A DNA stretch of 64,000 bases, from contig NZ_VAUA01000008.1 in NCBI RefSeq assembly GCF_005771405.1, forward strand, positions 186,001 to 250,000, read 5' to 3'. Every line of letters begins with the position of its first letter. Position 1 is the stretch's first letter. The stretch comes from Parasedimentitalea maritima (GTDB taxonomy: Bacteria > Pseudomonadota > Alphaproteobacteria > Rhodobacterales > Rhodobacteraceae). This document shows positions 1 to 64,000 of this stretch, piece by piece. Below the pieces are notes generated by a model, which saw only the letters and a program-made list of their open reading frames with translations, made no database searches and was not told where the DNA came from. The position numbers and the translations under genes were made by a program.

Positions 1-305
1 ACAAAGAAGATTACTTACTCCACAACCAGGTTAAATGGTGAAGCCAAGTTGCCGTATAAATTCACTTTTTGTAATTTCAGAGATGTCCTCTGGTGACATT
101 GGTTTCCAACTAATAAAACGGACGCCGTGGGCCGTTCCACTGTTTCGTAGAAGTGAAGCGGGCATCTCAGATTAGAAATGCCTTTTGCGCGAACTCGACT
201 GCAGCTGAACAAACGTAAACAACAACGCAAACCTCATGAAGTTGATGAAACCGAGATTGAGCAAATTTGATCATGGCAGCTATCCTAGATATGAGATCAT
301 TGTAT

Positions 306-323
306 GCACTATGTGTATAATGC
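306..323. promoter_or_regulatory. Candidate operator 1 overlapping a TATAAT -10 box
   Basis: The 18 bases form an imperfect palindrome of the form GCA-n-TAT-nnnn-ATA-n-TGC. A consensus -10 hexamer TATAAT lies inside it at 316-321, so a bound protein would block that promoter. A second near-copy lies 45 bp downstream. The next gene is a ribbon-helix-helix protein, a family that commonly represses its own promoter from paired palindromes. No good -35 box was seen at the right distance. Confidence 0.45.
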
Positions 324-350
324 GCTGCTCTTGAAGTCAAGGTACTAAAC

Positions 351-368
351 GCATTATGTGTATGATGA
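351..368. promoter_or_regulatory. Candidate operator 2
   Basis: This matches operator 1 in 14 of 18 positions, keeping GCA-n-TATGTGTAT-n-ATG, but its right arm is less palindromic. It starts 45 bp after operator 1 (just over four helical turns) and ends 23 bp before the ribbon-helix-helix start codon. An exact CTTGATA heptamer follows at 372-378. Confidence 0.4.
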
Positions 369-371
369 TTA

Positions 372-378
372 CTTGATA
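372..378 (+). other. Possible rolling-circle nick site (CTTGATA)
   Basis: CTTGATA is the core nick sequence of the phiX174 and pC194/pUB110 rolling-circle origins, cleaved between G and A. Here it lies just after two palindromes and a CTTGA/TCAAG inverted repeat (330-341), about 550 bp upstream of an HUH Rep gene. A heptamer is expected by chance about every 8 kb on two strands, and another copy occurs inside the integrase gene near 4748, so this is only a candidate. Confidence 0.2.
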
Positions 379-391
379 CTGGAGAAAACTC

Positions 392-580
392 TTGAAGAAG
401 CTGAGTGATAAACCGCCTACCAGATTGCAACTGCTAATTACTGAAGAAGAGCTGGCAGATGTAACTTCTTACCTTCATGAACGGAAAATATACGGCAAGT
501 CGAAAGCAATTCGCCATCTCATCAGGATTGGGCTCGACTGCGAGCACAAAGCTGGAAATTGGACGGGGAAAAGAGATTGA
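392..580 (+). CDS. Ribbon-helix-helix (CopG/Arc-like) DNA-binding protein
   Basis: The 62-residue protein has a beta-strand-like segment (TRLQLLITEEEL, residues 10-21) followed by two predicted helices, with the KSKAIRHLIRIGL pattern typical of the second helix of ribbon-helix-helix repressors. These proteins dimerise and insert a two-stranded sheet into the major groove of palindromic operators. The start is a TTG, supported by GGAG seven bases upstream. Two palindromes at 306-323 and 351-368 lie directly in front and suggest autoregulation. Downstream is the Rep gene, so it may act like the copy-control proteins of rolling-circle plasmids, although an antitoxin-like role is possible. No toxin partner is visible. 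Confidence 0.6.
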   Translation: MKKLSDKPPTRLQLLITEEELADVTSYLHERKIYGKSKAIRHLIRIGLDCEHKAGNWTGKRD

Positions 581-610
581 GAGTGTAAAAAGGTCAGCTG
601 TGGAAAATTC

Positions 611-673
611 GTACACACTGAAGGAAACGGTGTACTTAAGGAGGGAGTAATGGGGGGACGACGTCAGAAATAG
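611..673 (+). promoter_or_regulatory. Leader with hairpin, strong Shine-Dalgarno and a 7-codon ORF
   Basis: A GTACAC/GTGTAC inverted repeat (611-616 and 630-635) is followed by AAGGAGG at 638-644, one of the best Shine-Dalgarno sequences in the window, with an ATG at 650. The ORF it serves is only seven codons long (MGGRRQK, stop at 671-673). No longer frame uses this start. The Rep gene follows 250 bp later. Short leader ORFs and attenuating hairpins in front of rep genes are known in rolling-circle plasmids; that role here is inferred. Confidence 0.35.
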
Positions 674-925
674 TTTTCAGCTCAACTTCCCTTGTGGCCT
701 ATATTTCCGAATTTTGTAGACGCCAATTTCAAACCCCGAAGATTTTAAATCTTTGCGAAATCTTGCTCGCAATATGAAGTGAGAGCGAGGCGAAAGATTA
801 GTATTCAAAAAGTTCCAAAGAACCTCGCAGTCAATAATCTGATCGAGGTATCCGCTCCAAATTGATTGAGCCTTGTTTTGGGCTTCATGGACCAGGCCTC
901 GATAAAACAATCGAGGAAGTTGGTC

Positions 926-2332
926 ATGAGCCAAATTTACGTGGGTGATTCCTGCGAACAGGGAAGGACTGTCCGTAAGTCATCACCCAGTTCAGATAAA
1001 GAAGCGATCTCGATCAGTGGTCCTGAGATCATTGAAGGCGGAGTAAATCTCGGAAAAGTCGGTCTTGAGGCTGAGTACAAAGGTGGGTTTAAATTCTGCG
1101 CAGGTTCACTAAAGCATCGTGAGAAAACTCAAATCGTCATGGACATGGGTGAACGTGTAGGCATTTCACTAAAGAGAAGCGTCACCAAGAAATCGGCTCA
1201 GTTCTTGCTGGGTCTTCCTGAAGGGGAGTACTTGGGAATTGTGTATGATGCTCCAGCGCATAACAAACATCTTCCATCGACTGCTATAGTCGATTGTAAT
1301 CAAACAGCTGCGAATATTCTCTACTATTTAGAATATGGGATGGAGCATTCATCACAGCTAGCAACATTCACTTTTCCGCCCTTGACCTCCCGTGTCTCTG
1401 TAGAAAACCTTAGAGAATGTATCAAATTAGCTTTTGAACGCTACAACACAGTCAAGAAAAGACTGTCTGAATCAGGCCTGGGCGAATTTTTGTACTGCCA
1501 GTTAGAGATGACGTACAATGAAGATGATGGGTCATTCTATCCTCATTTTCACGTTTTCCTTGAAGTTGGAAAATACGATGCAAACCGCCTGCAGGTACTA
1601 GCGACCCTGGCGTCTAGTATGCCTTGGGTTGGAGGCAATGCGGGTATCCTGTTAAAGCAGGTTAAACCTGCTGATGCGATGCGTTTTGTCAAATATGGCA
1701 CTAAGCCAGGTGAAGCAGCTGTATCCATTGCCCAGGCTGGGCATGAAGAGGTGTTCAAGGCTTACTACGAAGCAACCAAAGGTGTTCGCCTAACGCGGAC
1801 TGAAAAGTCACTGAAAGCTTGTTTGGCTCAGCTAAAAACGGAGAACCGTCGAGCAAAAATAATGCCATGCAAAGAAACTGGGGAAGAGCATGTTGTGCTG
1901 GTTGAAAAGCGCCGCAGGGATCCTGAGGGCGAGCCTGAAAATGTTGAGGGCCTGGATCCGTTGCCGGAGGTTGGAAAACATGAACCAGTATCGTCAGGCA
2001 CAACAAATATCTTTTGCGGAAGCAGTTCAGCCTCTCCTTCGCCCTCTGGCAGGCTAATGGCGTTTGGGTTGGTGCAAAATTTTGATGAGGAGAACCTCCA
2101 TGAGGTGTTCGCCGTTGAGGGCAAGCGTAGCTTTTATCAAGCGAACAAAGCTGCGTGGGCGGCTTGGGAGAAGAATACAGGTGAACCGTTTGACCTTAAG
2201 AAGTTTTTAATCCCATTGGCACCTGACATACTTGCCGCGATCCGACGTCCAGAGTTTAAGAGTTACACGGTAATAGCAAGTTCTAATATTTTGAGAATTC
2301 TGAATATATTATATTTCGAATCTGAAGGCTAA
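926..2332 (+). CDS. HUH-type rolling-circle replication initiator (Rep_1-like)
   Basis: The protein of about 468 residues has the motif order of Rep_1 initiators: an N-terminal TFTFPPLTSRVSVENL strand region, QLEMTYNEDDGSFYPHFHVFLEV containing the metal-binding HUH pair (H207, H209), and AMRFVKYGTKPGE, where Y257 fits the nicking tyrosine. Such enzymes nick one strand of an origin and stay attached through a phosphotyrosine. The start chosen is ATG 926, preceded by GAGGAAG; an upstream TTG at 866 lacks a ribosome site. The last 130 residues are not recognisable, and the C-terminus is AT-rich and may be recombinant. In an integrated element the enzyme could serve replication after excision, or single-strand transfer. 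Confidence 0.75.
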   Translation: MSQIYVGDSCEQGRTVRKSSPSSDKEAISISGPEIIEGGVNLGKVGLEAEYKGGFKFCAGSLKHREKTQIVMDMGERVGISLKRSVTKKSAQFLLGLPEGEYLGIVYDAPAHNKHLPSTAIVDCNQTAANILYYLEYGMEHSSQLATFTFPPLTSRVSVENLRECIKLAFERYNTVKKRLSESGLGEFLYCQLEMTYNEDDGSFYPHFHVFLEVGKYDANRLQVLATLASSMPWVGGNAGILLKQVKPADAMRFVKYGTKPGEAAVSIAQAGHEEVFKAYYEATKGVRLTRTEKSLKACLAQLKTENRRAKIMPCKETGEEHVVLVEKRRRDPEGEPENVEGLDPLPEVGKHEPVSSGTTNIFCGSSSASPSPSGRLMAFGLVQNFDEENLHEVFAVEGKRSFYQANKAAWAAWEKNTGEPFDLKKFLIPLAPDILAAIRRPEFKSYTVIASSNILRILNILYFESEG

Positions 2333-2990
2333 CCATTTATCGAGTAAGGTGAAGCCAATATTTGTAAAAAGAAACCGATATTACCCAAAATCGTTCAAGT
2401 GTTCTAAAAAATGTGTTTTCCAGATCCTTGTTGCCTGTTGTCATTTTAAATGGCGGCAAGGTTTCTGTCAGTAAGTAATCACATTTATCCATTAGGTGTC
2501 CGCTGACAACATTTGTTCATTTGCTGCAGACTCGGAGTTCTGAACGAGTCTACTAGCCATGCTTAGCGTCCGGTTTCCGTCAATTATAGCTGAACATCAG
2601 GAAGATTGTTTGGTGATTCGCGTGAAAATCAGTTCGAACCAGTATGAAATCTGCACCTATTACGTGAAAGGGTGCACCATTCTACATTTTTCGAAATTTT
2701 TTTTGGGGGCTCATATCGCATTTAAACGCAAACTGAGTATACCCTCACTGCCAAACACCTTTATGTACCCGTTTTTTGAATTCGTTGCTCTCAGGCACGT
2801 TCTAGGCCGTTTTGAGGGGGTAATGGCTATCGCTTCTCCTGGCTCGTCAACTCCTAGGAGATCCGTGTTTGACCTCTGATTCAGCGGGTTGTTTGGTTCT
2901 CATTATTACGTAGAAACTGATGGTGAGCAGAGGCTGAAGTTACTCGGGTGAGTATCTAAGGTTTGGAAAATAAACGTAAAAGGCACTCAC
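2333..2990. other. Intergenic gap, no convincing gene
   Basis: About 660 bp separate the Rep and PrtN-like genes. One open frame (2559-2879, 106 codons) has no ribosome-binding site, reads through a T8 run followed by G5, and gives a protein without recognisable family features, so it is not called. The last 100 bp before 2991 are AT-rich and probably hold the promoter of the PrtN-like gene. Confidence 0.5.
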
Positions 2991-3251
2991 ATGCAGACTA
3001 TATTTATTCTGATGGGAAGGTATGACGCGCGGGTCATGGTTCCTCTTGAATCCGTTCGTCAGGACTTCTTTCCTGAACTCAGTTTGAACCTACTGAAAGC
3101 TAAAACGGATAGTGGTGAAATACCTCTAATAGTTACACGACTTGGATCTTCTCAAAAGTCAGGGCGAATGGTGCATGTTAATGACTTGGCCGATTTTCTT
3201 GATGGCCAAGTGAAAAAGGCCCGGACTGAAGCCCGTAGAAGGGCCGCTTAA
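2991..3251 (+). CDS. PrtN-like (pyocin activator) transcription factor
   Basis: The 86-residue protein matches the PrtN family along its whole length: an N-terminal TIFILMGRYDARVMVPLESV, then FFPEL, a central GEIPLIVTRL, SQKSGRMVHVNDLADFLD, and a basic C-terminus. PrtN of Pseudomonas aeruginosa activates pyocin genes by binding P-boxes; in other Proteobacteria relatives occur in prophages and islands, often near integrases. Here it lies between the Rep gene and the integrase, so it probably switches on excision or late genes of this element. AAAGG lies about eight bases before the ATG. DNA targets cannot be identified from this window. Confidence 0.75.
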   Translation: MQTIFILMGRYDARVMVPLESVRQDFFPELSLNLLKAKTDSGEIPLIVTRLGSSQKSGRMVHVNDLADFLDGQVKKARTEARRRAA

Positions 3252-3416
3252 TGAACTAAGCCAGGAAAACAGAAAAGTTCATCTAGCCACATTGGGTGCG
3301 GAAAACGGGAAACGTTAATCGGTTGCACCGAATCGAGGCCGAACCAGATTGATATTTTTTCAGGCTGAAAACCAATAACCAAGACTCCAAATAAAAGAGC
3401 AGAAAGAGGAAATAAA

Positions 3417-3731
3417 ATGAAAGTTGATTATATGGGGCGACCTTGCCGCGGTGATTTATGGGCGGCATTTGACAAGTTGATGGATATAGCCCGACAGAGC
3501 TCCAGTTCGTCGTTTGTTGCCAGAGATTTGTTGGTATTTTCACATAGAAGAGACAGTTTTGACCTTGGCGAAACCCACAAATTCGATACTTACAATCGTA
3601 AAGCAGCCATTGTTGTCATAGCGCATGCAATTAACGGTGGTGACGATAGGGAGTTAGGTCGTTTTTTGAAAGACAGAAAGCTGACACGTCTGAAGTGGCT
3701 CAAGGACCGCGTTTGGGTTGTAGACATGTAA
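3417..3731 (+). CDS. Unknown small protein of the dusA element
   Basis: The 104-residue protein is not recognised. It has a good ribosome site (AGAGGAAA before ATG 3417), a serine-rich stretch SSSSS near residues 29-33, and a basic C-terminal half (GRFLKDRKLTRLKWLKDR) that could bind nucleic acid. It follows the PrtN-like gene by 165 bp on the same strand and ends just before a strong hairpin at 3767-3793. An excisionase or accessory factor role would suit its position beside the integrase but is only a guess. Confidence 0.5.
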   Translation: MKVDYMGRPCRGDLWAAFDKLMDIARQSSSSSFVARDLLVFSHRRDSFDLGETHKFDTYNRKAAIVVIAHAINGGDDRELGRFLKDRKLTRLKWLKDRVWVVDM

Positions 3732-3766
3732 AGTACCACGAAAAATCAGTGAAAATATCTTTGTGA

Positions 3767-3793
3767 AACCTGCCGATTGTTTTTCGGCAGGTT
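3767..3793 (+). terminator. Hairpin downstream of the element's small ORF
   Basis: AACCTGCCGA and TCGGCAGGTT form a perfect 10-bp stem around a 7-base T-rich loop. There is no T-tract after it on the + strand. It lies between two convergent genes, so it may stop transcription from both sides or block readthrough into the integrase. Confidence 0.5.
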
Positions 3794-3946
3794 CCCGCCA
3801 TCAATTCCATCGAAGAGGGCTTTGAGGAAGGGCTGTTGTTCAATTCACGGATTTCAAACTGAGCTTTTTCCACTTCCCAAAGCGCTGCAGACAAACTGTA
3901 ACGCTTTGGGACGAATGTCGACAACGCTTATTTGTAGTGGTTTCGA

Positions 3947-5026
3947 CTAAGTGATTACTTCCATCCAAGCCCAATTTTCATAACGGTTTCCAACCTTTTT
4001 AAGATGTGAGTATCGTTGCAAGCTGGACCAGATTTTATGTCCAGTTACAGACATTGCTTGCGGCAAAGTGCGGCCAGTTTCGACCAACCATGATGCAGCT
4101 TCGTGGCGCAAATCGTGGAAGCGGAGATTCCGAATACCCAAGAACCTGCATGTTCCCGTAAATTGCCGACCAACGACATCTTTGTGAAATGGAAAGATCT
4201 GGTCGGTTAAACGCGGCATGCTCTCAATAATTCGAATGGCTTCTGGGGGCAGCTCGCAAACGACATCGTTTCCCTCTTTTTCACCAGGATCCTTCATGTT
4301 CCTAACCAGAATGGTTGCATGTTCTTGGGAGTAGTCATCCCACAGAATTCGAGTGATTTCGTCTTGTCGCCTTGCAGAAAAGATGGCGAACGGAACAATT
4401 TTGCTCATCGGGATAGCCCGAGTGTCTCGTGATTCACGCCTAACAAAGAAATCCATTAACGCATCCAGTTCTTCAGGAATGGGACGCCTTGTACGTTTTT
4501 TCGATTTCCCAGTAATGCCCAGAGTGCTGGTCGTTTCACGAGCTTCTTCGACGACCCGTCTGTCAAAAGGAATGGCGAATGCCGGCCTGGCTAGATTGAG
4601 GCATCCGGACAAATGACTCATGTAGTTGGCAGTGGTGGATGGCGAACGCCCAGCGGGTCCGTGTTCTCCTTCGGCAACTTGATTGGCAAATTCAACAAGA
4701 TCTGCTGGCCGAAGTGATGCTACTTCAAAGTCCGCGACGTCAAAGAGCTTGATAGTCTTCAGAACTTGCGACTTGGTCTTCCCCATCTGTTTTCGCTGAG
4801 TGTCGATAACTTTGTCGATCAGTTCACTTACAGTGGTTTGGATTTGGCGATTGGTTAGTTTTCCAGCGTCAAAGTCTTTTTCGACTTTCTTGATCCATGC
4901 GTTGGCAGCGGTTTTTCTTGAAAAAGTAGCTGACTTGGAGAAGACGACTTCACCTTCCTTCTTCTTGATAACCTGTGCCCGATGTTTGGTTCCGGATTTG
5001 CTCTTGCGCTCTACGATTGTGCCCAT
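3947..5026 (-). CDS. int: Tyrosine recombinase/integrase, dusA-associated type
   Basis: The 359-residue protein (from ATG at 5026) has the catalytic set of phage integrases: R220 in SARRQDEITR, K245, H304 and R307 in HDLRHEA, H330 in TGHKIW and nucleophile Y339 in LQRYSH. The N-terminal part suits an Arg/Lys-rich arm-binding domain, followed by a SAM-like core-binding region. The frame stays open for 31 more codons up to 5119, but that stretch consists of GTATGCCAA repeats and lacks a better start, so the shorter form is preferred. It is divergent from dusA with about 160 bp between the start codons, the arrangement seen for integrases that target the 5' end of dusA. Confidence 0.9.
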   Translation of the reverse strand: MGTIVERKSKSGTKHRAQVIKKKEGEVVFSKSATFSRKTAANAWIKKVEKDFDAGKLTNRQIQTTVSELIDKVIDTQRKQMGKTKSQVLKTIKLFDVADFEVASLRPADLVEFANQVAEGEHGPAGRSPSTTANYMSHLSGCLNLARPAFAIPFDRRVVEEARETTSTLGITGKSKKRTRRPIPEELDALMDFFVRRESRDTRAIPMSKIVPFAIFSARRQDEITRILWDDYSQEHATILVRNMKDPGEKEGNDVVCELPPEAIRIIESMPRLTDQIFPFHKDVVGRQFTGTCRFLGIRNLRFHDLRHEAASWLVETGRTLPQAMSVTGHKIWSSLQRYSHLKKVGNRYENWAWMEVIT

Positions 5027-5045
5027 TATTTCCCGTGCTTTGTTA

Positions 5046-5113
5046 TTGGCATACTGCGGATATAGGGTTCCGGTATGCCAAGCTCCAAGTGGGTATGCCA
5101 AAAAGTATGCCAA
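5046..5113. repeat. Cluster of GTATGCCAA repeats, likely integrase arm sites
   Basis: Four exact copies of a 9-base word lie within 68 bp: inverted TTGGCATAC at 5046-5054, and direct copies at 5073-5081, 5093-5101 and 5105-5113. They lie just upstream of the integrase start and about 75 bp before dusA. Tyrosine integrases bind short repeated arm-type sites flanking the crossover core, and binding here would also control int transcription. The arm-site role is inferred from position and repetition. Confidence 0.6.
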
Positions 5114-5188
5114 AAACACAAAACGTCGTAAAACCTAGCAAAATAAGCTCCAAACAAACCATTGTTTCGGTCAGCGGAGAGTGCCTAA

Positions 5189-6178
5189 ATGACAGATAAG
5201 CCCTTAATAACAAAGGCCGCACGCCTATCCGTAGCTCCCATGATGGACTGGACGGACCGGCATTGTCGTTTTATGCACCGACTGCTGAGCCATGAGACTT
5301 TGTTATACACTGAAATGGTGACAGCACCGGCTCTGGTCCGGGGAGGGGCGTTGCATCTCCTTGCCCACAGTCCTCAGGAACATCCAGTGGCGTTGCAACT
5401 TGGCGGGTCGGATCCGGATGAATTGGCCAAGGCTACGAAATTGGGGGCTGATACGGGCTATGGTGAGATAAACCTAAACTGCGGTTGCCCTTCAGACAGG
5501 GTGCAATCAGGGGCCTTTGGTGCGGTGTTGATGCAGAGCCCTAAATTGGTTGCGGATTGTGTCGCGGCGATGCGTGACGCTGCAGATGTCGAAGTGACGG
5601 TGAAGTGCCGCATTGGTGTGGATGAGCAAGAACCACGAGAGATATTGCCTGATTTTCTGGACAAAATTCAGGCAGCTGGCTGCCGCCGGGTGACAATCCA
5701 TGCCCGCAAGGCCTGGCTGCAGGGGTTAAGCCCCAAGGAAAACCGGGATGTTCCGCCTCTGGACTATGAGTTGGTTCATCAGATGAAGGCAGCATTCCCG
5801 GATCTGCATATTTCGATAAACGGCGGGATTTCGTCTTTGGACGAGGCCAAGGCACAATTGGACAGTGGCCTTGACGGGGTCATGATCGGTCGCTCCGCTT
5901 ATCATCAACCGGGCGATGTTCTGAGCACCGCAGATCCTGAAATTTTCGGGCAAGGCGAAGCCAGCGATCCTTTCGACGTTGCGCGTCAAATGTTGCCCTA
6001 TATTGAGGCACACTTGAATGGAGGCGGACGTTTGCATCAGGTGACCCGACATATGCTGGGGCTGTTTGCTGGCCGTCCAGGTGCGCGTCAGTGGCGTCGA
6101 ACCCTGTCTGAAGGTGCCCATCGAGATAGCGCAGGCCCCGAACTTGTCGAACATGCCCTTACCTCGGTTCTGGCGTGA
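5189..6178 (+). CDS. dusA: tRNA-dihydrouridine(20/20a) synthase DusA
   Basis: The 329-residue flavoprotein reduces uridines in the D-loop of tRNA. It shows SVAPMMDWTDRHCRFMHRLL at the N-terminus (FMN barrel start), the catalytic cysteine in NLNCGCPSDRVQSGAFGAVL, VKCRIGVD, and HARKAWLQGLSPKENR, the DusA signature, with normal length (E. coli DusA is about 330). The gene is intact, as expected if the integrated element rebuilt or kept the 5' end. The crossover site of such elements lies in the first part of the gene, around the APMMDWTDRH codons (about 5236-5265). Confidence 0.97.
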   Translation: MTDKPLITKAARLSVAPMMDWTDRHCRFMHRLLSHETLLYTEMVTAPALVRGGALHLLAHSPQEHPVALQLGGSDPDELAKATKLGADTGYGEINLNCGCPSDRVQSGAFGAVLMQSPKLVADCVAAMRDAADVEVTVKCRIGVDEQEPREILPDFLDKIQAAGCRRVTIHARKAWLQGLSPKENRDVPPLDYELVHQMKAAFPDLHISINGGISSLDEAKAQLDSGLDGVMIGRSAYHQPGDVLSTADPEIFGQGEASDPFDVARQMLPYIEAHLNGGGRLHQVTRHMLGLFAGRPGARQWRRTLSEGAHRDSAGPELVEHALTSVLA

Positions 6179-6263
6179 GTTTCCATAAAACACTTTTTGC
6201 AACTGGACTCTTGTCACAAGGCGCAGTTTTGTCTGCCAGACTAAGTGTCATAGGAGAGACCTG

Positions 6264-7088
6264 ATGCCCGACGCAGCGCTCATTGCCCAAATGTTGGTAC
6301 TATTGGCGGTGATCGGCGCAGTGGCCGGAGTATTAGCTGGCTTGCTGGGGGTTGGTGGCGGTATTGTCCTGGTGCCGGCCTTTTTCTACGCTTTCCAAAC
6401 GCTGGGCTATGGTGGCGATCAACTGATGCAACTGTGTCTGGCAACGTCCTTGGCAACCATCATCGTCACCTCGCTGAGATCCGTGCTAAGCCATCATAAA
6501 AAAGGTGCGGTGGATTGGCAAATCCTTCGTGGCTGGGGCCCAGGTATTGTTGTTGGTGCAATTGCAGGGGTGCTTGCCGCGTCCGTTTTGCGATCAACAA
6601 CCTTGCAGGGCTTGTTTGGGATACTGGCGCTAATCATCGGGCTGTATCTTGGGCTTGGCCGCAGTGACTGGCGGTTGGGGGACGCGATGCCGAAGGGGGC
6701 TCGTCGTTTCATCCTGTCTCCGATGGTTGGCTTCTTGTCGGTGCTAATGGGGATCGGCGGCGGCAGCTTTGGCGTGCCGTTGATGAGCCTGTACAACACA
6801 CCCATTCACCGGGCCGTCGCAACGGCAGCAGGGTTTGGCGTGATCATTGCCGTGCCATCGGTGATTGGTTTTCTATTACTGCCGATTGATCCTGCGACAC
6901 GCCCGCCTCTGACAATTGGGGCGGTTAATCTGGTGGCCTTTGGTGTGGTTATCGCGATGACACTGGTGACCGCACCCTGGGGGGTGAAACTGGCCCATGC
7001 GATGGACCCGAAACCACTGAAACGGGTTTTTGCGGTGTTTTTAGTCGCAGTGGCTCTCAATATGCTGCGCAAAGCCTTAGGCTACTAG
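6264..7088 (+). CDS. TauE/SafE family membrane permease
   Basis: The 274-residue protein is almost entirely hydrophobic, with about eight membrane segments in two repeated halves. Each half carries a glycine-rich loop typical of the family (GLLGVGGGIVLVP near residue 27 and MGIGGGSFGVP near residue 163). Relatives export sulfite, sulfoacetate or other organic anions; the substrate here cannot be told. GGAGAG precedes the ATG. It follows dusA by 85 bp on the same strand and may share its transcript. Confidence 0.85.
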   Translation: MPDAALIAQMLVLLAVIGAVAGVLAGLLGVGGGIVLVPAFFYAFQTLGYGGDQLMQLCLATSLATIIVTSLRSVLSHHKKGAVDWQILRGWGPGIVVGAIAGVLAASVLRSTTLQGLFGILALIIGLYLGLGRSDWRLGDAMPKGARRFILSPMVGFLSVLMGIGGGSFGVPLMSLYNTPIHRAVATAAGFGVIIAVPSVIGFLLLPIDPATRPPLTIGAVNLVAFGVVIAMTLVTAPWGVKLAHAMDPKPLKRVFAVFLVAVALNMLRKALGY

Positions 7089-7249
7089 ACAGCGCTAAGT
7101 CTCTTGTTTCACCATAAGATATTACTGTCTTGGCATCTCCTCGGGTTGCCTATGTGCGTTGCATATAAACCTGTTTTAATGAGGTTTTTGGCGATCTCAG
7201 TGAAAAACCTGATCATGGTCCTCAGCTGAAGTTAGAATTTTCAGACTAG

Positions 7250-7471
7250 GTCAGCGGCAACGAATACGAACGCACAACAGTTCCAGAGATCGAGGGGCTG
7301 TCCGCGTTGTAGGCACATTTTAAACTGGTCAAAGATCACGCGCCATTGGCAGAAAAGGTGGCAAGATTGGGCGACAAGGCCTGGCAGCGGATGGCTCAGA
7401 GCGTTGCGTCACATTTCCTGGATGCCGAGACCCAGTTTTTAAGGCAGATGCATGTTCGATTGGTTGGGTAA
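7250..7471 (+). pseudogene. Decayed gene fragment with in-frame stop
   Basis: One frame reads as protein-like sequence from 7250, is cut by TAG at 7310-7312, then continues for 52 sense codons (AHFKLVKDHAPLAEKVARLG and onward, ending DAETQFLRQMHVRLVG) to TAA at 7469-7471. There is no start codon or ribosome site. Composition and codon use look like coding DNA of this genome, so this is probably the C-terminal remnant of a lost gene. The family is not recognised. Confidence 0.35.
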
Positions 7472-7476
7472 CTAGT

Positions 7477-7707
7477 TCAGGTCTTTAGTCGGGCTGCGCG
7501 CCCGCCACGGCGTGTTTTGGGGGTGGCGCTACGATTTGGCAACTCTGCCAGAATGGTGCTGCGCTCGCTTGGGGGCATCTGCGACCAGCGCGTAATTTCG
7601 TCAATTGAGCGTGCACAGCCGGTGCACAAGCGTGTGACGGGGTTCACAACGCAGATTTGCGTACAGGGAGACTCGACCTCGTCGCGCTTCCAGACCTCAT
7701 CACTCAT
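7477..7707 (-). CDS. DUF1289 family protein
   Basis: The 76-residue protein has the DUF1289 cysteine pattern: CTQICVV near residue 15 and LCTGCARSIDEITRW near residue 28, followed by a basic tail. Four cysteines suggest a small metal or iron-sulfur site; the function of the family is unknown. The gene is the last of a probable ccmI-ruvX-DUF1289 transcript, starting 4 bp after ruvX ends. Confidence 0.85.
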   Translation of the reverse strand: MSDEVWKRDEVESPCTQICVVNPVTRLCTGCARSIDEITRWSQMPPSERSTILAELPNRSATPKTRRGGRAARLKT

Positions 7708-7711
7708 GGCA

Positions 7712-8185
7712 TTATCCGTTCTTCAAATGCGCCATACGATCCAACGCTCCTTGAAGAATATACGAGGCAGCCACGTGATCAATCACCTCAGCGCGACGTT
7801 TTCGAGATGTATCCGCCTCCAAAAGCACCCTTTCCGCAGCCACAGTGCTCAGCCGTTCGTCCCAGAACCCAATTGGAAGTTCTGTCAAGCGGCTGAGGTT
7901 GCGGGCGAATGCACGGGTCTTTTGGCAGCGCGGCCCTTCGGAGCCGTCCATGTTGCGTGGCAGTCCCAGCACAATCCCGCCAATACTTCGACCTTCGATG
8001 ATCTCCAGTAACCGGGCAGCATCAACGGTGAACTTTTTGCGCCGTACGGTCTCCAGTGGTGTTGCCACTGTTCCCATCGGATCTGAGACTGCAACGCCAA
8101 CGGTCTTGTCACCCAGATCCAGACCAATGAGCGCAGTGAAATCGGGCAAGGCGGTTGCAAACTGTTCAAAATCGTCGTGGATCAT
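7712..8185 (-). CDS. ruvX: Putative pre-16S rRNA nuclease RuvX (YqgF)
   Basis: The 157-residue RNase H-fold protein has IGLDLGDKTVGVAVSD (first acidic catalytic site, near residue 20), IVLGLPRNMDGSEGPR, and the C-terminal FWDERLSTVAAERVL and DHVAASYILQGALD motifs of YqgF. It is thought to act in 16S rRNA 5' maturation and was earlier proposed as a Holliday junction resolvase. Its start overlaps the end of ccmI by 4 bp, so the two are translationally coupled. Confidence 0.93.
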   Translation of the reverse strand: MIHDDFEQFATALPDFTALIGLDLGDKTVGVAVSDPMGTVATPLETVRRKKFTVDAARLLEIIEGRSIGGIVLGLPRNMDGSEGPRCQKTRAFARNLSRLTELPIGFWDERLSTVAAERVLLEADTSRKRRAEVIDHVAASYILQGALDRMAHLKNG

Positions 8186-9420
8186 TGTTCGATCCCGGCC
8201 TGCTGGGCCGCGCCAGTGATCAATGTCAGTGCAGCCTCATCACTGGCAAATGTTTGCAGAGCTTCGGCATAAATGGCTTTGGCTCGGTCAGCCTCACCCA
8301 ATACGCCTAGCGCGCCGATCAAGCGGGCCCATTCTTGCGGGTTTCCACCTTCACTCGCCAGCCGCTCGGACAGGCGTGTGACCATACCGCGGATCATTTC
8401 TTGACGCTCTTCTTTGCTCATTTGTTGAGCGTCGGCGACGTCTTCGCCAGTCGGCCCTGCCAGCGGAGCACCACTTTCGGAATTTGGGGTGATTGGCGTG
8501 TACTCGACGCCCGCACGATAGGCCATCATTGCGATTTGATCTTGGATGCCTTGGATCCAGGGGGCGTCGGCTGGTCCAGCCTGCAGAGTCTCCGCCCAGA
8601 TTTGATAAGCCATGTCAGGACGGCCAATTTGCCCCAACATCACGCCCCAATAGTAGCGTGCAGGGCCATGGCCGCGGTCCAGCGACAGCGCATTCCGCAA
8701 TTCAGTTTCTGCTTCAGGGGAGATGTACCCGCCTGCAGCCATAATCATCAACTCAGCAGATTCGGCATAGTCGCGGGCTTCTACATCACCGGACATAATA
8801 CGAATGTAGTTTTGCTTGGCCTGATAAGCCGCGACAAAGTTGCCAAGGTTGGCCTCGTGCTGTGTCAACAACATCTGCCCCTGCGCGTCATCGGTTCGCT
8901 CAGACGCGGTCTGGCGCAGTTGCTCAACCAGTTCTAAATAGCCTTCTTCAACTTCCACTGACGGCGATGCTGGTATCTCGGCCTCCGCCTCGCTTTGTGA
9001 GGGGCGGTTTGTCGATCGATCCTGCGCTTGCGTGATACGGTATTGCAGCGGCAAATCCCCATATCCGAGTGCACCAAGTTGAGAATATAGTCCGAGCGAT
9101 CCGCCAATGAGCACCACACCCGTCACAATGGCGGCTACCAGCGTCCAGTTGCGTGGTTGTTCTTGCCTGGCAGCACTCTGCTGCATTTGCGCATCTGCAG
9201 CTAAGATGCGGCGCGAGATTTCAGTGCGGATGCGTTCAGCATCGCCCTGATTGATAACCCCTTTAGTCAGGTCTTTTTCCACATCGCGAAGCTGCTGACG
9301 ATAAACCTTAAGATCTGAGGCAGCTGCAGGCTCTCCAAGCTTACGGGCGCGCAACAGCGTTAGTGATAGCAGCAGGACAATGGCCAGCGCCATGAATGAG
9401 GTGACAATCCAGAAGGTCAT
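8182..9420 (-). CDS. ccmI: Cytochrome c maturation protein CcmI (CycH)
   Basis: The 412-residue protein begins with a membrane segment (residues 2-23), has a cytoplasmic coiled-coil loop (DLKVYRQQLRDVEKDLTKG, typical of CcmI), a second membrane segment around residues 93-113, and a periplasmic TPR region. CcmI is the chaperone that hands apocytochrome c to the haem ligation complex CcmFH. The other ccm genes of this window are at 43.2-46.0 kb; ccmE, ccmF and ccmH are not in the window. The gene starts 188 bp from the divergent soxB. Confidence 0.93.
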   Translation of the reverse strand: MTFWIVTSFMALAIVLLLSLTLLRARKLGEPAAASDLKVYRQQLRDVEKDLTKGVINQGDAERIRTEISRRILAADAQMQQSAARQEQPRNWTLVAAIVTGVVLIGGSLGLYSQLGALGYGDLPLQYRITQAQDRSTNRPSQSEAEAEIPASPSVEVEEGYLELVEQLRQTASERTDDAQGQMLLTQHEANLGNFVAAYQAKQNYIRIMSGDVEARDYAESAELMIMAAGGYISPEAETELRNALSLDRGHGPARYYWGVMLGQIGRPDMAYQIWAETLQAGPADAPWIQGIQDQIAMMAYRAGVEYTPITPNSESGAPLAGPTGEDVADAQQMSKEERQEMIRGMVTRLSERLASEGGNPQEWARLIGALGVLGEADRAKAIYAEALQTFASDEAALTLITGAAQQAGIEQ

Positions 9421-9515
9421 GATCTCTCCGTATTTTGCCTATGCATCTATCGCGCCGACGCGGCGGGAAAAAGAGCAAACTGCTTGTCTGGGGCGTGGTG
9501 TCACGTCACAGTGAT

Positions 9516-9539
9516 GTCGCAATCCTGCGTAATTGCGAC
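9516..9539. promoter_or_regulatory. Dyad symmetry upstream of soxB
   Basis: GTCGCAAT and ATTGCGAC form an exact 8-bp inverted repeat with an 8-base spacer in the ccmI-soxB divergent region, 70 bp before the soxB start. There is no T-tract, so it is more likely an operator than a terminator. The binding protein is unknown; no regulator gene is adjacent. Confidence 0.4.
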
Positions 9540-9608
9540 GATTAACGGCGCGGTTTGTAAGGGGGGCTGGGGCATACCCGTATTTATCTCGAACCAAATG
9601 GATTCGCC

Positions 9609-10853
9609 ATGAAACGCTACTCGGTATTTGCTGTCGCGCGGGAGGCTCTGCGCTATCACTCCGGATGGGAGCGCGCCTGGCGTTCGCCCGCGCCGAAACG
9701 CCATTATGATGTTATTATTGTCGGCGCTGGCGGGCACGGTCTGGCCACTGCTTATTATCTGGGCAAAAATTTTGGCATAACCAATGTCGCGGTGATCGAA
9801 AAAGGTTGGCTGGGCGGTGGTAACACCGGTCGAAACACCACCATCATCCGCTCCAACTATCTGCAGGACCCCTCAGCCGCGATCTATGAAAAGGCGCGCA
9901 GCCTGTACGAAGATATGAGCCAGGACCTGAACTATAACGTCATGTTCAGCCCGCGTGGAGTCTTGATGCTGGCGCAAACCCAGCACGAAATCCGCGGCTA
10001 CCAGCGCACCGCCCACGCCAATGCATTGCAGGGCGTTGAAACCGAGTTTGTTTCGCCGCAGCGGGTTAAAGAAATTGTGCCAATCATCAATCTGGATGGC
10101 CCACGCTATCCGGTTCTTGGTGCCCTATGGCAGGAACGCGGCGGCACCGCCCGTCACGACGCGGTGGCCTGGGGCTATGCCCGCGCCTGTTCGAACATGG
10201 GCATGGACATTATCCAGCAATGCGAAGTCACCGGGGTGCGGGTTGAAAACGGTCGCGTGGCTGGTGTCGACACCTCCAAGGGCCCAATTGATTGCGACAA
10301 GCTGGGTATGCTGGTGGCTGGCAACGCATCAGTACTCTCTGAAATGGCTGGCTTCCGCCTGCCCATGGAAAGCGTCGCCTTGCAGGCCCTAGTGTCCGAG
10401 CCGATCAAACCCTGCATGGATGTGGTTGTGATGGCCAACACCGTGCACGGCTACATGTCGCAATCCGACAAGGGCGAAATGGTCATCGGCGGCGGTACTG
10501 ACGGGTTCAACAACTACACCCAGCGTGGCTCGTTCCACCATATCGAAGAAACTGTCCGCGCCCTGAATGAAACCTTCCCGATGGTCAGTCGTTTGAAAAT
10601 GCTGCGCCAGTGGGGTGGCATTGTGGATGTCACCGGCGACCGTTCTCCGATTATCTCCAAAACCCCGGTGGGCAATGTCTTTGTCAACTGCGGTTGGGGC
10701 ACCGGTGGCTTCAAATCGATCCCCGGTTCCGGCTGGGGCATGGCCGAGCTGATGGCAACGGGTCATTCCTCGCTGACCGAATCCTTTACCATCGACCGCT
10801 TCAAAGAAGGCCAGTTCATCGACGAGAGCGTCGCAGCCGGGGTGGCTCACTGA
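9609..10853 (+). CDS. soxB: Sarcosine oxidase beta subunit
   Basis: The 414-residue flavoprotein is the catalytic subunit of heterotetrameric sarcosine oxidase, which demethylates sarcosine to glycine with the one-carbon unit passing to tetrahydrofolate. The FAD-binding VIIVGAGGHGLATAYYLG lies near residues 38-55, and RNTTIIRSNYL near residue 78 suits covalent or tight flavin binding in this family. The C-terminus has the GNVFVNCGWGTGGFKSIPGSG motif. The start ATG has only a weak ribosome site. Its stop overlaps the next gene (TGATG). Confidence 0.96.
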   Translation: MKRYSVFAVAREALRYHSGWERAWRSPAPKRHYDVIIVGAGGHGLATAYYLGKNFGITNVAVIEKGWLGGGNTGRNTTIIRSNYLQDPSAAIYEKARSLYEDMSQDLNYNVMFSPRGVLMLAQTQHEIRGYQRTAHANALQGVETEFVSPQRVKEIVPIINLDGPRYPVLGALWQERGGTARHDAVAWGYARACSNMGMDIIQQCEVTGVRVENGRVAGVDTSKGPIDCDKLGMLVAGNASVLSEMAGFRLPMESVALQALVSEPIKPCMDVVVMANTVHGYMSQSDKGEMVIGGGTDGFNNYTQRGSFHHIEETVRALNETFPMVSRLKMLRQWGGIVDVTGDRSPIISKTPVGNVFVNCGWGTGGFKSIPGSGWGMAELMATGHSSLTESFTIDRFKEGQFIDESVAAGVAH

Positions 10854-11134
10854 TGGCAAACCCAGTGGTCATAGCTCTGACCGATGAGCATATTGAACTT
10901 CTGATCTCGGATCGCACGCGCTTTAACCAAATCGTCAAGCCCTTGTCGAAAGGCTGGGACAAAGGCGAGGCCTCGCGTTTTGAAACGAATTCCCTTGGAT
11001 TTGAATATTTCCCCAAGGTCGACGAGGTGGCAGTCTACGTCACCTTCAATGATGGTTCCGACGAGGTCCGCATGTCACGTGCCGATTTTTTGAAGGAGCT
11101 TAGAAAGCACACAGACGGAGATGCAAAATGCTGA
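10853..11134 (+). CDS. Unknown 93-residue protein inside the sarcosine oxidase operon
   Basis: The gene starts in the TGATG overlap with soxB and ends 7 bp inside soxD, so it is translationally coupled at both ends. The protein is soluble and charged, with a hydrophobic N-terminal strand (MANPVVIALTDEHIELL), a central EYFPKVDEVAVYVTF and an acidic/basic C-terminus ending in a cysteine. It has no family that I recognise. In the classical operon order soxBDAG the delta gene follows soxB directly, so this is an extra gene. Its place suggests a role in assembling or regulating the oxidase. Confidence 0.8.
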   Translation: MANPVVIALTDEHIELLISDRTRFNQIVKPLSKGWDKGEASRFETNSLGFEYFPKVDEVAVYVTFNDGSDEVRMSRADFLKELRKHTDGDAKC

Positions 11135-11457
11135 TCCTTGAATGCCCCTATTGCGGTGTCAAAGCCGAAGAAACTGAACTGCACGCCGGTGGCGAAGCCC
11201 ATCTGAAACGCTTTGGTCCAGGTTCATCTGATGATGATTTCCACGATTATCTGTTCATGCGCGAAAACCCCAAGGGGGTGCATTTTGAACGCTGGCGTCA
11301 CATCAATGGTTGCGGCAAGTGGTTCCATGCTGCCCGTTGTACCATGACTCTAGAAGTGTTTGGCACCTATTCGGCGCAGACATATGAGCCGCCGCAGGAC
11401 ATCCGCGACGCGATCAGCGCCAAGCGCCCTGACTGGAGCTGGAGAGAGTTCAAATGA
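11128..11457 (+). CDS. soxD: Sarcosine oxidase delta subunit
   Basis: The 109-residue protein has the zinc-binding pattern of SoxD: CPYCG at residues 5-9, a histidine near residue 20, and NGCGKWFHAARC near residues 55-66. It stabilises the four-subunit enzyme. Its end overlaps a 22-codon ORF by 4 bp (ATGA at 11454). Confidence 0.95.
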   Translation: MLILECPYCGVKAEETELHAGGEAHLKRFGPGSSDDDFHDYLFMRENPKGVHFERWRHINGCGKWFHAARCTMTLEVFGTYSAQTYEPPQDIRDAISAKRPDWSWREFK

Positions 11458-11522
11458 GCCTTCTTTTTGCAAAAAATACTCAAATTCCGACCGCAGATCT
11501 GCGCGAAAGGTCCGTAACATGA
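11454..11522 (+). CDS. 22-codon ORF bridging soxD and soxA
   Basis: ATG 11454-11456 lies inside the soxD stop (ATGA), and its TGA stop at 11520-11522 lies inside the soxA start (ATGA). The frame reads MSLLFAKNTQIPTADLRERS plus VT. Double ATGA overlap would let ribosomes finishing soxD continue and re-initiate at soxA. The only other candidate Shine-Dalgarno for soxA is GAAAGG at about 11508-11513. It may be a coupling device rather than a functional peptide. Confidence 0.45.
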   Translation: MSLLFAKNTQIPTADLRERSVT

Positions 11523-14500
11523 GCACCCGTCTTGCCAATCAGGGCCGGTTGATCGACCGCTCCAAACCTATCGAGTTCACCTTTAACGGCAACCGGATGA
11601 CCGGTTATGAAGGCGACACCTTGGCCTCGGCTCTGCTGGCCAATGACCAGATGATGGTGGGCCGTTCCTTCAAATACCACCGCCCGCGCGGGCTTGTGGC
11701 CTCGGGTGCCGAAGAACCCAACGCTTTGGTTGGTCTGGGTAATGGCAACCGGTTTGAGCCCAACCAGCGGGTCACTACAACCGAGCTGTTCGCCGGCCTG
11801 TCGGCGCAGTCGCAAAACCACTGGCCTAGCCTTGAATTCGACGTGGGCGCAATCAACACGCACCTGTCGAGGTTCTTGCCCGCTGGCTTCTATTATAAAA
11901 TGTTCATGTATCCCAAAGCCTTCTGGAAACATGTCTATGAACCCATCATTCGCCACTCCGCAGGTCTGGGTAAGGCGCCGGATAAAGAACTAAAGGATGC
12001 CGACCAGTACGAGCATTTCTATTTCTTTGCCGATGTTGTGATCGTGGGGGGCGGTGTTGCAGGCCTTCAAGCGGCCAAGGCTGCTGCTGCAACCGGTGCT
12101 AAGGTGCTGGTGCTGGAGCAGACCAACACTTGGGGTGGCCGTGCCCCTGTTGATGGTGGCTCTATCGACGATACTGACCCTCAGGCCTGGATTGAAAAGA
12201 CGCTCGCCGAACTGGCTGCGATGGATAACGTGACCCTGCGCACCCGCTGCATGGGGTCGGGGGTTTATGACCACGGCTATGTGTTGGGCTATGAACGCTT
12301 GACCGACCACACCCCAGGAGAGGCTGGCCCGCGCCACCGCCTGTGGCGGATCCGCGCGAAGCAGATTGTGACGGCAACCGGTGCGATCGAGCGCCCACTG
12401 TCTTTTGCAGGCAATGACGTGCCGGGTGTGATGCTGGCAGGTGCCATGCGTGATTATGTTGTGAACTGGGGGGTTACCCCGGGCAAACGTGTTGTGGTCG
12501 TGACCAACAACGACGATGCTTATCGCACAGCTATCACACTGCATAAGGCGGGTGTCGAAGTAACCCGTATTCTGGACGCACGACCCGCTGGCGGTGGGGC
12601 CTTGATGGAGGAAGCGCGCCAGCTTGGCATTCGTGTCGAGCCCGGCCGGGCTATCGCCAAAGTCACAGGTGGTAAGCGTGTCGCCAAAGTTGCGATTTGC
12701 GCGCAGGATGGCGAAGGTGGTGCTCAGGAAGAAATAGCGGCAGATGCCGTAGCGATGTCAGGTGGTTGGTCACCTGTGGTGCACCTGTGGTCCCATTGCG
12801 GCGGCAAGTTGATCTGGGATGAGGCTCAGGCGCATTTCCGCCCCGATGCCTCGCGACCTCCATTGGGGGCCGATGGATCCGGTTTTGTTATCGCGGCTGG
12901 CTCTGCCAACGGTGCGATGGATTTGGGTGGCGTCATGGCAGATGCCAGTGCCGCTGGATCTGCTGCGGCCGAGGCTGCGGGCTTTGCGGCCAAAACAGGT
13001 ACCGCAGCGGTCGCCTCTGACAGCGACGAAGTTCCGATGCAGCCGATTTGGCTGATGCCCGCCAAGGCGGACATCAAGCTGAGAATGAAAACCTGGTTGG
13101 ATTACCAGAACGACGTCAAGGTGTCCGACGTTCAGCTGGCGGCGCGTGAAGGCTATGAAAGCGTCGAACACACCAAGCGTTACACCACGCTGGGTATGGC
13201 AACCGATCAGGGGAAACTTTCCAACATCAACGGTTTGGCGGTTCTGGCTGATACGTTGGGGTCGGAAATTCCACAGGTTGGAACCACTACGTTCCGTCCA
13301 CCCTACACACCGATTTCCATGGGTGCGATTGGTGGCGAGGCGCGTGGTGAGATTTTCCAGCCGGTCCGTAAAACGCCGATGCACGGCTGGCATGACGCCA
13401 ATGGGGCTGATTGGGAACCGGTCGGTCACTGGCGCCGCGCCTATGCTTTTGTCCGCTCAAACGAAAGCGTCGAAGAGGCCGTGGCACGTGAGGTGACCAA
13501 CACCCGCAAGAACCTGGGTCTGCTGGATGCCTCTACCCTTGGCAAGCTGATTGTCAAAGGTGCCGATGCCGGCCGGTTTATGGACATGATGTATACCAAC
13601 ATGATGTCCAACCTGAAGGTCGGCAAATGCCGCTATGGCCTGATGTGTTCTGAAAACGGATTTCTGATCGATGACGGCGTTGTGGCCCGCATCGATGAGG
13701 ATACCTGGCTGTGCCACACCACCACCGGCGGCGCCGAGCGTATTCACGGCCACATGGAAGAGTGGCTGCAGACAGAATGGTGGGACTGGAAAGTCTATGT
13801 TGCCAATGTCACCGAGCAACTGGCACAGGTTGCTGTGGTTGGTCCCAACGCCCGTAAGGTGCTGGAGAAACTGGGCGGCATGGATGTCAGCAAAGAAGCA
13901 CTGCCGTTTATGGAATGGCGGGATGGCAAAATCGGTGAGTTCGACTGCCGCGCTTACCGGATCTCTTTCTCGGGTGAGCTGTCTTACGAGATCGCAGTTC
14001 CTGCCAGTCAGGGCATGGCGTTCTGGACGGCGCTTCTGGAGGCAGGACAAGAGTTCGGCGTGATGCCTTATGGCACCGAATGCCTGCACATCCTGCGGGC
14101 CGAGAAGGGCTTTATCATGATTGGTGATGAAACCGACGGTACCGTGATCCCACAGGATCTGGGGTTGAGCTGGGCGATCTCCAAGAAAAAGGAAGACTTC
14201 CTTGGTAAGCGGGCACAATTACGCTCGCACATGGCGGATCCGGACCGTTGGCAATTGGTGGGGCTGGAAACCGTAGACGGATCGGTTCTGCCAGACGGAG
14301 CTTATGCAACCGGCAATGGTCTCAATGCCAATGGGCAACGCAACGTAATTGGCAGGGTGACCTCAACTTACCATTCACCGACCATGAACAAAGGCATCGC
14401 CATGGGGTTGGTGCACAACGGGCGCAAGCGCACAGACGAAGTGATTGAGTTCCCGGGCACCGACGGCACGATTTACAAGGCCAAGATCGTTGATCAGGTT

Positions 14501-14536
14501 TTCTATGACAAAGAAGGGGAGAAGCAGAATGTCTGA
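11519..14536 (+). CDS. soxA: Sarcosine oxidase alpha subunit
   Basis: The 1005-residue protein has an N-terminal 2Fe-2S-like fold segment (FTFNGNRMTGYEGDTLASALLAN), a first nucleotide-binding region VVIVGGGVAGLQAAKAAAATG near residue 180, NAD(P)-binding further on, and a C-terminal aminomethyltransferase (GcvT-like) domain from about residue 610 that takes the methylene group to tetrahydrofolate. It partners SoxB, SoxD and SoxG in the cytoplasm. The frame is open upstream to 11360, but the start at 11519 follows GAAAGG and matches the family N-terminus. Its end overlaps soxG by 8 bp. Confidence 0.96.
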   Translation: MSTRLANQGRLIDRSKPIEFTFNGNRMTGYEGDTLASALLANDQMMVGRSFKYHRPRGLVASGAEEPNALVGLGNGNRFEPNQRVTTTELFAGLSAQSQNHWPSLEFDVGAINTHLSRFLPAGFYYKMFMYPKAFWKHVYEPIIRHSAGLGKAPDKELKDADQYEHFYFFADVVIVGGGVAGLQAAKAAAATGAKVLVLEQTNTWGGRAPVDGGSIDDTDPQAWIEKTLAELAAMDNVTLRTRCMGSGVYDHGYVLGYERLTDHTPGEAGPRHRLWRIRAKQIVTATGAIERPLSFAGNDVPGVMLAGAMRDYVVNWGVTPGKRVVVVTNNDDAYRTAITLHKAGVEVTRILDARPAGGGALMEEARQLGIRVEPGRAIAKVTGGKRVAKVAICAQDGEGGAQEEIAADAVAMSGGWSPVVHLWSHCGGKLIWDEAQAHFRPDASRPPLGADGSGFVIAAGSANGAMDLGGVMADASAAGSAAAEAAGFAAKTGTAAVASDSDEVPMQPIWLMPAKADIKLRMKTWLDYQNDVKVSDVQLAAREGYESVEHTKRYTTLGMATDQGKLSNINGLAVLADTLGSEIPQVGTTTFRPPYTPISMGAIGGEARGEIFQPVRKTPMHGWHDANGADWEPVGHWRRAYAFVRSNESVEEAVAREVTNTRKNLGLLDASTLGKLIVKGADAGRFMDMMYTNMMSNLKVGKCRYGLMCSENGFLIDDGVVARIDEDTWLCHTTTGGAERIHGHMEEWLQTEWWDWKVYVANVTEQLAQVAVVGPNARKVLEKLGGMDVSKEALPFMEWRDGKIGEFDCRAYRISFSGELSYEIAVPASQGMAFWTALLEAGQEFGVMPYGTECLHILRAEKGFIMIGDETDGTVIPQDLGLSWAISKKKEDFLGKRAQLRSHMADPDRWQLVGLETVDGSVLPDGAYATGNGLNANGQRNVIGRVTSTYHSPTMNKGIAMGLVHNGRKRTDEVIEFPGTDGTIYKAKIVDQVFYDKEGEKQNV

Positions 14537-15095
14537 TCCTGTTAGCGCGCTGAACGGAGCTGCGTTCAGCGGTATGGCCTCTGTCACAGAAGGTGGCTTG
14601 GCTGGCATGATAACCCTGCGGGGTGATCTGTCTTCTGCCAAGCTGAAAGATGCAGTCAAATCGGCCACTGGGGCGGCCATGCCAGTCTCTGGTAAAGTTG
14701 AGCTGAGCGAAGACGGCGGGTTATGCTGGATGTCGCCGGATGAGCTATTGGTGCTGGTTCGCTACGAAGAGGTCGAAGCCAAGTTGGCCGAAATCAACGC
14801 AGGCCTGAAAGGTGAGCATGCCCTGGCAGCAAATGTTTCAGACGCCCGTGCAGTGTTCCGGGTGTCGGGAGAGGGCGCGCGCGAAGTACTGGCCAAGCTT
14901 TGCCCCGTGGACATGTCCGTGGACGCCTTTGTTCCCGGTCAATTCCGCCGGACCCGTATGGCGCAAGTGGCGGCGGCGTTTTGGCTGGATCACGACGAAA
15001 CATTCCACATCGTTTGCTTTCGTTCCGTCGCCGACTATGTGTTCACCCTGTTAAGCACCGCAGCGCAACCTCAGTCTGAGGTTGGCGTCTACTAG
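14529..15095 (+). CDS. soxG: Sarcosine oxidase gamma subunit
   Basis: The 188-residue protein matches SoxG, a small GcvT-related subunit, with LCWMSPDELLVLV, a DARAVFRVSGEGAREVLAKLCPVD segment and an FRRTRMAQVAAAFWL motif. The gene overlaps soxA and ends before a rho-independent terminator at 15122, so it closes the operon. AGAAGGGGAGAAGC precedes the start. Confidence 0.93.
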   Translation: MSDPVSALNGAAFSGMASVTEGGLAGMITLRGDLSSAKLKDAVKSATGAAMPVSGKVELSEDGGLCWMSPDELLVLVRYEEVEAKLAEINAGLKGEHALAANVSDARAVFRVSGEGAREVLAKLCPVDMSVDAFVPGQFRRTRMAQVAAAFWLDHDETFHIVCFRSVADYVFTLLSTAAQPQSEVGVY

Positions 15096-15121
15096 TCTGA
15101 AAATTATGACTTTTGTAATTC

Positions 15122-15154
15122 AACACCGCCTTCAGTTAGAGGGCGGTGTTTTTT
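15122..15154 (+). terminator. Rho-independent terminator of the sox operon
   Basis: AACACCGCC and GGCGGTGTT form a 9-bp stem followed by TTTTG, 27 bp after the soxG stop. Confidence 0.85.
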
Positions 15155-15178
15155 GTTGTGCTTCTGGTTGTGGCCGTT

Positions 15179-15666
15179 ATGGTCCGCTCGACTGCATTGG
15201 AAAAAAAATAATTAAATACACACTTGTCGCAGCCTTGCTTGCTGCCTCCGCAACATCAGCGGCCTCGGAAATCACCAAATATGAATGTACATTCGCCGAA
15301 GGCAGGTTGAGCCTTCCTACACCAACTAAAATTGTCTTCTCTGTGGATGCCTTCAGTTCATATGCGAAACTGGAGGTCGTGGAAATTCCAGGCGTAGTCA
15401 GCTCGCGTGGTTCGGCCAAGGTTGTTCGTAACAATATCAAAGTTTTGTCAATTGAATGGTTGGGAAAGGGATATGAATTCAGTACCGCGGCTAAGGAGAA
15501 AGGAGCGCAAGGAGCGAGCGGTAATTATCAGGGAATAGAATTTTCCAAACATCGCTTTTCGATTTTTTTGAAGAAACATAATATGAAAGCGATGACACGG
15601 TCTGATACCATCAGGCATAATCACTCGATGAATGGTCACAGTTCCGGAACATGTGTTCAGCTTTGA
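15179..15666 (+). pseudogene. Secreted paralogue 1, frameshifted at an A8 tract
   Basis: The reading frame encodes a protein alike to the next gene: a signal-peptide-like KKIIKYTLVAALLAAS, then YECTFAEG, LPTPTKIVFSVDAF, EIPGVV, VVRNNIKVLSIEW and MKAMTRS. The frame has no usable start: the only in-frame choices near the signal peptide are ATT and ATA. ATG 15179 and TTG 15197 lie in another frame and would join it if the A tract at 15201-15208 had nine A's. The gene is therefore either broken by one base, phase-variable by slippage, or starts at ATT 15196. Reading upstream in the same frame runs into the sox terminator. Confidence 0.6.
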
Positions 15667-15708
15667 CAGTTTCTGATCCATTTTCAAATATGTATAATAG
15701 AGATCTAA

Positions 15709-16173
15709 ATGAGACCAATAACTACTGTTTTGTTGGCCTGCCTATCTGCAACATCGTTTCTTGTGACAAACCCTGCCGTTGCTGATGTCTACGAATATAC
15801 CTTTGAGCAGGGGCATATCGCCAAGCCAACTCCGACCCGTGTTGTGATAGAGCTCGATGCTTACCAACGGATAGGGAAGTTGCTGAAGGTTGAAATTCCC
15901 GGCGTTGTGACCCAGCCAGGCCCGCTAACAGTGAAGCGAAATAACATTAGAGTTGCGTCTGTTCAGTGGCAGGGACGCGACTACAAGTTCACTCCTGAAG
16001 CGATGCAAAAAGGTGCATCCGGGCGAGGAGGAAACTACGGCGTCAATTGGTATAATCACGGTTTTTCAGTGTTCTTAAATAAAAAGAGCATGAAAGCTCT
16101 GACGCGCTCTGTTGATGTTAGATGGCAGCCAATCAGTTCTGAGAAATCGGGAATCTGTGTCCGATTGGACTAA
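15709..16173 (+). CDS. Secreted protein of unknown function, paralogue 2
   Basis: The 154-residue protein has a signal peptide (cleavage expected after residue 25, near PAVADV) and a mature domain of about 128 residues: YEYTFEQGHIAKPTPTRVVI, EIPGVV, VKRNNIRVASVQW, a glycine-rich GASGRGGNYG and MKALTRSV. It shares most of these blocks with the gene just upstream. The predicted beta-strand pattern suggests a small periplasmic or outer-membrane-associated beta domain. A C-terminal cysteine is conserved in both. No family is recognised. Confidence 0.75.
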   Translation: MRPITTVLLACLSATSFLVTNPAVADVYEYTFEQGHIAKPTPTRVVIELDAYQRIGKLLKVEIPGVVTQPGPLTVKRNNIRVASVQWQGRDYKFTPEAMQKGASGRGGNYGVNWYNHGFSVFLNKKSMKALTRSVDVRWQPISSEKSGICVRLD

Positions 16174-16213
16174 AAGTAACCTCTTAAAATGCAAAGAAAT
16201 ATAGGGACTCAAT

Positions 16214-16639
16214 ATGAAGAAAATTATACTTGGTGCGGTGTTTGGGATTGGGCTTAGCGGTTCTGCACTGGCCGGAGTTCAAACCTATGATTGCGCATTG
16301 AACAGCTGGGAAGAACAAGGCTGGGTTCCCTCCCGAGTGATGTTCTCGGTAGATCCTGAGACCTTGCAGGCACGAGTGTACGACGGTTTTATCGATGAAG
16401 CCGAAGGGCGTCCAATTTCTGCCAAGTTTAAAACTATTCGTGGTGGCAAATATCGTATGAGATGGAAATTGGATTTGTTGGCTTCAAGTAATCGAAAAAT
16501 ACGTATCAACTATTCGGCAACCTATGATCCGTCCACGAGATCATTCAATATGCGCGGCAATTTTCCCATGGAGAACGTAACCAACAGTCCTAGCGGTGAT
16601 GGACATTGCCAAGCCGTAAAAGGCAAGTCTCTTTTTTAG
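16214..16639 (+). CDS. Secreted protein of unknown function, paralogue 3
   Basis: The 141-residue protein has a signal peptide (MKKIILGAVFGIGLSGSALA, cut after ALA) and a mature domain that aligns loosely with the two upstream genes: YDCALNSWEEQGWVPSRVMFSVD is the counterpart of YECTFAEG followed by TPTKIVFSVD. It ends with a C-terminal cysteine region. It starts 40 bp after paralogue 2 and is probably co-transcribed. Function is unknown. Confidence 0.75.
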   Translation: MKKIILGAVFGIGLSGSALAGVQTYDCALNSWEEQGWVPSRVMFSVDPETLQARVYDGFIDEAEGRPISAKFKTIRGGKYRMRWKLDLLASSNRKIRINYSATYDPSTRSFNMRGNFPMENVTNSPSGDGHCQAVKGKSLF

Positions 16640-16780
16640 GCGGCTGTTGAACTGTGCACATAGGTTGTGGAGCACTGCGGCAATATAGGGGGGCAAGGTG
16701 TGGTCTTCACCCTTGACCCGCCACTGTCCGCACCGCATGTATCAGCTAGGAAACGCAACTTAATTTGACAGGTGTCTCAG

Positions 16781-17383
16781 ATGGCTTTTGAACTTCCCGA
16801 TCTTCCCTATGCACACGACGCGCTGGCTGCCAAAGGTATGTCCGCAGAAACCATGGAGTACCACCATGACCTGCACCATAACGCCTATGTGACCAACGGC
16901 AACAAGCTGATCGAAGGCACCGATTGGGCCGGTAAATCGCTGGAAGAGATCATTGTTGGCACCTATGACGCATCTTCGGTTGCTCAGAACGGTATCTTCA
17001 ACAACATCAGCCAGTTGTGGAACCACAACGAATTCTGGAAAATGATGGGCCCCAACGGCGACGTCATGCCCGGTGATCTGGAAAAAGCTCTGGTTGAGAA
17101 CTTTGGCTCGGTTGACGAGTTCAAGTCGCAGTTTTCGGCTGCTGGCGCAGGTCAGTTCGGCTCTGGCTGGGCCTGGTTGGTCAAGAATGCGGACGGCTCA
17201 CTTTCTGTGACCAAGACTGAGAACGGTGTGAACCCGCTGTGCTTTGGTCAGACCGCACTGCTGGGCTGCGATGTATGGGAGCACTCGTACTACATCGACT
17301 TCCGCAACAAGCGTCCTGCCTACCTGTCGAACTTCCTCGACAACCTGGTTGACTGGGAAAACGTTGCTTCCCGTCTGGGCTAA
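16781..17383 (+). CDS. sodB: Superoxide dismutase, iron type
   Basis: The 200-residue enzyme converts superoxide to oxygen and hydrogen peroxide in the cytoplasm. Metal ligands are visible: H28 in MEYHHDLHHNAYV, the histidine in LWNHNEFW, and D and H in DVWEHSYY. The AGAGQFGSGWAWLV block and glutamine placement suit an iron form, although cambialistic use is possible. AGGTG lies before the start. A terminator follows. Confidence 0.95.
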   Translation: MAFELPDLPYAHDALAAKGMSAETMEYHHDLHHNAYVTNGNKLIEGTDWAGKSLEEIIVGTYDASSVAQNGIFNNISQLWNHNEFWKMMGPNGDVMPGDLEKALVENFGSVDEFKSQFSAAGAGQFGSGWAWLVKNADGSLSVTKTENGVNPLCFGQTALLGCDVWEHSYYIDFRNKRPAYLSNFLDNLVDWENVASRLG

Positions 17384-17406
17384 GCTCTGGATAGCAGTTT
17401 GATTTT

Positions 17407-17436
17407 AAACCCGTCGGCGATTGTCGGCGGGTTTTC
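17407..17436 (+). terminator. Terminator of sodB
   Basis: AAACCCGtCGgCGATTGTCGGCGGGTTTT gives a stem with one wobble pair and a following T-rich end, 24 bp after the stop. Confidence 0.75.
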
Positions 17437-18018
17437 TGTATCTGGGCCTTAGAAAGGATTGCAATCACCCCGACGTCTGGTGAGATCCCGATCTTTGAAA
17501 ATCACGAGTAAACCCGGCAATTGTTGGGCGCGGCGGCAGTAATTTCTGCACTTTGTGCAGGGAACGCCGTGCTCTGCATCAAGTATCAGGTCCTACTCGG
17601 CATAACTGCCACTCCCATCCATGCGCGCCATCTGCGTTGAGAGGTTGAGGATGCAGCCCATTGGAAGAGCCGATTAAACAGAGACCGAGTACACAAAGGC
17701 GGTTTATCATAAGGTACTCTAAAATGAGGTCTGGTCGGCCATCAATCTTGCGGGCCAGTCGACTTGCCATTGAAGATGTGGTGAGGGACGTTGTTGTAGT
17801 TCACATAGTGGTCGACCGCTTCATACAGTGATGATTTAAAAATCGGCCCTTACGAATTTTTGCAACATTCAACGTAGAGAAAAAGTCTATGACAGGGCGA
17901 GCTCATTAGAACTGGGAGCTGACTTTTATCAAACAAATCGAGACGCTGGCAAAGCGACGTCAATGGTTCAACGGTCATCAGTTTCAATGGCATTGCAGAT
18001 CAGCTGTCATCGACCCCA
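17437..18018. other. Gene-poor gap with transposon debris
   Basis: About 580 bp without an intact gene. It holds the 36-codon transposase remnant at 17742-17849 (minus strand). The rest shows no frame with a ribosome site and no clear repeats. The absence of coding and the remnant mark an old insertion scar. Confidence 0.5.
17742..17849 (-). pseudogene. Transposase C-terminal remnant (integrase core type)
   Basis: The frame reads SLYEAVDHYVNYNNVPHH then IFNGKSTGPQD and stops. YNN-RPH-x-x-L-x-GKSP is the end of the integrase-core (rve) domain in IS3/IS481-like transposases, and here it survives with changes. Everything upstream of it is missing, so it is a fragment of an insertion sequence. 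Confidence 0.5.
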
Positions 18019-18774
18019 TCACGTTTTGGGCGAACTAAATGCTTCAGAAATATAGCGCCTGACAAATGTGTCAAAGACACCTTCCAGTCTTAAAGCATCC
18101 GTCGCTTGCCGAAGTTTTGTAATTGTCTCTTCGGATAGCTGATTTTTAGCGCATTGCAGCCAAACCTCTTGGCGCTCATAGGTAAAAATGTCTCCAATCT
18201 CATTTCGGCTCATGCCTTCCAGGGAAAGCTGGTACAGAATATTGAGCGATGTGCCGGCAATAGCATCCACGCGACCTGCCTTCAGCAGGTGTACACTTTG
18301 CTCGGCGTTATTTGTAAGAACGCGATCGATATTTGGATCGGTTGCAATCGTAGAGCCTTCAAAGCTGCCTCTTGGTATCGCCAGACGTTGGTTGCTCAGG
18401 TCGGCCTCTTGGGTAATTTTCAGACCGGGGCGGCTGATAATAATTGTGTCAAACCGGTCCAGAATTTTTGCGACCGGAATATAGGCCTCCTTGCTAATAG
18501 ATGTCAGAAGAAAGACACCGCAGTCGGAAACATCATGCTCCAAGTTCTTTATGACTCGGGAGATCGGAAGGAGGGTATCGGAATGGTTAAGCTCTGCTCG
18601 GTCGGCGATGGCCGTGTTTATGTCAACAAACAGGCCCAGACGTCCCTGAGGATCATCGTGAAGCGCATAAGGCGCGTAATCAATTGTGGCATACCTGACA
18701 AGTTCGGCAAACGCAGGGCTGGTGGAAAGCAGCATTGCCGACAGTAGCGCGGTTAGAGAGAAATTTGGGCGCAT
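18019..18774 (-). CDS. Periplasmic solute-binding protein, family 3-like
   Basis: The 251-residue protein has a signal peptide (cut after AFA, residue 23) and a bilobed binding fold: YATIDYAPYALHDDPQGRLGLFVDINTAIADRA at the start, and a second lobe with LSNQRLAIPRGSFEGS and VHLLKAGRVDAIAG. Relatives bind amino acids or act as orphan sensors. There are no transporter genes next to it, so it may be a stand-alone binding protein. It is preceded by about 200 bp that may hold its promoter. Confidence 0.75.
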   Translation of the reverse strand: MRPNFSLTALLSAMLLSTSPAFAELVRYATIDYAPYALHDDPQGRLGLFVDINTAIADRAELNHSDTLLPISRVIKNLEHDVSDCGVFLLTSISKEAYIPVAKILDRFDTIIISRPGLKITQEADLSNQRLAIPRGSFEGSTIATDPNIDRVLTNNAEQSVHLLKAGRVDAIAGTSLNILYQLSLEGMSRNEIGDIFTYERQEVWLQCAKNQLSEETITKLRQATDALRLEGVFDTFVRRYISEAFSSPKT

Positions 18775-18981
18775 TCTCTTTCTCCATCTATAGGGGCCGT
18801 GATCGGGCGACCTACCAACGAGTACCGATTTTCAAAGTACGAGCATTCTTGCCCTCGATCAAGCGATCTGACGGGGTTAGGGGGACAAAACAGCGCCGAA
18901 AGTCTTCCCATTTGGTGTCAGGGCTTCTTTGTTGGTCCTAGACGCCATAAAGTGAAAACGGAGGCTGTAGGTATTGAGACG

Positions 18982-19524
18982 CTATGAGCGCAGTACCTCC
19001 AAGACCTGTGCCGGAGTTTCTACCCATGTCAGAAACTGGTTCAGGCTGGTGTCTGCAAACTCTTGTTCAACCACGTGCTCTAACAAAGCGCGCAGTTTTT
19101 CCCAATAGCCATCAGTGTTTAGGATCACGATTGGTTTGTTGTGCAGCCCCAGCTGGCGCCAGGTTAAAACTTCGAACAACTCGTCTAAAGAACCTGGACC
19201 TCCAGGAAGAACCACGACTGCGTCCGCATTATACAACATCACCTTTTTGCGCTCATGCATGGTCTCAGTGACTACATATGTTGTCAGATCGGACTTTCCG
19301 ACCTCACGCCGTTCGAGATGTTCGGGGATAACGCCAAAGGTCGTCCCCCCTGCGGCTTGGGCTGCACGCGCGACTGTGCCCATCAGCCCAACATCACCCG
19401 CGCCGTAAACAAGACGTAGATTGTGCTCTGCAAGCCCTATTCCCAAGGCTTTTGCAGCTTCGGTATAGGCGGGCATTGCTCCGAAACGGGATCCGCAATA
19501 CACACAGACGGATTTTACAGGCAT
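18982..19524 (-). CDS. LOG family nucleotide 5'-monophosphate phosphoribohydrolase
   Basis: The 180-residue Rossmann-like protein has VCVYCGSRFG at the N-terminus, VYGAGDVGLMG, and PGGPGSLDELFEVLTW, a variant of the PGGxGTxxE catalytic motif with serine for threonine. Enzymes of this family release free bases such as cytokinins or adenine from nucleotide monophosphates. A GTG start 15 bp upstream (19539) is possible but the ATG fits the family. It is divergent from the LysM gene with about 120 bp between. Confidence 0.85.
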   Translation of the reverse strand: MPVKSVCVYCGSRFGAMPAYTEAAKALGIGLAEHNLRLVYGAGDVGLMGTVARAAQAAGGTTFGVIPEHLERREVGKSDLTTYVVTETMHERKKVMLYNADAVVVLPGGPGSLDELFEVLTWRQLGLHNKPIVILNTDGYWEKLRALLEHVVEQEFADTSLNQFLTWVETPAQVLEVLRS

Positions 19525-19644
19525 GGGCCGACCTTTCACTGTTGAATCTTCAGGGACGAAGACGTGCTTTGACCCCTGATAACGAGATTGATAGATTGGC
19601 TCAACTCAGCGGGTGGGGATGTCCCGCAGATGGGAAGGAAGACT

Positions 19645-21564
19645 ATGGCGGCAACAGCCGGAAGCGGAGGGCTGGGCGCCCTGGCAATTGGCGGCATCGC
19701 AACTGTTGCGGTGGTGATTGGCGGAGTGGTGCTCATGCAAATGGGGGTGTTCAAAAATGACCCTGCTGCAGTAGACCAAGTCGAAACTGTGGAAGAAGCC
19801 GTCGTTACGGTTCCGGACACGGATGTCAGCTCGAGCCCTATTGTTGCGACTGAGCCCGCCAATTCAAATGCGCAAGCGGGTGTTGAAACACAGGTCGAGG
19901 CCGAGCCAAGTGTTGCTGAAACAACAAGTCAGCCTGTCGAAACTGTGGAAGACCAAACACCCGAGGTATCGGATGATGCCGTTGCTGGAATGAGCGACGA
20001 TGTAGAGCCTGACCTTGCCGAGACTGTTTCACCACAACCTGGTACACCCTCAGCCGAAGTGGCAGATGAGAGCAGCGTGTCCGATACTCCTGCTGAGGTT
20101 GGTGAGGTCAGCACTGCAGATGCCACTGAGGGCGTTTCTCAGCAACCTGTTGAATCTGAGACTGAACCCAAAACTGAGACTGCTATTCCTCCTGCAGATG
20201 AGACAGAGGTCTCTGATACTGCGGAGGCCACCAACCCGCAGGAAACTCCTGTTGAGCAAACAGAACAGGCCGAGGCTGTGTCCCAGCAAGAACCAGAGAC
20301 AGCAATTCCCGAAGCTGTAGAGGAGCCAGCTTTTGTTCTAATTGCGCCTGAACTGGATCTGGTTCGCTTTGACGCAGACGGTGCAGGCGTCATCGCCGGC
20401 CGGGCGCAGGCAGGTGTGCAGGTTTCTGTTTTGTTGGATGATAATGTCTTGGATCAGTTTCAGGTTCAAAAAGGGGGGGAGTTCGTCTCGTTTACCTCTA
20501 TTGAACCAAGTGCACAGGCCCGTGTCGTTTCACTGCAAGCGGCTTTTGATGGTCAGGTTATCACGTCGGATGCCAGCTTTATTCTGGCGCCCAGCGTGGC
20601 AGTTGCTGCGGTAGAGCCGCAGGCCGAACAGCCGCCGCAACCTGTCCTGGTGCCTTCGGAATTGGCAGCAGCTGAGTTGCAACCGAAACAAGCTGGTACT
20701 GAAATTGCGAGCGTAGTTGATGAGCAGAGTGATGTGACGGTCGCAGAAGAAACGTCAGATGTTTCAGATAGCACCGACGACGATGTTTCAAGCACCGAAA
20801 TTGCGTCGACAGATACACAGGAACACGCCGTTTCTGAGGACACACAAGTTGCAAGCAATTCAACTGAAGAGTCATCTTCAGCTGAGAGCACACCAAAGCC
20901 TGATGATGGGGCAAGCCATGTGCAAGTTGCAGAGGCTCGTGAGGCGACTCCACAGGCTGTCGCAAAACCGACGACCGAAATCGCACCGCAGCCACAGCCT
21001 TCTCCAATTGCCATTGCGGTGCTTAAAACCGATTCCAGCGGTGTAGAACTGATACAACCCGCTATTCCTGCCGAACCAGAGCTGCTGGGTAAAGTTGCAC
21101 TGGATACGATCAGTTACAGCGATGAAGGTGCTGTTCAGTTGGCTGGACGGGCAGGCCCAGAGTCATTGGTTCGGGTATACTTGGACAACAGCCCGGTAGC
21201 GGATATTCGGGCGGCTGTGGATGGCCACTGGAAAGTTCAGTTGGGCGATGTCGCACCGGGGATTTACACTCTGCGCTTGGATGAACTGGATCCTGCAGGC
21301 AAGGTGTTGAGCCGTCTGGAAACGCCGTTCAAACGGGAATCGCCCGAAGCTCTAAGGCCGCCAGCAGTGCCAGAGGGTAACCCGGTGCAAGCCGCGCCAT
21401 TGGTGCGTGCAGTGACAGTACAGGAAGGTGATACGCTTTGGGCGATCTCGCGCGAACGATATGGTGATGGGCTGCTGTATGTTCGGGTGTTTGAGGCCAA
21501 CAAGAAAGCAATCCGCAATCCCGACCTCATTTATCCGGGGCAGATTTTCTCCATCCCGGAATAA
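19645..21564 (+). CDS. LysM peptidoglycan-binding protein with acidic linker
   Basis: The protein of about 639 residues has one membrane segment near the N-terminus (GALAIGGIATVAVVIGGVVLM), a long Glu/Ser/Thr/Val-rich disordered stretch, two Ig-like beta domains (around residues 235-310 and 480-570; the second has AGRAGPESLVRVYLDN), and a C-terminal LysM domain (VTVQEGDTLWAISRERYGDG). It probably spans the periplasm from inner membrane to peptidoglycan. GGAAGG precedes ATG 19645. A terminator follows. Neighbours on the right (ATM1 transporter) and left (LOG) keep this order in related Rhodobacteraceae, as far as I recall. Confidence 0.88.
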   Translation: MAATAGSGGLGALAIGGIATVAVVIGGVVLMQMGVFKNDPAAVDQVETVEEAVVTVPDTDVSSSPIVATEPANSNAQAGVETQVEAEPSVAETTSQPVETVEDQTPEVSDDAVAGMSDDVEPDLAETVSPQPGTPSAEVADESSVSDTPAEVGEVSTADATEGVSQQPVESETEPKTETAIPPADETEVSDTAEATNPQETPVEQTEQAEAVSQQEPETAIPEAVEEPAFVLIAPELDLVRFDADGAGVIAGRAQAGVQVSVLLDDNVLDQFQVQKGGEFVSFTSIEPSAQARVVSLQAAFDGQVITSDASFILAPSVAVAAVEPQAEQPPQPVLVPSELAAAELQPKQAGTEIASVVDEQSDVTVAEETSDVSDSTDDDVSSTEIASTDTQEHAVSEDTQVASNSTEESSSAESTPKPDDGASHVQVAEAREATPQAVAKPTTEIAPQPQPSPIAIAVLKTDSSGVELIQPAIPAEPELLGKVALDTISYSDEGAVQLAGRAGPESLVRVYLDNSPVADIRAAVDGHWKVQLGDVAPGIYTLRLDELDPAGKVLSRLETPFKRESPEALRPPAVPEGNPVQAAPLVRAVTVQEGDTLWAISRERYGDGLLYVRVFEANKKAIRNPDLIYPGQIFSIPE

Positions 21565-21582
21565 GTCCTGAATAAGATTGTG

Positions 21583-21608
21583 AAACGCGCCCTTCCGGGC
21601 GCGTTTTT
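21583..21608 (+). terminator. Rho-independent terminator after the LysM gene
   Basis: AAACGCGCCC, loop TTCC, GGGCGCGTTT and further T's: a 10-bp stem with a T-tract. Confidence 0.9.
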
Positions 21609-21672
21609 CATATTGCCCATCTGGTCAATCCTTCGGCTAACACCTATCTCTGAGGGCTAGCAAGGAAACGCC

Positions 21673-23481
21673 ATGACCCAGCCAGACGATATAACCGCCC
21701 GCGACGAACGACGTTCTAGTCTGCGTACCTTACGCCGTGTGTGGCCTTATCTATGGCCTGATGGGCAAGCTTGGGTGAAGTACAGGGTAGTGCTGGCACT
21801 CGCTGTGCTGGTATTTGCCAAGGTGATCGCGGTCTATACCCCTGTTCTGTATAAAGGCGCAGTTGACAGTTTGGCCGCTGAAGGTGTGCCCGACCTTGCG
21901 CTTGGTGCAATTGGGTTGACCGTAGCCTATGGCATGGCGCGGATCCTGACGATTGGCTTTCAGCAGCTACGAGATGCCATATTTGCGCCGGTAGGCCAGC
22001 GTGCCCTGCGCCGGTTGGCTTTGGAGACCTTCACCCACATTCACCGCCTGTCGATGCGTTATCATATCACCCGCAAGACGGGTGGCTTGAGCCGAATTAT
22101 CGAACGAGGTGTCAAAGGCGTCGAGTTCTTGCTTCGGTTTATGCTCTTTTCGGTTGGGCCACTGATCCTGGAACTGACCATGGTGGCCGTTATTCTGGCA
22201 GTGCTATTTGATGTGCGTTACCTGCTGATCGTTGCGGGGACGATTGGGCTGTATTTTTGGTTTACATTTGCGGTCACCGAGTGGCGAGTGAAGCTGCGCC
22301 GCGAAATGAACAAGCAAGACACAGATGCCAACCAAAAGGCAATCGACAGCCTTCTGAACTATGAAACGGTCAAGTATTTTGGCGCAGAAGCTCGCGAGGC
22401 AAAACGCTATGATGGCGCTATGCGGGCCTATGCTGCCGCAGCCCTAAAAACGGCCTACTCGCTGGCGTTTCTGAATTTTGGTCAGAGTGTTCTGATTACC
22501 GCAGGTCTGGTTGGCGTGATGGTGCTGGCGGCTATAGGCGTTCAGGCTGGGACCTTGACGGTTGGTGATTTTGTTATGGTCAACGCCTATATGATCCAAA
22601 TTACTGTGCCGCTGAATTTCCTTGGTACAGTTTATCGCGAAATTCGTCAGAGCCTGGTGGATATGGGCGAAATGTTTGACCTGCTGGAACAACCCGCAGA
22701 TGTTTCAGATCGTAAGGGGGCGACAAAGCTGGCGGTCAATGGCGGGCGCATCACATTGAAAGACGTGCGGTTTGGCTATGACCCAGAGCGAGAAATCCTC
22801 AAGGGCGTGTCGTTGCAAGTTGAGGCCGGGCAAACAGTTGCCATTGTTGGATCTACAGGATCGGGGAAATCAACCATCGGTCGGTTACTGTTCCGGTTTT
22901 ATGACGTTACCGGTGGTTCGTTATTGATTGATGGTCAGGATGTGCGTGACGTCAGTCAGTCCAGCCTGCATGACGTCATTGGCGTGGTGCCGCAGGATAC
23001 AGTGCTGTTCAACGATACCATTGGTTACAACATTGGCTATGGCCGTGAAAACGCCAGTCAAGAGCAGATTGAACAGGCTGCTCGCGACGCCCAGATTCAC
23101 GATTTCATTCTCTCGCTGCCAGATGGCTATGACACCACTGTGGGCGAACGCGGTTTGAAGCTCTCGGGGGGGGAAAAGCAGCGGGTAGGTATTGCGCGCA
23201 CGTTGCTCAAGAACCCTCCGATCCTGCTGTTGGATGAGGCCACATCTGCATTGGACAGTGACACCGAACAAGAGATCAAAGAGGCACTGGTGCGAGCCGG
23301 ACAAGGGCGCACAGTGATTACCATTGCGCACCGTCTGTCTACGATCGCTGAGGCGGATCAGATTGTGGTGCTGGAACAAGGTGAGATTTGTGAACTGGGT
23401 ACCCACGACGACCTGATTGCGCGTGAAGGGCGCTATGCTCATCTTTGGAACCGACAGCAGGCCGATGGTGAGGCCGCATAA
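21673..23481 (+). CDS. ATM1-type ABC exporter (half transporter)
   Basis: The 602-residue protein fuses six membrane helices (about residues 40-320) to an ATPase. LLNYETVKYFGAEAREAKRYD is the hallmark of the Atm1/ABCB7 group. The ATPase has Walker A GSTGSGKST, Q-loop VVPQDTVLFNDT, signature LSGGEKQRVGIART, Walker B ILLLDEATSAL and the H-loop histidine in TIAHRLST. Atm1 homologues export glutathione-linked species, connected to iron-sulfur metabolism or heavy-metal detoxification. It would act as a homodimer in the inner membrane. Confidence 0.93.
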   Translation: MTQPDDITARDERRSSLRTLRRVWPYLWPDGQAWVKYRVVLALAVLVFAKVIAVYTPVLYKGAVDSLAAEGVPDLALGAIGLTVAYGMARILTIGFQQLRDAIFAPVGQRALRRLALETFTHIHRLSMRYHITRKTGGLSRIIERGVKGVEFLLRFMLFSVGPLILELTMVAVILAVLFDVRYLLIVAGTIGLYFWFTFAVTEWRVKLRREMNKQDTDANQKAIDSLLNYETVKYFGAEAREAKRYDGAMRAYAAAALKTAYSLAFLNFGQSVLITAGLVGVMVLAAIGVQAGTLTVGDFVMVNAYMIQITVPLNFLGTVYREIRQSLVDMGEMFDLLEQPADVSDRKGATKLAVNGGRITLKDVRFGYDPEREILKGVSLQVEAGQTVAIVGSTGSGKSTIGRLLFRFYDVTGGSLLIDGQDVRDVSQSSLHDVIGVVPQDTVLFNDTIGYNIGYGRENASQEQIEQAARDAQIHDFILSLPDGYDTTVGERGLKLSGGEKQRVGIARTLLKNPPILLLDEATSALDSDTEQEIKEALVRAGQGRTVITIAHRLSTIAEADQIVVLEQGEICELGTHDDLIAREGRYAHLWNRQQADGEAA

Positions 23482-23674
23482 GCTAAGACGGTGCAAGCGG
23501 AGCTGAAAAACTCGACCTGGCGTTCGTTAACTGCATCCAATGCAGTTTGGAGAGAGAGGTTTGATGCTGCATGCAAGGGGTGGGGCGTTATAAAGCGGGC
23601 GCTCCCAAGTTTTTCTTGAATGTTATTTCTCAGGAGGTCGTCTACGGACCCAATTTTAAAAGGTGAAGTTAGGT

Positions 23675-24283
23675 ATGCAGACAGCCATATTTTTTGATTG
23701 CGATTTTTTGGTCACAGAAGATGCCCGCAGACGGTTTTGGTGTGGTCCATATGATCCAGACCCCGTCATCGTTCAAATCGGAGCCGTAAAAATTGCCCTG
23801 ACTGACAAGTTTCAGATTGTTGATACGCTGAATATATTCATTCAGCCTTTTGATCGAAACGGTGTGCCGTATGAATTGGACCCATTTTTCACCAAGCTAA
23901 CGGGCATCTCCCAGGACGTGGTTGATTCTGAAGGCGTTGCGCTAAGCGAGGCGAATAAGCAGATATTTGATTTTGCAGGCGAGTCTAAGCTTTGGTCCTA
24001 GGGTAAGGATGAGCTGAACATGATAGCAACCAGTTGCTACATCGCTGGGATTGAGCCTTCATTGCCTGCAACCCGATTTGACAATGCCTGCCGGTTGCTG
24101 CTGGCGGCAGGGATGCCCTATGAAGATATTAAGCGAACACCCAGCAGCGGTTTGGTGAGCTATTTTGGAATTGAGCATCCCCCATTGAGAGGACATGACG
24201 CCTTAGATGATACTCTTTCACTTGCCTATGTTGTCCAACATCTGATGTCAGAAAAGAGGTTGTCTGTTTCTGCTTTTGAGTAA
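23675..24283 (+). pseudogene. DEDD-type exonuclease gene split by an amber codon
   Basis: The frame from ATG 23675 encodes an N-terminal exonuclease segment (FFDCDFLVTEDARRRFW, VQIGAVKI, FFTKLTGIS) and stops at TAG 23999-24001 after KLWS. The same frame continues without a shift as GKDELNMIATSCYI and ends with HPPLRGHDALDDTLSLAYVV, the last two catalytic blocks of a DnaQ-like fold. A TGG to TAG change would explain it (WSWGKDE in an intact gene). The right half could restart at ATG 24020 but would lack the N-terminal catalytic acids. Alternative: sequencing error. Confidence 0.75.
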
Positions 24284-24570
24284 GGATCGTTTGGTTCGGT
24301 TTTGACGTTTTGCCAGATTAGTTTGTTGCAGAAGTAGATCAATTTATCAGCTGGTAAACACAGCCAACGAGGAAAATGAGTGGTAACTCATTCAGGTATA
24401 GGATGTTGGATTGAGGCAGGCGTGACTGGTTTGATCAATGGAACCACCTGCAGCCGGGGAAGACATTAAGTCTTTGAAACCGTAGCTCACCCTATGAGGG
24501 AAAGCGTCGTTGATGTCACATGGTCGTGGCGATAGGTTGACGTCGAAAACAGGCAATTCGGGTAACATTC

Positions 24571-26139
24571 ATGCTTCGTTTCTTTCGTCTCTTGCTGTTC
24601 TTCATTCTTGGCTTTTTTGTTGTCAGTCTGGGTTTCCAATGGACCTTTAAGGTGCCAACGTCGCCAGACCGAACCCACAGTACTGCACAGGCACCGTCAA
24701 TGGAGACGCTTTTGGGGGGCGAGGTGCTGCCCTTGGCCTTGCAACACGCTGGCAGGTCTGGCGTTGCTCCCCTGCGTCAAGGTCAAGACGCATTCGCCGC
24801 ACGGATGTTGTTGGCCGAAGCGGCGCAACACAGTATCGATGTGCGATATTATATCTGGAACAACGACGCCACTGGATTGATGTTGCTGGATGCCATGCGG
24901 CGTGCAGCAGATCGTGGCGTGCGGGTGCGGCTGCTTCTGGATGACAATGGAACACCCAACTTAGACGGTGAACTGGTGGAATTGGATCTGCATCCAAATA
25001 TCGAAGTTCGTCTGTTCAATCCGTTTGTCCTGCGTAACCCACGCATGCTGACTTACCTGTTTGATTTTGCGCGCATCAACCGCCGGATGCACAATAAATC
25101 CTTCACCGTGGACGGAGTGGCTACTGTTGTTGGTGGCCGCAATGTTGGCGATATCTACTTTGCCCATAATGCCGGGGTGAATTACTTCGATCTTGATGTG
25201 GTTGCGCTGGGTCCGGCAGCGGTTGAGACATCGCAGGATTTTGACCTCTACTGGGCAAGCCCGTCAGCCGTGCCGGTGGGTCTGATCTTGCCGGCTGCAG
25301 GGGATACAGAGGGCAGCCTGCTTGAGGCCTCGGTTACTGCGATAGAAGATACCTTAGGCGCCCGCCAATTTGCCACATCGGTACTGTCCTCTGATCTGAT
25401 GGAGCATCTTCGGGATGGCGCTTTGGGATTTGAATGGGCCGATCTGAATATGGTTAGTGACGATCCAGCCAAAGGACAGAGCCGCGTCGCCCCCGAACAG
25501 TTGATGATCAACCGCCTAGGTCAGATCTTGGGCACACCGCAGCAAAGTGTTGATCTGGTGTCCGCTTATTTTGTACCGGGTAAGCGGTTAACTGCGATGA
25601 TGTCTGGCTGGGCGGAGCAGGGGGTAAAGGTTCGGGTCCTGACTAATGCACAAGAGGCCACAGACGTACTGCCAGTGCATGGTGGATACCTGAAATACAG
25701 AGACGACCTGTTGGACGCTGGTGTTCAGGTGTTCGAACTCAAGGCAACCCAAGAAGACGATGAGAACGTAGATCTGCGGGATCAGTTCGGGTTGATTGGT
25801 TCGACGCAGGTCAGCCTGCATGCCAAGGCTTTTGTCATCGACCAAGAAGACCTGTTTGTCGGCTCCTTCAATTTTGATCCGCGTTCGGCTCATCTGAATA
25901 CCGAAATGGGTTTTTTGATACGGGAATCTGACTTAGCCCGAACGATATTTCCCGGGTATTCTGGAGAAATGAAAGTCCGCGCTTACCAGGTTCGCCGTCG
26001 GGCGGATGGCGGTACCGAGTGGCTGGAGACATTGGCCTCCGGAGACCAGCGTCAGTTCCAGATTGAACCGGGGTCGACCGTGTTCTCCAGATTTCTAGTA
26101 CGACTGATTGGTTGGCTACCCGTGACTTGGTTGCTGTGA
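24571..26139 (+). CDS. Phospholipase D-like protein, cardiolipin synthase type
   Basis: The 522-residue protein has an N-terminal membrane anchor (residues 4-24) and two HKD motifs: MHNKSFTVDGVATVVGGRN near residue 175 and LHAKAFVIDQEDLFVGSFN near residue 415. This arrangement resembles E. coli ClsC (YmdC), which joins phospholipids to make cardiolipin; the substrate here is inferred. It is preceded by a 290 bp gap without features and followed by a bidirectional hairpin terminator. Confidence 0.85.
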   Translation: MLRFFRLLLFFILGFFVVSLGFQWTFKVPTSPDRTHSTAQAPSMETLLGGEVLPLALQHAGRSGVAPLRQGQDAFAARMLLAEAAQHSIDVRYYIWNNDATGLMLLDAMRRAADRGVRVRLLLDDNGTPNLDGELVELDLHPNIEVRLFNPFVLRNPRMLTYLFDFARINRRMHNKSFTVDGVATVVGGRNVGDIYFAHNAGVNYFDLDVVALGPAAVETSQDFDLYWASPSAVPVGLILPAAGDTEGSLLEASVTAIEDTLGARQFATSVLSSDLMEHLRDGALGFEWADLNMVSDDPAKGQSRVAPEQLMINRLGQILGTPQQSVDLVSAYFVPGKRLTAMMSGWAEQGVKVRVLTNAQEATDVLPVHGGYLKYRDDLLDAGVQVFELKATQEDDENVDLRDQFGLIGSTQVSLHAKAFVIDQEDLFVGSFNFDPRSAHLNTEMGFLIRESDLARTIFPGYSGEMKVRAYQVRRRADGGTEWLETLASGDQRQFQIEPGSTVFSRFLVRLIGWLPVTWLL

Positions 26140-26204
26140 ACCGCTGGCAAGGCACTTAGATACGGTGAATTTAGAAACCAAACTATACCTGTCGCCTGAA
26201 TGGC

Positions 26205-26237
26205 AATGGGGAGGGCACTAGACGCCCTCCCCATTTT
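26205..26237. terminator. Bidirectional hairpin between convergent genes
   Basis: AATGGGGAGGGC and GCCCTCCCCATT form a perfect 12-bp stem with a 7-base loop, followed by T's on the + strand. It separates the phospholipase D gene from the convergent RND pump gene. Confidence 0.85.
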
Positions 26238-26262
26238 GAACTCAGCCGGATTTAAGCCTCAG

Positions 26263-29200
26263 CTACTCTGCTGCACTTAGGGACGGGGTGTCCGCCTCTG
26301 CTGCCTTGATAGCAGTGCGAGCTGTCTTTGTGGTTGGCTCATCCCACAAGATCTCGGTGGTTGGCATTTTGCGGGCTTTGCGCGCTAGTCTCATGTCCTG
26401 TGCAATGCGACTGGACCGGCCACCGGTGATCCGAGCCAAAAGCCGACCCATCCAGGACAAGTAGGTCCCCAGCCAGATCCGGATAGCCAACATGGATGGC
26501 GTCACAACCAGTGTCAGAACGGTGGCGATGCCAAGACCAAACACCACTGCGGTCGCAAGTTGCTTCCACCACAGCGACGTCGGACTGTTGATGGAGTACC
26601 CACCGTCGATGAAATCAAGGCTAAGGCCGAACATCATCGGGGCCAAACCGGCCATAGTGGTGATCGTCGTCAGCAGCACCGGACGGATTCGCGCCTCGGC
26701 GGTGCGAATGATCGCCTCGATCCTTGGCATGCGTTGGCTGAATTCCTGATAGGTGTCGATCAGAACTATGTTGTTGTTCACCACAATCCCGGCCAGCGCC
26801 ACAATGCCGGTCCCAGTCATGATGATTGAGAACGACTGCCCCATCACCATCATACCGATCAGAACACCAGTGGTGGACAGAACCACCGCCAGCAGTACCA
26901 GGATCGAGTTGTAGAACGAGTTGAACTGCGCCAGCAGGATCACGAACATCAGCCCAAGCGCACCAGCAAAGGCATTCATAAGGAAGGCACCGGATTCGGC
27001 CTGCTCTTCTTGATCGCCGGTCCATTCCGGTGTGACCAAAGCGGGCAGAGGGTTGGTGTCCAACCACTCCGTCAAAACTTCAATCCGTTCTGTTGCATTG
27101 ACCGGAGCAAACCGTGCACCGTTTTCAAGGGCGAGATGCAAATCTTCATTGGACGATGCACCAGTCAGCTGCACCAGTTCGAGGCGGGTGCCACCTGGGC
27201 CGTCGAAAACTTCGCCGCTTGCGCTGTCGTTTTCACCCAGTGTTTTGAACAAGCCGAGCCGAACGTCTTCCCCGGTCTCCGGATCAGTACCGATCATCTT
27301 GCTCAACCCCGGAGCGACGTCAGCTTTGACATCGAAATACCGTTGCTGCCCAACGCGGCTGATCTCAGCCAGTTTAGGAACAGGATGGCGCGAGATGAAG
27401 TTAGACAAGGGGACCAGCCCATCAGCTGTGCGCAGTTTCAGGTTGTCCAGCGTTGACAGAACCCGGTCTTGTTCAGGCAGACGAACACGGATTTCGATTT
27501 CTTCATCTGAGCTGTCGACCCGCATGGTGTCCAGCAAGATGCCACGGGTTACCAATTGAACCATCGCACCAACAGTGGCCACATCCGCACCATAGCGGCC
27601 GGCCTCTTCTACGTCGACGTTGATTTCCCAGTCGATGCCGGGCAGGGGCAGGCTGTCTTCGATCAGGATTAGGCCTGGCGTTTGTTCAAAGTGTGCCCGC
27701 GCTGCCAGTGCTGCGGTGGTCAATTCGTCCCAGCCGTCCCCCTTGAGACGCAGGTGTATTGGCTTGCCTGAGCCGGGGCCTTGTTCCAACACGGCCATTT
27801 CTGCGATGAATCCGGGCAGTTTGGCAAGCTCGGTCTCAAGTTCGGCGATCACGGTTTTGCCGTCAAAATCAGTGGCGGTGACGCGACGGTTCAGCAGGCC
27901 AAAAAACCAGGTCTCAGTCTGTGTTGGGCGATCTTCCCATGCAATGATTTCGAACTGGACCTGACCAACAGTATCAGCAGGTGACTGGCCGCCACCGGGG
28001 CCGCCGGTGTCCAGACCACCTTCGCCAGCAAAGGCAAAGACGTTGATCACTGCCGGGTGGGCGGAAATGACTTCCTCAACCAGCTGCACCAGCGCGTCGT
28101 TCTCGACCAGCGAGGTATTGCCGCGGGCACGGACATAGACAGTGGCCTGTTCTGGTTCGGTATCCACAAAGAATTCAACGCCATTGTTGTTTTCACCAAA
28201 GGCCGTGAACACTGTCATAATGGCGAAGCCGACGGCGACAATTGTTACAATAGGCATCACCGGATTGCCGACAATGAACTTGATGAAATGTCCGAAAGCG
28301 GTGTGGTGATATCCGGGCTCGACAGTTTTTTCACGGCGCTGAAAACCAGCTGCCCCGAGAACAACCGAGGCAGCAAAGGCTGACAGGATCAGCAATAGTG
28401 CCCCGACCAAAAGTGGACCAATACCTGTGCTGCCGTCAGCCATGATGTAACCCGGGTTCAACATCTGCATGGCACCAACAAACATACCGTACATCGGCAG
28501 AGGCACCAATGGGATGCGGATCCACCAAGGCAGTACCGCACGCAGCCCATCAGACAGGTGTTCGAAAACACGGCTCATCCGGCCAGAAACACCACCTACA
28601 ACTGGCAGGTAAATCAACGCCACCAAGAGCGAGGCAGACAGAACAAAGATCAAGGTGATGGGCAGCATGCTCATGAACTCACCCGGAACGCCAGGCCAGA
28701 ACAACATGGGCAGGAAGGCACAAAGCGTTGTGGCAGTCGACGAGACAACAGGCCAGAACATGCGCTGCGCGGCCTCAACATAGGCGTGCATTGGGCCGAT
28801 GCCTTGTTTGATACGCTTGTCGGCGTATTCTACCACGACGATCGCACCATCCACCAGCATCCCCACGGCCAGGATCAGGCCAAACATCACCATGTTTGAA
28901 ATGGTGATCCCCATCAGGGCCAGGAAGGCAAAACATAGCAGGAAAGAGGTTGGAATAGCAAAGCCAACCAGAAACGCCGCGCGGCTACCCAGCGAGGCGA
29001 GGATCACAATCATCACCAGCGCAACCGCAGTCAAAACCGAGCCTTCCAGCTGGCGGACCATGGACCCAACAACGCGGCTCTGGTCGTTTGATGTGCCGAC
29101 GGTCACGGCGGCCTGCAATTCTTCGGGCCATTTTTCCTGCGCGGCTGCCAAGGTTGCCTTCACCTGGTCGACTGTGTCGATCAGATTATAGCCTTTGCGT

Positions 29201-30054
29201 TTGACAACCTGCAGCGCAACGGTGTTGTCGCCATCAAAGCGGGCCGTTCCTTTGCGGTCTTCAAAAGTAAAGTTGATCTCGGCCAGCTCACCCAGTGTAA
29301 CCACGCGGTCGCCATTGATTTTAATCGGCAATGTGTAGATGTCGCTCACGTCGTCAAACGACGACGGAATGGTGACCGAGAACGTACCTTGGTTGGTTTC
29401 AACTTCACCCGCAGCAATCAGCTGGTTGTTGTTTTGAACAACACTAATCAGTTCCAATGCGGTGACGTTATACGCCTCAAGACGAAGAGGGTCGATCAAT
29501 ACCTCGACCATTTCATCGCGGTTACCTGCAATCCCGGCTTCGAGGACTGAGTCGATCGATTCAAAATCGTCCTGCAATTCCTTGGCAATGCGCGCCATCT
29601 CGCGCTCGGGCACATCACCAGTTAAGTTGACAATGACAATCGGAAATTCAGAGAAGTTGATTTCGTTGATGGTATAGGCGTCGGCACCATCAGGGAAATT
29701 AGCCTCGGCCGAATTCATCGCGTCCCGCACATCGGCCATCACAGCCGTTTTGTCCCAACCGAAATCAAACTCAAGCGCGACCCCGGCATAGCCTTCGGCA
29801 GCGGTAGAGCTCATCTTGTCCAACCCATCAAGGTCGGCCAGTTCTGTCTCCATAACTTTGACCAGCAGGCTTTCAGCGTCCACGGCCGAAATCCCAGGGA
29901 AGGGGACTGAGATGAACAAAGCCGGGATTTCAATATCCGGCTCACCTTCTTTGGGAAGGCTGGAATAGGCAAAGCCGCCAACGAGAATCGAAATGATAAT
30001 GAAAGCTATAACCATTCGGGCCCGTTCGGCGGCCCAGCTGACGACTCCGATCAT
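26263..30054 (-). CDS. RND family efflux pump permease
   Basis: The 1263-residue inner-membrane pump is longer than typical RND transporters (about 1040). It has the first membrane segment then the SLPKEGEPDIEIPALFISVPFPG porter region, the TM4 stretch GLILAVGMLVDGAIVVVEYADKR with one of the two usual aspartates (VDG instead of VDD), and the second repeat with GTGIVALAGIVVNNNIVLIDTY. Extra length comes from a longer loop and helices in the middle (around residues 480-580) and a hydrophilic C-terminal tail of about 60 residues. It works with the adaptor encoded just upstream, overlapping by 4 bp. No outer-membrane channel gene is adjacent. Substrate unknown. Confidence 0.93.
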   Translation of the reverse strand: MIGVVSWAAERARMVIAFIIISILVGGFAYSSLPKEGEPDIEIPALFISVPFPGISAVDAESLLVKVMETELADLDGLDKMSSTAAEGYAGVALEFDFGWDKTAVMADVRDAMNSAEANFPDGADAYTINEINFSEFPIVIVNLTGDVPEREMARIAKELQDDFESIDSVLEAGIAGNRDEMVEVLIDPLRLEAYNVTALELISVVQNNNQLIAAGEVETNQGTFSVTIPSSFDDVSDIYTLPIKINGDRVVTLGELAEINFTFEDRKGTARFDGDNTVALQVVKRKGYNLIDTVDQVKATLAAAQEKWPEELQAAVTVGTSNDQSRVVGSMVRQLEGSVLTAVALVMIVILASLGSRAAFLVGFAIPTSFLLCFAFLALMGITISNMVMFGLILAVGMLVDGAIVVVEYADKRIKQGIGPMHAYVEAAQRMFWPVVSSTATTLCAFLPMLFWPGVPGEFMSMLPITLIFVLSASLLVALIYLPVVGGVSGRMSRVFEHLSDGLRAVLPWWIRIPLVPLPMYGMFVGAMQMLNPGYIMADGSTGIGPLLVGALLLILSAFAASVVLGAAGFQRREKTVEPGYHHTAFGHFIKFIVGNPVMPIVTIVAVGFAIMTVFTAFGENNNGVEFFVDTEPEQATVYVRARGNTSLVENDALVQLVEEVISAHPAVINVFAFAGEGGLDTGGPGGGQSPADTVGQVQFEIIAWEDRPTQTETWFFGLLNRRVTATDFDGKTVIAELETELAKLPGFIAEMAVLEQGPGSGKPIHLRLKGDGWDELTTAALAARAHFEQTPGLILIEDSLPLPGIDWEINVDVEEAGRYGADVATVGAMVQLVTRGILLDTMRVDSSDEEIEIRVRLPEQDRVLSTLDNLKLRTADGLVPLSNFISRHPVPKLAEISRVGQQRYFDVKADVAPGLSKMIGTDPETGEDVRLGLFKTLGENDSASGEVFDGPGGTRLELVQLTGASSNEDLHLALENGARFAPVNATERIEVLTEWLDTNPLPALVTPEWTGDQEEQAESGAFLMNAFAGALGLMFVILLAQFNSFYNSILVLLAVVLSTTGVLIGMMVMGQSFSIIMTGTGIVALAGIVVNNNIVLIDTYQEFSQRMPRIEAIIRTAEARIRPVLLTTITTMAGLAPMMFGLSLDFIDGGYSINSPTSLWWKQLATAVVFGLGIATVLTLVVTPSMLAIRIWLGTYLSWMGRLLARITGGRSSRIAQDMRLARKARKMPTTEILWDEPTTKTARTAIKAAEADTPSLSAAE

Positions 30055-31298
30055 TGCGAAGCCTCACGGTAGGTCGGATTTACGGGTACGCCGTCGACGA
30101 CGAAATCCTGCCCTACTACAATGACGTCAGCAACTTCTGGCAGGCCGGAAATCCAAACCCCGTCTGCCTCATCCCTCAGCAGCTTCACAGGGTAGAACAC
30201 AACAACCTGGCTATGGTTGACCACCCGAACGCCCAATTGGCCTTCGTTGTTCAAAGTCAGTGAAGACTGCGGAAGTTTGTGGGCGCGGTCACCAGGAGCA
30301 GAGATGGCAATGTCGGCAGTTTGGCCGTCACGAATTGACAAGTTGGCATTTGACACTGTGACCTGGACTTCAAAAGTCCGCGTACTTGGGTCTGCAGAAC
30401 GGCTTAGGAAGGTCACCTCACCCTGTACCAGCTGTCCTGCGGCCAATTCGGCTCCGGCCAGTGCGCCAACCTGGATCCGGTTCACTTCGGTTTCTGGCAC
30501 AAAACCAACAACCTTTATGGTGTCGAGTTGAATAACCGTTGCGCAAAGGCTGCCGGGTTGCATCAGGCTACCCAGCTCGGCAGTGTCGCTTTCCAGTAAG
30601 CCATCAAACGGTGCCGTGATACTCAACCGGTCAATTTCCGTTTGTGCTGCGGCCACAGCAGCAACTGCGGATTCGATCCCAGCGCTGGTTGTTTGCAATC
30701 CGGTTTCAGCAGACGCGATGCCTGCAATTGCAGCGCGTTCAGCGGCTTGGGTCGCGGCCAGACGGGTATCGGAAACGTAACCACCTTCGGAAAGTTTACG
30801 AGACGCGTTGTTGTTGATCTGCGCTTCTTTCAGACGGGCACGGGCCTCTTCAAGGCGGGCTTCGGCTTCGGGTACACGCGAACGCGCTTCGGAAAGGCGG
30901 GCCTGTGCTTCAAGCATTGCTGCCTGACGTGTCCCTGGGGCGAGTTGGCAAAGCAAATCGCCGGTTTTAACCTGAGCGCCCTTACGAAGAGGTTCGGAAA
31001 TCACCGTCGCCGAAGTTTCGGCGCGGACTTCAACCTGACGAGCCGCCTGAGTTTGGCCTCGCAGGATTACCGCGCTATCGAGGGCGCGGGATTCGCTACG
31101 TAAGACCACAACACCAATTCGGTTTTCCGCAACTTCAGTGCTTGATTCTACAGGATCAGTTACCACATCTTCAGTTGAAGCGATGGACGTTTCAGGGTTT
31201 TCGCCAAGGGCAAATGCCATTAACGCGTCGCGTTCGATGACCAGCATATAAAGGCTGGCTGCTACCACGATAGCCGTCAGTAATGGAATCAAGCGCAT
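30051..31298 (-). CDS. RND efflux periplasmic adaptor (membrane fusion protein)
   Basis: The 415-residue protein has an N-terminal membrane anchor (residues 4-22), a lipoyl half-motif (VEVRAETSATVISEPLRKGAQVKTGDLL), an alanine/glutamate-rich coiled-coil hairpin (about residues 130-215), the second lipoyl half (ITAPFDGLLES) and a beta-barrel. It links the RND permease to an outer-membrane channel. The gene is first in a two-gene transcript. Confidence 0.93.
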   Translation of the reverse strand: MRLIPLLTAIVVAASLYMLVIERDALMAFALGENPETSIASTEDVVTDPVESSTEVAENRIGVVVLRSESRALDSAVILRGQTQAARQVEVRAETSATVISEPLRKGAQVKTGDLLCQLAPGTRQAAMLEAQARLSEARSRVPEAEARLEEARARLKEAQINNNASRKLSEGGYVSDTRLAATQAAERAAIAGIASAETGLQTTSAGIESAVAAVAAAQTEIDRLSITAPFDGLLESDTAELGSLMQPGSLCATVIQLDTIKVVGFVPETEVNRIQVGALAGAELAAGQLVQGEVTFLSRSADPSTRTFEVQVTVSNANLSIRDGQTADIAISAPGDRAHKLPQSSLTLNNEGQLGVRVVNHSQVVVFYPVKLLRDEADGVWISGLPEVADVIVVGQDFVVDGVPVNPTYREASQ

Positions 31299-31559
31299 CT
31301 TGGGTCCTTCTCAAGTCATTGGTGGCCCAATTGGGCTCGAAAATAATATCCCTGCGGATCATTGGGTGCAGAGTCATAGGACGCATATAAGCATTGTCCA
31401 CTCTAAACTAAGTAGTTTAGATCACATTTCTTGCTTTTCTTTTCGACTTTGTCTTCATGGCTAGATGATTGCGCCACTTGGCTTGGGCCTTAAGGCGCTG
31501 TATGAGAGGCAAAAGAGACAAACTCCCCGGCGTTGTCCGGGCATATCAGGGACGAATTG

Positions 31560-32231
31560 ATGAGCGACGCTGACAGTTTTATCGACGAGGTAACCGAAGA
31601 GGTTCGTCGCGACCGTATGTTCCAGGCCCTCAAGCGGTACGGTTGGATAGGCGGTGTTGTGGTGGCTGTTATAGTGGGCGGTGCCGCTTATCGTGAGTTC
31701 GATCAGGCCCGCACCACAGCGTCCGCAGAGGCTCTTGGGGATTCAATAATCGCTGCGCTGGCCGAAAACGATACAGACAAACGTGCGGAGTCGCTGGCGA
31801 CTGTAACAGCAGAGACACCAGGTGGTGATGCCATTCTGAAAATGCTGCAGGCCGGGGCACTGGCCAATTCCGATCAAGTCCCGGCTGCGGTTGCATTGCT
31901 TGGCGAAGTTGCCCTCAATGCAGATCTGCTACTGATCTACCGTCATACTGCCACTTATAAGGCGTTGGCATTGCAGCACGATACGCTATCCGTTCAGGAC
32001 CGGCGGTTGCAATATGAAGCGCTTTCTCAGCCAGGGGCGCCTTTGCGTCTGTTGGCGCAGGAACAGCTGGCATTGATCGACATTGCCGAAAGTGATGTAG
32101 AGGCGGCAATTACTCGGTTGCGTGCCATTATTGAAGACGCTGAGGTTCGTGCAGACTTGCAAGATCGCGCTCGCCAAGTGATTGTAGCTCTTGGCGGTAA
32201 GCTGGAAGTTGAGACACCTTCTCAAGGGTGA
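31560..32231 (+). CDS. YfgM-like TPR protein
   Basis: The 223-residue protein has an N-terminal cytoplasmic segment (DSFIDEVTEEVRRDRMFQALKRYGW), one membrane helix (WIGGVVVAVIVGGAAYREF) and a periplasmic TPR-like domain. This is the build of YfgM, which in E. coli works with PpiD at the Sec translocon. The order yfgM-bamB-der is the same as in E. coli. The ATG at 31560 follows AGGGACGAATTG. Confidence 0.82.
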   Translation: MSDADSFIDEVTEEVRRDRMFQALKRYGWIGGVVVAVIVGGAAYREFDQARTTASAEALGDSIIAALAENDTDKRAESLATVTAETPGGDAILKMLQAGALANSDQVPAAVALLGEVALNADLLLIYRHTATYKALALQHDTLSVQDRRLQYEALSQPGAPLRLLAQEQLALIDIAESDVEAAITRLRAIIEDAEVRADLQDRARQVIVALGGKLEVETPSQG

Positions 32232-32290
32232 CTTAAGACCATGTAAATGGTTATGCAGGTGAGTGAATTGGAAGAAGACAGGGCAGGGCA

Positions 32291-33607
32291 ATGACAGCAG
32301 CAATATCCACCTCTAGGGCAGGGATAGCCCTGCTTGGCGGCGCTTTGCTGCTGACACTCACAGCCTGTAAAGATCCCGAAGTCATTCTGCAGGGACAGCG
32401 CGAAGACATACGTGAAGGCAATACTGGGCGTGTCGAGAATCAATCTCGCGCCATCAGTTTGTCGCAGCAAACATCAAATGCGGCCTGGCCACAGAGCCAT
32501 GGTATCGAAGCCTATCGTACTGCGCACCCAGCCCTCAGCGCGACACCGCAGCGAATCTGGTCAGTTTCAATTGGCAATGGCGATGAGCGCCGCCAACGTA
32601 TCACCGCGACACCTGTATTCGGGGACGGGCGGATTTACACATTGGACAGCGATGTGCAGGTTTCTGCAGTTTCGCCATCTGGGCAGGTGCTTTGGAAAAC
32701 GGATATCATTCCCGCCTCTGATGGGTCTTCTACCGGTGGTGGGATGGCCTATCACGAAGGTGTTCTCTACGTTTCTTCCGGTTATGGAGTTCTGACAGCA
32801 CTAGAGGCCAAAAGCGGCAAACAGATCTGGCGTCAAAAACTGGAAGCTACCGGATCAGGTCAGCCCAGCGTTGGTGGGGGGCTAGTGTACCTTGCAGCTG
32901 GTGACGATACCGGATGGGCGGTAAACACCAAGGATGGTCGCATTGCCTGGCAAATATCGGGGACACCCAGCGCCTCCAATGTGTTGGGCGCACCTGCTCC
33001 TGTTATAACCTCTGATCTAGCAATTTTTGCTTTTGGGTCGGGTGATCTGACCGCGACATTTCGAACTGGCGGGCTACGTCGGTGGAGCGCGAGTGTCGCA
33101 GGCAAGCGGGTTGGGCATTCAACGGCGCGGATTGGCGATGTCACTGGCGGCCCGGTGATCGTCGGCAAACGCGCTTATGTAGGCAATCATTCTGGCCGTA
33201 CAGCAGCCTTTAACGTTGATGATGGCAGCCGGATCTGGACCACGCGCGAAGGTGCATTGGGACCTGTTTGGCCTGCTGGTGGTAGCCTGTTTCAAGTGAG
33301 TGACCTGGGGCGTCTGTTACGTCTTGATGCGAACTCGGGTGAAGTTATCTGGGCTGTTCCCCTGCCTGGATATCTGAAAACCAAACCCGGAAAACGCGGA
33401 GAAATTGTCGCCCACTATGGGCCAGTTCTCGCTGGTGGAAATGTCATTGTGGCGTCTAACGATGGGCAGATGCGATTGTATAACCCTGAAAATGGAAACC
33501 TCCAACGGACCGTTGAAGTACCCGCTGGAGCCACTACAGCACCAATTGTGGTGGGCAAAACTCTTTATGTTGTGTCGACAAAAGGTGAATTGCACGCTTT
33601 CCGTTGA
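32291..33607 (+). CDS. bamB: Outer membrane assembly lipoprotein BamB
   Basis: The 438-residue protein has a lipoprotein signal (lipobox LTAC, cysteine near residue 26) and PQQ-like repeats forming an eight-bladed beta propeller (repeats such as LYVSSGYGVLTALEAKSGKQ and AYVGNHSGRTAAFNVDDGSR). BamB helps BamA insert outer membrane proteins. It lies between the yfgM-like gene and der. Confidence 0.88.
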   Translation: MTAAISTSRAGIALLGGALLLTLTACKDPEVILQGQREDIREGNTGRVENQSRAISLSQQTSNAAWPQSHGIEAYRTAHPALSATPQRIWSVSIGNGDERRQRITATPVFGDGRIYTLDSDVQVSAVSPSGQVLWKTDIIPASDGSSTGGGMAYHEGVLYVSSGYGVLTALEAKSGKQIWRQKLEATGSGQPSVGGGLVYLAAGDDTGWAVNTKDGRIAWQISGTPSASNVLGAPAPVITSDLAIFAFGSGDLTATFRTGGLRRWSASVAGKRVGHSTARIGDVTGGPVIVGKRAYVGNHSGRTAAFNVDDGSRIWTTREGALGPVWPAGGSLFQVSDLGRLLRLDANSGEVIWAVPLPGYLKTKPGKRGEIVAHYGPVLAGGNVIVASNDGQMRLYNPENGNLQRTVEVPAGATTAPIVVGKTLYVVSTKGELHAFR

Positions 33608-33655
33608 CGCCAGGATGCGCTATGGGGCGCATCTGAACCGCTGAAAGTTTATCCG

Positions 33656-35125
33656 ATGTCCTTCACCCTCGCCATTGTGGGCCGCCCAAATGTGGGCAAA
33701 TCCACCCTGTTCAACCGTCTTGTTGGTAAAAAGCTGGCGCTGGTCGATGATCAGCCTGGTGTTACTCGAGATCTGCGCGAAGGGGAGGCTCGTCTGGCTG
33801 ACTTGCGGTTTACTGTGATCGATACTGCTGGTCTGGAAGATGCTACCGATGATTCGCTGCAGGGGCGTATGCGCCGACTGACTGAGCGCGCGGTAGAAAT
33901 GGCGGATATCTGCCTGTTCATGATCGATGCCCGCGCCGGGGTGACACCGCTGGATGAAATGTTCGCTGACATTCTGCGCAAAAAGTCTGCAAATGTTGTT
34001 TTGGCCGCGAACAAAGGCGAAGGTGCAGCTGCAGATGCAGGTGTGATCGAAGCTTATAATTTGGGGTTGGGCGAACCGATCCGTCTCTCGGCTGAGCATG
34101 GCGAAGGTCTGAATGATCTTTACACACAGCTGATGCCATTGGCCGACCAATTTGAGGCGCAGGCTGTTCAGGACACGCCAGAAACCGACGTCGATCTAGA
34201 TGAAGATGATGACGACGACGAAGAAAATTACACCGTGCCAGTGCCGACGACGGCCAAACCACTGCAAGTGGCCGTGGTGGGGCGCCCCAATGCAGGTAAA
34301 TCTACCCTGATCAATCAGATCCTGGGGGAAGAACGCCTTTTGACTGGCCCTGAGGCCGGGATTACCCGTGACGCTATCAGCCTGCGCATGGAATGGGACG
34401 GGGTGCCGATGCGGATCTTCGACACCGCCGGTATGCGGAAGAAGGCCAAGGTTCAGGAAAAACTAGAAAAGCTCTCAGTCTCTGATGGTCTGCGCGCAGT
34501 GAAGTTTGCTGAGGTGGTTGTCGTTCTGTTGGACGCCGATATTCCTTTTGAGCAACAAGATCTACGCATTGCGGATCTGGCTGAGCGAGAGGGCCGCGCA
34601 GTGGTTGTTGCGGTTAACAAATGGGATATCGAAGAGAATAAGCAGGATAAACTGCGCGATCTCAAAGAATCGTTCACTCGCCTCCTGCCACAGCTGCGTG
34701 GTGCTCCCTTGATCACGGTATCAGCTAAAACCGGCCGTGGGTTAGACCGCCTGCAACAGGCGATCATGAGAGCGCATGACGTTTGGAACCGTCGGGTACC
34801 AACCGCAGCCCTAAATCGCTGGCTGATTGGCATGCTAGAGCAACACCCGCCACCCGCACCGCAGGGAAAGCGCATTAAGCTGCGCTATATGACCCAAGCC
34901 AAAACCCGGCCACCAGGATTTGTTGTGATGTGTTCTCACCCTGACAAAATGCCGGAAAGCTATAAGCGGTATCTGGTCAATGGGCTGCGCCAGGACTTCG
35001 ACATGCCGGGTACACCGATCCGGCTGACACTGCGGTCACAGAACGATAAAAACCCCTTTAAAGGGCGTAAAAAAGCACCGCCAAGCAAGTTGAGGAAACA
35101 CCTAAAAGGACCTCAACGCGGCTAG
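33656..35125 (+). CDS. der: Ribosome biogenesis GTPase Der (EngA)
   Basis: The 489-residue protein has two GTPase domains: the first with GRPNVGKST (residue 9), DTAGLED and AANKGE, a variant of NKxD; the second with GRPNAGKST near residue 210, [10 protein letters not shown] and NKWD. A very acidic linker ([16 protein letters not shown]) joins them. A C-terminal KH-like domain follows. Der is needed for 50S subunit maturation. Confidence 0.97.
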
Positions 35126-35154
35126 CATTAGCCACTTGAACGGACAAGACGTGG

Positions 35155-35183
35155 AAAGGCGGCACTCTGTGGTCGCCTTTTTT
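35155..35183 (+). terminator. Terminator of the yfgM-bamB-der group
   Basis: AAAGGCG and CGCCTTT pair around a 12-base loop and are followed by TTTG, about 30 bp after der. Confidence 0.65.
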
Positions 35184-35321
35184 GTATTTTGGAGGTTCAG
35201 CCCGTTTGGTATGCACCCAATTTTTTTGAGGGGCTTGCCTCTTGTTCAAATGCAAAGGAATATTAGATTTTAAGCGAATTAACTGCACCCTGTTTTCATT
35301 GGGGCGTCACAATACATACTT

Positions 35322-36287
35322 ATGGAATTGAACATGGATCTGAGAGCATACACACGCCAATATTGTGACAAGGACAATAGGCTTGCCTCGTTGAGCTATT
35401 TCGGAACTTTTGCCGTCTACTTTCTGTCCCTAACGCTGGCCATCCAATTTTCGGACCAATGGTACTTGATGGCGCCTGCCGGGATTACAAATGCCTTTGC
35501 AGCTGTGCGGCTCTATGTGTTGCAACATGACACTGGCCACAACTCACTGTTTGAAACGCGCCGCCAGAATGAAATTGCCGGCCATGTGCTCTCCCCGTTC
35601 ACTTTTGCACCTTTTGAGGTGATGAAGCAGAACCATAACCTGCACCACGCCAATATCGGCAATCTGGAGCATCGCGAGACAGGCGAAATCAACACCATGA
35701 CACTGTCTGAATGGCAGCAGGCGGGATTTTGGCAGCGGTTGTTTTATCGGTTGTACCGGAACCCTTTTGTGCTGGTGCCACTTGGGTCGGCCTTTACCTA
35801 TTTCATTCGCTACCGTTGGCCTAAGAATACGTTGAAGTTTGGACTTACGGGCGTGCTCCTGCACAATCTGGCGATACTGATATACCTGACTATCATTTAC
35901 CAACTGGCTGGCGTGACCGGTTTGTGGGTTTGGCTGGGGTTTTCGTTCCTTGGTGGGATGATTGGAGTGTTTCTGGTCTATCTGCAGCATAATTTTGAGG
36001 ACACATATTGGGATCGCCGTCCGGACCTTGACCCCCATGTTGCAGCTATTCAGGGGTCGTCTTGTCTGGATTTTGGCTGGTTCTTTGACATGGCCGTTGC
36101 CTGCATCACGCTACACGACATCCACCACCTGAATTCACGTATACCGTCATACCGGCTGCGCAAATGCCATCACAGCCTGCCGCCCGAAGTCGCCCCTCGG
36201 CGGATCAAATTCCCGGAAGCGGTCCGGGCACTTGGGCTAAAGCTGTGGGATGAGGAACAGAACCGATTGGTCCCGTTCCCCAAGTGA
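35322..36287 (+). CDS. Membrane fatty acid desaturase
   Basis: The 321-residue protein has three histidine boxes of the membrane di-iron desaturases: LQHDTGHNSLF near residue 66, HNLHHANIGN near residue 104 and LHDIHHLNSRIPSYRLRKCHH near residue 265, with about four membrane segments between. It probably desaturates membrane lipid acyl chains. A second in-frame ATG (35334) is a possible start. Confidence 0.85.
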   Translation: MELNMDLRAYTRQYCDKDNRLASLSYFGTFAVYFLSLTLAIQFSDQWYLMAPAGITNAFAAVRLYVLQHDTGHNSLFETRRQNEIAGHVLSPFTFAPFEVMKQNHNLHHANIGNLEHRETGEINTMTLSEWQQAGFWQRLFYRLYRNPFVLVPLGSAFTYFIRYRWPKNTLKFGLTGVLLHNLAILIYLTIIYQLAGVTGLWVWLGFSFLGGMIGVFLVYLQHNFEDTYWDRRPDLDPHVAAIQGSSCLDFGWFFDMAVACITLHDIHHLNSRIPSYRLRKCHHSLPPEVAPRRIKFPEAVRALGLKLWDEEQNRLVPFPK

Positions 36288-36297
36288 GACCAAGGTA

Positions 36298-36319
36298 GGC
36301 CCGGCAGCGTTGCCGGGCC
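36298..36319. terminator. Hairpin between desaturase and serS
   Basis: GGCCCGGCA, loop GCGT, TGCCGGGCC: a perfect 9-bp stem between two convergent genes. There is no long T-tract on either side, so efficiency is uncertain. Confidence 0.6.
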
Positions 36320-36325
36320 AATGCG

Positions 36326-37618
36326 TTAGACCAATGTACCGTCGGCGGTGAGAGTTTTCTTCCCGCCGAGATAGGGTGCCAGAACCTCAGGCAGAGTGAC
36401 GGAACCGTCTTCTTGCTGACCGTTTTCCAGTACTGCAATCAAGCAACGCCCCACTGCGAGGCCTGAACCGTTCAGCGTGTGTACAAACTCGGGCTTGCCA
36501 CCCTCAGCAGGCTTGAAGCGTGCGGACATCCGGCGCGCTTGAAATTCGCCAGTGGTCGATACGGACGAGATCTCGCGATAGGCGTTTTGACCCGGCAACC
36601 AGGCCTCGATGTCATAGGTGCGCCGCGCACCAAAGCCCATGTCGCCAGTACACAGCAACACGGTGCGGTAGGGCACGCTCAATTGCTCCAGCAGGTCCTC
36701 GGCACAGCGCAGCATGCGTTTTTGCTCGTCGTCGGATGTGTCGGGATGGGTGATCGAGACCATTTCGACCTTTTCAAACTGGTGCTGGCGCAGCATGCCT
36801 GATGTATCACGCCCGGCAGACCCAGCCTCGGATCGGAAGCACAGTGAATGGGCGGTCATGCGGATTGGCAGAGCGCTTTCATCCAGAACACCTTCGGCTA
36901 CAGAATAGGTCAGCGGAACTTCGGATGTGGGGATCAGCCACCAGCCATTGGTGGTCTGATAGCTATCCTCGCCAAATTTTGGCAACTTATCTGTGCCATA
37001 CATAGCTTCGTCGCGCACCAGCACAGGGGTGTTGACCTCGGTCAGCCCGTTCTTGTCCACATGGGTGTCGATCATGAACTGGCTCAGCGCCCGGTGGATG
37101 CGTGCCACAGCACCTTTCAGCACCACAAAGCGGCTACCAGACAGTTTTGCGCCGGTGTCGAAATCCATCGAGGCGGTGACACCAGTGATGTCAAAATGTT
37201 CTTTTGCGGCAAATGGCAGATCTACCGGGGTACCCCAGCGGCTGACCTCAACGTTGTCATCCTCATCCGCGCCCTCGGGCACATCTGGGGCGGGCAGGTT
37301 GGGAATGCGGGCCAGCATATCGGTCAGCTGGGCGTCCAGCTCTTTGGCTTCGGTCTGCATCGCTGCGACTTCGGCTTTTTTCTCGGACACCAAGGCGCGC
37401 AGGCGTTCGAACTCGGCGTCGTCACCACGGCCTTTGGCTGCGCCGACTTCCTTGCTGGCCTTCTTCTGTTCAGCCTGCGCGGATTCGGCAGATTGGATTT
37501 TGCCCCGGCGGGCGGTGTCCAGCGCCAGAATTTCAGATGACATGCCCGCATCCCCACGCCGCGCCAGAGCGGCGTCGAAATCGGCAGGGTTCTCACGGAT
37601 CGCGCGAATGTCATGCAT
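36326..37618 (-). CDS. serS: Seryl-tRNA synthetase
   Basis: The 430-residue class II synthetase has the N-terminal antiparallel coiled coil that grips the tRNA (residues 30-100), motif 2 [25 protein letters not shown], and motif 3 near [18 protein letters not shown]. It charges tRNA-Ser and tRNA-Sec. Confidence 0.98.
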
Positions 37619-37831
37619 GGGGTCGTCTCCTTGGACGGTTTTGAATCATTGGCTAACCATATGCCGTAGCGGAGAGCAAAGGGGAAGGGGAGGTGAAGGG
37701 TTCACGCTGCGGGTGAGGAGATTTGGCACAGTCAGGGTTAAACTGTGCTGTGCTGAGCTGGGCGTGCGGTGAGCGTTACATGTTGCCCCCGTTCGGCCCG
37801 GCTGTAAGCCGGGCAGCGTCTTGGGCTCCGC

Positions 37832-37870
37832 CCGTCCAGGAAATGATCCCCCGGATCATTTCCTGGACGG
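37832..37870. repeat. Perfect 18-bp inverted repeat with 3-base loop
   Basis: CCGTCCAGGAAATGATCC and GGATCATTTCCTGGACGG are exact complements separated by CCC. It lies in the 280 bp between serS and the MscS-type gene, 30 bp after the end of the latter. There is no T-tract on the minus strand, so it does not look like a normal terminator. The flanks also carry GC-rich short palindromes (GCCCGGCTGTAAGCCGGGC just upstream). This looks like a REP/BIME-type intergenic element. Confidence 0.8.
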
Positions 37871-37899
37871 ATCTCACTCCTCCTGGGAGGGAGCAGTCC

Positions 37900-39540
37900 T
37901 TAGTTTCCTCCAGCCAGTTCCCCATCCCACTCATTCTCGGCGATCTTCGGTACTTCGGTGTCGGCGATGTAACTCGGCGTCATAATCTGCACTTTGTTTT
38001 CGTTGAACACCGCCACGATGTGTTTGTGCAGGTCCGATTTGATGCGCGGGATAGAGGTGCCTCGGGTGGTGTAGGCGTTGATCTGGTAGTTGATCGCGTA
38101 GTCCGCCAACCCGGCCCAGAGCACAAAGGGGGCAGGGCGGGTTTTCAGGTCTTTGGTGCGGCGGGCGGCCTCGATCAGCATGGCCTCTATCTTGGCGGGG
38201 GTTTCCTCATACCCGATGCCGACGGTGGTGTGCAGCAGCAAGCCGTTGCCGTCGATTTTCTTGGAGTAGTTGACCACCTCGGAGTTCAAGAGCTGCGCGT
38301 TGGGAATAGAGATCAGTTCGTTCTTGATCGATTTCAAGTGGGTTTCCATCAGTTTGATCTGCACCACGTCGCCGGTATGCTCGCCGATCTTGATGCGGTC
38401 GCCGATGCTGGTGGAGCGGCGATAGATAACGAACAGACCTGACAGAATGTTGCTGACGACGGAATTGGCACCCAAGGACAACATGGCACCAACCAGCAGT
38501 GTCAGGCCCTGAAATGCCGCTGAGTCAGAACCGGGCATGTAGGGAAAGGCAAACACGATCGCTATCAAAATCAGCAGCACGCGCACAATGTTGAAGGTGG
38601 GGTTGACCCAATGACGCTCAAAATCACCAATCACAAAGGTGCCTGCCTCCACGGCATCAAAGAACACCCGCAGGCCTTTGATGATGTAGGAGGTGATAAA
38701 AGCAATGATGGCCAATGTGATCAGATTGGGGATGTATAAGAAAAATCCGATCAGGATGTTCAGGACCGGTTTGGTAACATAGGTCAGCAAAATTTGCGCG
38801 ACATATCGGGTTTCGGCAAACGACAGAAGGATCAGGGACAGGTAGTAGTAGATGCCGAGAAACAAGATGGAGAACAGTACAAAATTCACGCCGAAACGGA
38901 TCAGGGCGGCGATGGCGTCCGCCTGAACATGGGAATTTGTTGCGCTTTCGACGGAGGCGAAATGCCGGTGTACCAAGGTGTTGATCAGGATTTTGAGGCG
39001 CCGCCGAAGCCAGAAAATCAGGGATGTGAGTCCAATGAATGCAAGCGTCCACGCTGCTACCACAACAATGGAATGCAAACGGGCCTCTTTGGTTCTTGCT
39101 GTACGATATGCAAGAATAGCCTGACGAATAGCATCGCCCTGGAGCTTGGTGAGCACCGCAGGCTCCAATTGCTCCAATTCTGCATCGGCATGGGTCACGA
39201 TAGTGATCATTTCACCGTCAGCCAAGATCTCTTCGCCGAGTTCGACGGAACTGAAGGTGATGTCAACATTGTCAGACGTGTTGGATACTGCGACTGCAAC
39301 GATGCGGCTTGCCACCATATCTGCCCGTTCGTTTCCCGGCAGAGCGGTAGATCCTCGTACAAGGAACAATTCAGATCCGTCAACAATAACCGGAGCACGG
39401 AAAACACCATCGTCCGCTGATGCGGCCACTTCGGCTGCTTGGTTCTCTGGTGCTGTGGATTGCGCCCGCGCCGTGGCAGGGAAAAGCAGCGCGATGCACA
39501 ATCCCAAACAGGACAGACCGCGTATAATATGTGACATCAT
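37900..39540 (-). CDS. MscS-family mechanosensitive channel
   Basis: The protein of about 546 residues has a signal peptide (cut near ARAQS, residue 27), a periplasmic domain of about 130 residues, several membrane helices, and the MscS pore and beta domain (LGANSVVSNILSGLFVIYRRSTSIGDRIKIGEHTGDVVQI). The large N-terminal region is longer than in E. coli MscS (286 residues). It protects from osmotic downshock. The frame is open to 39834, but ATG 39540 with AAGGA upstream fits the signal peptide. Confidence 0.85.
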   Translation of the reverse strand: MMSHIIRGLSCLGLCIALLFPATARAQSTAPENQAAEVAASADDGVFRAPVIVDGSELFLVRGSTALPGNERADMVASRIVAVAVSNTSDNVDITFSSVELGEEILADGEMITIVTHADAELEQLEPAVLTKLQGDAIRQAILAYRTARTKEARLHSIVVVAAWTLAFIGLTSLIFWLRRRLKILINTLVHRHFASVESATNSHVQADAIAALIRFGVNFVLFSILFLGIYYYLSLILLSFAETRYVAQILLTYVTKPVLNILIGFFLYIPNLITLAIIAFITSYIIKGLRVFFDAVEAGTFVIGDFERHWVNPTFNIVRVLLILIAIVFAFPYMPGSDSAAFQGLTLLVGAMLSLGANSVVSNILSGLFVIYRRSTSIGDRIKIGEHTGDVVQIKLMETHLKSIKNELISIPNAQLLNSEVVNYSKKIDGNGLLLHTTVGIGYEETPAKIEAMLIEAARRTKDLKTRPAPFVLWAGLADYAINYQINAYTTRGTSIPRIKSDLHKHIVAVFNENKVQIMTPSYIADTEVPKIAENEWDGELAGGN

Positions 39541-39730
39541 TAACAAAATTCCTTTGATGACGACTATATTCGACTTAAAGCATCTGGCTAGTCTGTGCAG
39601 AACTTCGGGGGTGTTTTTTTTACAGCAGCTTGAAGGTCTGCCTCGCCTTGCAAAGCTGGTATTCAGCGCATAGGTTCGCCAGCGAATTTTACGCTGAACA
39701 CCAGCGTGATCCAGACAAAAGGAATATCCC

Positions 39731-40015
39731 ATGGACGCAGGCGCACTTGGCCAGTTTCTGCCACTCATTCTGATCTTTGGTATCATGTATATGTTGCTGA
39801 TCCGGCCGCAGCAGAAGAAGATGAAAGAGCACAAGGCGATGATCGAAGCGCTGCGCCGTGGGGATCAGGTGATCACTCAGGGCGGTCTGATCGGCAAGGT
39901 TGCCAAGGTCAAGGAAGACGGCGAAATCGAAGTTGAAATCGCTGACGGTGTCAAAGTTCGTGTGGTCAAAGCGACCATTGCTCAGGTTTTGAATAAGACC
40001 GAGCCAGCAGCTTAA
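39731..40015 (+). CDS. yajC: Preprotein translocase subunit YajC
   Basis: The 94-residue protein has one N-terminal membrane helix (FLPLILIFGIMYMLLIRPQQKKMKEH, the family signature) and a cytoplasmic domain with GDQVITQGGLIGKVAKV. It belongs to the SecDF-YajC complex and starts the operon. Confidence 0.96.
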   Translation: MDAGALGQFLPLILIFGIMYMLLIRPQQKKMKEHKAMIEALRRGDQVITQGGLIGKVAKVKEDGEIEVEIADGVKVRVVKATIAQVLNKTEPAA

Positions 40016-40048
40016 TCGCTTCGCGTAAATAACTATAAAGGCAGGGCA

Positions 40049-41710
40049 ATGCTGCAAATTGATCTCTGGAAGAGGGTGCTGATTTGGCTGGTCTGTGTGA
40101 CCGGCCTGCTGCTTGCCCTGCCAAATGCGTTTTACACGCGTGTCGAACAGGCCAACGATGCGGCCATCGAAATAATCGCCAAGGGTGAAACACCCGAGCG
40201 GTTGGAAATTGTCGATCAGTGGCCATCCTGGATGCCATCGTCATTGGTGAACCTTGGGCTGGATCTGCGCGGTGGTGCGCATCTGTTGGCCGAAGTGAAG
40301 GTCGCGGATGTTTATGCTGCTCGCATGGACGCGATGTGGCCGGAAGTGCGTGAAGCGTTGCGCCCGGAACGGGCCACCGTGGGTACATTCCGCCGCCAAC
40401 CGGGCCCGGAAGACCAGATTCGTCTGAAAATTTCTAAACCCGAAGGCATGAGCCGGGCATTGGAACTGGTGCGTGGTCTTGCTACCCCAGTCACCAGTCT
40501 GACCGGTGCCGGTGCCATGGACATCGAAGCGTCAGCAGATGGTGATATTCTGACGATCCAACTGTCTGATGCAGAAAAGCTGGCCTCGGATGATCGTACG
40601 GTTCGCCAGTCGCTGGAAATCGTGCGTCGTCGGATTGACGAGGTTGGCACACGTGAGCCAACTATTCAGCGCCAAGGTGCGGATCGTATTTTGATCCAGG
40701 TGCCGGGGATCGGCTCTGCGTCTGAGTTGAAAAAGATCATCGGTACAACAGCGCAGCTAACGTTCAGTCCTGTCGTAGGCCGAGGATCAGATGCGGATGC
40801 CAACCCCGGTGTGGGCAACAAGGTTGTTCCGTCGCTGGATGAGCCAGGCGTCTATTTCACAATCGAATCCGCGCCTGTTGTCACTGGTGAAGATCTAGTG
40901 GATGCGCAGCCAGCGTTTGACCAGAACGGTCGCCCGGCTGTGAACTTCCGTTTTAACACATCTGGTGCACGTCGTTTTGGTGACTACACAGCCGAAAACA
41001 TCGGATCTCCGTTTGCTATCGTTCTGGATGATGAGGTGGTTTCGGCCCCTGTGATCCAATCGCATATTCCAGGTGGTTCTGGCATCATCACTGGTAACTT
41101 TACCATCGAGGAAAGTACCAATCTGGCTGTTCTGTTGCGTGCAGGTGCATTGCCTGCCGGTTTGGAGTTTCTGGAAGAACGGACCATTGGTCCAGAGCTA
41201 GGGCAGGACAGCATCGATGCGGGTAAGATCGCAACCATCGTTGCCTTTGTCGCGGTACTGGTCTTCATGATGCTGAGCTATGGGTTGTTTGGTGTCTTTG
41301 CCAACGTCGCGCTGATCCTGAACATTGCGCTGATCTTTGGCATGTTGAGCCTTATCGGTGGTACACTGACGCTGCCGGGTATTGCTGGTATCGTGTTGAC
41401 CGTTGGTATGGCGGTGGATGCTAACGTGCTGGTGTTTGAACGGATCCGCGAAGAGCTGAAGGCGGGCCGTGGCCCGGCGCGCTCAATCGAGGAAGGCTAC
41501 GCCAAGGCGCTGAGTGCTATTCTGGATGCCAACGTGACCACATTCATCACTGCTGTGATCCTGTTCGCCATGGGCTCGGGCCCGGTACGTGGCTTCGCCA
41601 TTACTCTGGGGTTGGGCATCATGACTTCGGTGTTCACTGCGATCTTTGTGACCCGTGTGATGATTGTCATGTGGTTTGAACGCCGCCGTCCAAAAACGAT
41701 CGAGGTGTAA
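40049..41710 (+). CDS. secD: Protein translocase subunit SecD
   Basis: The 553-residue RND-type protein has a first membrane helix (residues 8-28), the LGLDLRGGAHLL motif, a large periplasmic P1 domain and five C-terminal helices with AGIVLTVGMAVDANVLVFERIREEL. It uses the proton gradient to help release translocated proteins. ATG follows AGGCAGGGCA, 33 bp after yajC. Confidence 0.97.
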   Translation: MLQIDLWKRVLIWLVCVTGLLLALPNAFYTRVEQANDAAIEIIAKGETPERLEIVDQWPSWMPSSLVNLGLDLRGGAHLLAEVKVADVYAARMDAMWPEVREALRPERATVGTFRRQPGPEDQIRLKISKPEGMSRALELVRGLATPVTSLTGAGAMDIEASADGDILTIQLSDAEKLASDDRTVRQSLEIVRRRIDEVGTREPTIQRQGADRILIQVPGIGSASELKKIIGTTAQLTFSPVVGRGSDADANPGVGNKVVPSLDEPGVYFTIESAPVVTGEDLVDAQPAFDQNGRPAVNFRFNTSGARRFGDYTAENIGSPFAIVLDDEVVSAPVIQSHIPGGSGIITGNFTIEESTNLAVLLRAGALPAGLEFLEERTIGPELGQDSIDAGKIATIVAFVAVLVFMMLSYGLFGVFANVALILNIALIFGMLSLIGGTLTLPGIAGIVLTVGMAVDANVLVFERIREELKAGRGPARSIEEGYAKALSAILDANVTTFITAVILFAMGSGPVRGFAITLGLGIMTSVFTAIFVTRVMIVMWFERRRPKTIEV

Positions 41711-41711
41711 G

Positions 41712-42680
41712 ATGAGACTTAAACTAGTTCCCGCAGAAACCTCGTTTGATTTCTTTGGAAAATGGAAGCTGTGGCTGGGGATCTCAGCCCTGATGATGGT
41801 GGTTGGCTTTGCCTCGTTCATGTATCAGGGGCTGAACTTTGGTATCGATTTCCGGGGTGGCACAACCATCCGGACTGAAAGTACCCAAGCCGTGGATGTT
41901 GGTGCTTATCGCGGTGCCATCGATACGCTTGAACTGGGCGACGTCTCGATCACCGAGGTGTTTGACCCAACGTTCGAAGAAGATCAGTACGTTGCGATGA
42001 TCCGTATTCAAGCGCAGGCAGATGGCGAGTCCATTTCCGGTGAAGTGATCGAAACCATCAACGCCACACTGGATGCGGTTGCGCCAGGCATCAAATTTGT
42101 CTCGGTCGAATCCGTAGGTCCAAAGGTCTCGGGAGAGCTGGTGCAGACCGCTGTTCTGGCTGTGGTGCTCGCTATTGCTGCTGTTCTGATCTACATCTGG
42201 CTGCGGTTTGAATGGCAGTTTGCCCTTGGTGCGGTTGCTGCACTGGTACACGATGTGGTGCTGACAATTGGTGTATTCTCGGAGCTGCAGATCAAGTTTG
42301 ACCTGGCGATTATCGCGGCGTTGCTGACAATTGTTGGCTACTCACTGAACGATACCGTGGTTGTGTTTGACCGGGTGCGTGAAAACCTGCGCAAGTACAA
42401 AAAGAAGACACTGGCCGAGGTGCTGAATCTGTCGATCAACGAAACGCTGAGCCGGACGGTGATGACCTCGGTCACCACCTTGCTGGCGCTGATCTCGCTC
42501 TATGTGCTGGGCGGTGATGTGATCCGTGGCTTTGTCTTTGCGATGATCTGGGGTGTGATTGTTGGGACTTATTCGTCAATCTTCGTGGCTTCGACGATCC
42601 TGTTGTACCTGGGTGTCAAACGCGATTGGTCCAAGCCATCGAACACCACTGGCAACCAGTTTGCTAATATTGACGCCTAA
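41712..42680 (+). CDS. secF: Protein translocase subunit SecF
   Basis: The 322-residue protein has NFGIDFRGGTTIR near residue 50, and the TM region ALLTIVGYSLNDTVVVFDRVRENLRKYKK. It pairs with SecD. The start lies one base after the secD stop. A terminator follows. Confidence 0.97.
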   Translation: MRLKLVPAETSFDFFGKWKLWLGISALMMVVGFASFMYQGLNFGIDFRGGTTIRTESTQAVDVGAYRGAIDTLELGDVSITEVFDPTFEEDQYVAMIRIQAQADGESISGEVIETINATLDAVAPGIKFVSVESVGPKVSGELVQTAVLAVVLAIAAVLIYIWLRFEWQFALGAVAALVHDVVLTIGVFSELQIKFDLAIIAALLTIVGYSLNDTVVVFDRVRENLRKYKKKTLAEVLNLSINETLSRTVMTSVTTLLALISLYVLGGDVIRGFVFAMIWGVIVGTYSSIFVASTILLYLGVKRDWSKPSNTTGNQFANIDA

Positions 42681-42702
42681 GACGCCAATTCAATGAAAAT
42701 AG

Positions 42703-42732
42703 AAAAGCCGCAGGTTATCGCCTGCGGCTTTT
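42703..42732 (+). terminator. Terminator of the yajC-secDF operon
   Basis: AAAAGCCGCAGG and CCTGCGGCTTTT form a perfect 12-bp stem with a 6-base loop and end in T's. Confidence 0.93.
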
Positions 42733-42807
42733 TGCTGTGTAGGGATCTGGGCCAAGCGCAAGTGCTGTGCTATTCACCCTCAAGATATGCGAAACAAGGA
42801 TGATCCC

Positions 42808-43164
42808 ATGCGTCTCAACGAAGTTGCCTATACCGATGCAACCCCGATAGACAGTTACGGGCCTGGGTTCTTCCGGGTTGGTGGAGAGCTGGTGCAGGGC
42901 GGTCTGTTGACGGGGCCCAAGGGCACCAGTGTTTGGACAGGCTATGAGGACAGTGCTGTATTGCTGGATTTGGCGGGTGACATTGATGTGCTGTTTGTCG
43001 GTACCGGAGTCGATATTGCGCATATTCCCATGCAGTTGCGGGCCGATTTGGAAGAGGCGGGGATTGGCGTTGAGGTGATGAATTCTCCCGCAGCCTGTCG
43101 CACTTACAATGTACTGCTATCCGAGGGGCGCCGTATTGCACTGGCTGCCTTGCCCGTGAATTGA
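42808..43164 (+). CDS. Mth938-like domain protein
   Basis: The 118-residue protein matches the Mth938/NDUFAF3 family: IDSYGPGFFRVGGELVQGGLL at the start, VLFVGTGVDIAHIP in the middle and NSPAACRTYNVLLSEGRRIALAALP at the end. The mitochondrial relative NDUFAF3 assists complex I assembly; the bacterial role is not established. ATG 42808 has AAGGA upstream; a start at 42787 is less likely. Confidence 0.85.
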   Translation: MRLNEVAYTDATPIDSYGPGFFRVGGELVQGGLLTGPKGTSVWTGYEDSAVLLDLAGDIDVLFVGTGVDIAHIPMQLRADLEEAGIGVEVMNSPAACRTYNVLLSEGRRIALAALPVN

Positions 43165-43231
43165 TCTGCCGCAAAGACACTTGTTCAGAATATGCCTTTA
43201 GTCTGCGCAAGCAACGAGATAAGCGGGTTTT

Positions 43232-43846
43232 ATGAGCCTTAGAATTACTGATCTGTGCATCGCTCGCGGTGGTATCCCGGTGTTGGAAGGGCTGAGTTTC
43301 GAGCTGGCCGCTGGTCAGGCGTTGATCCTGCGCGGGCCTAACGGAATAGGTAAAACAACATTGTTGCGCACCGTCGCTGGGCTGCAACCGCCGATATCCG
43401 GCATAGTTGAAGGTGGAGAAGATCTGATCGCTTATGCGGGCCATTCGGATGGCATCAAACCAACTCTGACTGTGACTGAGAACCTGAGTTTTTGGGCCAA
43501 TGTCTTTGGGGCTGGTAGCATCGCAACCGCTTTGAAGGCATTTGATCTAGAAACCCTACAAGACCGACCGGCAGGCGCGCTTTCCGCCGGTCAGAAGCGA
43601 CGGTTGGGACTTTCACGACTGCTGGTCACTGGACGGCCCATATGGATCCTTGATGAGCCAACTGTCAGTTTGGATGTGAAATCGGTGGCGATGTTTGCCG
43701 ATGCTGTGCGCGCCCATCTGGGGCAGGGAGGATCAGCCCTGATTGCCACCCATATTGATCTTGGTCTCGACAGCGAGGTTCTGGAAGTTGGGCCCTATAA
43801 GGCCAAGCCACCCGCGATTGAAGATTTTGACGGAGGTTTCCTGTGA
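43232..43846 (+). CDS. ccmA: Haem exporter ATP-binding protein CcmA
   Basis: The 204-residue ATPase has Walker [10 protein letters not shown], signature [14 protein letters not shown], and Walker [13 protein letters not shown]. With CcmB and CcmC it forms the complex that loads haem onto CcmE in the periplasm. Its end overlaps ccmB by 4 bp. Confidence 0.94.
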
Positions 43847-44499
43847 TAGCTCTGTTGATGCGGGATCTGCGCCTTGCCTTGCGTGCCGGCGGCGGCTTTG
43901 GTCTGGGGCTCGCCTTTTTTCTGATTGTGACAGTGATGGTGCCACTTTCGGTAGGGCCGCAACCCGCCTTGCTGGCGTCAATTGCACCGGGTGTACTTTG
44001 GCTTGGCGCGCTCTTGGCCTGTCTGCTGTCGCTGGACCGTTTGCTGGCACTGGACTGGGAGGATGGCTCGCTTGATTTGCTCGCCACCGCGCCGCTGCCG
44101 CTGGAAAGCGTGGTCAGTGTTAAGGCGCTGGCCCATTGGATCACAACTGGTTTGCCGCTGGTACTGGCTGCGCCGGTCTTGGGCGTGTTACTGAACCTGC
44201 CGGTGAGTGGGTTCAAATGGGTGGTGATCTCGCTGTTGTTGGGCACGCCAGCCCTGTCGGTAATTGGTACTTTTGGCGCTGCGCTGACCGTCGGACTAAA
44301 ACGCGGGGGGCTGTTGATGTCGTTGCTGGTGATGCCGCTGTATTTGCCAACGCTGATCTTCGGTGCCGAGGTGGCGCGACGTGGCGCTGTTGGCATGGAG
44401 ATCCAGACCCCCTTATTGATGCTGGCAGGAATATCGGCGGCATCCATCGCGCTGCTGCCTTTTGCCAGCGCCGCCGTGTTGCGTATAAATCTGCGCTAG
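43843..44499 (+). CDS. ccmB: Haem exporter permease CcmB
   Basis: The 218-residue protein has six membrane helices and the CcmB block [29 protein letters not shown] near residue 60. It is the membrane partner of CcmA. Confidence 0.94.
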
Positions 44500-44546
44500 A
44501 GAATTCGTGATTTGAGAAACCCACAAGGAACAGCTAGGGACCCAAT

Positions 44547-45299
44547 ATGTCGATCTGGGAATACGCCAATCCAAAAAAGTTCATCACCACCACCGAACGG
44601 GTGCTGCCAGTCCTATGGGCTGCTGCAGCCATTAGTATCGGCGTCGGTCTGGTCTGGGGCTTCTTTTTCACCGGTGATGATTACCGTCAGGGATCAACCG
44701 TAAAAATCATCTACCTGCATGTGCCGTCGGCCATGCTGGCGATCAATATTTGGGTGATGATGTTAGCGACCTCCTTGGTTTGGTTGGTGCGTCGTCACCA
44801 TGTCAGCGCCTTAGCAGCCCGTGCCGCAGCGCCAATTGGGATGATCATGACTCTGATTGCCCTTGCGACGGGGGCCATCTGGGGGCAGCCGATGTGGGGC
44901 ACGTGGTGGGTTTGGGACCCGCGACTGACCTCGTTTTTAATCCTGTTTCTATTCTACCTTGGCTACATCGCTTTGTGGGAAGCAATAGAAGACCCTGATA
45001 CCGCTGCAGACCTAACCTCGTTCCTGTGTCTGGTGGGTAGCGTGTTCGCGTTGTTGAGCCGCTATGCTGTGAACTTCTGGAACCAAGGGTTGCACCAGGG
45101 CGCATCCATCATGCGCGCCGAAGCGGTGATTGGTACGGATACAGAAGAAAAGGTCAGCAACATCTTTTTCTATCCTTTGATGCTTTGCATTGTTGGGTTC
45201 GTGCTGCTGTTTGTAGCACTGGTTTTTTATCGCACAGGGACCGAAATTCGCGCTCGACGGATCAAGGCACTGATGGCTCGGGAAAGGGTTGAAGCATGA
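44547..45299 (+). CDS. ccmC: Haem transporter CcmC
   Basis: The 250-residue protein has six membrane helices, the tryptophan-rich WGQPMWGTWWVWDPRLTS haem-handling motif (WWD domain) and flanking histidines (H near residues 60 and 180, YLHVPSAM and NQGLHQG). It presents haem to CcmE. The stop overlaps ccmD (ATGA). Confidence 0.96.
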   Translation: MSIWEYANPKKFITTTERVLPVLWAAAAISIGVGLVWGFFFTGDDYRQGSTVKIIYLHVPSAMLAINIWVMMLATSLVWLVRRHHVSALAARAAAPIGMIMTLIALATGAIWGQPMWGTWWVWDPRLTSFLILFLFYLGYIALWEAIEDPDTAADLTSFLCLVGSVFALLSRYAVNFWNQGLHQGASIMRAEAVIGTDTEEKVSNIFFYPLMLCIVGFVLLFVALVFYRTGTEIRARRIKALMARERVEA

Positions 45300-45454
45300 T
45301 GCCGGATCTGGGGAAATACGCTGAAACAGTACTGTCTGCCTATGTGGCGTCGATCGCGCTACTGGTGTTGTTGGTTGTGATCAGCGTGGTACGTGGCCGC
45401 CGTGTGCGTGCCGAAATGGATAAAGTGGAAAAGCGGGTAATGGGCAATGGCTAA
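45296..45454 (+). CDS. ccmD: Haem exporter small protein CcmD
   Basis: The 52-residue protein has the typical CcmD layout: a short N-terminal part with YAETVLSAYVAS, one membrane helix (IALLVLLVVISVV) and a basic cytoplasmic tail (RGRRVRAEMDKVEKRV). It releases holo-CcmE from the CcmABC complex. The start overlaps ccmC by 4 bp and the end overlaps ccmG by 8 bp. Confidence 0.9.
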   Translation: MMPDLGKYAETVLSAYVASIALLVLLVVISVVRGRRVRAEMDKVEKRVMGNG

Positions 45455-45986
45455 AATCTCTCCGATGATGGCTGTGCCAGTTGTGGTGTTTGCCGGATTT
45501 ATTGGCTTGGCGGTGGTTGGTATGTTCCGCGAAGATCCTGAAAGCCTGCCGTCTGCGCGTATTGGCCAGTTGGCACCACCGGTGGTGCTGACAGAGTTCG
45601 TCGGCAAGACCGTGTTTGACGATGCCACACTGCGCGACGGTAAGGTCAAAATCGTCAACTATTGGGCCAGCTGGTGTGCCCCGTGCCGGATTGAACATCC
45701 GAACCTGCAAGCGCTGCAAGACGAAGGCATCGACATCTACGGGATCAACTACAAAGATCAGCAAGGTAATGCGGCATCGTTTCTGAATGAGCTGGGAGAT
45801 CCCTACACAGCTATTGGCCGCGACGAGAAAGGCCGTATGGCGCTGGATTGGGGTGTCTACGGTGTCCCGGAAACCTATGTGATCGATGGCAATGGTAAGA
45901 TCTTGCTACGCCATGCGGGGCCGCTAACCGAACGGGTGATAGAGAAAACACTGCGCCCGGCGCTGGCAGAAGCTCGCGGTCAGTAA
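45447..45986 (+). CDS. ccmG: Thiol:disulfide interchange protein CcmG (DsbE/HelX)
   Basis: The 179-residue protein has an N-terminal membrane anchor (residues 7-24) and a periplasmic thioredoxin fold with the WCAPC active site near residue 74 and the cis-proline loop GVYGVPETYVID. It reduces the CXXCH cysteines of apocytochrome c. Confidence 0.95.
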   Translation: MAKISPMMAVPVVVFAGFIGLAVVGMFREDPESLPSARIGQLAPPVVLTEFVGKTVFDDATLRDGKVKIVNYWASWCAPCRIEHPNLQALQDEGIDIYGINYKDQQGNAASFLNELGDPYTAIGRDEKGRMALDWGVYGVPETYVIDGNGKILLRHAGPLTERVIEKTLRPALAEARGQ

Positions 45987-46010
45987 GCCCCAGACACATT
46001 TGACCTAGTT

Positions 46011-46036
46011 ACACCCGCCTTTGAGCGGGTGTTTTT
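46011..46036 (+). terminator. Terminator of the ccm cluster
   Basis: ACACCCGC and GCGGGTGT form an 8-bp stem followed by TTTT, 25 bp after ccmG. Confidence 0.85.
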
Positions 46037-46049
46037 ATCTGGTTTGTCT

Positions 46050-46388
46050 CTAACCGAAAATGGACAAATCCAGATCCAGGCCCGTTCCAAGCCAGATCCC
46101 ATGATCGCGGTGGTCCGCCAGATGGTCGCCGGTTTCAGGATGCGCAAACACAATCAACTCGTCACGGTTGAGCGCCAGCCAGGGTAAGACATTGGCAAAC
46201 TGGTCCGGGCTGCAGCCCAATTGGCAGGACCACATGGGATGTGGTCCAACATTGCGCTGGTGAACCCGCCCCATTTGAACTCCAAACAGGTCGCTTGCAG
46301 ATTGGCAAAGTTGGTGAGCCTTCTCGACGCTGTCAGCATCAAAATAGACATGGGCGTGATAGCCCGAGATTTTTGCGATTTGTTTCAT
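46050..46388 (-). CDS. DOPA 4,5-dioxygenase family protein
   Basis: The protein of about 112 residues matches the family: ISGYHAHVYFD at the N-terminus, a VHQRNVGPHPMWSCQLG centre, and HPETGDHLADHRDHGIWLG near the end, with histidines able to bind iron. Relatives open catechol-type rings. A GTG at 46403 would add five residues. It stands alone and converges with ccmG. Confidence 0.85.
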   Translation of the reverse strand: MKQIAKISGYHAHVYFDADSVEKAHQLCQSASDLFGVQMGRVHQRNVGPHPMWSCQLGCSPDQFANVLPWLALNRDELIVFAHPETGDHLADHRDHGIWLGTGLDLDLSIFG

Positions 46389-46499
46389 GAAGTGACTATG
46401 CACAGGTTTAAAGGCGCAGCAATTATTCGCGATTGAACAAAGGCTGTGCAGTTATGTGGGTTTGAAGGTCTTGTAGAAGATGCATGCTCTTGGTGCGCT

Positions 46500-46784
46500 T
46501 TACGGTATGGAAAACGTGCTGAAGCTTTGCTCACGGCGCATTGTTTTGCTCCGGGCATCCAAATCACCCCGGCCTGCACGCCAGTCTAGATAGTCATCCA
46601 AATGCTGCTGGCTTTCCCAAATGTGGAAAATCGCAATTTCCTGACGTTCTGCGCTGACGCCGACATGGGCTTGAATACAACCGGGAAAGGCTCGCGTGCC
46701 AGGCAATAGCTCCAATACCGACGTAACATGTGCATCAAATGTTTCTTCGTCCGGATAGACGATTGCCACAGCGGCTTCTCTCAT
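46500..46784 (-). CDS. ABM-like (antibiotic biosynthesis monooxygenase fold) protein
   Basis: The 94-residue protein has a ferredoxin-like beta-alpha-beta pattern with FPGCIQAHVGVSAERQEIAIFHIWESQQHLDDYLDWR, typical of the ABM fold (LPGF/YIW segments). Members are stress or small-substrate oxygenases of diverse function. Confidence 0.7.
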   Translation of the reverse strand: MREAAVAIVYPDEETFDAHVTSVLELLPGTRAFPGCIQAHVGVSAERQEIAIFHIWESQQHLDDYLDWRAGRGDLDARSKTMRREQSFSTFSIP

Positions 46785-47051
46785 TATGCGACCTTGTTGT
46801 ATTACACTTCATAGCGATTAAACTTGTATCAAAAATACACCTTAATCAAGTGCGCGTTACTTTATGGCGAGGGACGAACCGCTTGGTTATTCTGGTTGAA
46901 GCATAGCACGGTATACCGCTTCAAAATGGAGATTTGGCATTCAGCAACGAGAGCTTGCTGTCTAATGGGGCAGTGCAAATTCCGGTTGGAATGTTTCAAG
47001 GATCTAAAAGTCGACCAATGTACCCAAGTGGGAGGGCCGTGTTCTGGGCAT

Positions 47052-47417
47052 TTAGTACAAGCAACCCTTCGCAGGGGGGGGCTTGTCTGAATGGACTGGT
47101 TCCAGAAACTCCAATGTGTCTTCAATCGGCTCGTGATCGTGCCACGTAGTTAGCACAAACCGATTAGGATCCATACCTCCTTCATGTTGTTCTAGAATTA
47201 GGGCCCAATCAATTGCGTCATCCCATTTGGTTGTGTGGGGCCCCCAAGCCGAGACGGTTGTGGCAGTCGAATGCACAATCCATTTAGCGACTTCGCACTG
47301 CCAATCGGGATCCACATCGCCCCGGCACAAAAGCAGTACGTAATGTGGAACCTGAATTGGATAGACGGGTGGCAGAACGCCCTCTGAAATTGAAATTTCT
47401 TTGAGAATTCTGAACAT
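47052..47417 (-). CDS. Uncharacterised protein (W-DD-D / TTWH pattern)
   Basis: The 121-residue protein has the pattern AWGPHTTKWDDAIDWA followed by RFVLTTWHDHEPIEDTLEFL, which recalls a family of small uncharacterised bacterial proteins with WDDSVD and TTWHE blocks. No catalytic role is known to me. Its ATG lies at the T-tract of the acnA terminator without a Shine-Dalgarno, so expression may be weak or leaderless. Confidence 0.6.
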   Translation of the reverse strand: MFRILKEISISEGVLPPVYPIQVPHYVLLLCRGDVDPDWQCEVAKWIVHSTATTVSAWGPHTTKWDDAIDWALILEQHEGGMDPNRFVLTTWHDHEPIEDTLEFLEPVHSDKPPPAKGCLY

Positions 47418-47449
47418 AAAAAAACATGCACCCCAACGGGATGCATGTT
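47417..47449 (-). terminator. Terminator of acnA
   Basis: On the minus strand, AACATGCAtCCC and GGGgTGCATGTT form a stem with one mismatch, followed by a run of T's (A's at 47418-47424 on the + strand). Confidence 0.85.
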
Positions 47450-47473
47450 CAATAGCGAAGTGCTGGTTAGGCC

Positions 47474-50161
47474 TTACGACTTGGCTAGGTTCCGCAGCAC
47501 GTAGTGTAGCACGCCACCGTGTTCGATGTACTCAATCTCAGGTGCTGTATCGATGCGGCACTTCAGAGTGATTTCTTTCACCGTACCGTCCGCCATAGTG
47601 ATCGAGCATGGAACTTCCTGCAGTGGCTTGATGGTATCCAGGCCAGTGATCGAAACGGTTTCTTCTCCGGTCAGGCCCAGCGACTTGCGGCTGTCACCAC
47701 CCGTAAATTCGAACGGGATAACGCCCATGCCAACGAGGTTGGAACGGTGAATACGCTCAAAGCTTTCAGTGATCACAGCTTTGACGCCCAGCAGGGCCGT
47801 GCCTTTGGCCGCCCAGTCACGGGATGACCCAGCGCCGTACTGCTCGCCACCAAAGATCACCAGCGGTGTGCCTGCCTCCTGATAGGCCATAGCTGCATCA
47901 TAGATCGCTGCCTGTTTGCCGTCGGGTCCATTGGTATAACCACCTTCAACACCGTCCAGCATCTCGTTCTTGATACGGATGTTGGCGAAAGTGCCGCGCA
48001 TCATGATCTCGTGGTTGCCGCGACGCGATCCATACGAGTTGAACTCACGGGGTTGAACCTGGCGCTCTAGCAGATATCCGCCAGCAGGTGTCGTGGTTGC
48101 GAAGCCACCGGCAGGTGAGATGTGGTCGGTGGTGACCATATCGCCCAGAACCGCAAGGACTTTGGCACCTTCGATATTGCTGATGGTGCCCGGCTCTGTG
48201 CTCATACCCTGGAAGTAGGGTGGGTTCTGAATGTAGGTCGAGGCAGCAGGCCAATCATAGGTCTCGGCATCTGTAGTCTCTACGCCGCGCCACTTGTCGT
48301 CTCCTTTGAAAACATCGGCGTATTTTTCAAGGAAAGCTTCGCGGGTGACGGTCTGTTCGACCAGTTCTGCAACTTCCTGTGTGGTTGGCCAGATGTCTTT
48401 CAGGTAGACCTCGTTGCCGTCTTTGTCCTGAGCGATCACATCGGTGTCGATGTTGATGTCCATGGTGCCCGCCAATGCATAGGCGACAACTAGTGGCGGT
48501 GACGCCAGATAGTTGGCGCGCACATCGGGACTGATCCGGCCCTCAAAATTGCGGTTGCCCGACAGAACAGCCGTTGCAACCAGATCACCCTCAGTGATGG
48601 CCTCAGACAGTTCGGCCTGGATCGGGCCAGAGTTACCGATACAGGTGGTGCAGCCATAGCCCACGAGGTTGAATCCAACAGAGTCCAGATCTTTTTGCAG
48701 ATCTGCCGCTTCCAGATAGGCGGATACAACTTGCGAACCCGGTGCCAGCGAGGTTTTCACCCATGGCTTGCGGTCCAGACCCAGTGCAGCGGCTTTGCGG
48801 GCCACCAGACCAGCGCCGATCATGACATATGGGTTCGATGTGTTGGTGCACGATGTAATCGAGGCAATCACAACCTTGCCGCTGTCCATGGTGTAGTCTT
48901 CGCCTTTGACAGCGACTTCTTTGCCCATGGGACGCTTGAAGGTCTCTTCCATTTCGCGGCGGAAGGCAGTCTTGGCGTTGCTCAGGGCAACATAGTCCTG
49001 TGGGCGCTTGGGACCGGAGATCGCTGGAACAATTGTGCCCATGTCCAGTGACATGGTGTCGGTATAGATCGGCGCATAGTCTGCGCCGCGCCAGAACCCG
49101 TTTGCCTTGGCATAGGCTTCGACCAGGGCCACGCGATCTTCGTCGCGACCGGTGTTGCGCAGGTACCGCAGAGTCTCGTTATCGATTGGGAAGAAACCAC
49201 AGGTGGCGCCATACTCAGGAGCCATGTTGGCAATGGTGGCACGGTCCGCCAGCGGCAGACGGTCCAGACCTTCACCGTAGAATTCTACAAATTTGCCAAC
49301 CACGCCTTTTTCGCGCAGCAATTCGACGACCTTCAGCACCAGATCGGTGCCGGTGGTGCCTTCGACCATGGCTCCGGTCAGCTCAAAGCCAACAACTTCG
49401 GGGATCAGCATCGAGATCGGCTGCCCTAGCATTGCGGCTTCGGCTTCGATACCGCCAACGCCCCAGCCCAGAACGGCCATACCGTTGACCATGGTGGTGT
49501 GGCTGTCGGTACCAACCAGAGTGTCCGGATAGGCAACTTCATTGCCATTTTGATCAGTGTCAGACCAGACGGTCTTGGCCAGATATTCGACGTTTACCTG
49601 GTGACAGATGCCGGTTCCCGGAGGCACAACGCGGAAGTTGTTAAATGCACCCTGGCCCCATTTCAGGAATTGGTAGCGCTCCATGTTGCGTTCGTATTCG
49701 CGGTCGACGTTCATCTGGAACGCGCGCGGGTTGCCAAATTCGTCGATCATCACCGAGTGGTCGATAACCAGATCGACGGGAGCCAATGGGTTGATTTTCT
49801 GCGGGTCACCACCCAATGCTTTGATGCCGTCACGCATGGCGGCCAGGTCAACGACGGCTGGAACGCCAGTAAAATCCTGCATCAGCACGCGGGCAGGGCG
49901 GTAGGCGATTTCACGGGGGTTCTTGCCACCATTGGCGCCCCATTCCGCAAAGGCCTTGATATCATCAACCGAAACCGAGAAGCCGTCGTCTTCGAAACGC
50001 AGCATGTTCTCCAGCACCACTTTCAAGGCTGCAGGCAAGTTTGAAAAATCACCCAGACCGGCCTCGGTGGCGGCGGGGATTGAATAATAAGAAATGCTCT
50101 TGCCGTTAACGCTTAGTTCTTTGCGTGTCTTGGCGGTGTCCTGTCCGACAGTGATAGGCAT
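47474..50161 (-). CDS. acnA: Aconitate hydratase A
   Basis: The 895-residue TCA-cycle enzyme isomerises citrate to isocitrate. Cluster cysteines are visible in ASITSCTNTSNP near residue 438 and VGYGCTTCIGNSGP near residue 504, along with GTDSHTTMVNGMAVLGWGVGG and the C-terminal swivel block GGEQYGAGSSRDWAAKG. The ORF extends to 50260, but ATG 50161 with GGGAGG upstream fits AcnA N-termini. Confidence 0.97.
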   Translation of the reverse strand: MPITVGQDTAKTRKELSVNGKSISYYSIPAATEAGLGDFSNLPAALKVVLENMLRFEDDGFSVSVDDIKAFAEWGANGGKNPREIAYRPARVLMQDFTGVPAVVDLAAMRDGIKALGGDPQKINPLAPVDLVIDHSVMIDEFGNPRAFQMNVDREYERNMERYQFLKWGQGAFNNFRVVPPGTGICHQVNVEYLAKTVWSDTDQNGNEVAYPDTLVGTDSHTTMVNGMAVLGWGVGGIEAEAAMLGQPISMLIPEVVGFELTGAMVEGTTGTDLVLKVVELLREKGVVGKFVEFYGEGLDRLPLADRATIANMAPEYGATCGFFPIDNETLRYLRNTGRDEDRVALVEAYAKANGFWRGADYAPIYTDTMSLDMGTIVPAISGPKRPQDYVALSNAKTAFRREMEETFKRPMGKEVAVKGEDYTMDSGKVVIASITSCTNTSNPYVMIGAGLVARKAAALGLDRKPWVKTSLAPGSQVVSAYLEAADLQKDLDSVGFNLVGYGCTTCIGNSGPIQAELSEAITEGDLVATAVLSGNRNFEGRISPDVRANYLASPPLVVAYALAGTMDINIDTDVIAQDKDGNEVYLKDIWPTTQEVAELVEQTVTREAFLEKYADVFKGDDKWRGVETTDAETYDWPAASTYIQNPPYFQGMSTEPGTISNIEGAKVLAVLGDMVTTDHISPAGGFATTTPAGGYLLERQVQPREFNSYGSRRGNHEIMMRGTFANIRIKNEMLDGVEGGYTNGPDGKQAAIYDAAMAYQEAGTPLVIFGGEQYGAGSSRDWAAKGTALLGVKAVITESFERIHRSNLVGMGVIPFEFTGGDSRKSLGLTGEETVSITGLDTIKPLQEVPCSITMADGTVKEITLKCRIDTAPEIEYIEHGGVLHYVLRNLAKS

Positions 50162-50394
50162 GGTTGGCCTCCCTTTGGGATGTGGAAAGAGGGAATTCGC
50201 TGAGAGTTGTTTGCAACATGAGGGCCTCGCGTTCAAGGTTGAAACGCCACAGGACGACACTTGTATGCCGTTGTATACAAATTTTTGGAACTACCCAGTC
50301 ACTTACTGCTCACCTAGCTCTCAAGAATGATTGATTGGCATTGCTGCGACTGGGGATATAGACCAGATTCGCAGAGTAAGAAGAAAGATCACTA

Positions 50395-51096
50395 ATGCGC
50401 GTTTGGAAAACCATTGTTGCCGCAGTCTGTATTGGGCTGCCGGTACCGGCCATAGCTCAATCAGGGCCGGTGGTGGTTGAACTGTTTACTTCGCAGGGCT
50501 GTTCATCCTGTCCACCTGCAGATCGTTTGTTGCACCGGTTGACCGAACGAGAGGACGTGTTGCCTCTGGCGTTGCACGTGGATTATTGGGACTACATTGG
50601 CTGGGCCGATCAATTTGCCAGACCTGTTCATACCCAACGACAAAAGGGGTATGCGCATGCGGGGGGACGTAAGATGATCTACACCCCTCAAATGGTCATC
50701 ATGGGACAGGACGATGTGGTTGGTGCCGATGCGATGGAACTTGCTGAAGTTATTGCCAAACATCAGCAAGTAGCACCATTAGTACGGCTTGATGTTAAGC
50801 GGGCTGAAGGTGTTCTTCAACTGAGAGTGCAGCCACTTGCGACCTTGCCTGCAGAGCAACTAACGGTTCAACTGGTCCGCTTCGATCCTGTAAAGACGAT
50901 TGAAATCACACGAGGCGAACTGTCTGGTAGCCGATTTGATTATGCCAATGTCGTTGAGGATTGGCAGCAGGTTACCTCCTGGAACGGACAGGAGGAGTTG
51001 AGTGTATCAGTGCCATTCATCGGCACGCAACCCGCAGCGGTTTTGGTTCAACGCGGGGCCTATGGCGCTATTTTGGCAGCCGCACGCGTGGAGTAG
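50395..51096 (+). CDS. DUF1223 secreted thioredoxin-like protein
   Basis: The 233-residue protein has a signal peptide (cut after AIA, residue 21) and the DUF1223 start VVVELFTSQGCSSCPPADRLL, a CSSC motif in a thioredoxin-like fold, followed by ALHVDYWDYIGW and YTPQMVIMGQ. The family is periplasmic and of unknown function. The gene is divergent from acnA. Confidence 0.88.
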   Translation: MRVWKTIVAAVCIGLPVPAIAQSGPVVVELFTSQGCSSCPPADRLLHRLTEREDVLPLALHVDYWDYIGWADQFARPVHTQRQKGYAHAGGRKMIYTPQMVIMGQDDVVGADAMELAEVIAKHQQVAPLVRLDVKRAEGVLQLRVQPLATLPAEQLTVQLVRFDPVKTIEITRGELSGSRFDYANVVEDWQQVTSWNGQEELSVSVPFIGTQPAAVLVQRGAYGAILAAARVE

Positions 51097-51106
51097 AGAT
51101 AGGGCG

Positions 51107-52030
51107 TCAGTCAGAAACATCTTCTTTGGGGCGTTCTTGAGGCTCAAAGGGTTTCCAACGTCGGTGAATCCAAAACCATTGCCCCATATTCTGACGGATA
51201 AGGGCTTCCAGATCGGTGCAAACCGCCTGTGTCATCGTTACAGCATCAGTATGCGGTATCTCTTCATGCACGGTAATTTCAAAATCCAGACCATTTTCCT
51301 GCCGTGTGGCATAGATTGGGATCATGGCTGCTTTGTATTTCAGCGCGAGTTCGGCTGGTACAATTGAGGTCACAGCGGGTTTGCCGAAAAAATCAATGTT
51401 CTTTCCGCCATGGGAATGCAGGTCGGCGACGATTGCAATAATACCGCCAGCTTTCAGGTGGCGTACCATTTCCATCATTCCACGACGCCCCTGTTCAAAC
51501 ATTGGCTTGCCAATTCGTTCAATGGAACGCACGTAGTGTTCATTAAAATAGGGGTTGGCCATGCGGCGGTAAAGCGCCCCCATTTTGTGGCCACGGCCAA
51601 TCAGGTTCGAACGCGCAGCGTCATAATTTCCAAAATGACCGGTAACCAATATCACTGGACGACCTTCCGCGCGCGCGGCGTCCAGTGTCTTTAGACCGGG
51701 TCCGGATATAGTGGCAGCATACGCGCGCTCCAAAAAGGGCTTACCAGCATATAGTTCGATCAAAGTGCGGCCGGCATTGTTGCTTACTTCACGGCATAAA
51801 CGGGTAATCTCGGTATCAGAGAGCTCGGGGCAGGTTAATTTTAGGTTGGCCCGTACGCGTTTATCAAACCCAACCAAGGGCGCCAGTGTACTGACCAACC
51901 AGCCCATGCCCGGTACACGCCACCGATAAGGCACGAAGCCAATTCCGCCAATCACTGTGCGTAAAAATAGATTGCTGGCGCGGTACTTGGCGCGTGATAG
52001 CCGCGACAGTTTGCTTGGGTCAATTGGCAT
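51107..52030 (-). CDS. Lipid A biosynthesis acyltransferase (LpxL/HtrB-like)
   Basis: The 307-residue protein has the acyltransferase H-x4-D motif in TGHFGNYDAARS, GALYRRMANPYFNEHYVRS, the FFGKPAVTSIVPAELALKYKA block and WFWIHRRWK at the C-terminus. It adds a secondary acyl chain to lipid A at the inner membrane. Confidence 0.9.
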   Translation of the reverse strand: MPIDPSKLSRLSRAKYRASNLFLRTVIGGIGFVPYRWRVPGMGWLVSTLAPLVGFDKRVRANLKLTCPELSDTEITRLCREVSNNAGRTLIELYAGKPFLERAYAATISGPGLKTLDAARAEGRPVILVTGHFGNYDAARSNLIGRGHKMGALYRRMANPYFNEHYVRSIERIGKPMFEQGRRGMMEMVRHLKAGGIIAIVADLHSHGGKNIDFFGKPAVTSIVPAELALKYKAAMIPIYATRQENGLDFEITVHEEIPHTDAVTMTQAVCTDLEALIRQNMGQWFWIHRRWKPFEPQERPKEDVSD

Positions 52031-52147
52031 AGAAGGAGACGGGCCTGCAGTGTTGCGACAAGTTTAGCAATCTGGATCATAATCTGCACCACTTGCTGGT
52101 ACAAGCTACCCGTCCATTTAATAGATCAGCTAGGCTGCAATATGCAA

Positions 52148-53257
52148 TTATGCAGCTTCGTCCTCTTCTTCTTCCACAACGCGTAGTTCCATTTCGCCAG
52201 ATTGAACCAGCTCGCGCATTACGTTGACCACTGAGGCCATAGCGGCTTCACCCACCGAATCCTTGACCTTGCCCTTTTCGACAATCTCGTCGCGGATGTT
52301 GTTGGCCATGCGGCTCGACATATTGGCAAGAATGAACTCGGCGCTTTCTTTTTCGTCTTCGCCGATAGCAAAGGCGTAGGCAAAGGCCGTGACAAGATCA
52401 GGCTGTGGAACCAAACGCACGATCCGTGGCACGTCGATCATGCTGACCCGCTTGTAAATAAGCGCAAAGGTAAAGATGGACTTGCGAACATCCGAGGCGA
52501 ATTCTTGATCTTCTTCATCCAGAGCCGTCAGCACTTCTTCTCGTTTGGCAGCAAGCGATTGGGTTAGGATGGCTCCAATACGTTCGCCAGGCGTTTCGTC
52601 AAATGCGATTTCCGGGCGTGCTTCTATTTGGGCCGCCAGTGACAATCCAATGCGATCAACTGTATCCGGCGTTACTGCGCCGGTCTGTCGAACAGCAAAT
52701 GTGATCCGTCTCGCAACGGGACCAGGCAAGTGAACCAGCATTTCTGCCGCCTTGGCTGTGTCCAGCTTCGACAACATGACAGCAGCAACCTCGGTGCTTT
52801 CGGCTTCAGCAAGCTCAGCCAGATCTTCGGCTGGTAGGGCGCGCAAGCGCTCCCATGGGTTGCCAAATTGCCGAACTCCGGCCTCTTTACGAAGGCGGCG
52901 TTCTGTCTGGCGGCTGATTTTGCCTTCCATAGCGGTCAACGCACCCGCCAAGCCATTGGGGAAAGACAGGCCGACGTTATCCAGCATTTCGGCAAATTCA
53001 TTGGCCACTGAATGGAGCGTGTCACGATCGACCAGACCCATTTTGCCCATTTGCTGGGTCAAAGAGGCCTGCATTTCGTCTGACAACTCCTCAATTGGAA
53101 TGTCCGCGCCTTCGTTTAGCAAAAGCCGAACCACAATGGCGGCTTTTGCTTTGCTGTTCAGGTTGCTCATTGAAGGTGCTGGTGCCATGGCGTCAAAGCC
53201 ACCCATGGTGTCCAGTGCTGATGTCGGCGGTAACGCCAAGGCCAAATCGTTCTGCAT
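52148..53257 (-). CDS. fliG: Flagellar motor switch protein FliG
   Basis: The 369-residue protein has the FliG architecture: an N-terminal domain with KAKAAIVVRLLLNEGADIPIEEL, a middle domain with the LRALPAEDLAELAEAESTEVAAVMLSKLDTAKAAEML repeat, and a C-terminal torque domain with IFTFALIYKRVSMIDVPRIVR. It lies at the rotor and meets the stator. No other flagellar gene is in the neighbourhood, so it is separated from the main cluster. Confidence 0.9.
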   Translation of the reverse strand: MQNDLALALPPTSALDTMGGFDAMAPAPSMSNLNSKAKAAIVVRLLLNEGADIPIEELSDEMQASLTQQMGKMGLVDRDTLHSVANEFAEMLDNVGLSFPNGLAGALTAMEGKISRQTERRLRKEAGVRQFGNPWERLRALPAEDLAELAEAESTEVAAVMLSKLDTAKAAEMLVHLPGPVARRITFAVRQTGAVTPDTVDRIGLSLAAQIEARPEIAFDETPGERIGAILTQSLAAKREEVLTALDEEDQEFASDVRKSIFTFALIYKRVSMIDVPRIVRLVPQPDLVTAFAYAFAIGEDEKESAEFILANMSSRMANNIRDEIVEKGKVKDSVGEAAMASVVNVMRELVQSGEMELRVVEEEEDEAA

Positions 53258-53333
53258 TCTTGCGCCCCTACCATAAAGATTCTTCTTCGGTTCCTAAGCA
53301 GGTTACGCCAAGAGCCGTAAAGAAAATCTGAAG

Positions 53334-53864
53334 TCAGTAGCTGAAACTTTGGCCCGTTTCCAAAGCACGGCGCAGTGAGACTTCCGGCCAGGCGCCGGTT
53401 CCACCTCGGGCGCGAATTTCTTTCCATTGCTCCAGTGCCTGGGCATATTGCCCATCGTCAACAAAACCCTGACCCATGTAAGAGCGTGCTAGAAAATTGT
53501 TGGGATTCTGTGCAATAGCCTGCTGATAAAAGGCATTGGCGAGTTCAATGTTACCCAGCTTGCGATGGGTAAACCCCCAATAGGTCAATACCCTGTCGTC
53601 CGTCTGATCAGCCATCGCCAACAGTACACCCTGTGCGTCTGAATAGCGCCCGGCGTAGGCCAGCTCCCGTACAGCGCCGTACAGGCCTTCGGTTTCCAAG
53701 GATGATTGTTTGGGCCGGACACAGCGTTTCTTTTTCTCATCCCAAACCTTCACACCATTGCAGGTCGTAGTGGTGGGGGTTGGTTTGGGGGCACCGCGAT
53801 CATCGCCACCTGCAGCGAGGGAGAGACCGGGAAAACAAATCAGACAAATAAGAAGCGCGCGCAT
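53334..53864 (-). CDS. Secreted TPR protein with two-cysteine motif
   Basis: The protein of about 176 residues has a signal peptide (MRALLICLICFPGLSLAAGG), a short linker with TTTCNGVKVWDEKKKRCVRP, and TPR helices (YWGFTHRKLGNIELANAFYQQAIAQNPNNFLARSYMGQGFVDDGQYAQALEQWKEI). It probably acts in the periplasm. The C-x8-9-WD-x5-C block recurs in the small protein downstream on the same strand. Confidence 0.75.
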   Translation of the reverse strand: MRALLICLICFPGLSLAAGGDDRGAPKPTPTTTTCNGVKVWDEKKKRCVRPKQSSLETEGLYGAVRELAYAGRYSDAQGVLLAMADQTDDRVLTYWGFTHRKLGNIELANAFYQQAIAQNPNNFLARSYMGQGFVDDGQYAQALEQWKEIRARGGTGAWPEVSLRRALETGQSFSY

Positions 53865-53975
53865 GTATAAAGTCCAGTTGCAAAAAATTGGATTAGAACA
53901 GAAGGCTATTCGTATTTGCCAAAATTGCGAAATCACAAATACCGGACCAACACGTCACATCTTGTTGAACTGGGG

Positions 53976-54131
53976 CTAGCCAGACACCTGTTTCGTGCAT
54001 TTCTGCATGTCGCTATCCCAAACCGTCCCAGCTGAACATGTCTTGGTTTGCTGACTGTGTTGTGAACAGGCCAGCGCGCTGCCGACGGGCAGGGATAGAG
54101 CAAGAGCGATGGTGACAATTTTTAAACGCAT
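53976..54131 (-). CDS. Small secreted protein with two-cysteine motif
   Basis: The 51-residue protein has a signal peptide (MRLKIVTIALALSLPVGSALA) and a mature part of about 30 residues with CSAGTVWDSDMQKCTKQ, close to CNGVKVWDEKKKRC in the TPR protein encoded next on the same strand. The frame is open further upstream, but ATG 54131 with GGAGG upstream gives a clean signal peptide. Confidence 0.65.
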   Translation of the reverse strand: MRLKIVTIALALSLPVGSALACSQHSQQTKTCSAGTVWDSDMQKCTKQVSG

Positions 54132-54352
54132 GACAGGCCTCCAAAACGGCAACCTCTCAATTATAGTCGCAAAGTTGAAGATCTTCAAAACTGGATTCTG
54201 GGGCAGCAAGAATAGGCTGGAACTGGCCGAGATTGAAACGTTTTCTGGTGAAACCGCTCGGAGCAATACGGATCTCAAGACTGAAGAACAAAATGCCAAT
54301 CCATGCCGATCAAAGCGAAAGCGTTCGTTGAGAGCGGATTTGAGGTTGTAAA

Positions 54353-54372
54353 AGGCCCGGTTGCCCGGGCCT
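54353..54372 (-). terminator. Terminator of purB
   Basis: AGGCCCGG, loop, CCGGGCCT: a perfect 8-bp stem, followed on the minus strand by TTTT, 7 bp after the purB stop. Confidence 0.8.
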
Positions 54373-54378
54373 ATATTA

Positions 54379-55683
54379 CTAGTCTTTGAAGACACGAGAA
54401 AAAATCGTATCAACGTGTTTTGTATGATAGCCCATATCGAACTTTTCGTTGACACCGTCTTCACCCAACGCTGCGACCACGTCGGCATCCGCCAGCAGCA
54501 GTTCACGGAAGTCTAGACGCTCTTCCCAGACTTTCAGCGCGTTGCGCTGCACCATGGAATAGGCGTCTTCGCGCGACACTCCGGCCTGCGTCAGCGCCAG
54601 AAGCACCCGCTGGCTCATCACCAGACCGGGAAACTTGTTCATGTTGTCCAGCATGTTCTGGGGGTAGACCAGCATCTTGTCGATCACGCCGGTCAGACGC
54701 GCCAAAGCAAAGTCCAGGGTGACACAGGCGTCAGGGCCAATCGCGCGTTCGACTGAAGAGTGCGAGATGTCACGCTCGTGCCACAGGGCGACGTTTTCCA
54801 GTGCAGGCACCACTGCGGAACGTACCAAACGCGCCAGACCGGTGAGGTTTTCAGTCAGAACCGGGTTCTTTTTGTGTGGCATCGCTGACGAGCCTTTTTG
54901 ACCCATCGAAAAGAATTCCGCGCCTTCCAGCACTTCGGTGCGCTGCATGTGGCGGATCTCTGTCGCGACATTTTCGATCGAAGAGGAAATCACGCCAAGG
55001 GTGGCAAAGAACATGGCGTGGCGGTCGCGTGGGATCACCTGGGTCGAGATCGGCTCGGGGCTCAGGCCCAGTTGCTCGCAAACATGTTCTTCAATCGCTG
55101 GGTCGATATTGGCGAATGTGCCAACTGCGCCTGAGATTGCGCCGGTTGCGACTTCTTCACGTGCCAGTTTTAGGCGCGCCAGGTTGCGGTCCATTTCGGC
55201 ATAGAACCGGGCAAAGGTTAGACCCATGGTTGTGGGCTCGGCGTGGATGCCGTGGCTGCGGCCAACGCGAACGGTGTCTTTGTGCTCGATTGCGCGACGT
55301 TTCAGGGCTGCAAGAAGGCCATCCAAGTCTTTGATCAAAATGTCGGCTGAACGTACCAGCTGCACGTTGAAACAGGTGTCCAGCACGTCTGAGGAAGTCA
55401 TGCCCTGGTGAACGAAACGGGCTTCGTCGCTGCCGACATGTTCAGCAAGGTGGGTCAGGAATGCGATGACATCATGTTTGGTGACGGCTTCGATCTCGTC
55501 GATGCGTGCAACGTCAAACTCAACGTCCTTGGCTTTCCAAACAGCATCAGCATTTTCGCGTGGGATGACACCGATATTGGCCATGGCTTCGCAGGCATGT
55601 GCCTCGATCTCGTACCAAATGCGGAATTTGCTTTCCGGAGACCAGATGGCAACCATGTCGGGGCGGGAGTAGCGAGGGATCAT
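54379..55683 (-). CDS. purB: Adenylosuccinate lyase
   Basis: The 434-residue enzyme acts twice in purine synthesis, releasing fumarate. It has TSSDVLDTCFNVQ, GRSHGIHAEPTT (catalytic histidine) and the superfamily signature GSSAMPHKKNP near residue 263. Confidence 0.98.
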   Translation of the reverse strand: MIPRYSRPDMVAIWSPESKFRIWYEIEAHACEAMANIGVIPRENADAVWKAKDVEFDVARIDEIEAVTKHDVIAFLTHLAEHVGSDEARFVHQGMTSSDVLDTCFNVQLVRSADILIKDLDGLLAALKRRAIEHKDTVRVGRSHGIHAEPTTMGLTFARFYAEMDRNLARLKLAREEVATGAISGAVGTFANIDPAIEEHVCEQLGLSPEPISTQVIPRDRHAMFFATLGVISSSIENVATEIRHMQRTEVLEGAEFFSMGQKGSSAMPHKKNPVLTENLTGLARLVRSAVVPALENVALWHERDISHSSVERAIGPDACVTLDFALARLTGVIDKMLVYPQNMLDNMNKFPGLVMSQRVLLALTQAGVSREDAYSMVQRNALKVWEERLDFRELLLADADVVAALGEDGVNEKFDMGYHTKHVDTIFSRVFKD

Positions 55684-55963
55684 AGGCCAGGACCTTTATA
55701 ATAGGACGGGATGCGCGCCTCTTAGATCAGGTGGGGCAAAACAACAAGGTAGACAGGCGCCTGATGGGACATATTGCCCAGTACAAAGACCCTGCGGTGC
55801 GCAAGATGCACAAACTTCAGGCATTTCGTTCGCAGCCGGGCAGGACTAATTGTGCGCGGATGTGACAATTGCGCCTTTCCATAAAGGCAGATCTATCTTT
55901 AACTACATTGTATTTTCCACGGATGTATCGAACCGTGACCTCAAAATTTTAGGAGATGCAGGT

Positions 55964-56530
55964 ATGCTAAGACGACTCCGCAAAACATTGGCAGTCGGAG
56001 CGATGTTTACAACTCTGTCCTTGCTGCCTTCGCTGACCTTGGCGGAAATGCCCGTCACCTATATGGATGGGGACCGTGCATTGTTCCGGTTTTCAGTGCC
56101 CGACTTCTGGACAGCGCGGGCAGGGGGCGAACGAAACCTGACCCCGCCTGGCGCAGATGAATCCCGTTTGATCAACCGTGTAATTGGACTGAAACCCGTT
56201 GCTGATACCGGGGTGTGGCTAGGATTTATTTCTCCGCATGGCGTTTCCAATTATGAGTCTGCGTTAGAGTACCTGCGCGGAGTGGGGCCGTTTCTAGTTC
56301 AGGACGCCGAGGTCGAAGAGCGCAAGCGGATTACCGTAGATGGCTTGCCAGCTGCGCGAATTGCTGGATCTGGTCGGCGAGACGGACGGGCTGTTGGTTT
56401 TACAGCGGTAGTGGTCGTTTTGCCTAGCAATCGCGTAGCTATTTCGGTGGTGGTGATGGAGGCCGGGGTCAATCCGGATCTGGTGTCTGATGTGAACGCT
56501 GTCTTTGCGTCGTTCCGGGCCATTCGGTGA
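55964..56530 (+). CDS. Secreted protein of unknown function
   Basis: The 188-residue protein has a signal peptide (cut near LTLAEMP, residue 27) and a mature domain starting MDGDRALFRFSVPDFWTARAGGER. AGGAG lies eight bases before the ATG. It ends 8 bp before the next gene's start. It has features of periplasmic proteins with an alpha/beta fold, but no family is recognised. Confidence 0.7.
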   Translation: MLRRLRKTLAVGAMFTTLSLLPSLTLAEMPVTYMDGDRALFRFSVPDFWTARAGGERNLTPPGADESRLINRVIGLKPVADTGVWLGFISPHGVSNYESALEYLRGVGPFLVQDAEVEERKRITVDGLPAARIAGSGRRDGRAVGFTAVVVVLPSNRVAISVVVMEAGVNPDLVSDVNAVFASFRAIR

Positions 56531-56538
56531 AGGGAAAC

Positions 56539-56850
56539 ATGATGATCAATTTGCCCTCCAGAAAAATTCTGCTTGCTGCGGTCTTAGGTCTTGGCACGCT
56601 GAGCCTGTCGGCCTGTGATCCTAACGCGACCTATAGCGGTGGTGTGTATTATGACGGCTTGCTGTGGAATGATTACTACAACGGTTACCCACGTCCTCCC
56701 AAACCGCCGAAACCACCCAGACCAGAGCATCCGATTGAGCGTCCGCCGCGACCAGAACACCCGATTGCGCGTCCGCCAGTCGCACGTCCGCCGGTGGCGC
56801 GACCTCCAATCCACCGCCCGCCGGTTGCCCGGCCAATGCCACGCCGCTAA
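56539..56850 (+). CDS. Proline-rich lipoprotein
   Basis: The 103-residue protein has a lipobox (LSLSACDP, cysteine near residue 26), a tyrosine-rich stretch (YYDGLLWNDYYNGY) and a C-terminal half of tandem repeats based on RPPRPEHPI and ARPPV. The tail is an extended, basic polyproline that could span the periplasm. GAAGGGAAAC precedes ATG 56539. Confidence 0.7.
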   Translation: MMINLPSRKILLAAVLGLGTLSLSACDPNATYSGGVYYDGLLWNDYYNGYPRPPKPPKPPRPEHPIERPPRPEHPIARPPVARPPVARPPIHRPPVARPMPRR

Positions 56851-56920
56851 GCGTTGTGAAGGGCTCCTGCCTGCAGCGCTGCGCATGCAAGCGGGAGCGG
56901 AACGCTCAGAAGAGTTGAAA

Positions 56921-58150
56921 TCAGCTTTGCGTGGCAGTGTCCTGCAACAGTGTAACCACTCTTGCGCCATGTTCCAGAGTGCGGTGAACAGGGCATTTGT
57001 CAGCGATCTCCATCAGGCGGTGTCGTTGGTCTGTGCTGAGATCTCCTTGCAGGTAGATCTTCCGCGTGAACTGGTCGATGCGGGACGGGTTGCCGGTGGT
57101 CGCATCCTGAGCATGTACCTTGTCGTGGCTGATCTCAACATCGATGCCAAGCAAAGGCCAGCCCTTGCGACGGGCATACATGCGAAGGGTCATTGACGTA
57201 CACGCGCCCAGTCCTGCTGACACAAACCCGTAAGGCGACATTCCCAGATTGCTGCCACCATAGGCCAAGGGTTCATCGGCATAGGCGTGATGATCCGGAC
57301 CAGATTGTATGTCCTGAAGGTAGCCGTCCGGACTGGATTCAGTAACGCGGAGAACGCCCTCGGGCGCGCCGGGTGGCGGTGCAGGGGGGGCGAGGTCGAT
57401 GTACCGGCCAGCCCAGGCTGCGATGACACTTGCAGCATATTCCGCATCCTGGGCGCGGCTGATCAGGTGGTCGGCATCATCCAGAGTGACAAAGCTTTTG
57501 GGATGTTTGGCTGTAGTGAAGATCTGTGCGGCATTTTCAATTCCGACAATTGCATCTTGTGGCGCGTGTAGAACCAATAGTGCAGCATGCAGTTCAGAAA
57601 TTGCCGGCAGCAAAGTTTCCGCCTGGATGTCCTCTACAAACTCTCTGGAGATGGTGAAGGGCCGGCCCCCCAGATTGACCTGCGCTGAACCGTGGGCTGC
57701 GATCTCAGGCAAGGCGTCTTCAAAATTATGCGCGACATGTCCTAGGTCAAACGGGGCGCAGAGAGTGACGACCCCTTTGACAGACGGAATTCCAGCCCTT
57801 GCACGCAGGACAGCAGCACCACCTAAGGAATGGCCAATCAGTAAATCAGGGACCATGTCACGGCTTGCCAGATACCGGGCCGCAGCGTTCAGGTCCGCGA
57901 CGTTAGAGGAAAACGACGTATTCGAAAACTCACCTTCGGAATGGCCCAATCCAGTAAAATCAAAGCGAAGAACTGCAATTCCCATCGACGCAAGCCTTGC
58001 TGCAATGCGCCGCGCAGCCGGGATGTCCTTGGAACAGGTGAAACAATGGGCAAAAAGAGCAGTGGCCAAAACTGGTCCACTAGGAAGATCCAGCCGTGCG
58101 GCCAGTGGGGTGCCAGCGTGGCCGGGAAATGTGATGTGCTCTGCGGGCAT
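56921..58150 (-). CDS. Alpha/beta hydrolase fused to OsmC domain
   Basis: The 409-residue protein has an N-terminal alpha/beta hydrolase (nucleophile GHSLGGAA near residue 98, DDADHLISRA near residue 220) and a C-terminal OsmC/Ohr domain from about residue 265, with GLGACTSMTLRMYARRKGW and a second cysteine in DKCPVHRTLE. OsmC proteins reduce organic hydroperoxides. The fusion is common in Proteobacteria. The frame is open to 58222, but ATG 58150 suits the family. Confidence 0.9.
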   Translation of the reverse strand: MPAEHITFPGHAGTPLAARLDLPSGPVLATALFAHCFTCSKDIPAARRIAARLASMGIAVLRFDFTGLGHSEGEFSNTSFSSNVADLNAAARYLASRDMVPDLLIGHSLGGAAVLRARAGIPSVKGVVTLCAPFDLGHVAHNFEDALPEIAAHGSAQVNLGGRPFTISREFVEDIQAETLLPAISELHAALLVLHAPQDAIVGIENAAQIFTTAKHPKSFVTLDDADHLISRAQDAEYAASVIAAWAGRYIDLAPPAPPPGAPEGVLRVTESSPDGYLQDIQSGPDHHAYADEPLAYGGSNLGMSPYGFVSAGLGACTSMTLRMYARRKGWPLLGIDVEISHDKVHAQDATTGNPSRIDQFTRKIYLQGDLSTDQRHRLMEIADKCPVHRTLEHGARVVTLLQDTATQS

Positions 58151-58430
58151 AACGGAAGCCTTTGATTGTTGCTGATGCAAGAGTGAGCACGCAATGATGG
58201 CAGGACAAGATCTATGGAACATTGCTCACGCGATGGTGAAGCCTTCGAGGGGAAACAGGCTGCGCAGCTTGTTTTGGAACAGGGCTTCTAAAATTTTCAG
58301 AAAATTGCCAACATAAATTTGATCAGTTTTTACACAAAATATACCTGATGAAATTGAAGGTGATGTGGGCGGATCGTGTTTCCGGGCGTGCCAGAGTTTG
58401 TTTATGTTAACTAGTTGATGGAATCTAAAT

Positions 58431-59288
58431 ATGTTGGACGACAATCCTGATGCGACAGGTACACTCTACAGCGCAGACTGGAAGGACCGTTTGCGACACC
58501 AGCTGGGGTTTTGTTTTCCACAAATCGCCGAAACTTTAACCGGACTGACAAACGATCGGAACGTCAAATTTGAGATGGTCAAGGCCAGCTCACGTTCACT
58601 GTGTCTGAAATTGAACGTTGACGGGAAGCTCGGGTTTTTGAAACTGTTTGACGGGCCTGATGGATCAGCTGCATTTTTCCGGGAGAAAATGTCTCTTCAT
58701 AGCATGTTGGACAGCGGTTTGGTTCCTGGCCTTCTGGCATACTCGGACGAATTGAAATTTATTCTTACAGAGTGGGTGGAAACGAGGTCGCTACTGGACG
58801 CAGAACCAAGCCACACTGCTTTTCGGATTGGCGCATGGTTGGCTGCGTTTGATGCTGCTGCCCCCGCTGAATTGGCAAGCGGCAACTGGTTTGGCTATCT
58901 TTCAAAGTTTAAAACCGGCGTGGCCCTTTCACAGATCGTTGAAGCAAAATCAGTTTTGTCTGGAATACCGCTCTGTGGGCGGGTCCTGTCGCGCAATGAC
59001 CCAGCACTACACAACTATCTGCAAACGCAGAGTGGGGCTCTGCTTGGCTGTGATTTTGAACAGTCGAGGATGCGTCCACGCGGCTGGGATTATGTCACAG
59101 GCTTTGGCGCGTTGATTGAACGGTTCCCAGCAAAGAGCAATGAGGTTTTGGAGGCCTATTCTGCGGGGTTCGCCCGCTCTCACCGCGGTGCCCTGATTGT
59201 CGATGAGCTGAATTCAATGGCGCGCATTTTGTTTTGCGCACGAGCAGTAGCTAGTCGGTCAGAGCGGGAGGCTCAACCATGGCAATAG
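58431..59288 (+). CDS. APH-like small-molecule kinase
   Basis: The 285-residue protein has the marks of the aminoglycoside/choline kinase fold: K71 in GFLKLFD, E85 in FFREKMSLH, catalytic D190 and N195 in SRNDPALHNYL (HGD replaced by RND), and metal-binding D208 in GCDFEQ. The hinge ILTEWVETRSLLD fits ADP binding. Substrate unknown. Its last 10 bp overlap the start of the Hint gene, so the two are expressed together. Confidence 0.75.
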   Translation: MLDDNPDATGTLYSADWKDRLRHQLGFCFPQIAETLTGLTNDRNVKFEMVKASSRSLCLKLNVDGKLGFLKLFDGPDGSAAFFREKMSLHSMLDSGLVPGLLAYSDELKFILTEWVETRSLLDAEPSHTAFRIGAWLAAFDAAAPAELASGNWFGYLSKFKTGVALSQIVEAKSVLSGIPLCGRVLSRNDPALHNYLQTQSGALLGCDFEQSRMRPRGWDYVTGFGALIERFPAKSNEVLEAYSAGFARSHRGALIVDELNSMARILFCARAVASRSEREAQPWQ

Positions 59289-60277
59289 AGGTTCTGACCG
59301 TCACGCTGGGAGTGGATGTCACTGGCGATAAGATCGAGGGTACTGATCTGATCTCGGGTGATAAGGATGACAATCAGGTTGTCACTATTGAAGATGGTGG
59401 TGACCTTTCTGGAAACTATGTCTATGAACGTTGGGGCAAAGGAACTCCAACTGAGGCCGGTGCAGGACCGGGAGGCGATGATGAGTTTCACATCGACCTG
59501 TCCGGATTCGATGACGACTTTTCAATGACAGTCAAAAGTATGGATCCGGGAGATTGTTTCGTGTTCACCGGCTTTGACAGCTACTCAACCGTCGGCAATG
59601 TCTGGACATTTGACTATACAGGATCTGATGGTCAGTTGCATTCGGTGTCAATTGATGTCGAGTCTGCAAACGGAACTGGCGTGGCAAGTGTAGTGGTCTG
59701 TTTTGTGCGTGGTAGTCGGATTCTTACCGCGGGTGGAGAACTGGCTGTTGAGCTATTGGAGCGTGGTGACCAGGTATTTTGCGGAGATGGCAAATGCCGT
59801 CCTATACAATGGATTGGAAGTGCTGCAGTGGACGGCCGCGAATTGCGTACTCACCCAGAACTTTGCCCAATCCGGTTTGCGCCTAACAGTCTTGCACCAG
59901 GTTCTCCGGTTGGAGAATTAATGTTGTCGCCTCAGCATCGGGTTTTGTTGAAAAACTGGCGCACCGAGATGTTGTTTGGCGAGCCTGAGGTACTGGTCAC
60001 AGCTTCATCTTTAACAAATGATGACACCATTCGACCTGTGCTCACTGGTGACGTTGAGTATTTCCATATTCTGCTAGAGGGTCACCACACAGTCTGGGCC
60101 AATGGGGTAGAGTGTGAAACCTTGATGCCATCCGAAATGGCCCAAACAGCCTTGTCCTGCGCAGCGCGAGGCGAAATCTGTCAGTTGTTTCCCGAAATTG
60201 TGAAGGATCTGTCCAGTTTTGGTAGTCTCTGCCATCCGGTATTAAAGCCCTATGAGACACAAGCATTACTAGAATAG
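59279..60277 (+). CDS. Hint-domain protein
   Basis: The 332-residue protein has an N-terminal beta-rich acidic domain (residues 1-135, GGDDEFHIDLSGF) and a Hint (hedgehog/intein) domain from C141 (VVVCFVRGSRILTAGGE) with LSPQHRVLL (H220) and EYFHILLEGHHTVWANGVECET. Roseobacters carry many Hint_2 proteins, often secreted by type I systems; the C-terminal 60 residues after the domain show no RTX repeats. It overlaps the kinase gene by 10 bp. No transporter is nearby. Confidence 0.85.
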   Translation: MAIEVLTVTLGVDVTGDKIEGTDLISGDKDDNQVVTIEDGGDLSGNYVYERWGKGTPTEAGAGPGGDDEFHIDLSGFDDDFSMTVKSMDPGDCFVFTGFDSYSTVGNVWTFDYTGSDGQLHSVSIDVESANGTGVASVVVCFVRGSRILTAGGELAVELLERGDQVFCGDGKCRPIQWIGSAAVDGRELRTHPELCPIRFAPNSLAPGSPVGELMLSPQHRVLLKNWRTEMLFGEPEVLVTASSLTNDDTIRPVLTGDVEYFHILLEGHHTVWANGVECETLMPSEMAQTALSCAARGEICQLFPEIVKDLSSFGSLCHPVLKPYETQALLE

Positions 60278-60373
60278 CACTCTGTCTCAGAGTACGGGGC
60301 TTTGGAACCCTCTATGGATAATACAGATACGGCACACTAACTTGTTTCTGTGTAATTGGCAGGATTGCGGTTT

Positions 60374-60934
60374 ATGAACGGGCAAGAGATTTCTGGGATT
60401 GGTCGCTATGTCCCCAGCGATAAACGCGACCGGGAGATGTGGCAGAGGTTACATAATTTTTGTGCCAATGAACCGCGAGCGTTCGAACGTGACGCGACAA
60501 CCGGGCATGTCACCGGATCGGCGTTTGTTCTGTCAAAGGATTTCAAATCAGTCTTGTTGACGCACCATGCAAAACTAGATCGCTGGTTGCAGCTGGGTGG
60601 CCATTGCGATGGGGTTGCCGACGTCCCGTTTGTGGCGCTGAAAGAAGCTTACGAAGAAAGTGGCTTAACCCGCATAGGCGCATTTTCACGATCTGTGTTT
60701 GATGTCGATATTCATCAGATCCCCGAAACGGCTAGGGACTGCGCACACCTTCATTACGATGTCCGGTATTTGTTCCGGGCTGAAGCAGGCGAAGCCAAGG
60801 CCAGCATTGAATCTCATGCATTGGCCTGGGTGCCGGTTGATCGGTTAGAGGACGTGACTGATGCGCCGAGTGTGTTGGTCCTGCGTGAAAAGCTTGATTT
60901 GTTCCTGAGCAGTGCTGCTGACGCTCTTTTGTAG
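60374..60934 (+). CDS. Nudix hydrolase family protein
   Basis: The 186-residue protein has a Nudix box near residue 75 (GGHCDGVADVPFVALKEAYEESGL). The first glutamate of the usual GX5EX7REUXEEXGU is alanine and the arginine is lysine, but the core EAYEESGL is kept. The family hydrolyses nucleoside diphosphates linked to other moieties. Substrate unknown. Confidence 0.85.
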   Translation: MNGQEISGIGRYVPSDKRDREMWQRLHNFCANEPRAFERDATTGHVTGSAFVLSKDFKSVLLTHHAKLDRWLQLGGHCDGVADVPFVALKEAYEESGLTRIGAFSRSVFDVDIHQIPETARDCAHLHYDVRYLFRAEAGEAKASIESHALAWVPVDRLEDVTDAPSVLVLREKLDLFLSSAADALL

Positions 60935-60985
60935 ATCTCGTCCCTCCCAACGGAAGGGCCAAGGATCGGAGGTTACTATGTAGGC

Positions 60986-62326
60986 CTATTCTCCCATCAG
61001 TTCGCTATCAAAGGGATATAGGGTCAGATTTTCATATCCATCCTCGGTGATTAGTACCTGATCTTCCAGTTTGATCGAAAAATCGCCACCAACCTCGCCA
61101 ACACAGGCCTCTACACATAGGACCATACCGGGTTCCAGCGGATAGTCGTAGGCCCCCGGTACTGCCTTATCCGGATAGGCGACCAGTGGCCATTCATCAC
61201 ATAATCCCACGCCGTGCATCAAGCACCCATATTTTTGCGCTTGAAACTTGTCATCCAACCGATGTGCATTGGCGGTCAGTTCAGGGATCATCACGCCGGG
61301 GCGCAGCATCTCCATATTGGTCATGATGTGGTCATGGGCATGGCGCATGGCATAGATCATATCCGCACGCGGCTTCTGATCACCGATCCACCAACTGCGC
61401 GAAATGTCGATGCAAATGCCATATGAACCTATCAGATCGGTATCAAAGGAAATGATCTCATTTTGTTGAGTGATCCGTGGGCCGCATTCCTGAAACCAGG
61501 GGTTGGTCCGTTGGCCCGAGGCCAGCAGCCGGGTTTCAATCCATTCCCCACCGCGACGTATGTTTTCAGCATGCAAGACCGCCCAGATGTCATCCTCTGA
61601 CGTCTTTCCATCCCCGACATTAGCTCGGGCAAAATACTCCATTTCCCCCACTGCGACATCACACGCATGATGTGCGCAGCGCATGGCGAGAATCTCATCC
61701 TTTCCTTTGATGGCGCGGGTTTTTTCGGTGACTTCTTCACCTTCCATGATCTCAAAACCCTGCGCCTCCAGGCTACGCAGCCCGTGAAGCATGATCTTGT
61801 CCACCGCCAAATGCTTGTTGTCACCAGCATGCTTGTGCATCAGTTGGCGTACTTCGTTGGCAAAGACATCTGCCGCCACATCCACCTTGTCGCCGCGATC
61901 GAAGTAGAACAAATCTGCGCCGGATCTTTGTTCGCGTACCAGTGGGTTAAATGTCGACAAAAAAGGCGAATTTTTGTAATCCCAGATCACCATGTAACCA
62001 TCCGCGCAAAGCAGAACTGCCCGAAACGGATTATGGGTATTCCACAGCTGCATGTTGGTGCTGTCAGTGGCATAGCGAATGTTCAAAGGATCGAACATCA
62101 GCAACCCGCCATAACCACGGTCCACAATTGCCTGAGTGAGCCGTTGCCACCGAAACCTGCGCATTTGCTCCAGGTCTGGCAATTGCGACCCCGCTGCCTG
62201 CCATTCAGTCAGTGCAAGCTGTGTTGGGCCGATTTCTATCCTATTGTTGTCATTCGGGCTGCCATCGCCCAGCTGCGCACCGCGGTTGGGGTCAATTTTT
62301 CGCGTGTCGCGGTAGTGCTCGGTCAT
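60986..62326 (-). CDS. dddP: DMSP lyase DddP
   Basis: The 446-residue protein cleaves dimethylsulfoniopropionate to dimethyl sulfide and acrylate. It belongs to the M24 (creatinase/aminopeptidase P) fold and matches Roseovarius DddP over its full length. The iron-binding residues D295, D297, D307, H371, E406 and E421 are all at the positions described for DddP, in FDTDLIGSYGICIDISR, MHGVGLCDEWP, VEACVGEVG and IKLEDQVL. It is cytoplasmic. The gene is divergent from the N-demethylase family gene. Confidence 0.96.
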   Translation of the reverse strand: MTEHYRDTRKIDPNRGAQLGDGSPNDNNRIEIGPTQLALTEWQAAGSQLPDLEQMRRFRWQRLTQAIVDRGYGGLLMFDPLNIRYATDSTNMQLWNTHNPFRAVLLCADGYMVIWDYKNSPFLSTFNPLVREQRSGADLFYFDRGDKVDVAADVFANEVRQLMHKHAGDNKHLAVDKIMLHGLRSLEAQGFEIMEGEEVTEKTRAIKGKDEILAMRCAHHACDVAVGEMEYFARANVGDGKTSEDDIWAVLHAENIRRGGEWIETRLLASGQRTNPWFQECGPRITQQNEIISFDTDLIGSYGICIDISRSWWIGDQKPRADMIYAMRHAHDHIMTNMEMLRPGVMIPELTANAHRLDDKFQAQKYGCLMHGVGLCDEWPLVAYPDKAVPGAYDYPLEPGMVLCVEACVGEVGGDFSIKLEDQVLITEDGYENLTLYPFDSELMGE

Positions 62327-62507
62327 GGGGGGCTTCCTTTCTGCACAGTCCTGTCCAGTCTGAAATCATGCGACGGGTGAATCCGCGCTGAATACGACGA
62401 TTGCAGTGGTCGTTTTTGGCTCTCACATCTTTGGACGAAGGTCGTGTTAGTTTCGCAGCCGGGCATGGGGGTGCTGGCATTAAGGGCTGGGAATGTTATG
62501 CAGAAGC

Positions 62508-63254
62508 ATGACCACGATTTTGCAAACCCAAATTCCCTACAATCCACTCAGCACAAAGGCGCTACCGGGGATTCAGCCGCTTGCACCGCAGGATTGGCTG
62601 CTGCCTGATGATGCCTTTTCTGCCCAGATGAAGGAACGGGAACGGTTACTGGCCCATCACCGGGATCAGGTGTTGATGTTAGCTGATCACGCGATGCCCG
62701 CAGCACAGGAGTTGTTGCATCTGGTTTTGGAGCACCTCTACCCGCAACACCGAGGAGATCAGCTGGAGCGGTTAGACGAGAGCGGGATCGAGTTGGATTG
62801 GGAAGATCCACTTGGAACCTTGGGACGTATCACCCAGCAGGATTTCTGTATTCTGGAAAAACAGGGCGATGAACATGTGATGACAGGGGCAGTGTTGTGT
62901 TTTCCTGCGAGTTGGACCCTGTCTGAAAAATATTTGAAACCACTGATAGGGATACACCAAACCGTAGCTGAGTATGACGTTGGCATAGGGAAGCGGGTTC
63001 AGCGGTTGTTTAACGGGGTTCAGGTGGGGCGGCCGCTGTGGCGGTTTAATAGCTTGTGGTACCACGACCCAAGTTTGTTCCAACCGCGTAGTCAGCACCA
63101 GCCACGGGATAAAGTAAATGAAGCTGAGGCGGGTTATATGCGTAGTGAGAAACAGATGATCTTACGCCTGCCTGAGAGCCGTGCCGTGGTGTTTTGTATC
63201 CACACTCATGTGGTGACGCGTGCCAATGTGTTTGCGCAGTGGGGAAAACAATAA
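62508..63254 (+). CDS. Haem-dependent oxidative N-demethylase family protein (DUF3445)
   Basis: The 248-residue protein has the DUF3445 pattern: LPGIQPLAPQDWLLPDDAFSAQM, DPLGTLGRITQQDFCILE, CFPASWTLSEKYLKPLIGIHQTV and RFNSLWYHDP, followed by YMRSEKQMILRLPESRAVVFCIHTHV. The family demethylates amines with a haem centre. Divergent from dddP across about 180 bp. The start is ATG 62508; 62493 would add five residues. Confidence 0.85.
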   Translation: MTTILQTQIPYNPLSTKALPGIQPLAPQDWLLPDDAFSAQMKERERLLAHHRDQVLMLADHAMPAAQELLHLVLEHLYPQHRGDQLERLDESGIELDWEDPLGTLGRITQQDFCILEKQGDEHVMTGAVLCFPASWTLSEKYLKPLIGIHQTVAEYDVGIGKRVQRLFNGVQVGRPLWRFNSLWYHDPSLFQPRSQHQPRDKVNEAEAGYMRSEKQMILRLPESRAVVFCIHTHVVTRANVFAQWGKQ

Positions 63255-63298
63255 ACGGATGTACGGCCTTTGAGTGGTGGTCTCAAAGACCAGTCGTT

Positions 63299-63973
63299 TT
63301 AGATGACACCCGAGCTTTGCAATAGAACAGCGCAGGCAGTCAGCGGTGGGACACGTGTGACAAAGCCAAATTCAGAACTTCGCATAAGTATTCCGGCCCA
63401 TGATGCAAAACGTTGAGACGGTACCGCTTTGGTCGTCGGCACGACCGAGACATTTTGCATCGCCGAACAATGCTGATCCAGTTCTTCAGCAGTTTGTTCA
63501 ATAGGTGCAAAGCGTTCATTTGCCGAGATCGGCTGCGGAGTCTGCATGGGGCGGATTTTGGCAAAGACACCAAGAAACTGCTTGCGAGTGAGTTTTGCAC
63601 TTGGGGTCATCCATTCGATATGCTCAGCCCCCAGCATATTCACTAAACGATACAGCATGATCGACATAAGCATTTCGCTCAATTCCGCGTCGCAGTGTTT
63701 GGGAAAATTGGGCTGCAATGAAATGACCACGCGCTGCGGTCCAGCCCGAACTTTGCCTGCCTGAATGTCGCTGGGTTGGTCATCCATGCGCAAAACTAGA
63801 CGATATTGATCACATGCCAGTGCAATCACGTCGCTGTCGTGGGCGCTAAACTGATCTACCGAATGGCCGTATTCTTCCAGCGTGTCGGCAATGGTGCAGC
63901 TGCATTTGGCAAGTGCACTGCCGGGTAGTCCGTAATAAGTTAGACCACCATGAAATTTGGTTGTATGGGCCAC
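63299..63973 (-). CDS. Unknown protein
   Basis: The 224-residue protein is not recognised. It starts MAHTTKFHGGLTYYGLPGSALAKCSC and has a central LRMDDQPSDIQAGKVRAGPQRVVISLQ, no signal peptide and no membrane segment. It is the last gene of the window and converges with the DUF3445 gene. It may be specific to Rhodobacteraceae. Confidence 0.6.
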   Translation of the reverse strand: MAHTTKFHGGLTYYGLPGSALAKCSCTIADTLEEYGHSVDQFSAHDSDVIALACDQYRLVLRMDDQPSDIQAGKVRAGPQRVVISLQPNFPKHCDAELSEMLMSIMLYRLVNMLGAEHIEWMTPSAKLTRKQFLGVFAKIRPMQTPQPISANERFAPIEQTAEELDQHCSAMQNVSVVPTTKAVPSQRFASWAGILMRSSEFGFVTRVPPLTACAVLLQSSGVI

Positions 63974-64000
63974 CGTCAGGATCCTCCGCTCGGGTTTCTT

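What the first reader, a model, noticed from the sequence alone, without database searches (positions are those of the whole stretch)
1..5188. dusA-integrated element carrying an HUH Rep, an RHH protein and a PrtN-like activator
Seen: catalytic integrase next to intact dusA, HUH Rep with H207/H209/Y257, PrtN-like and RHH genes, no phage structural genes. Known: dusA 5' end is an integration hot spot. Inferred: a small satellite or integrated rolling-circle plasmid with its own on/off switch, a gene set that I do not know as a described type. The left end lies outside the window.
Basis: partly seen in the sequence, partly recalled or inferred. Interest (0 to 1): 0.72.

Follow-up and report, generated by a model that had tools for sequence, protein, structure and literature searches.

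The report
Integrated rolling-circle island at dusA
A 16-kb DNA island sits inside a tRNA-modification gene of a bacterium of the Rhodobacteraceae and carries what looks like a plasmid-type replication unit and an anti-phage system; relatives of that unit occur in related bacteria with other insertion enzymes.

Summary
A second dusA 5' end (108 bp, 94% identical) lies 16,041 bp upstream, so this is a whole ~16-kb dusA island whose right third is in the window. The left part carries two protease-like genes, a serine resolvase, Gabija (GajB in two reading frames) and a Lon-like AAA+ ATPase. Pfam scans of 15 element proteins showed no phage structural, packaging, relaxase or T4SS family. The 'PrtN activator' belongs to the RdfN family, shown elsewhere to be the excision factor of a dusA island (PMC8409611). 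The Rep is a divergent relative of Rep_1 rolling-circle initiators. I found 7 relatives, all Rhodobacterales: RHH gene just upstream in 7 of 8, AAA+ in 7 of 8, and a non-coding repeat block (candidate origin) before Rep in 7 of 8. The module occurs with different integrases and sites: dusA twice (own and Ruegeria, with the same RdfN and DUF7673-like genes), tRNA-Leu, tRNA-Phe, tRNA-Arg. Best reading: an integrative rolling-circle replicon with defence cargo. 'Satellite' is not supported. Replication and transfer are inferred.

The parts
307..322 (+). operator-like box 1 upstream of the RHH gene
   Evidence: direct repeat; pattern CAYWATGTGTATRATG, drawn from these boxes themselves: at up to 3 mismatches L004 has 3 matches, expected 0.65, 3 of 200 shuffles reach 3; similar boxes before RHH genes of relatives
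352..367 (+). operator-like box 2
   Evidence: as box 1
392..580 (+). small RHH (CopG/Arc-like) protein, likely repressor of the Rep operon; TTG start
   Evidence: phrog_4738 transcriptional repressor E 2.2e-4; relatives just upstream of Rep in 7 of 8 elements
600..657 (+). conserved non-coding block: two ~15-bp direct repeats (600-614, 621-635; spacing 21) then GGAGTAATGGGGGG (644-657); candidate double-strand origin
   Evidence: block seen in 7 of 8 (not L126); best second repeat at 21-22 bp in 7 of 7, but against shuffles the own copy is weak, p 0.24; window 597-685 keeps 77% DNA identity in G1281 although its Rep is 29-33% identical
926..2332 (+). HUH rolling-circle initiator Rep, 468 aa (H207, H209, Y257)
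   Evidence: Rep_1 E 1.2e-5, below cut-off; profile-profile 97.5%, E 8e-12 with five Rep_1 proteins; 47 invariant columns in 8 relatives
2559..2879 (+). 106-aa ORF, doubtful
   Evidence: no convincing family match; no blastp hit to it in the related loci; may not be a gene
2991..3251 (+). RdfN/PrtN-family recombination directionality factor
   Evidence: PF11112 4.7e-23; phrog_1300 excisionase 4e-24; family function from PMC8409611
3417..3731 (+). DUF7673-like protein of the dusA recombination module
   Evidence: DUF7673 E 7.3e-4, below cut-off; 60% and 67% identical copies beside the dusA integrases of G779 and Ruegeria
3947..5032 (-). dusA-type tyrosine integrase (ORF open to 5119)
   Evidence: Phage_integrase 1.3e-11; matches in 167 phage records, 116 of them over at least 80% of it; 29 of 248 family genomes, own included, at E<=1e-40
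5151..5258 (+). attR: repeat shared with attL 16,041 bp upstream (G000:C22:175110-175217, outside the window)
   Evidence: 94.4% over 108 bp, E 1.5e-36
5189..6178 (+). dusA, intact; its 5' end is supplied by the element
   Evidence: Pfam Dus 1.5e-81; second dusA 5' end at attL
1..5258 (.). right third of the ~16.0-kb element; the rest (G000:C22:175218-186000) holds 174-aa, trypsin-like, zincin-like and 248-aa genes, serine resolvase, GajA, GajB (two frames) and a Lon-like AAA+ ATPase

Best explanation
It is a dusA-specific integrative genomic island of ~16 kb that keeps a plasmid-type rolling-circle replicon. Int and RdfN excise it as a circle (inferred from the families). The RHH protein represses the RHH-Rep operon through the paired upstream boxes (inferred). 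When derepressed, Rep nicks a double-strand origin, most likely the repeat block at 600-657, and replicates the excised circle by the rolling-circle mode; the serine resolvase resolves multimers and the AAA+ ATPase assists (inferred, the last with no direct clue). The circle re-enters a dusA attB, and the island's own dusA 5' end restores the gene. Cargo (Gabija, proteases) pays for carriage. The replicon module is exchangeable between integrase modules. Transfer between cells would use a helper (conjugation or transduction); Rep may double as relaxase (speculative).
For: Both ends found. Integrase and RdfN family, RdfN tested as the excision factor of a dusA island (PMC8409611). RHH just upstream in 7 of 8, AAA+ in 7 of 8, block in 7 of 8, resolvase in 4 of 8. 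Ruegeria arenilitoris has a dusA island with the same seven kinds of gene (int 44%, RdfN 39%, DUF7673-like 67%, RHH 53%, resolvase 47% to own; Rep 42% to own and 46% to G1284; AAA+ of the G1281 type, 52%) and its own second dusA 5' copy, 38 bp at 79%. Other delimited elements: G1284 13.6 kb, L124 15.3 kb (tRNA-Leu), G1281 26.1 kb (tRNA-Phe), each with an 18-bp repeat. The Rep tree puts the two dusA-borne Reps apart, which fits exchange of integrase modules.
Against: No circular form, copy number or replication was observed. Rep is below Pfam's cut-off; PDB fold search gave no match at E<=0.001 and sequence search of PDB nothing relevant; Y257 lies in a low-confidence stretch of the model. None of 30 fetched stretches around related integrases (29 sites, 19 with dusA in the stretch, several cut by contig ends) showed a Rep, so dusA islands commonly do without it. 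The sister dusA element of G038 has resolvase and AAA+ but no Rep in its broken assembly. The origin block has no conserved hairpin and its repeat is weak against shuffles in 4 of 7 copies, own included. L126 lacks the block; in G1281 the RHH gene is 8.6 kb from Rep. Resolvase is absent from 4 of 8 (two on incomplete stretches). The own and the G1281-type AAA+ are only 29% identical over 221 aa.
Confidence: 0.66

Rival explanations
1. A non-canonical integrative mobilizable element: Rep acts mainly as a relaxase that nicks an oriT (the conserved block) for transfer through another element's conjugation machine.
For: RCR-initiator-type relaxases are common in streptococcal IMEs, and Rep_1 proteins were reported to serve in mobilization of three Firmicute plasmids by ICEBs1 (PMC5704250 passages). 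The host genome has two VirB4-family genes elsewhere.
Against: No coupling protein or known relaxase family hit in the element; an RHH-controlled operon and a resolvase fit a replicon as well or better.
Confidence: 0.2
2. A decaying island: an old dusA integrase with a stranded plasmid replication gene, no longer mobile.
For: GajB is split over two frames; a DNA-level remnant of another int 5' end at attL (not recognisable at protein level) suggests decay of an earlier element here; Rep is rare (own genome only in scans of 390, 398 and 380 genomes).
Against: Int, RdfN, Rep, resolvase and AAA+ are open frames and both att copies are present; relatives in several genera keep the same residues and block.
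Confidence: 0.12
3. A phage satellite (PICI/P4-like) packaged by a helper phage.
For: ~16 kb, int plus excision factor plus Rep, defence cargo; related integrases are common in phages.
Against: No packaging, terminase or capsid-size gene seen; no Rep relative in viral contigs or phages.
Confidence: 0.07

Closest known systems
dusA-specific genomic islands with DAI integrase (Farrugia et al. 2015, PMC4482086; passages and sections 15-16 read)
   Same: site in the 5' end of dusA, imperfect attL/attR, element supplies the new dusA 5' end, PrtN-family gene (found in 60 of 94 islands there)
   Different: carries an HUH Rep with RHH, candidate origin, AAA+ ATPase and resolvase; no such module is described in the parts read (DNA replication is named among cargo functions, without detail)
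SGI1-like dusA islands of Vibrio, IMEVchUSA3 (PMC8409611; passages read)
   Same: dusA integrase and RdfN
   Different: no MpsA/MpsB, TraG/TraN-type gene seen here (oriT and AcaCD sites not looked for); IMEVchUSA3 has no known Rep
Rep_1 rolling-circle plasmids, incl. RepW plasmids of Rhodobacterales (PMC9025767; passages read)
   Same: HUH plus Y..K catalytic core; plasmid-type replication function expected
   Different: RepW plasmids are small circles (25 known, 2.2-6.8 kb, median 2.6 kb); here the Rep is 468 aa, integrated, below the Rep_1 cut-off; it was not compared with RepW directly
SGI1 (IncC-dependent replicating island; from passages)
   Same: an integrative element that replicates when excised
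   Different: SGI1 uses an iteron/theta-type Rep_3 initiator, not an HUH Rep
Gabija defence (GajAB)
   Same: GajA E 5e-189, GajB E 2.5e-179 and 1.4e-50 in two pieces
   Different: cargo only; the GajB reading frame is split

Membership tests
dusA-specific genomic island | tyrosine integrase next to the 5' end of dusA | tested here: met
dusA-specific genomic island | imperfect direct repeats, with a second dusA 5' end at the far end | tested here: met
   108 bp, 94.4%, 16,041 bp apart
dusA-specific genomic island | RdfN/PrtN-family gene (usual, not obligatory) | tested here: met
   PF11112 4.7e-23
dusA-specific genomic island | excision as a circle | not testable with these tools
   needs PCR or reads
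Rep_1 (PF01446) rolling-circle initiators | score over Pfam's gathering cut-off | tested here: not met
   25.4 vs 33.2 bits; 5 of 8 members match at E<=0.1
Rep_1 (PF01446) rolling-circle initiators | HUH motif followed by Y..K, alignable with plasmid Rep_1 proteins | tested here: met
   hhalign 97.5%, E 8e-12, 230 columns, against 5 proteins
Rep_1 (PF01446) rolling-circle initiators | pC194-type nick motif (CTTGATA, recalled, from no call) near rep | tested here: inconclusive
   one copy at window 372-378; 4 in L004 vs 2.1 expected, 32 of 200 shuffles as many
RepW plasmid type | homology to RepW replicases | not tested
   RepW records were not identified (25 of 1375 records shown)
phage satellite | packaging or capsid-remodelling genes | tested here: not met
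   Pfam scan of 15 element proteins; PHROGs only on the 6 window ORFs
ICE / canonical IME | relaxase, coupling protein or T4SS gene in the element | tested here: not met
   no such family hit (NCBIfam on 8 proteins); oriT not tested
non-canonical IME with RCR-type relaxase | Rep-dependent mobilization | not testable with these tools
   needs mating assays
Gabija | adjacent GajA and GajB | tested here: inconclusive
   GajA whole; GajB in two frames covering profile 4-506 and 505-665

The most novel reading that the evidence does not exclude
A hitherto undescribed family of integrative rolling-circle replicons in Rhodobacterales: one conserved cassette (operator pair, RHH, repeat-type origin, long HUH Rep, AAA+ partner, sometimes a resolvase) that swaps integrases and attachment sites and serves as a vehicle for anti-phage systems, with Rep possibly also acting as relaxase for helper-driven transfer.
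Probability: 0.45. Interest if true: 0.72.

Novelty: new variant of a known kind. Interest (0 to 1): 0.6.

Why it matters
How non-phage dusA islands persist after excision and move is open; PMC8409611 (passages) notes that IMEVchUSA3 rises to about 3 copies without a known initiator. A dusA island with its own rolling-circle cassette, found with the same kind of excision module in two genera and with other integrases at tRNA genes, makes replication after excision directly testable and links rolling-circle plasmids to chromosomal defence islands.

Tried and rejected
Searches with the single Rep found nothing beyond its own genome: 1 of 390 order genomes, 1 of 398 phylum genomes, 0 in genome contigs, viral contigs and phages. 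Plasmids gave 12 records at 25-31% identity, 11 Firmicute and 1 uncultured. Profile A3 in 380 order genomes: own only. These genome samples overlap.

Rep_1 family search in 385 class genomes: 5 hits; their loci showed no integrase, PrtN or RHH match to this element. G1281 Rep against plasmids: none. AAA+ against plasmids: 128 records, none over 80% of the query; the two best (Limimaricola plasmids, 49%) have no annotated Rep beside them. Block pattern in viral contigs: 0. To reach RepW I searched plasmids with another alphaproteobacterial Rep_1; no Rhodobacterales record was among the 25 of 1375 shown.

pC194-like nick motif: not above chance. No conserved hairpin in the block. Rfam: one sub-threshold snoRNA-type match, taken as chance. 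Repeat against shuffles: own p 0.24, L123 0.26, L124 0.08, G1281 0.36; G1284 0.0005, L122 and L125 0 of 2000. The repeat at 21-22 bp in 7 of 7 is not seven independent observations, since the sequences share ancestry.

I first took the Gabija-like pair of G1284 for part of its element; the 18-bp repeats put it outside. No tRNA gene was found at the G1284 ends. Integrases for L122 and L123 were not recognised beside the Rep. Foldseek against PDB: nothing significant. The AlphaFold model is of medium confidence (pLDDT 66.6). The label-shuffle test in the tree is uninformative with two rows (500 of 500 as low).
Full report
What is there. The window is G000:C22:186001-250000, and the genome search found a second place matching the int-dusA junction 16 kb to the left. 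Fetched and compared, it holds 108 bp at 94.4% identity with window 5151-5258, that is the dusA start and its first ~23 codons. The pair is 16,041 bp apart. Beyond the left copy lie ordinary-looking genes, recognised by eye and not by a scan: an RTX-type protein, a TRAP-type transporter, acs and adk; the last three kinds are also upstream of dusA in the same-genus genome G162 (84-97% for the matches). GC per 1-kb bin is 0.415-0.487 within the island, 0.524 left of it, 0.532 and 0.567 at and beyond its right end.

Content of the island, left to right: 174-aa protein, trypsin-like protease (Trypsin_2 2.1e-13), zincin-like protease (Astacin 4.7e-4, below cut-off), 248-aa protein, all on minus; serine resolvase (2.8e-33); GajA (5e-189); GajB in two frames (2.5e-179 and 1.4e-50 for adjoining parts of one profile); Lon-like AAA+ ATPase; then in the window the RHH gene, Rep, a doubtful 106-aa ORF, RdfN, a DUF7673-like gene and the integrase. 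Pfam scans of these 15 products (16 with dusA) show no phage structural, packaging, relaxase or T4SS family. PHROGs was run only on six window ORFs.

The PrtN-like gene. Farrugia et al. (PMC4482086; passages and sections 15 and 16 read) found a prtN homologue in 60 of 94 dusA islands, role unknown. PMC8409611 (passages read) reports that the PrtN-domain protein RdfN is required for excision of a dusA island and that no other element protein besides Int is needed. In phages a PrtN-family gene sits by the related integrase (compare JBD90 and BcepIL02 coordinates). I therefore read 2991-3251 as the excision factor.

The Rep. From the ATG at 926 it is 468 aa with H207, H209, Y257. Pfam Rep_1 is hit at 1.2e-5 but below the cut-off; 5 of 8 family members match it at E<=0.1. 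A family profile aligned to five plasmid and proteobacterial Rep_1 proteins gives 97.5% probability, E 8e-12, with the HUH and the Y..K in register. The AlphaFold model (pLDDT 66.6 overall, 85-94 in residues 131-230, below 50 at 257-260) matched 25 viral models at E<=0.001, two of them named microvirus replication initiators and the rest unnamed, and no PDB chain at E<=0.001.

Relatives. The nearest came from the 8 genomes of the genus: G1284 (71%) and G1281 (33%) besides own. The profile of these three found Roseobacter MAG L122 (55%), Shimia gijangensis L123 (46%), Roseobacter MAG L124 (41%), Ruegeria arenilitoris L125 (42%) and Pelagivirga sediminicola L126 (26%), best segments. That makes 8 distinct Reps, all from Rhodobacterales by record title or kinship. 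The scan uses two short motifs, so more may exist; in 380 order genomes the family profile found only the own genome.

The module. By tblastn on each element or held stretch: RHH in 8 of 8 (just upstream of Rep in 7; in G1281 8.6 kb away), AAA+ in 7 of 8 (not in the short L122 stretch), resolvase in 4 of 8 (own, G1284, L125, L126). Some of these queries come from the elements themselves. The AAA+ proteins are of two types, 29% identical over 221 aa: own and G1284 have one, G1281, L123, L124, L125 and L126 match the other best. The non-coding stretch between RHH and Rep holds a block present in 7 of 8 (not L126): GTGGAA-type repeats 21-22 bp apart, then GGAGTAATGGGGGG or a looser form. In G1281 it keeps 77% DNA identity although the Rep is about 30% identical. 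I take it as the best candidate for the rolling-circle origin; a shared promoter or an oriT are not excluded.

Different integrases. Own and Ruegeria: dusA integrase, RdfN and DUF7673-like gene; in Ruegeria the second dusA copy (14 of 14 residues; 38 bp at 79%) lies 20.6 kb from the intact gene's 5' end. G1284: P4-type integrase (Arm-DNA-bind_3), HTH_17 excisionase-like gene, 18-bp repeats, 13.6 kb, no tRNA found. L124: P4-type integrase at tRNA-Leu, 18-bp repeats, 15.3 kb. G1281: another tyrosine recombinase (DUF6538 plus a weak Phage_integrase match), tRNA-Phe repeat, 26.1 kb. L126: integrase beside tRNA-Arg, far end not delimited. L122 and L123: tRNA-Leu beside the element, integrase not recognised. 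A tree of the 8 Reps places the two dusA-borne Reps in different supported groups (2 changes forced; L126 and G1281 are long branches). This fits exchange of integrase modules.

Related dusA integrases without the module. Of 30 stretches fetched around related integrases of the family (29 sites; 19 with dusA in the stretch; several cut by contig ends), 0 showed a Rep match, 9 a PrtN-family match and 1 (G779) the DUF7673-like gene.

Cargo. Defence or candidate defence genes: own Gabija; G1284 PDC-M03A/B; G1281 type II methyltransferase and a weaker REase-type match; Ruegeria cytosine methyltransferase, Vsr and MzaB; Pelagivirga HsdR, in an element not delimited on that side. PADLOC was not run on L122, L123, L124 or L126; the L124 ORFs that I saw look mainly like IS and signalling proteins.

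Same site in the genus. Of 8 genomes, own, G038, G360 and G1282 have this integrase edge at dusA; G1284 has another integrase there; G162, G1281 and G1283 show only dusA similarity. G038 shares the left flank (RTX protein 97%), resolvase (87%) and AAA+ (86%) but has other cargo and no Rep in its assembly, whose contigs end inside the element.

How it likely works, and what is shown. Shown by sequence: ends, gene content, conserved catalytic residues, shared module, different integrases. From the literature: RdfN drives excision of a dusA island. Inferred: RHH repression, Rep-driven rolling-circle replication from the block, resolvase for multimers, AAA+ help, transfer through a helper. The host genome has two VirB4-family genes, so conjugative help is possible. 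[quoted passage not shown]

Novelty. Seven paper searches (listings) and five papers opened (PMC4482086 passages and two sections; PMC8409611, PMC9025767, PMC5704250 and PMC13386836 passages only) gave no description of this cassette; most subscription literature is not covered. Each part is of a known kind; the combination, its recurrence and the exchange of integrases look new. I file it as a new variant of a known kind.

Noticed in passing
L004 8172-9773 and 9760-10290 (G000:C22, left of the window): GajB lies in two overlapping reading frames that match adjoining parts of one GajB profile; a true frameshift, a sequencing error or a programmed event cannot be told apart here.
   Followed up: partly
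L004 ~900-1110 and L113 ~7840-8170: Upstream of attL the DNA resembles the 5' end and upstream region of the integrase (82% over 319 bp with the dusA start), though tblastn with the integrase finds nothing there; a similar stretch is at the same place in G038. It may be the scar of an earlier dusA element.
   Followed up: partly
L004 11790-11905 (minus strand), L111 ~13470-13560 (minus strand): A conserved tRNA-like stretch (GGAGGGC...GCCCTCC, GTTCGAGTC arm, CCA) lies just upstream of the AAA+ gene in own and G1284; ARAGORN misses it at default and calls it at a relaxed threshold with different anticodons.
   Followed up: partly
window 3417-3731; L046 16967-17272; Ruegeria: The DUF7673-like protein beside dusA integrases is more conserved in Ruegeria (67%) than the integrase itself (44%), which suggests a role in the recombination or its control.
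   Followed up: no
L004 1514-4952: Four-gene minus-strand cluster: trypsin-like protease, zincin-like protease and two proteins without a convincing family; N-termini look export-like by eye, function unknown.
   Followed up: no
L122 7467-7527: The operator region of the L122 RHH gene holds a run of TATAGTGTG-type 9-bp repeats (overlapping matches), more boxes than in the other members shown.
   Followed up: no
L110 9614-13308 (G1284:C112): An OLD-nuclease plus UvrD-helicase pair (Gabija-like) lies near, but outside, the delimited G1284 element.
   Followed up: partly
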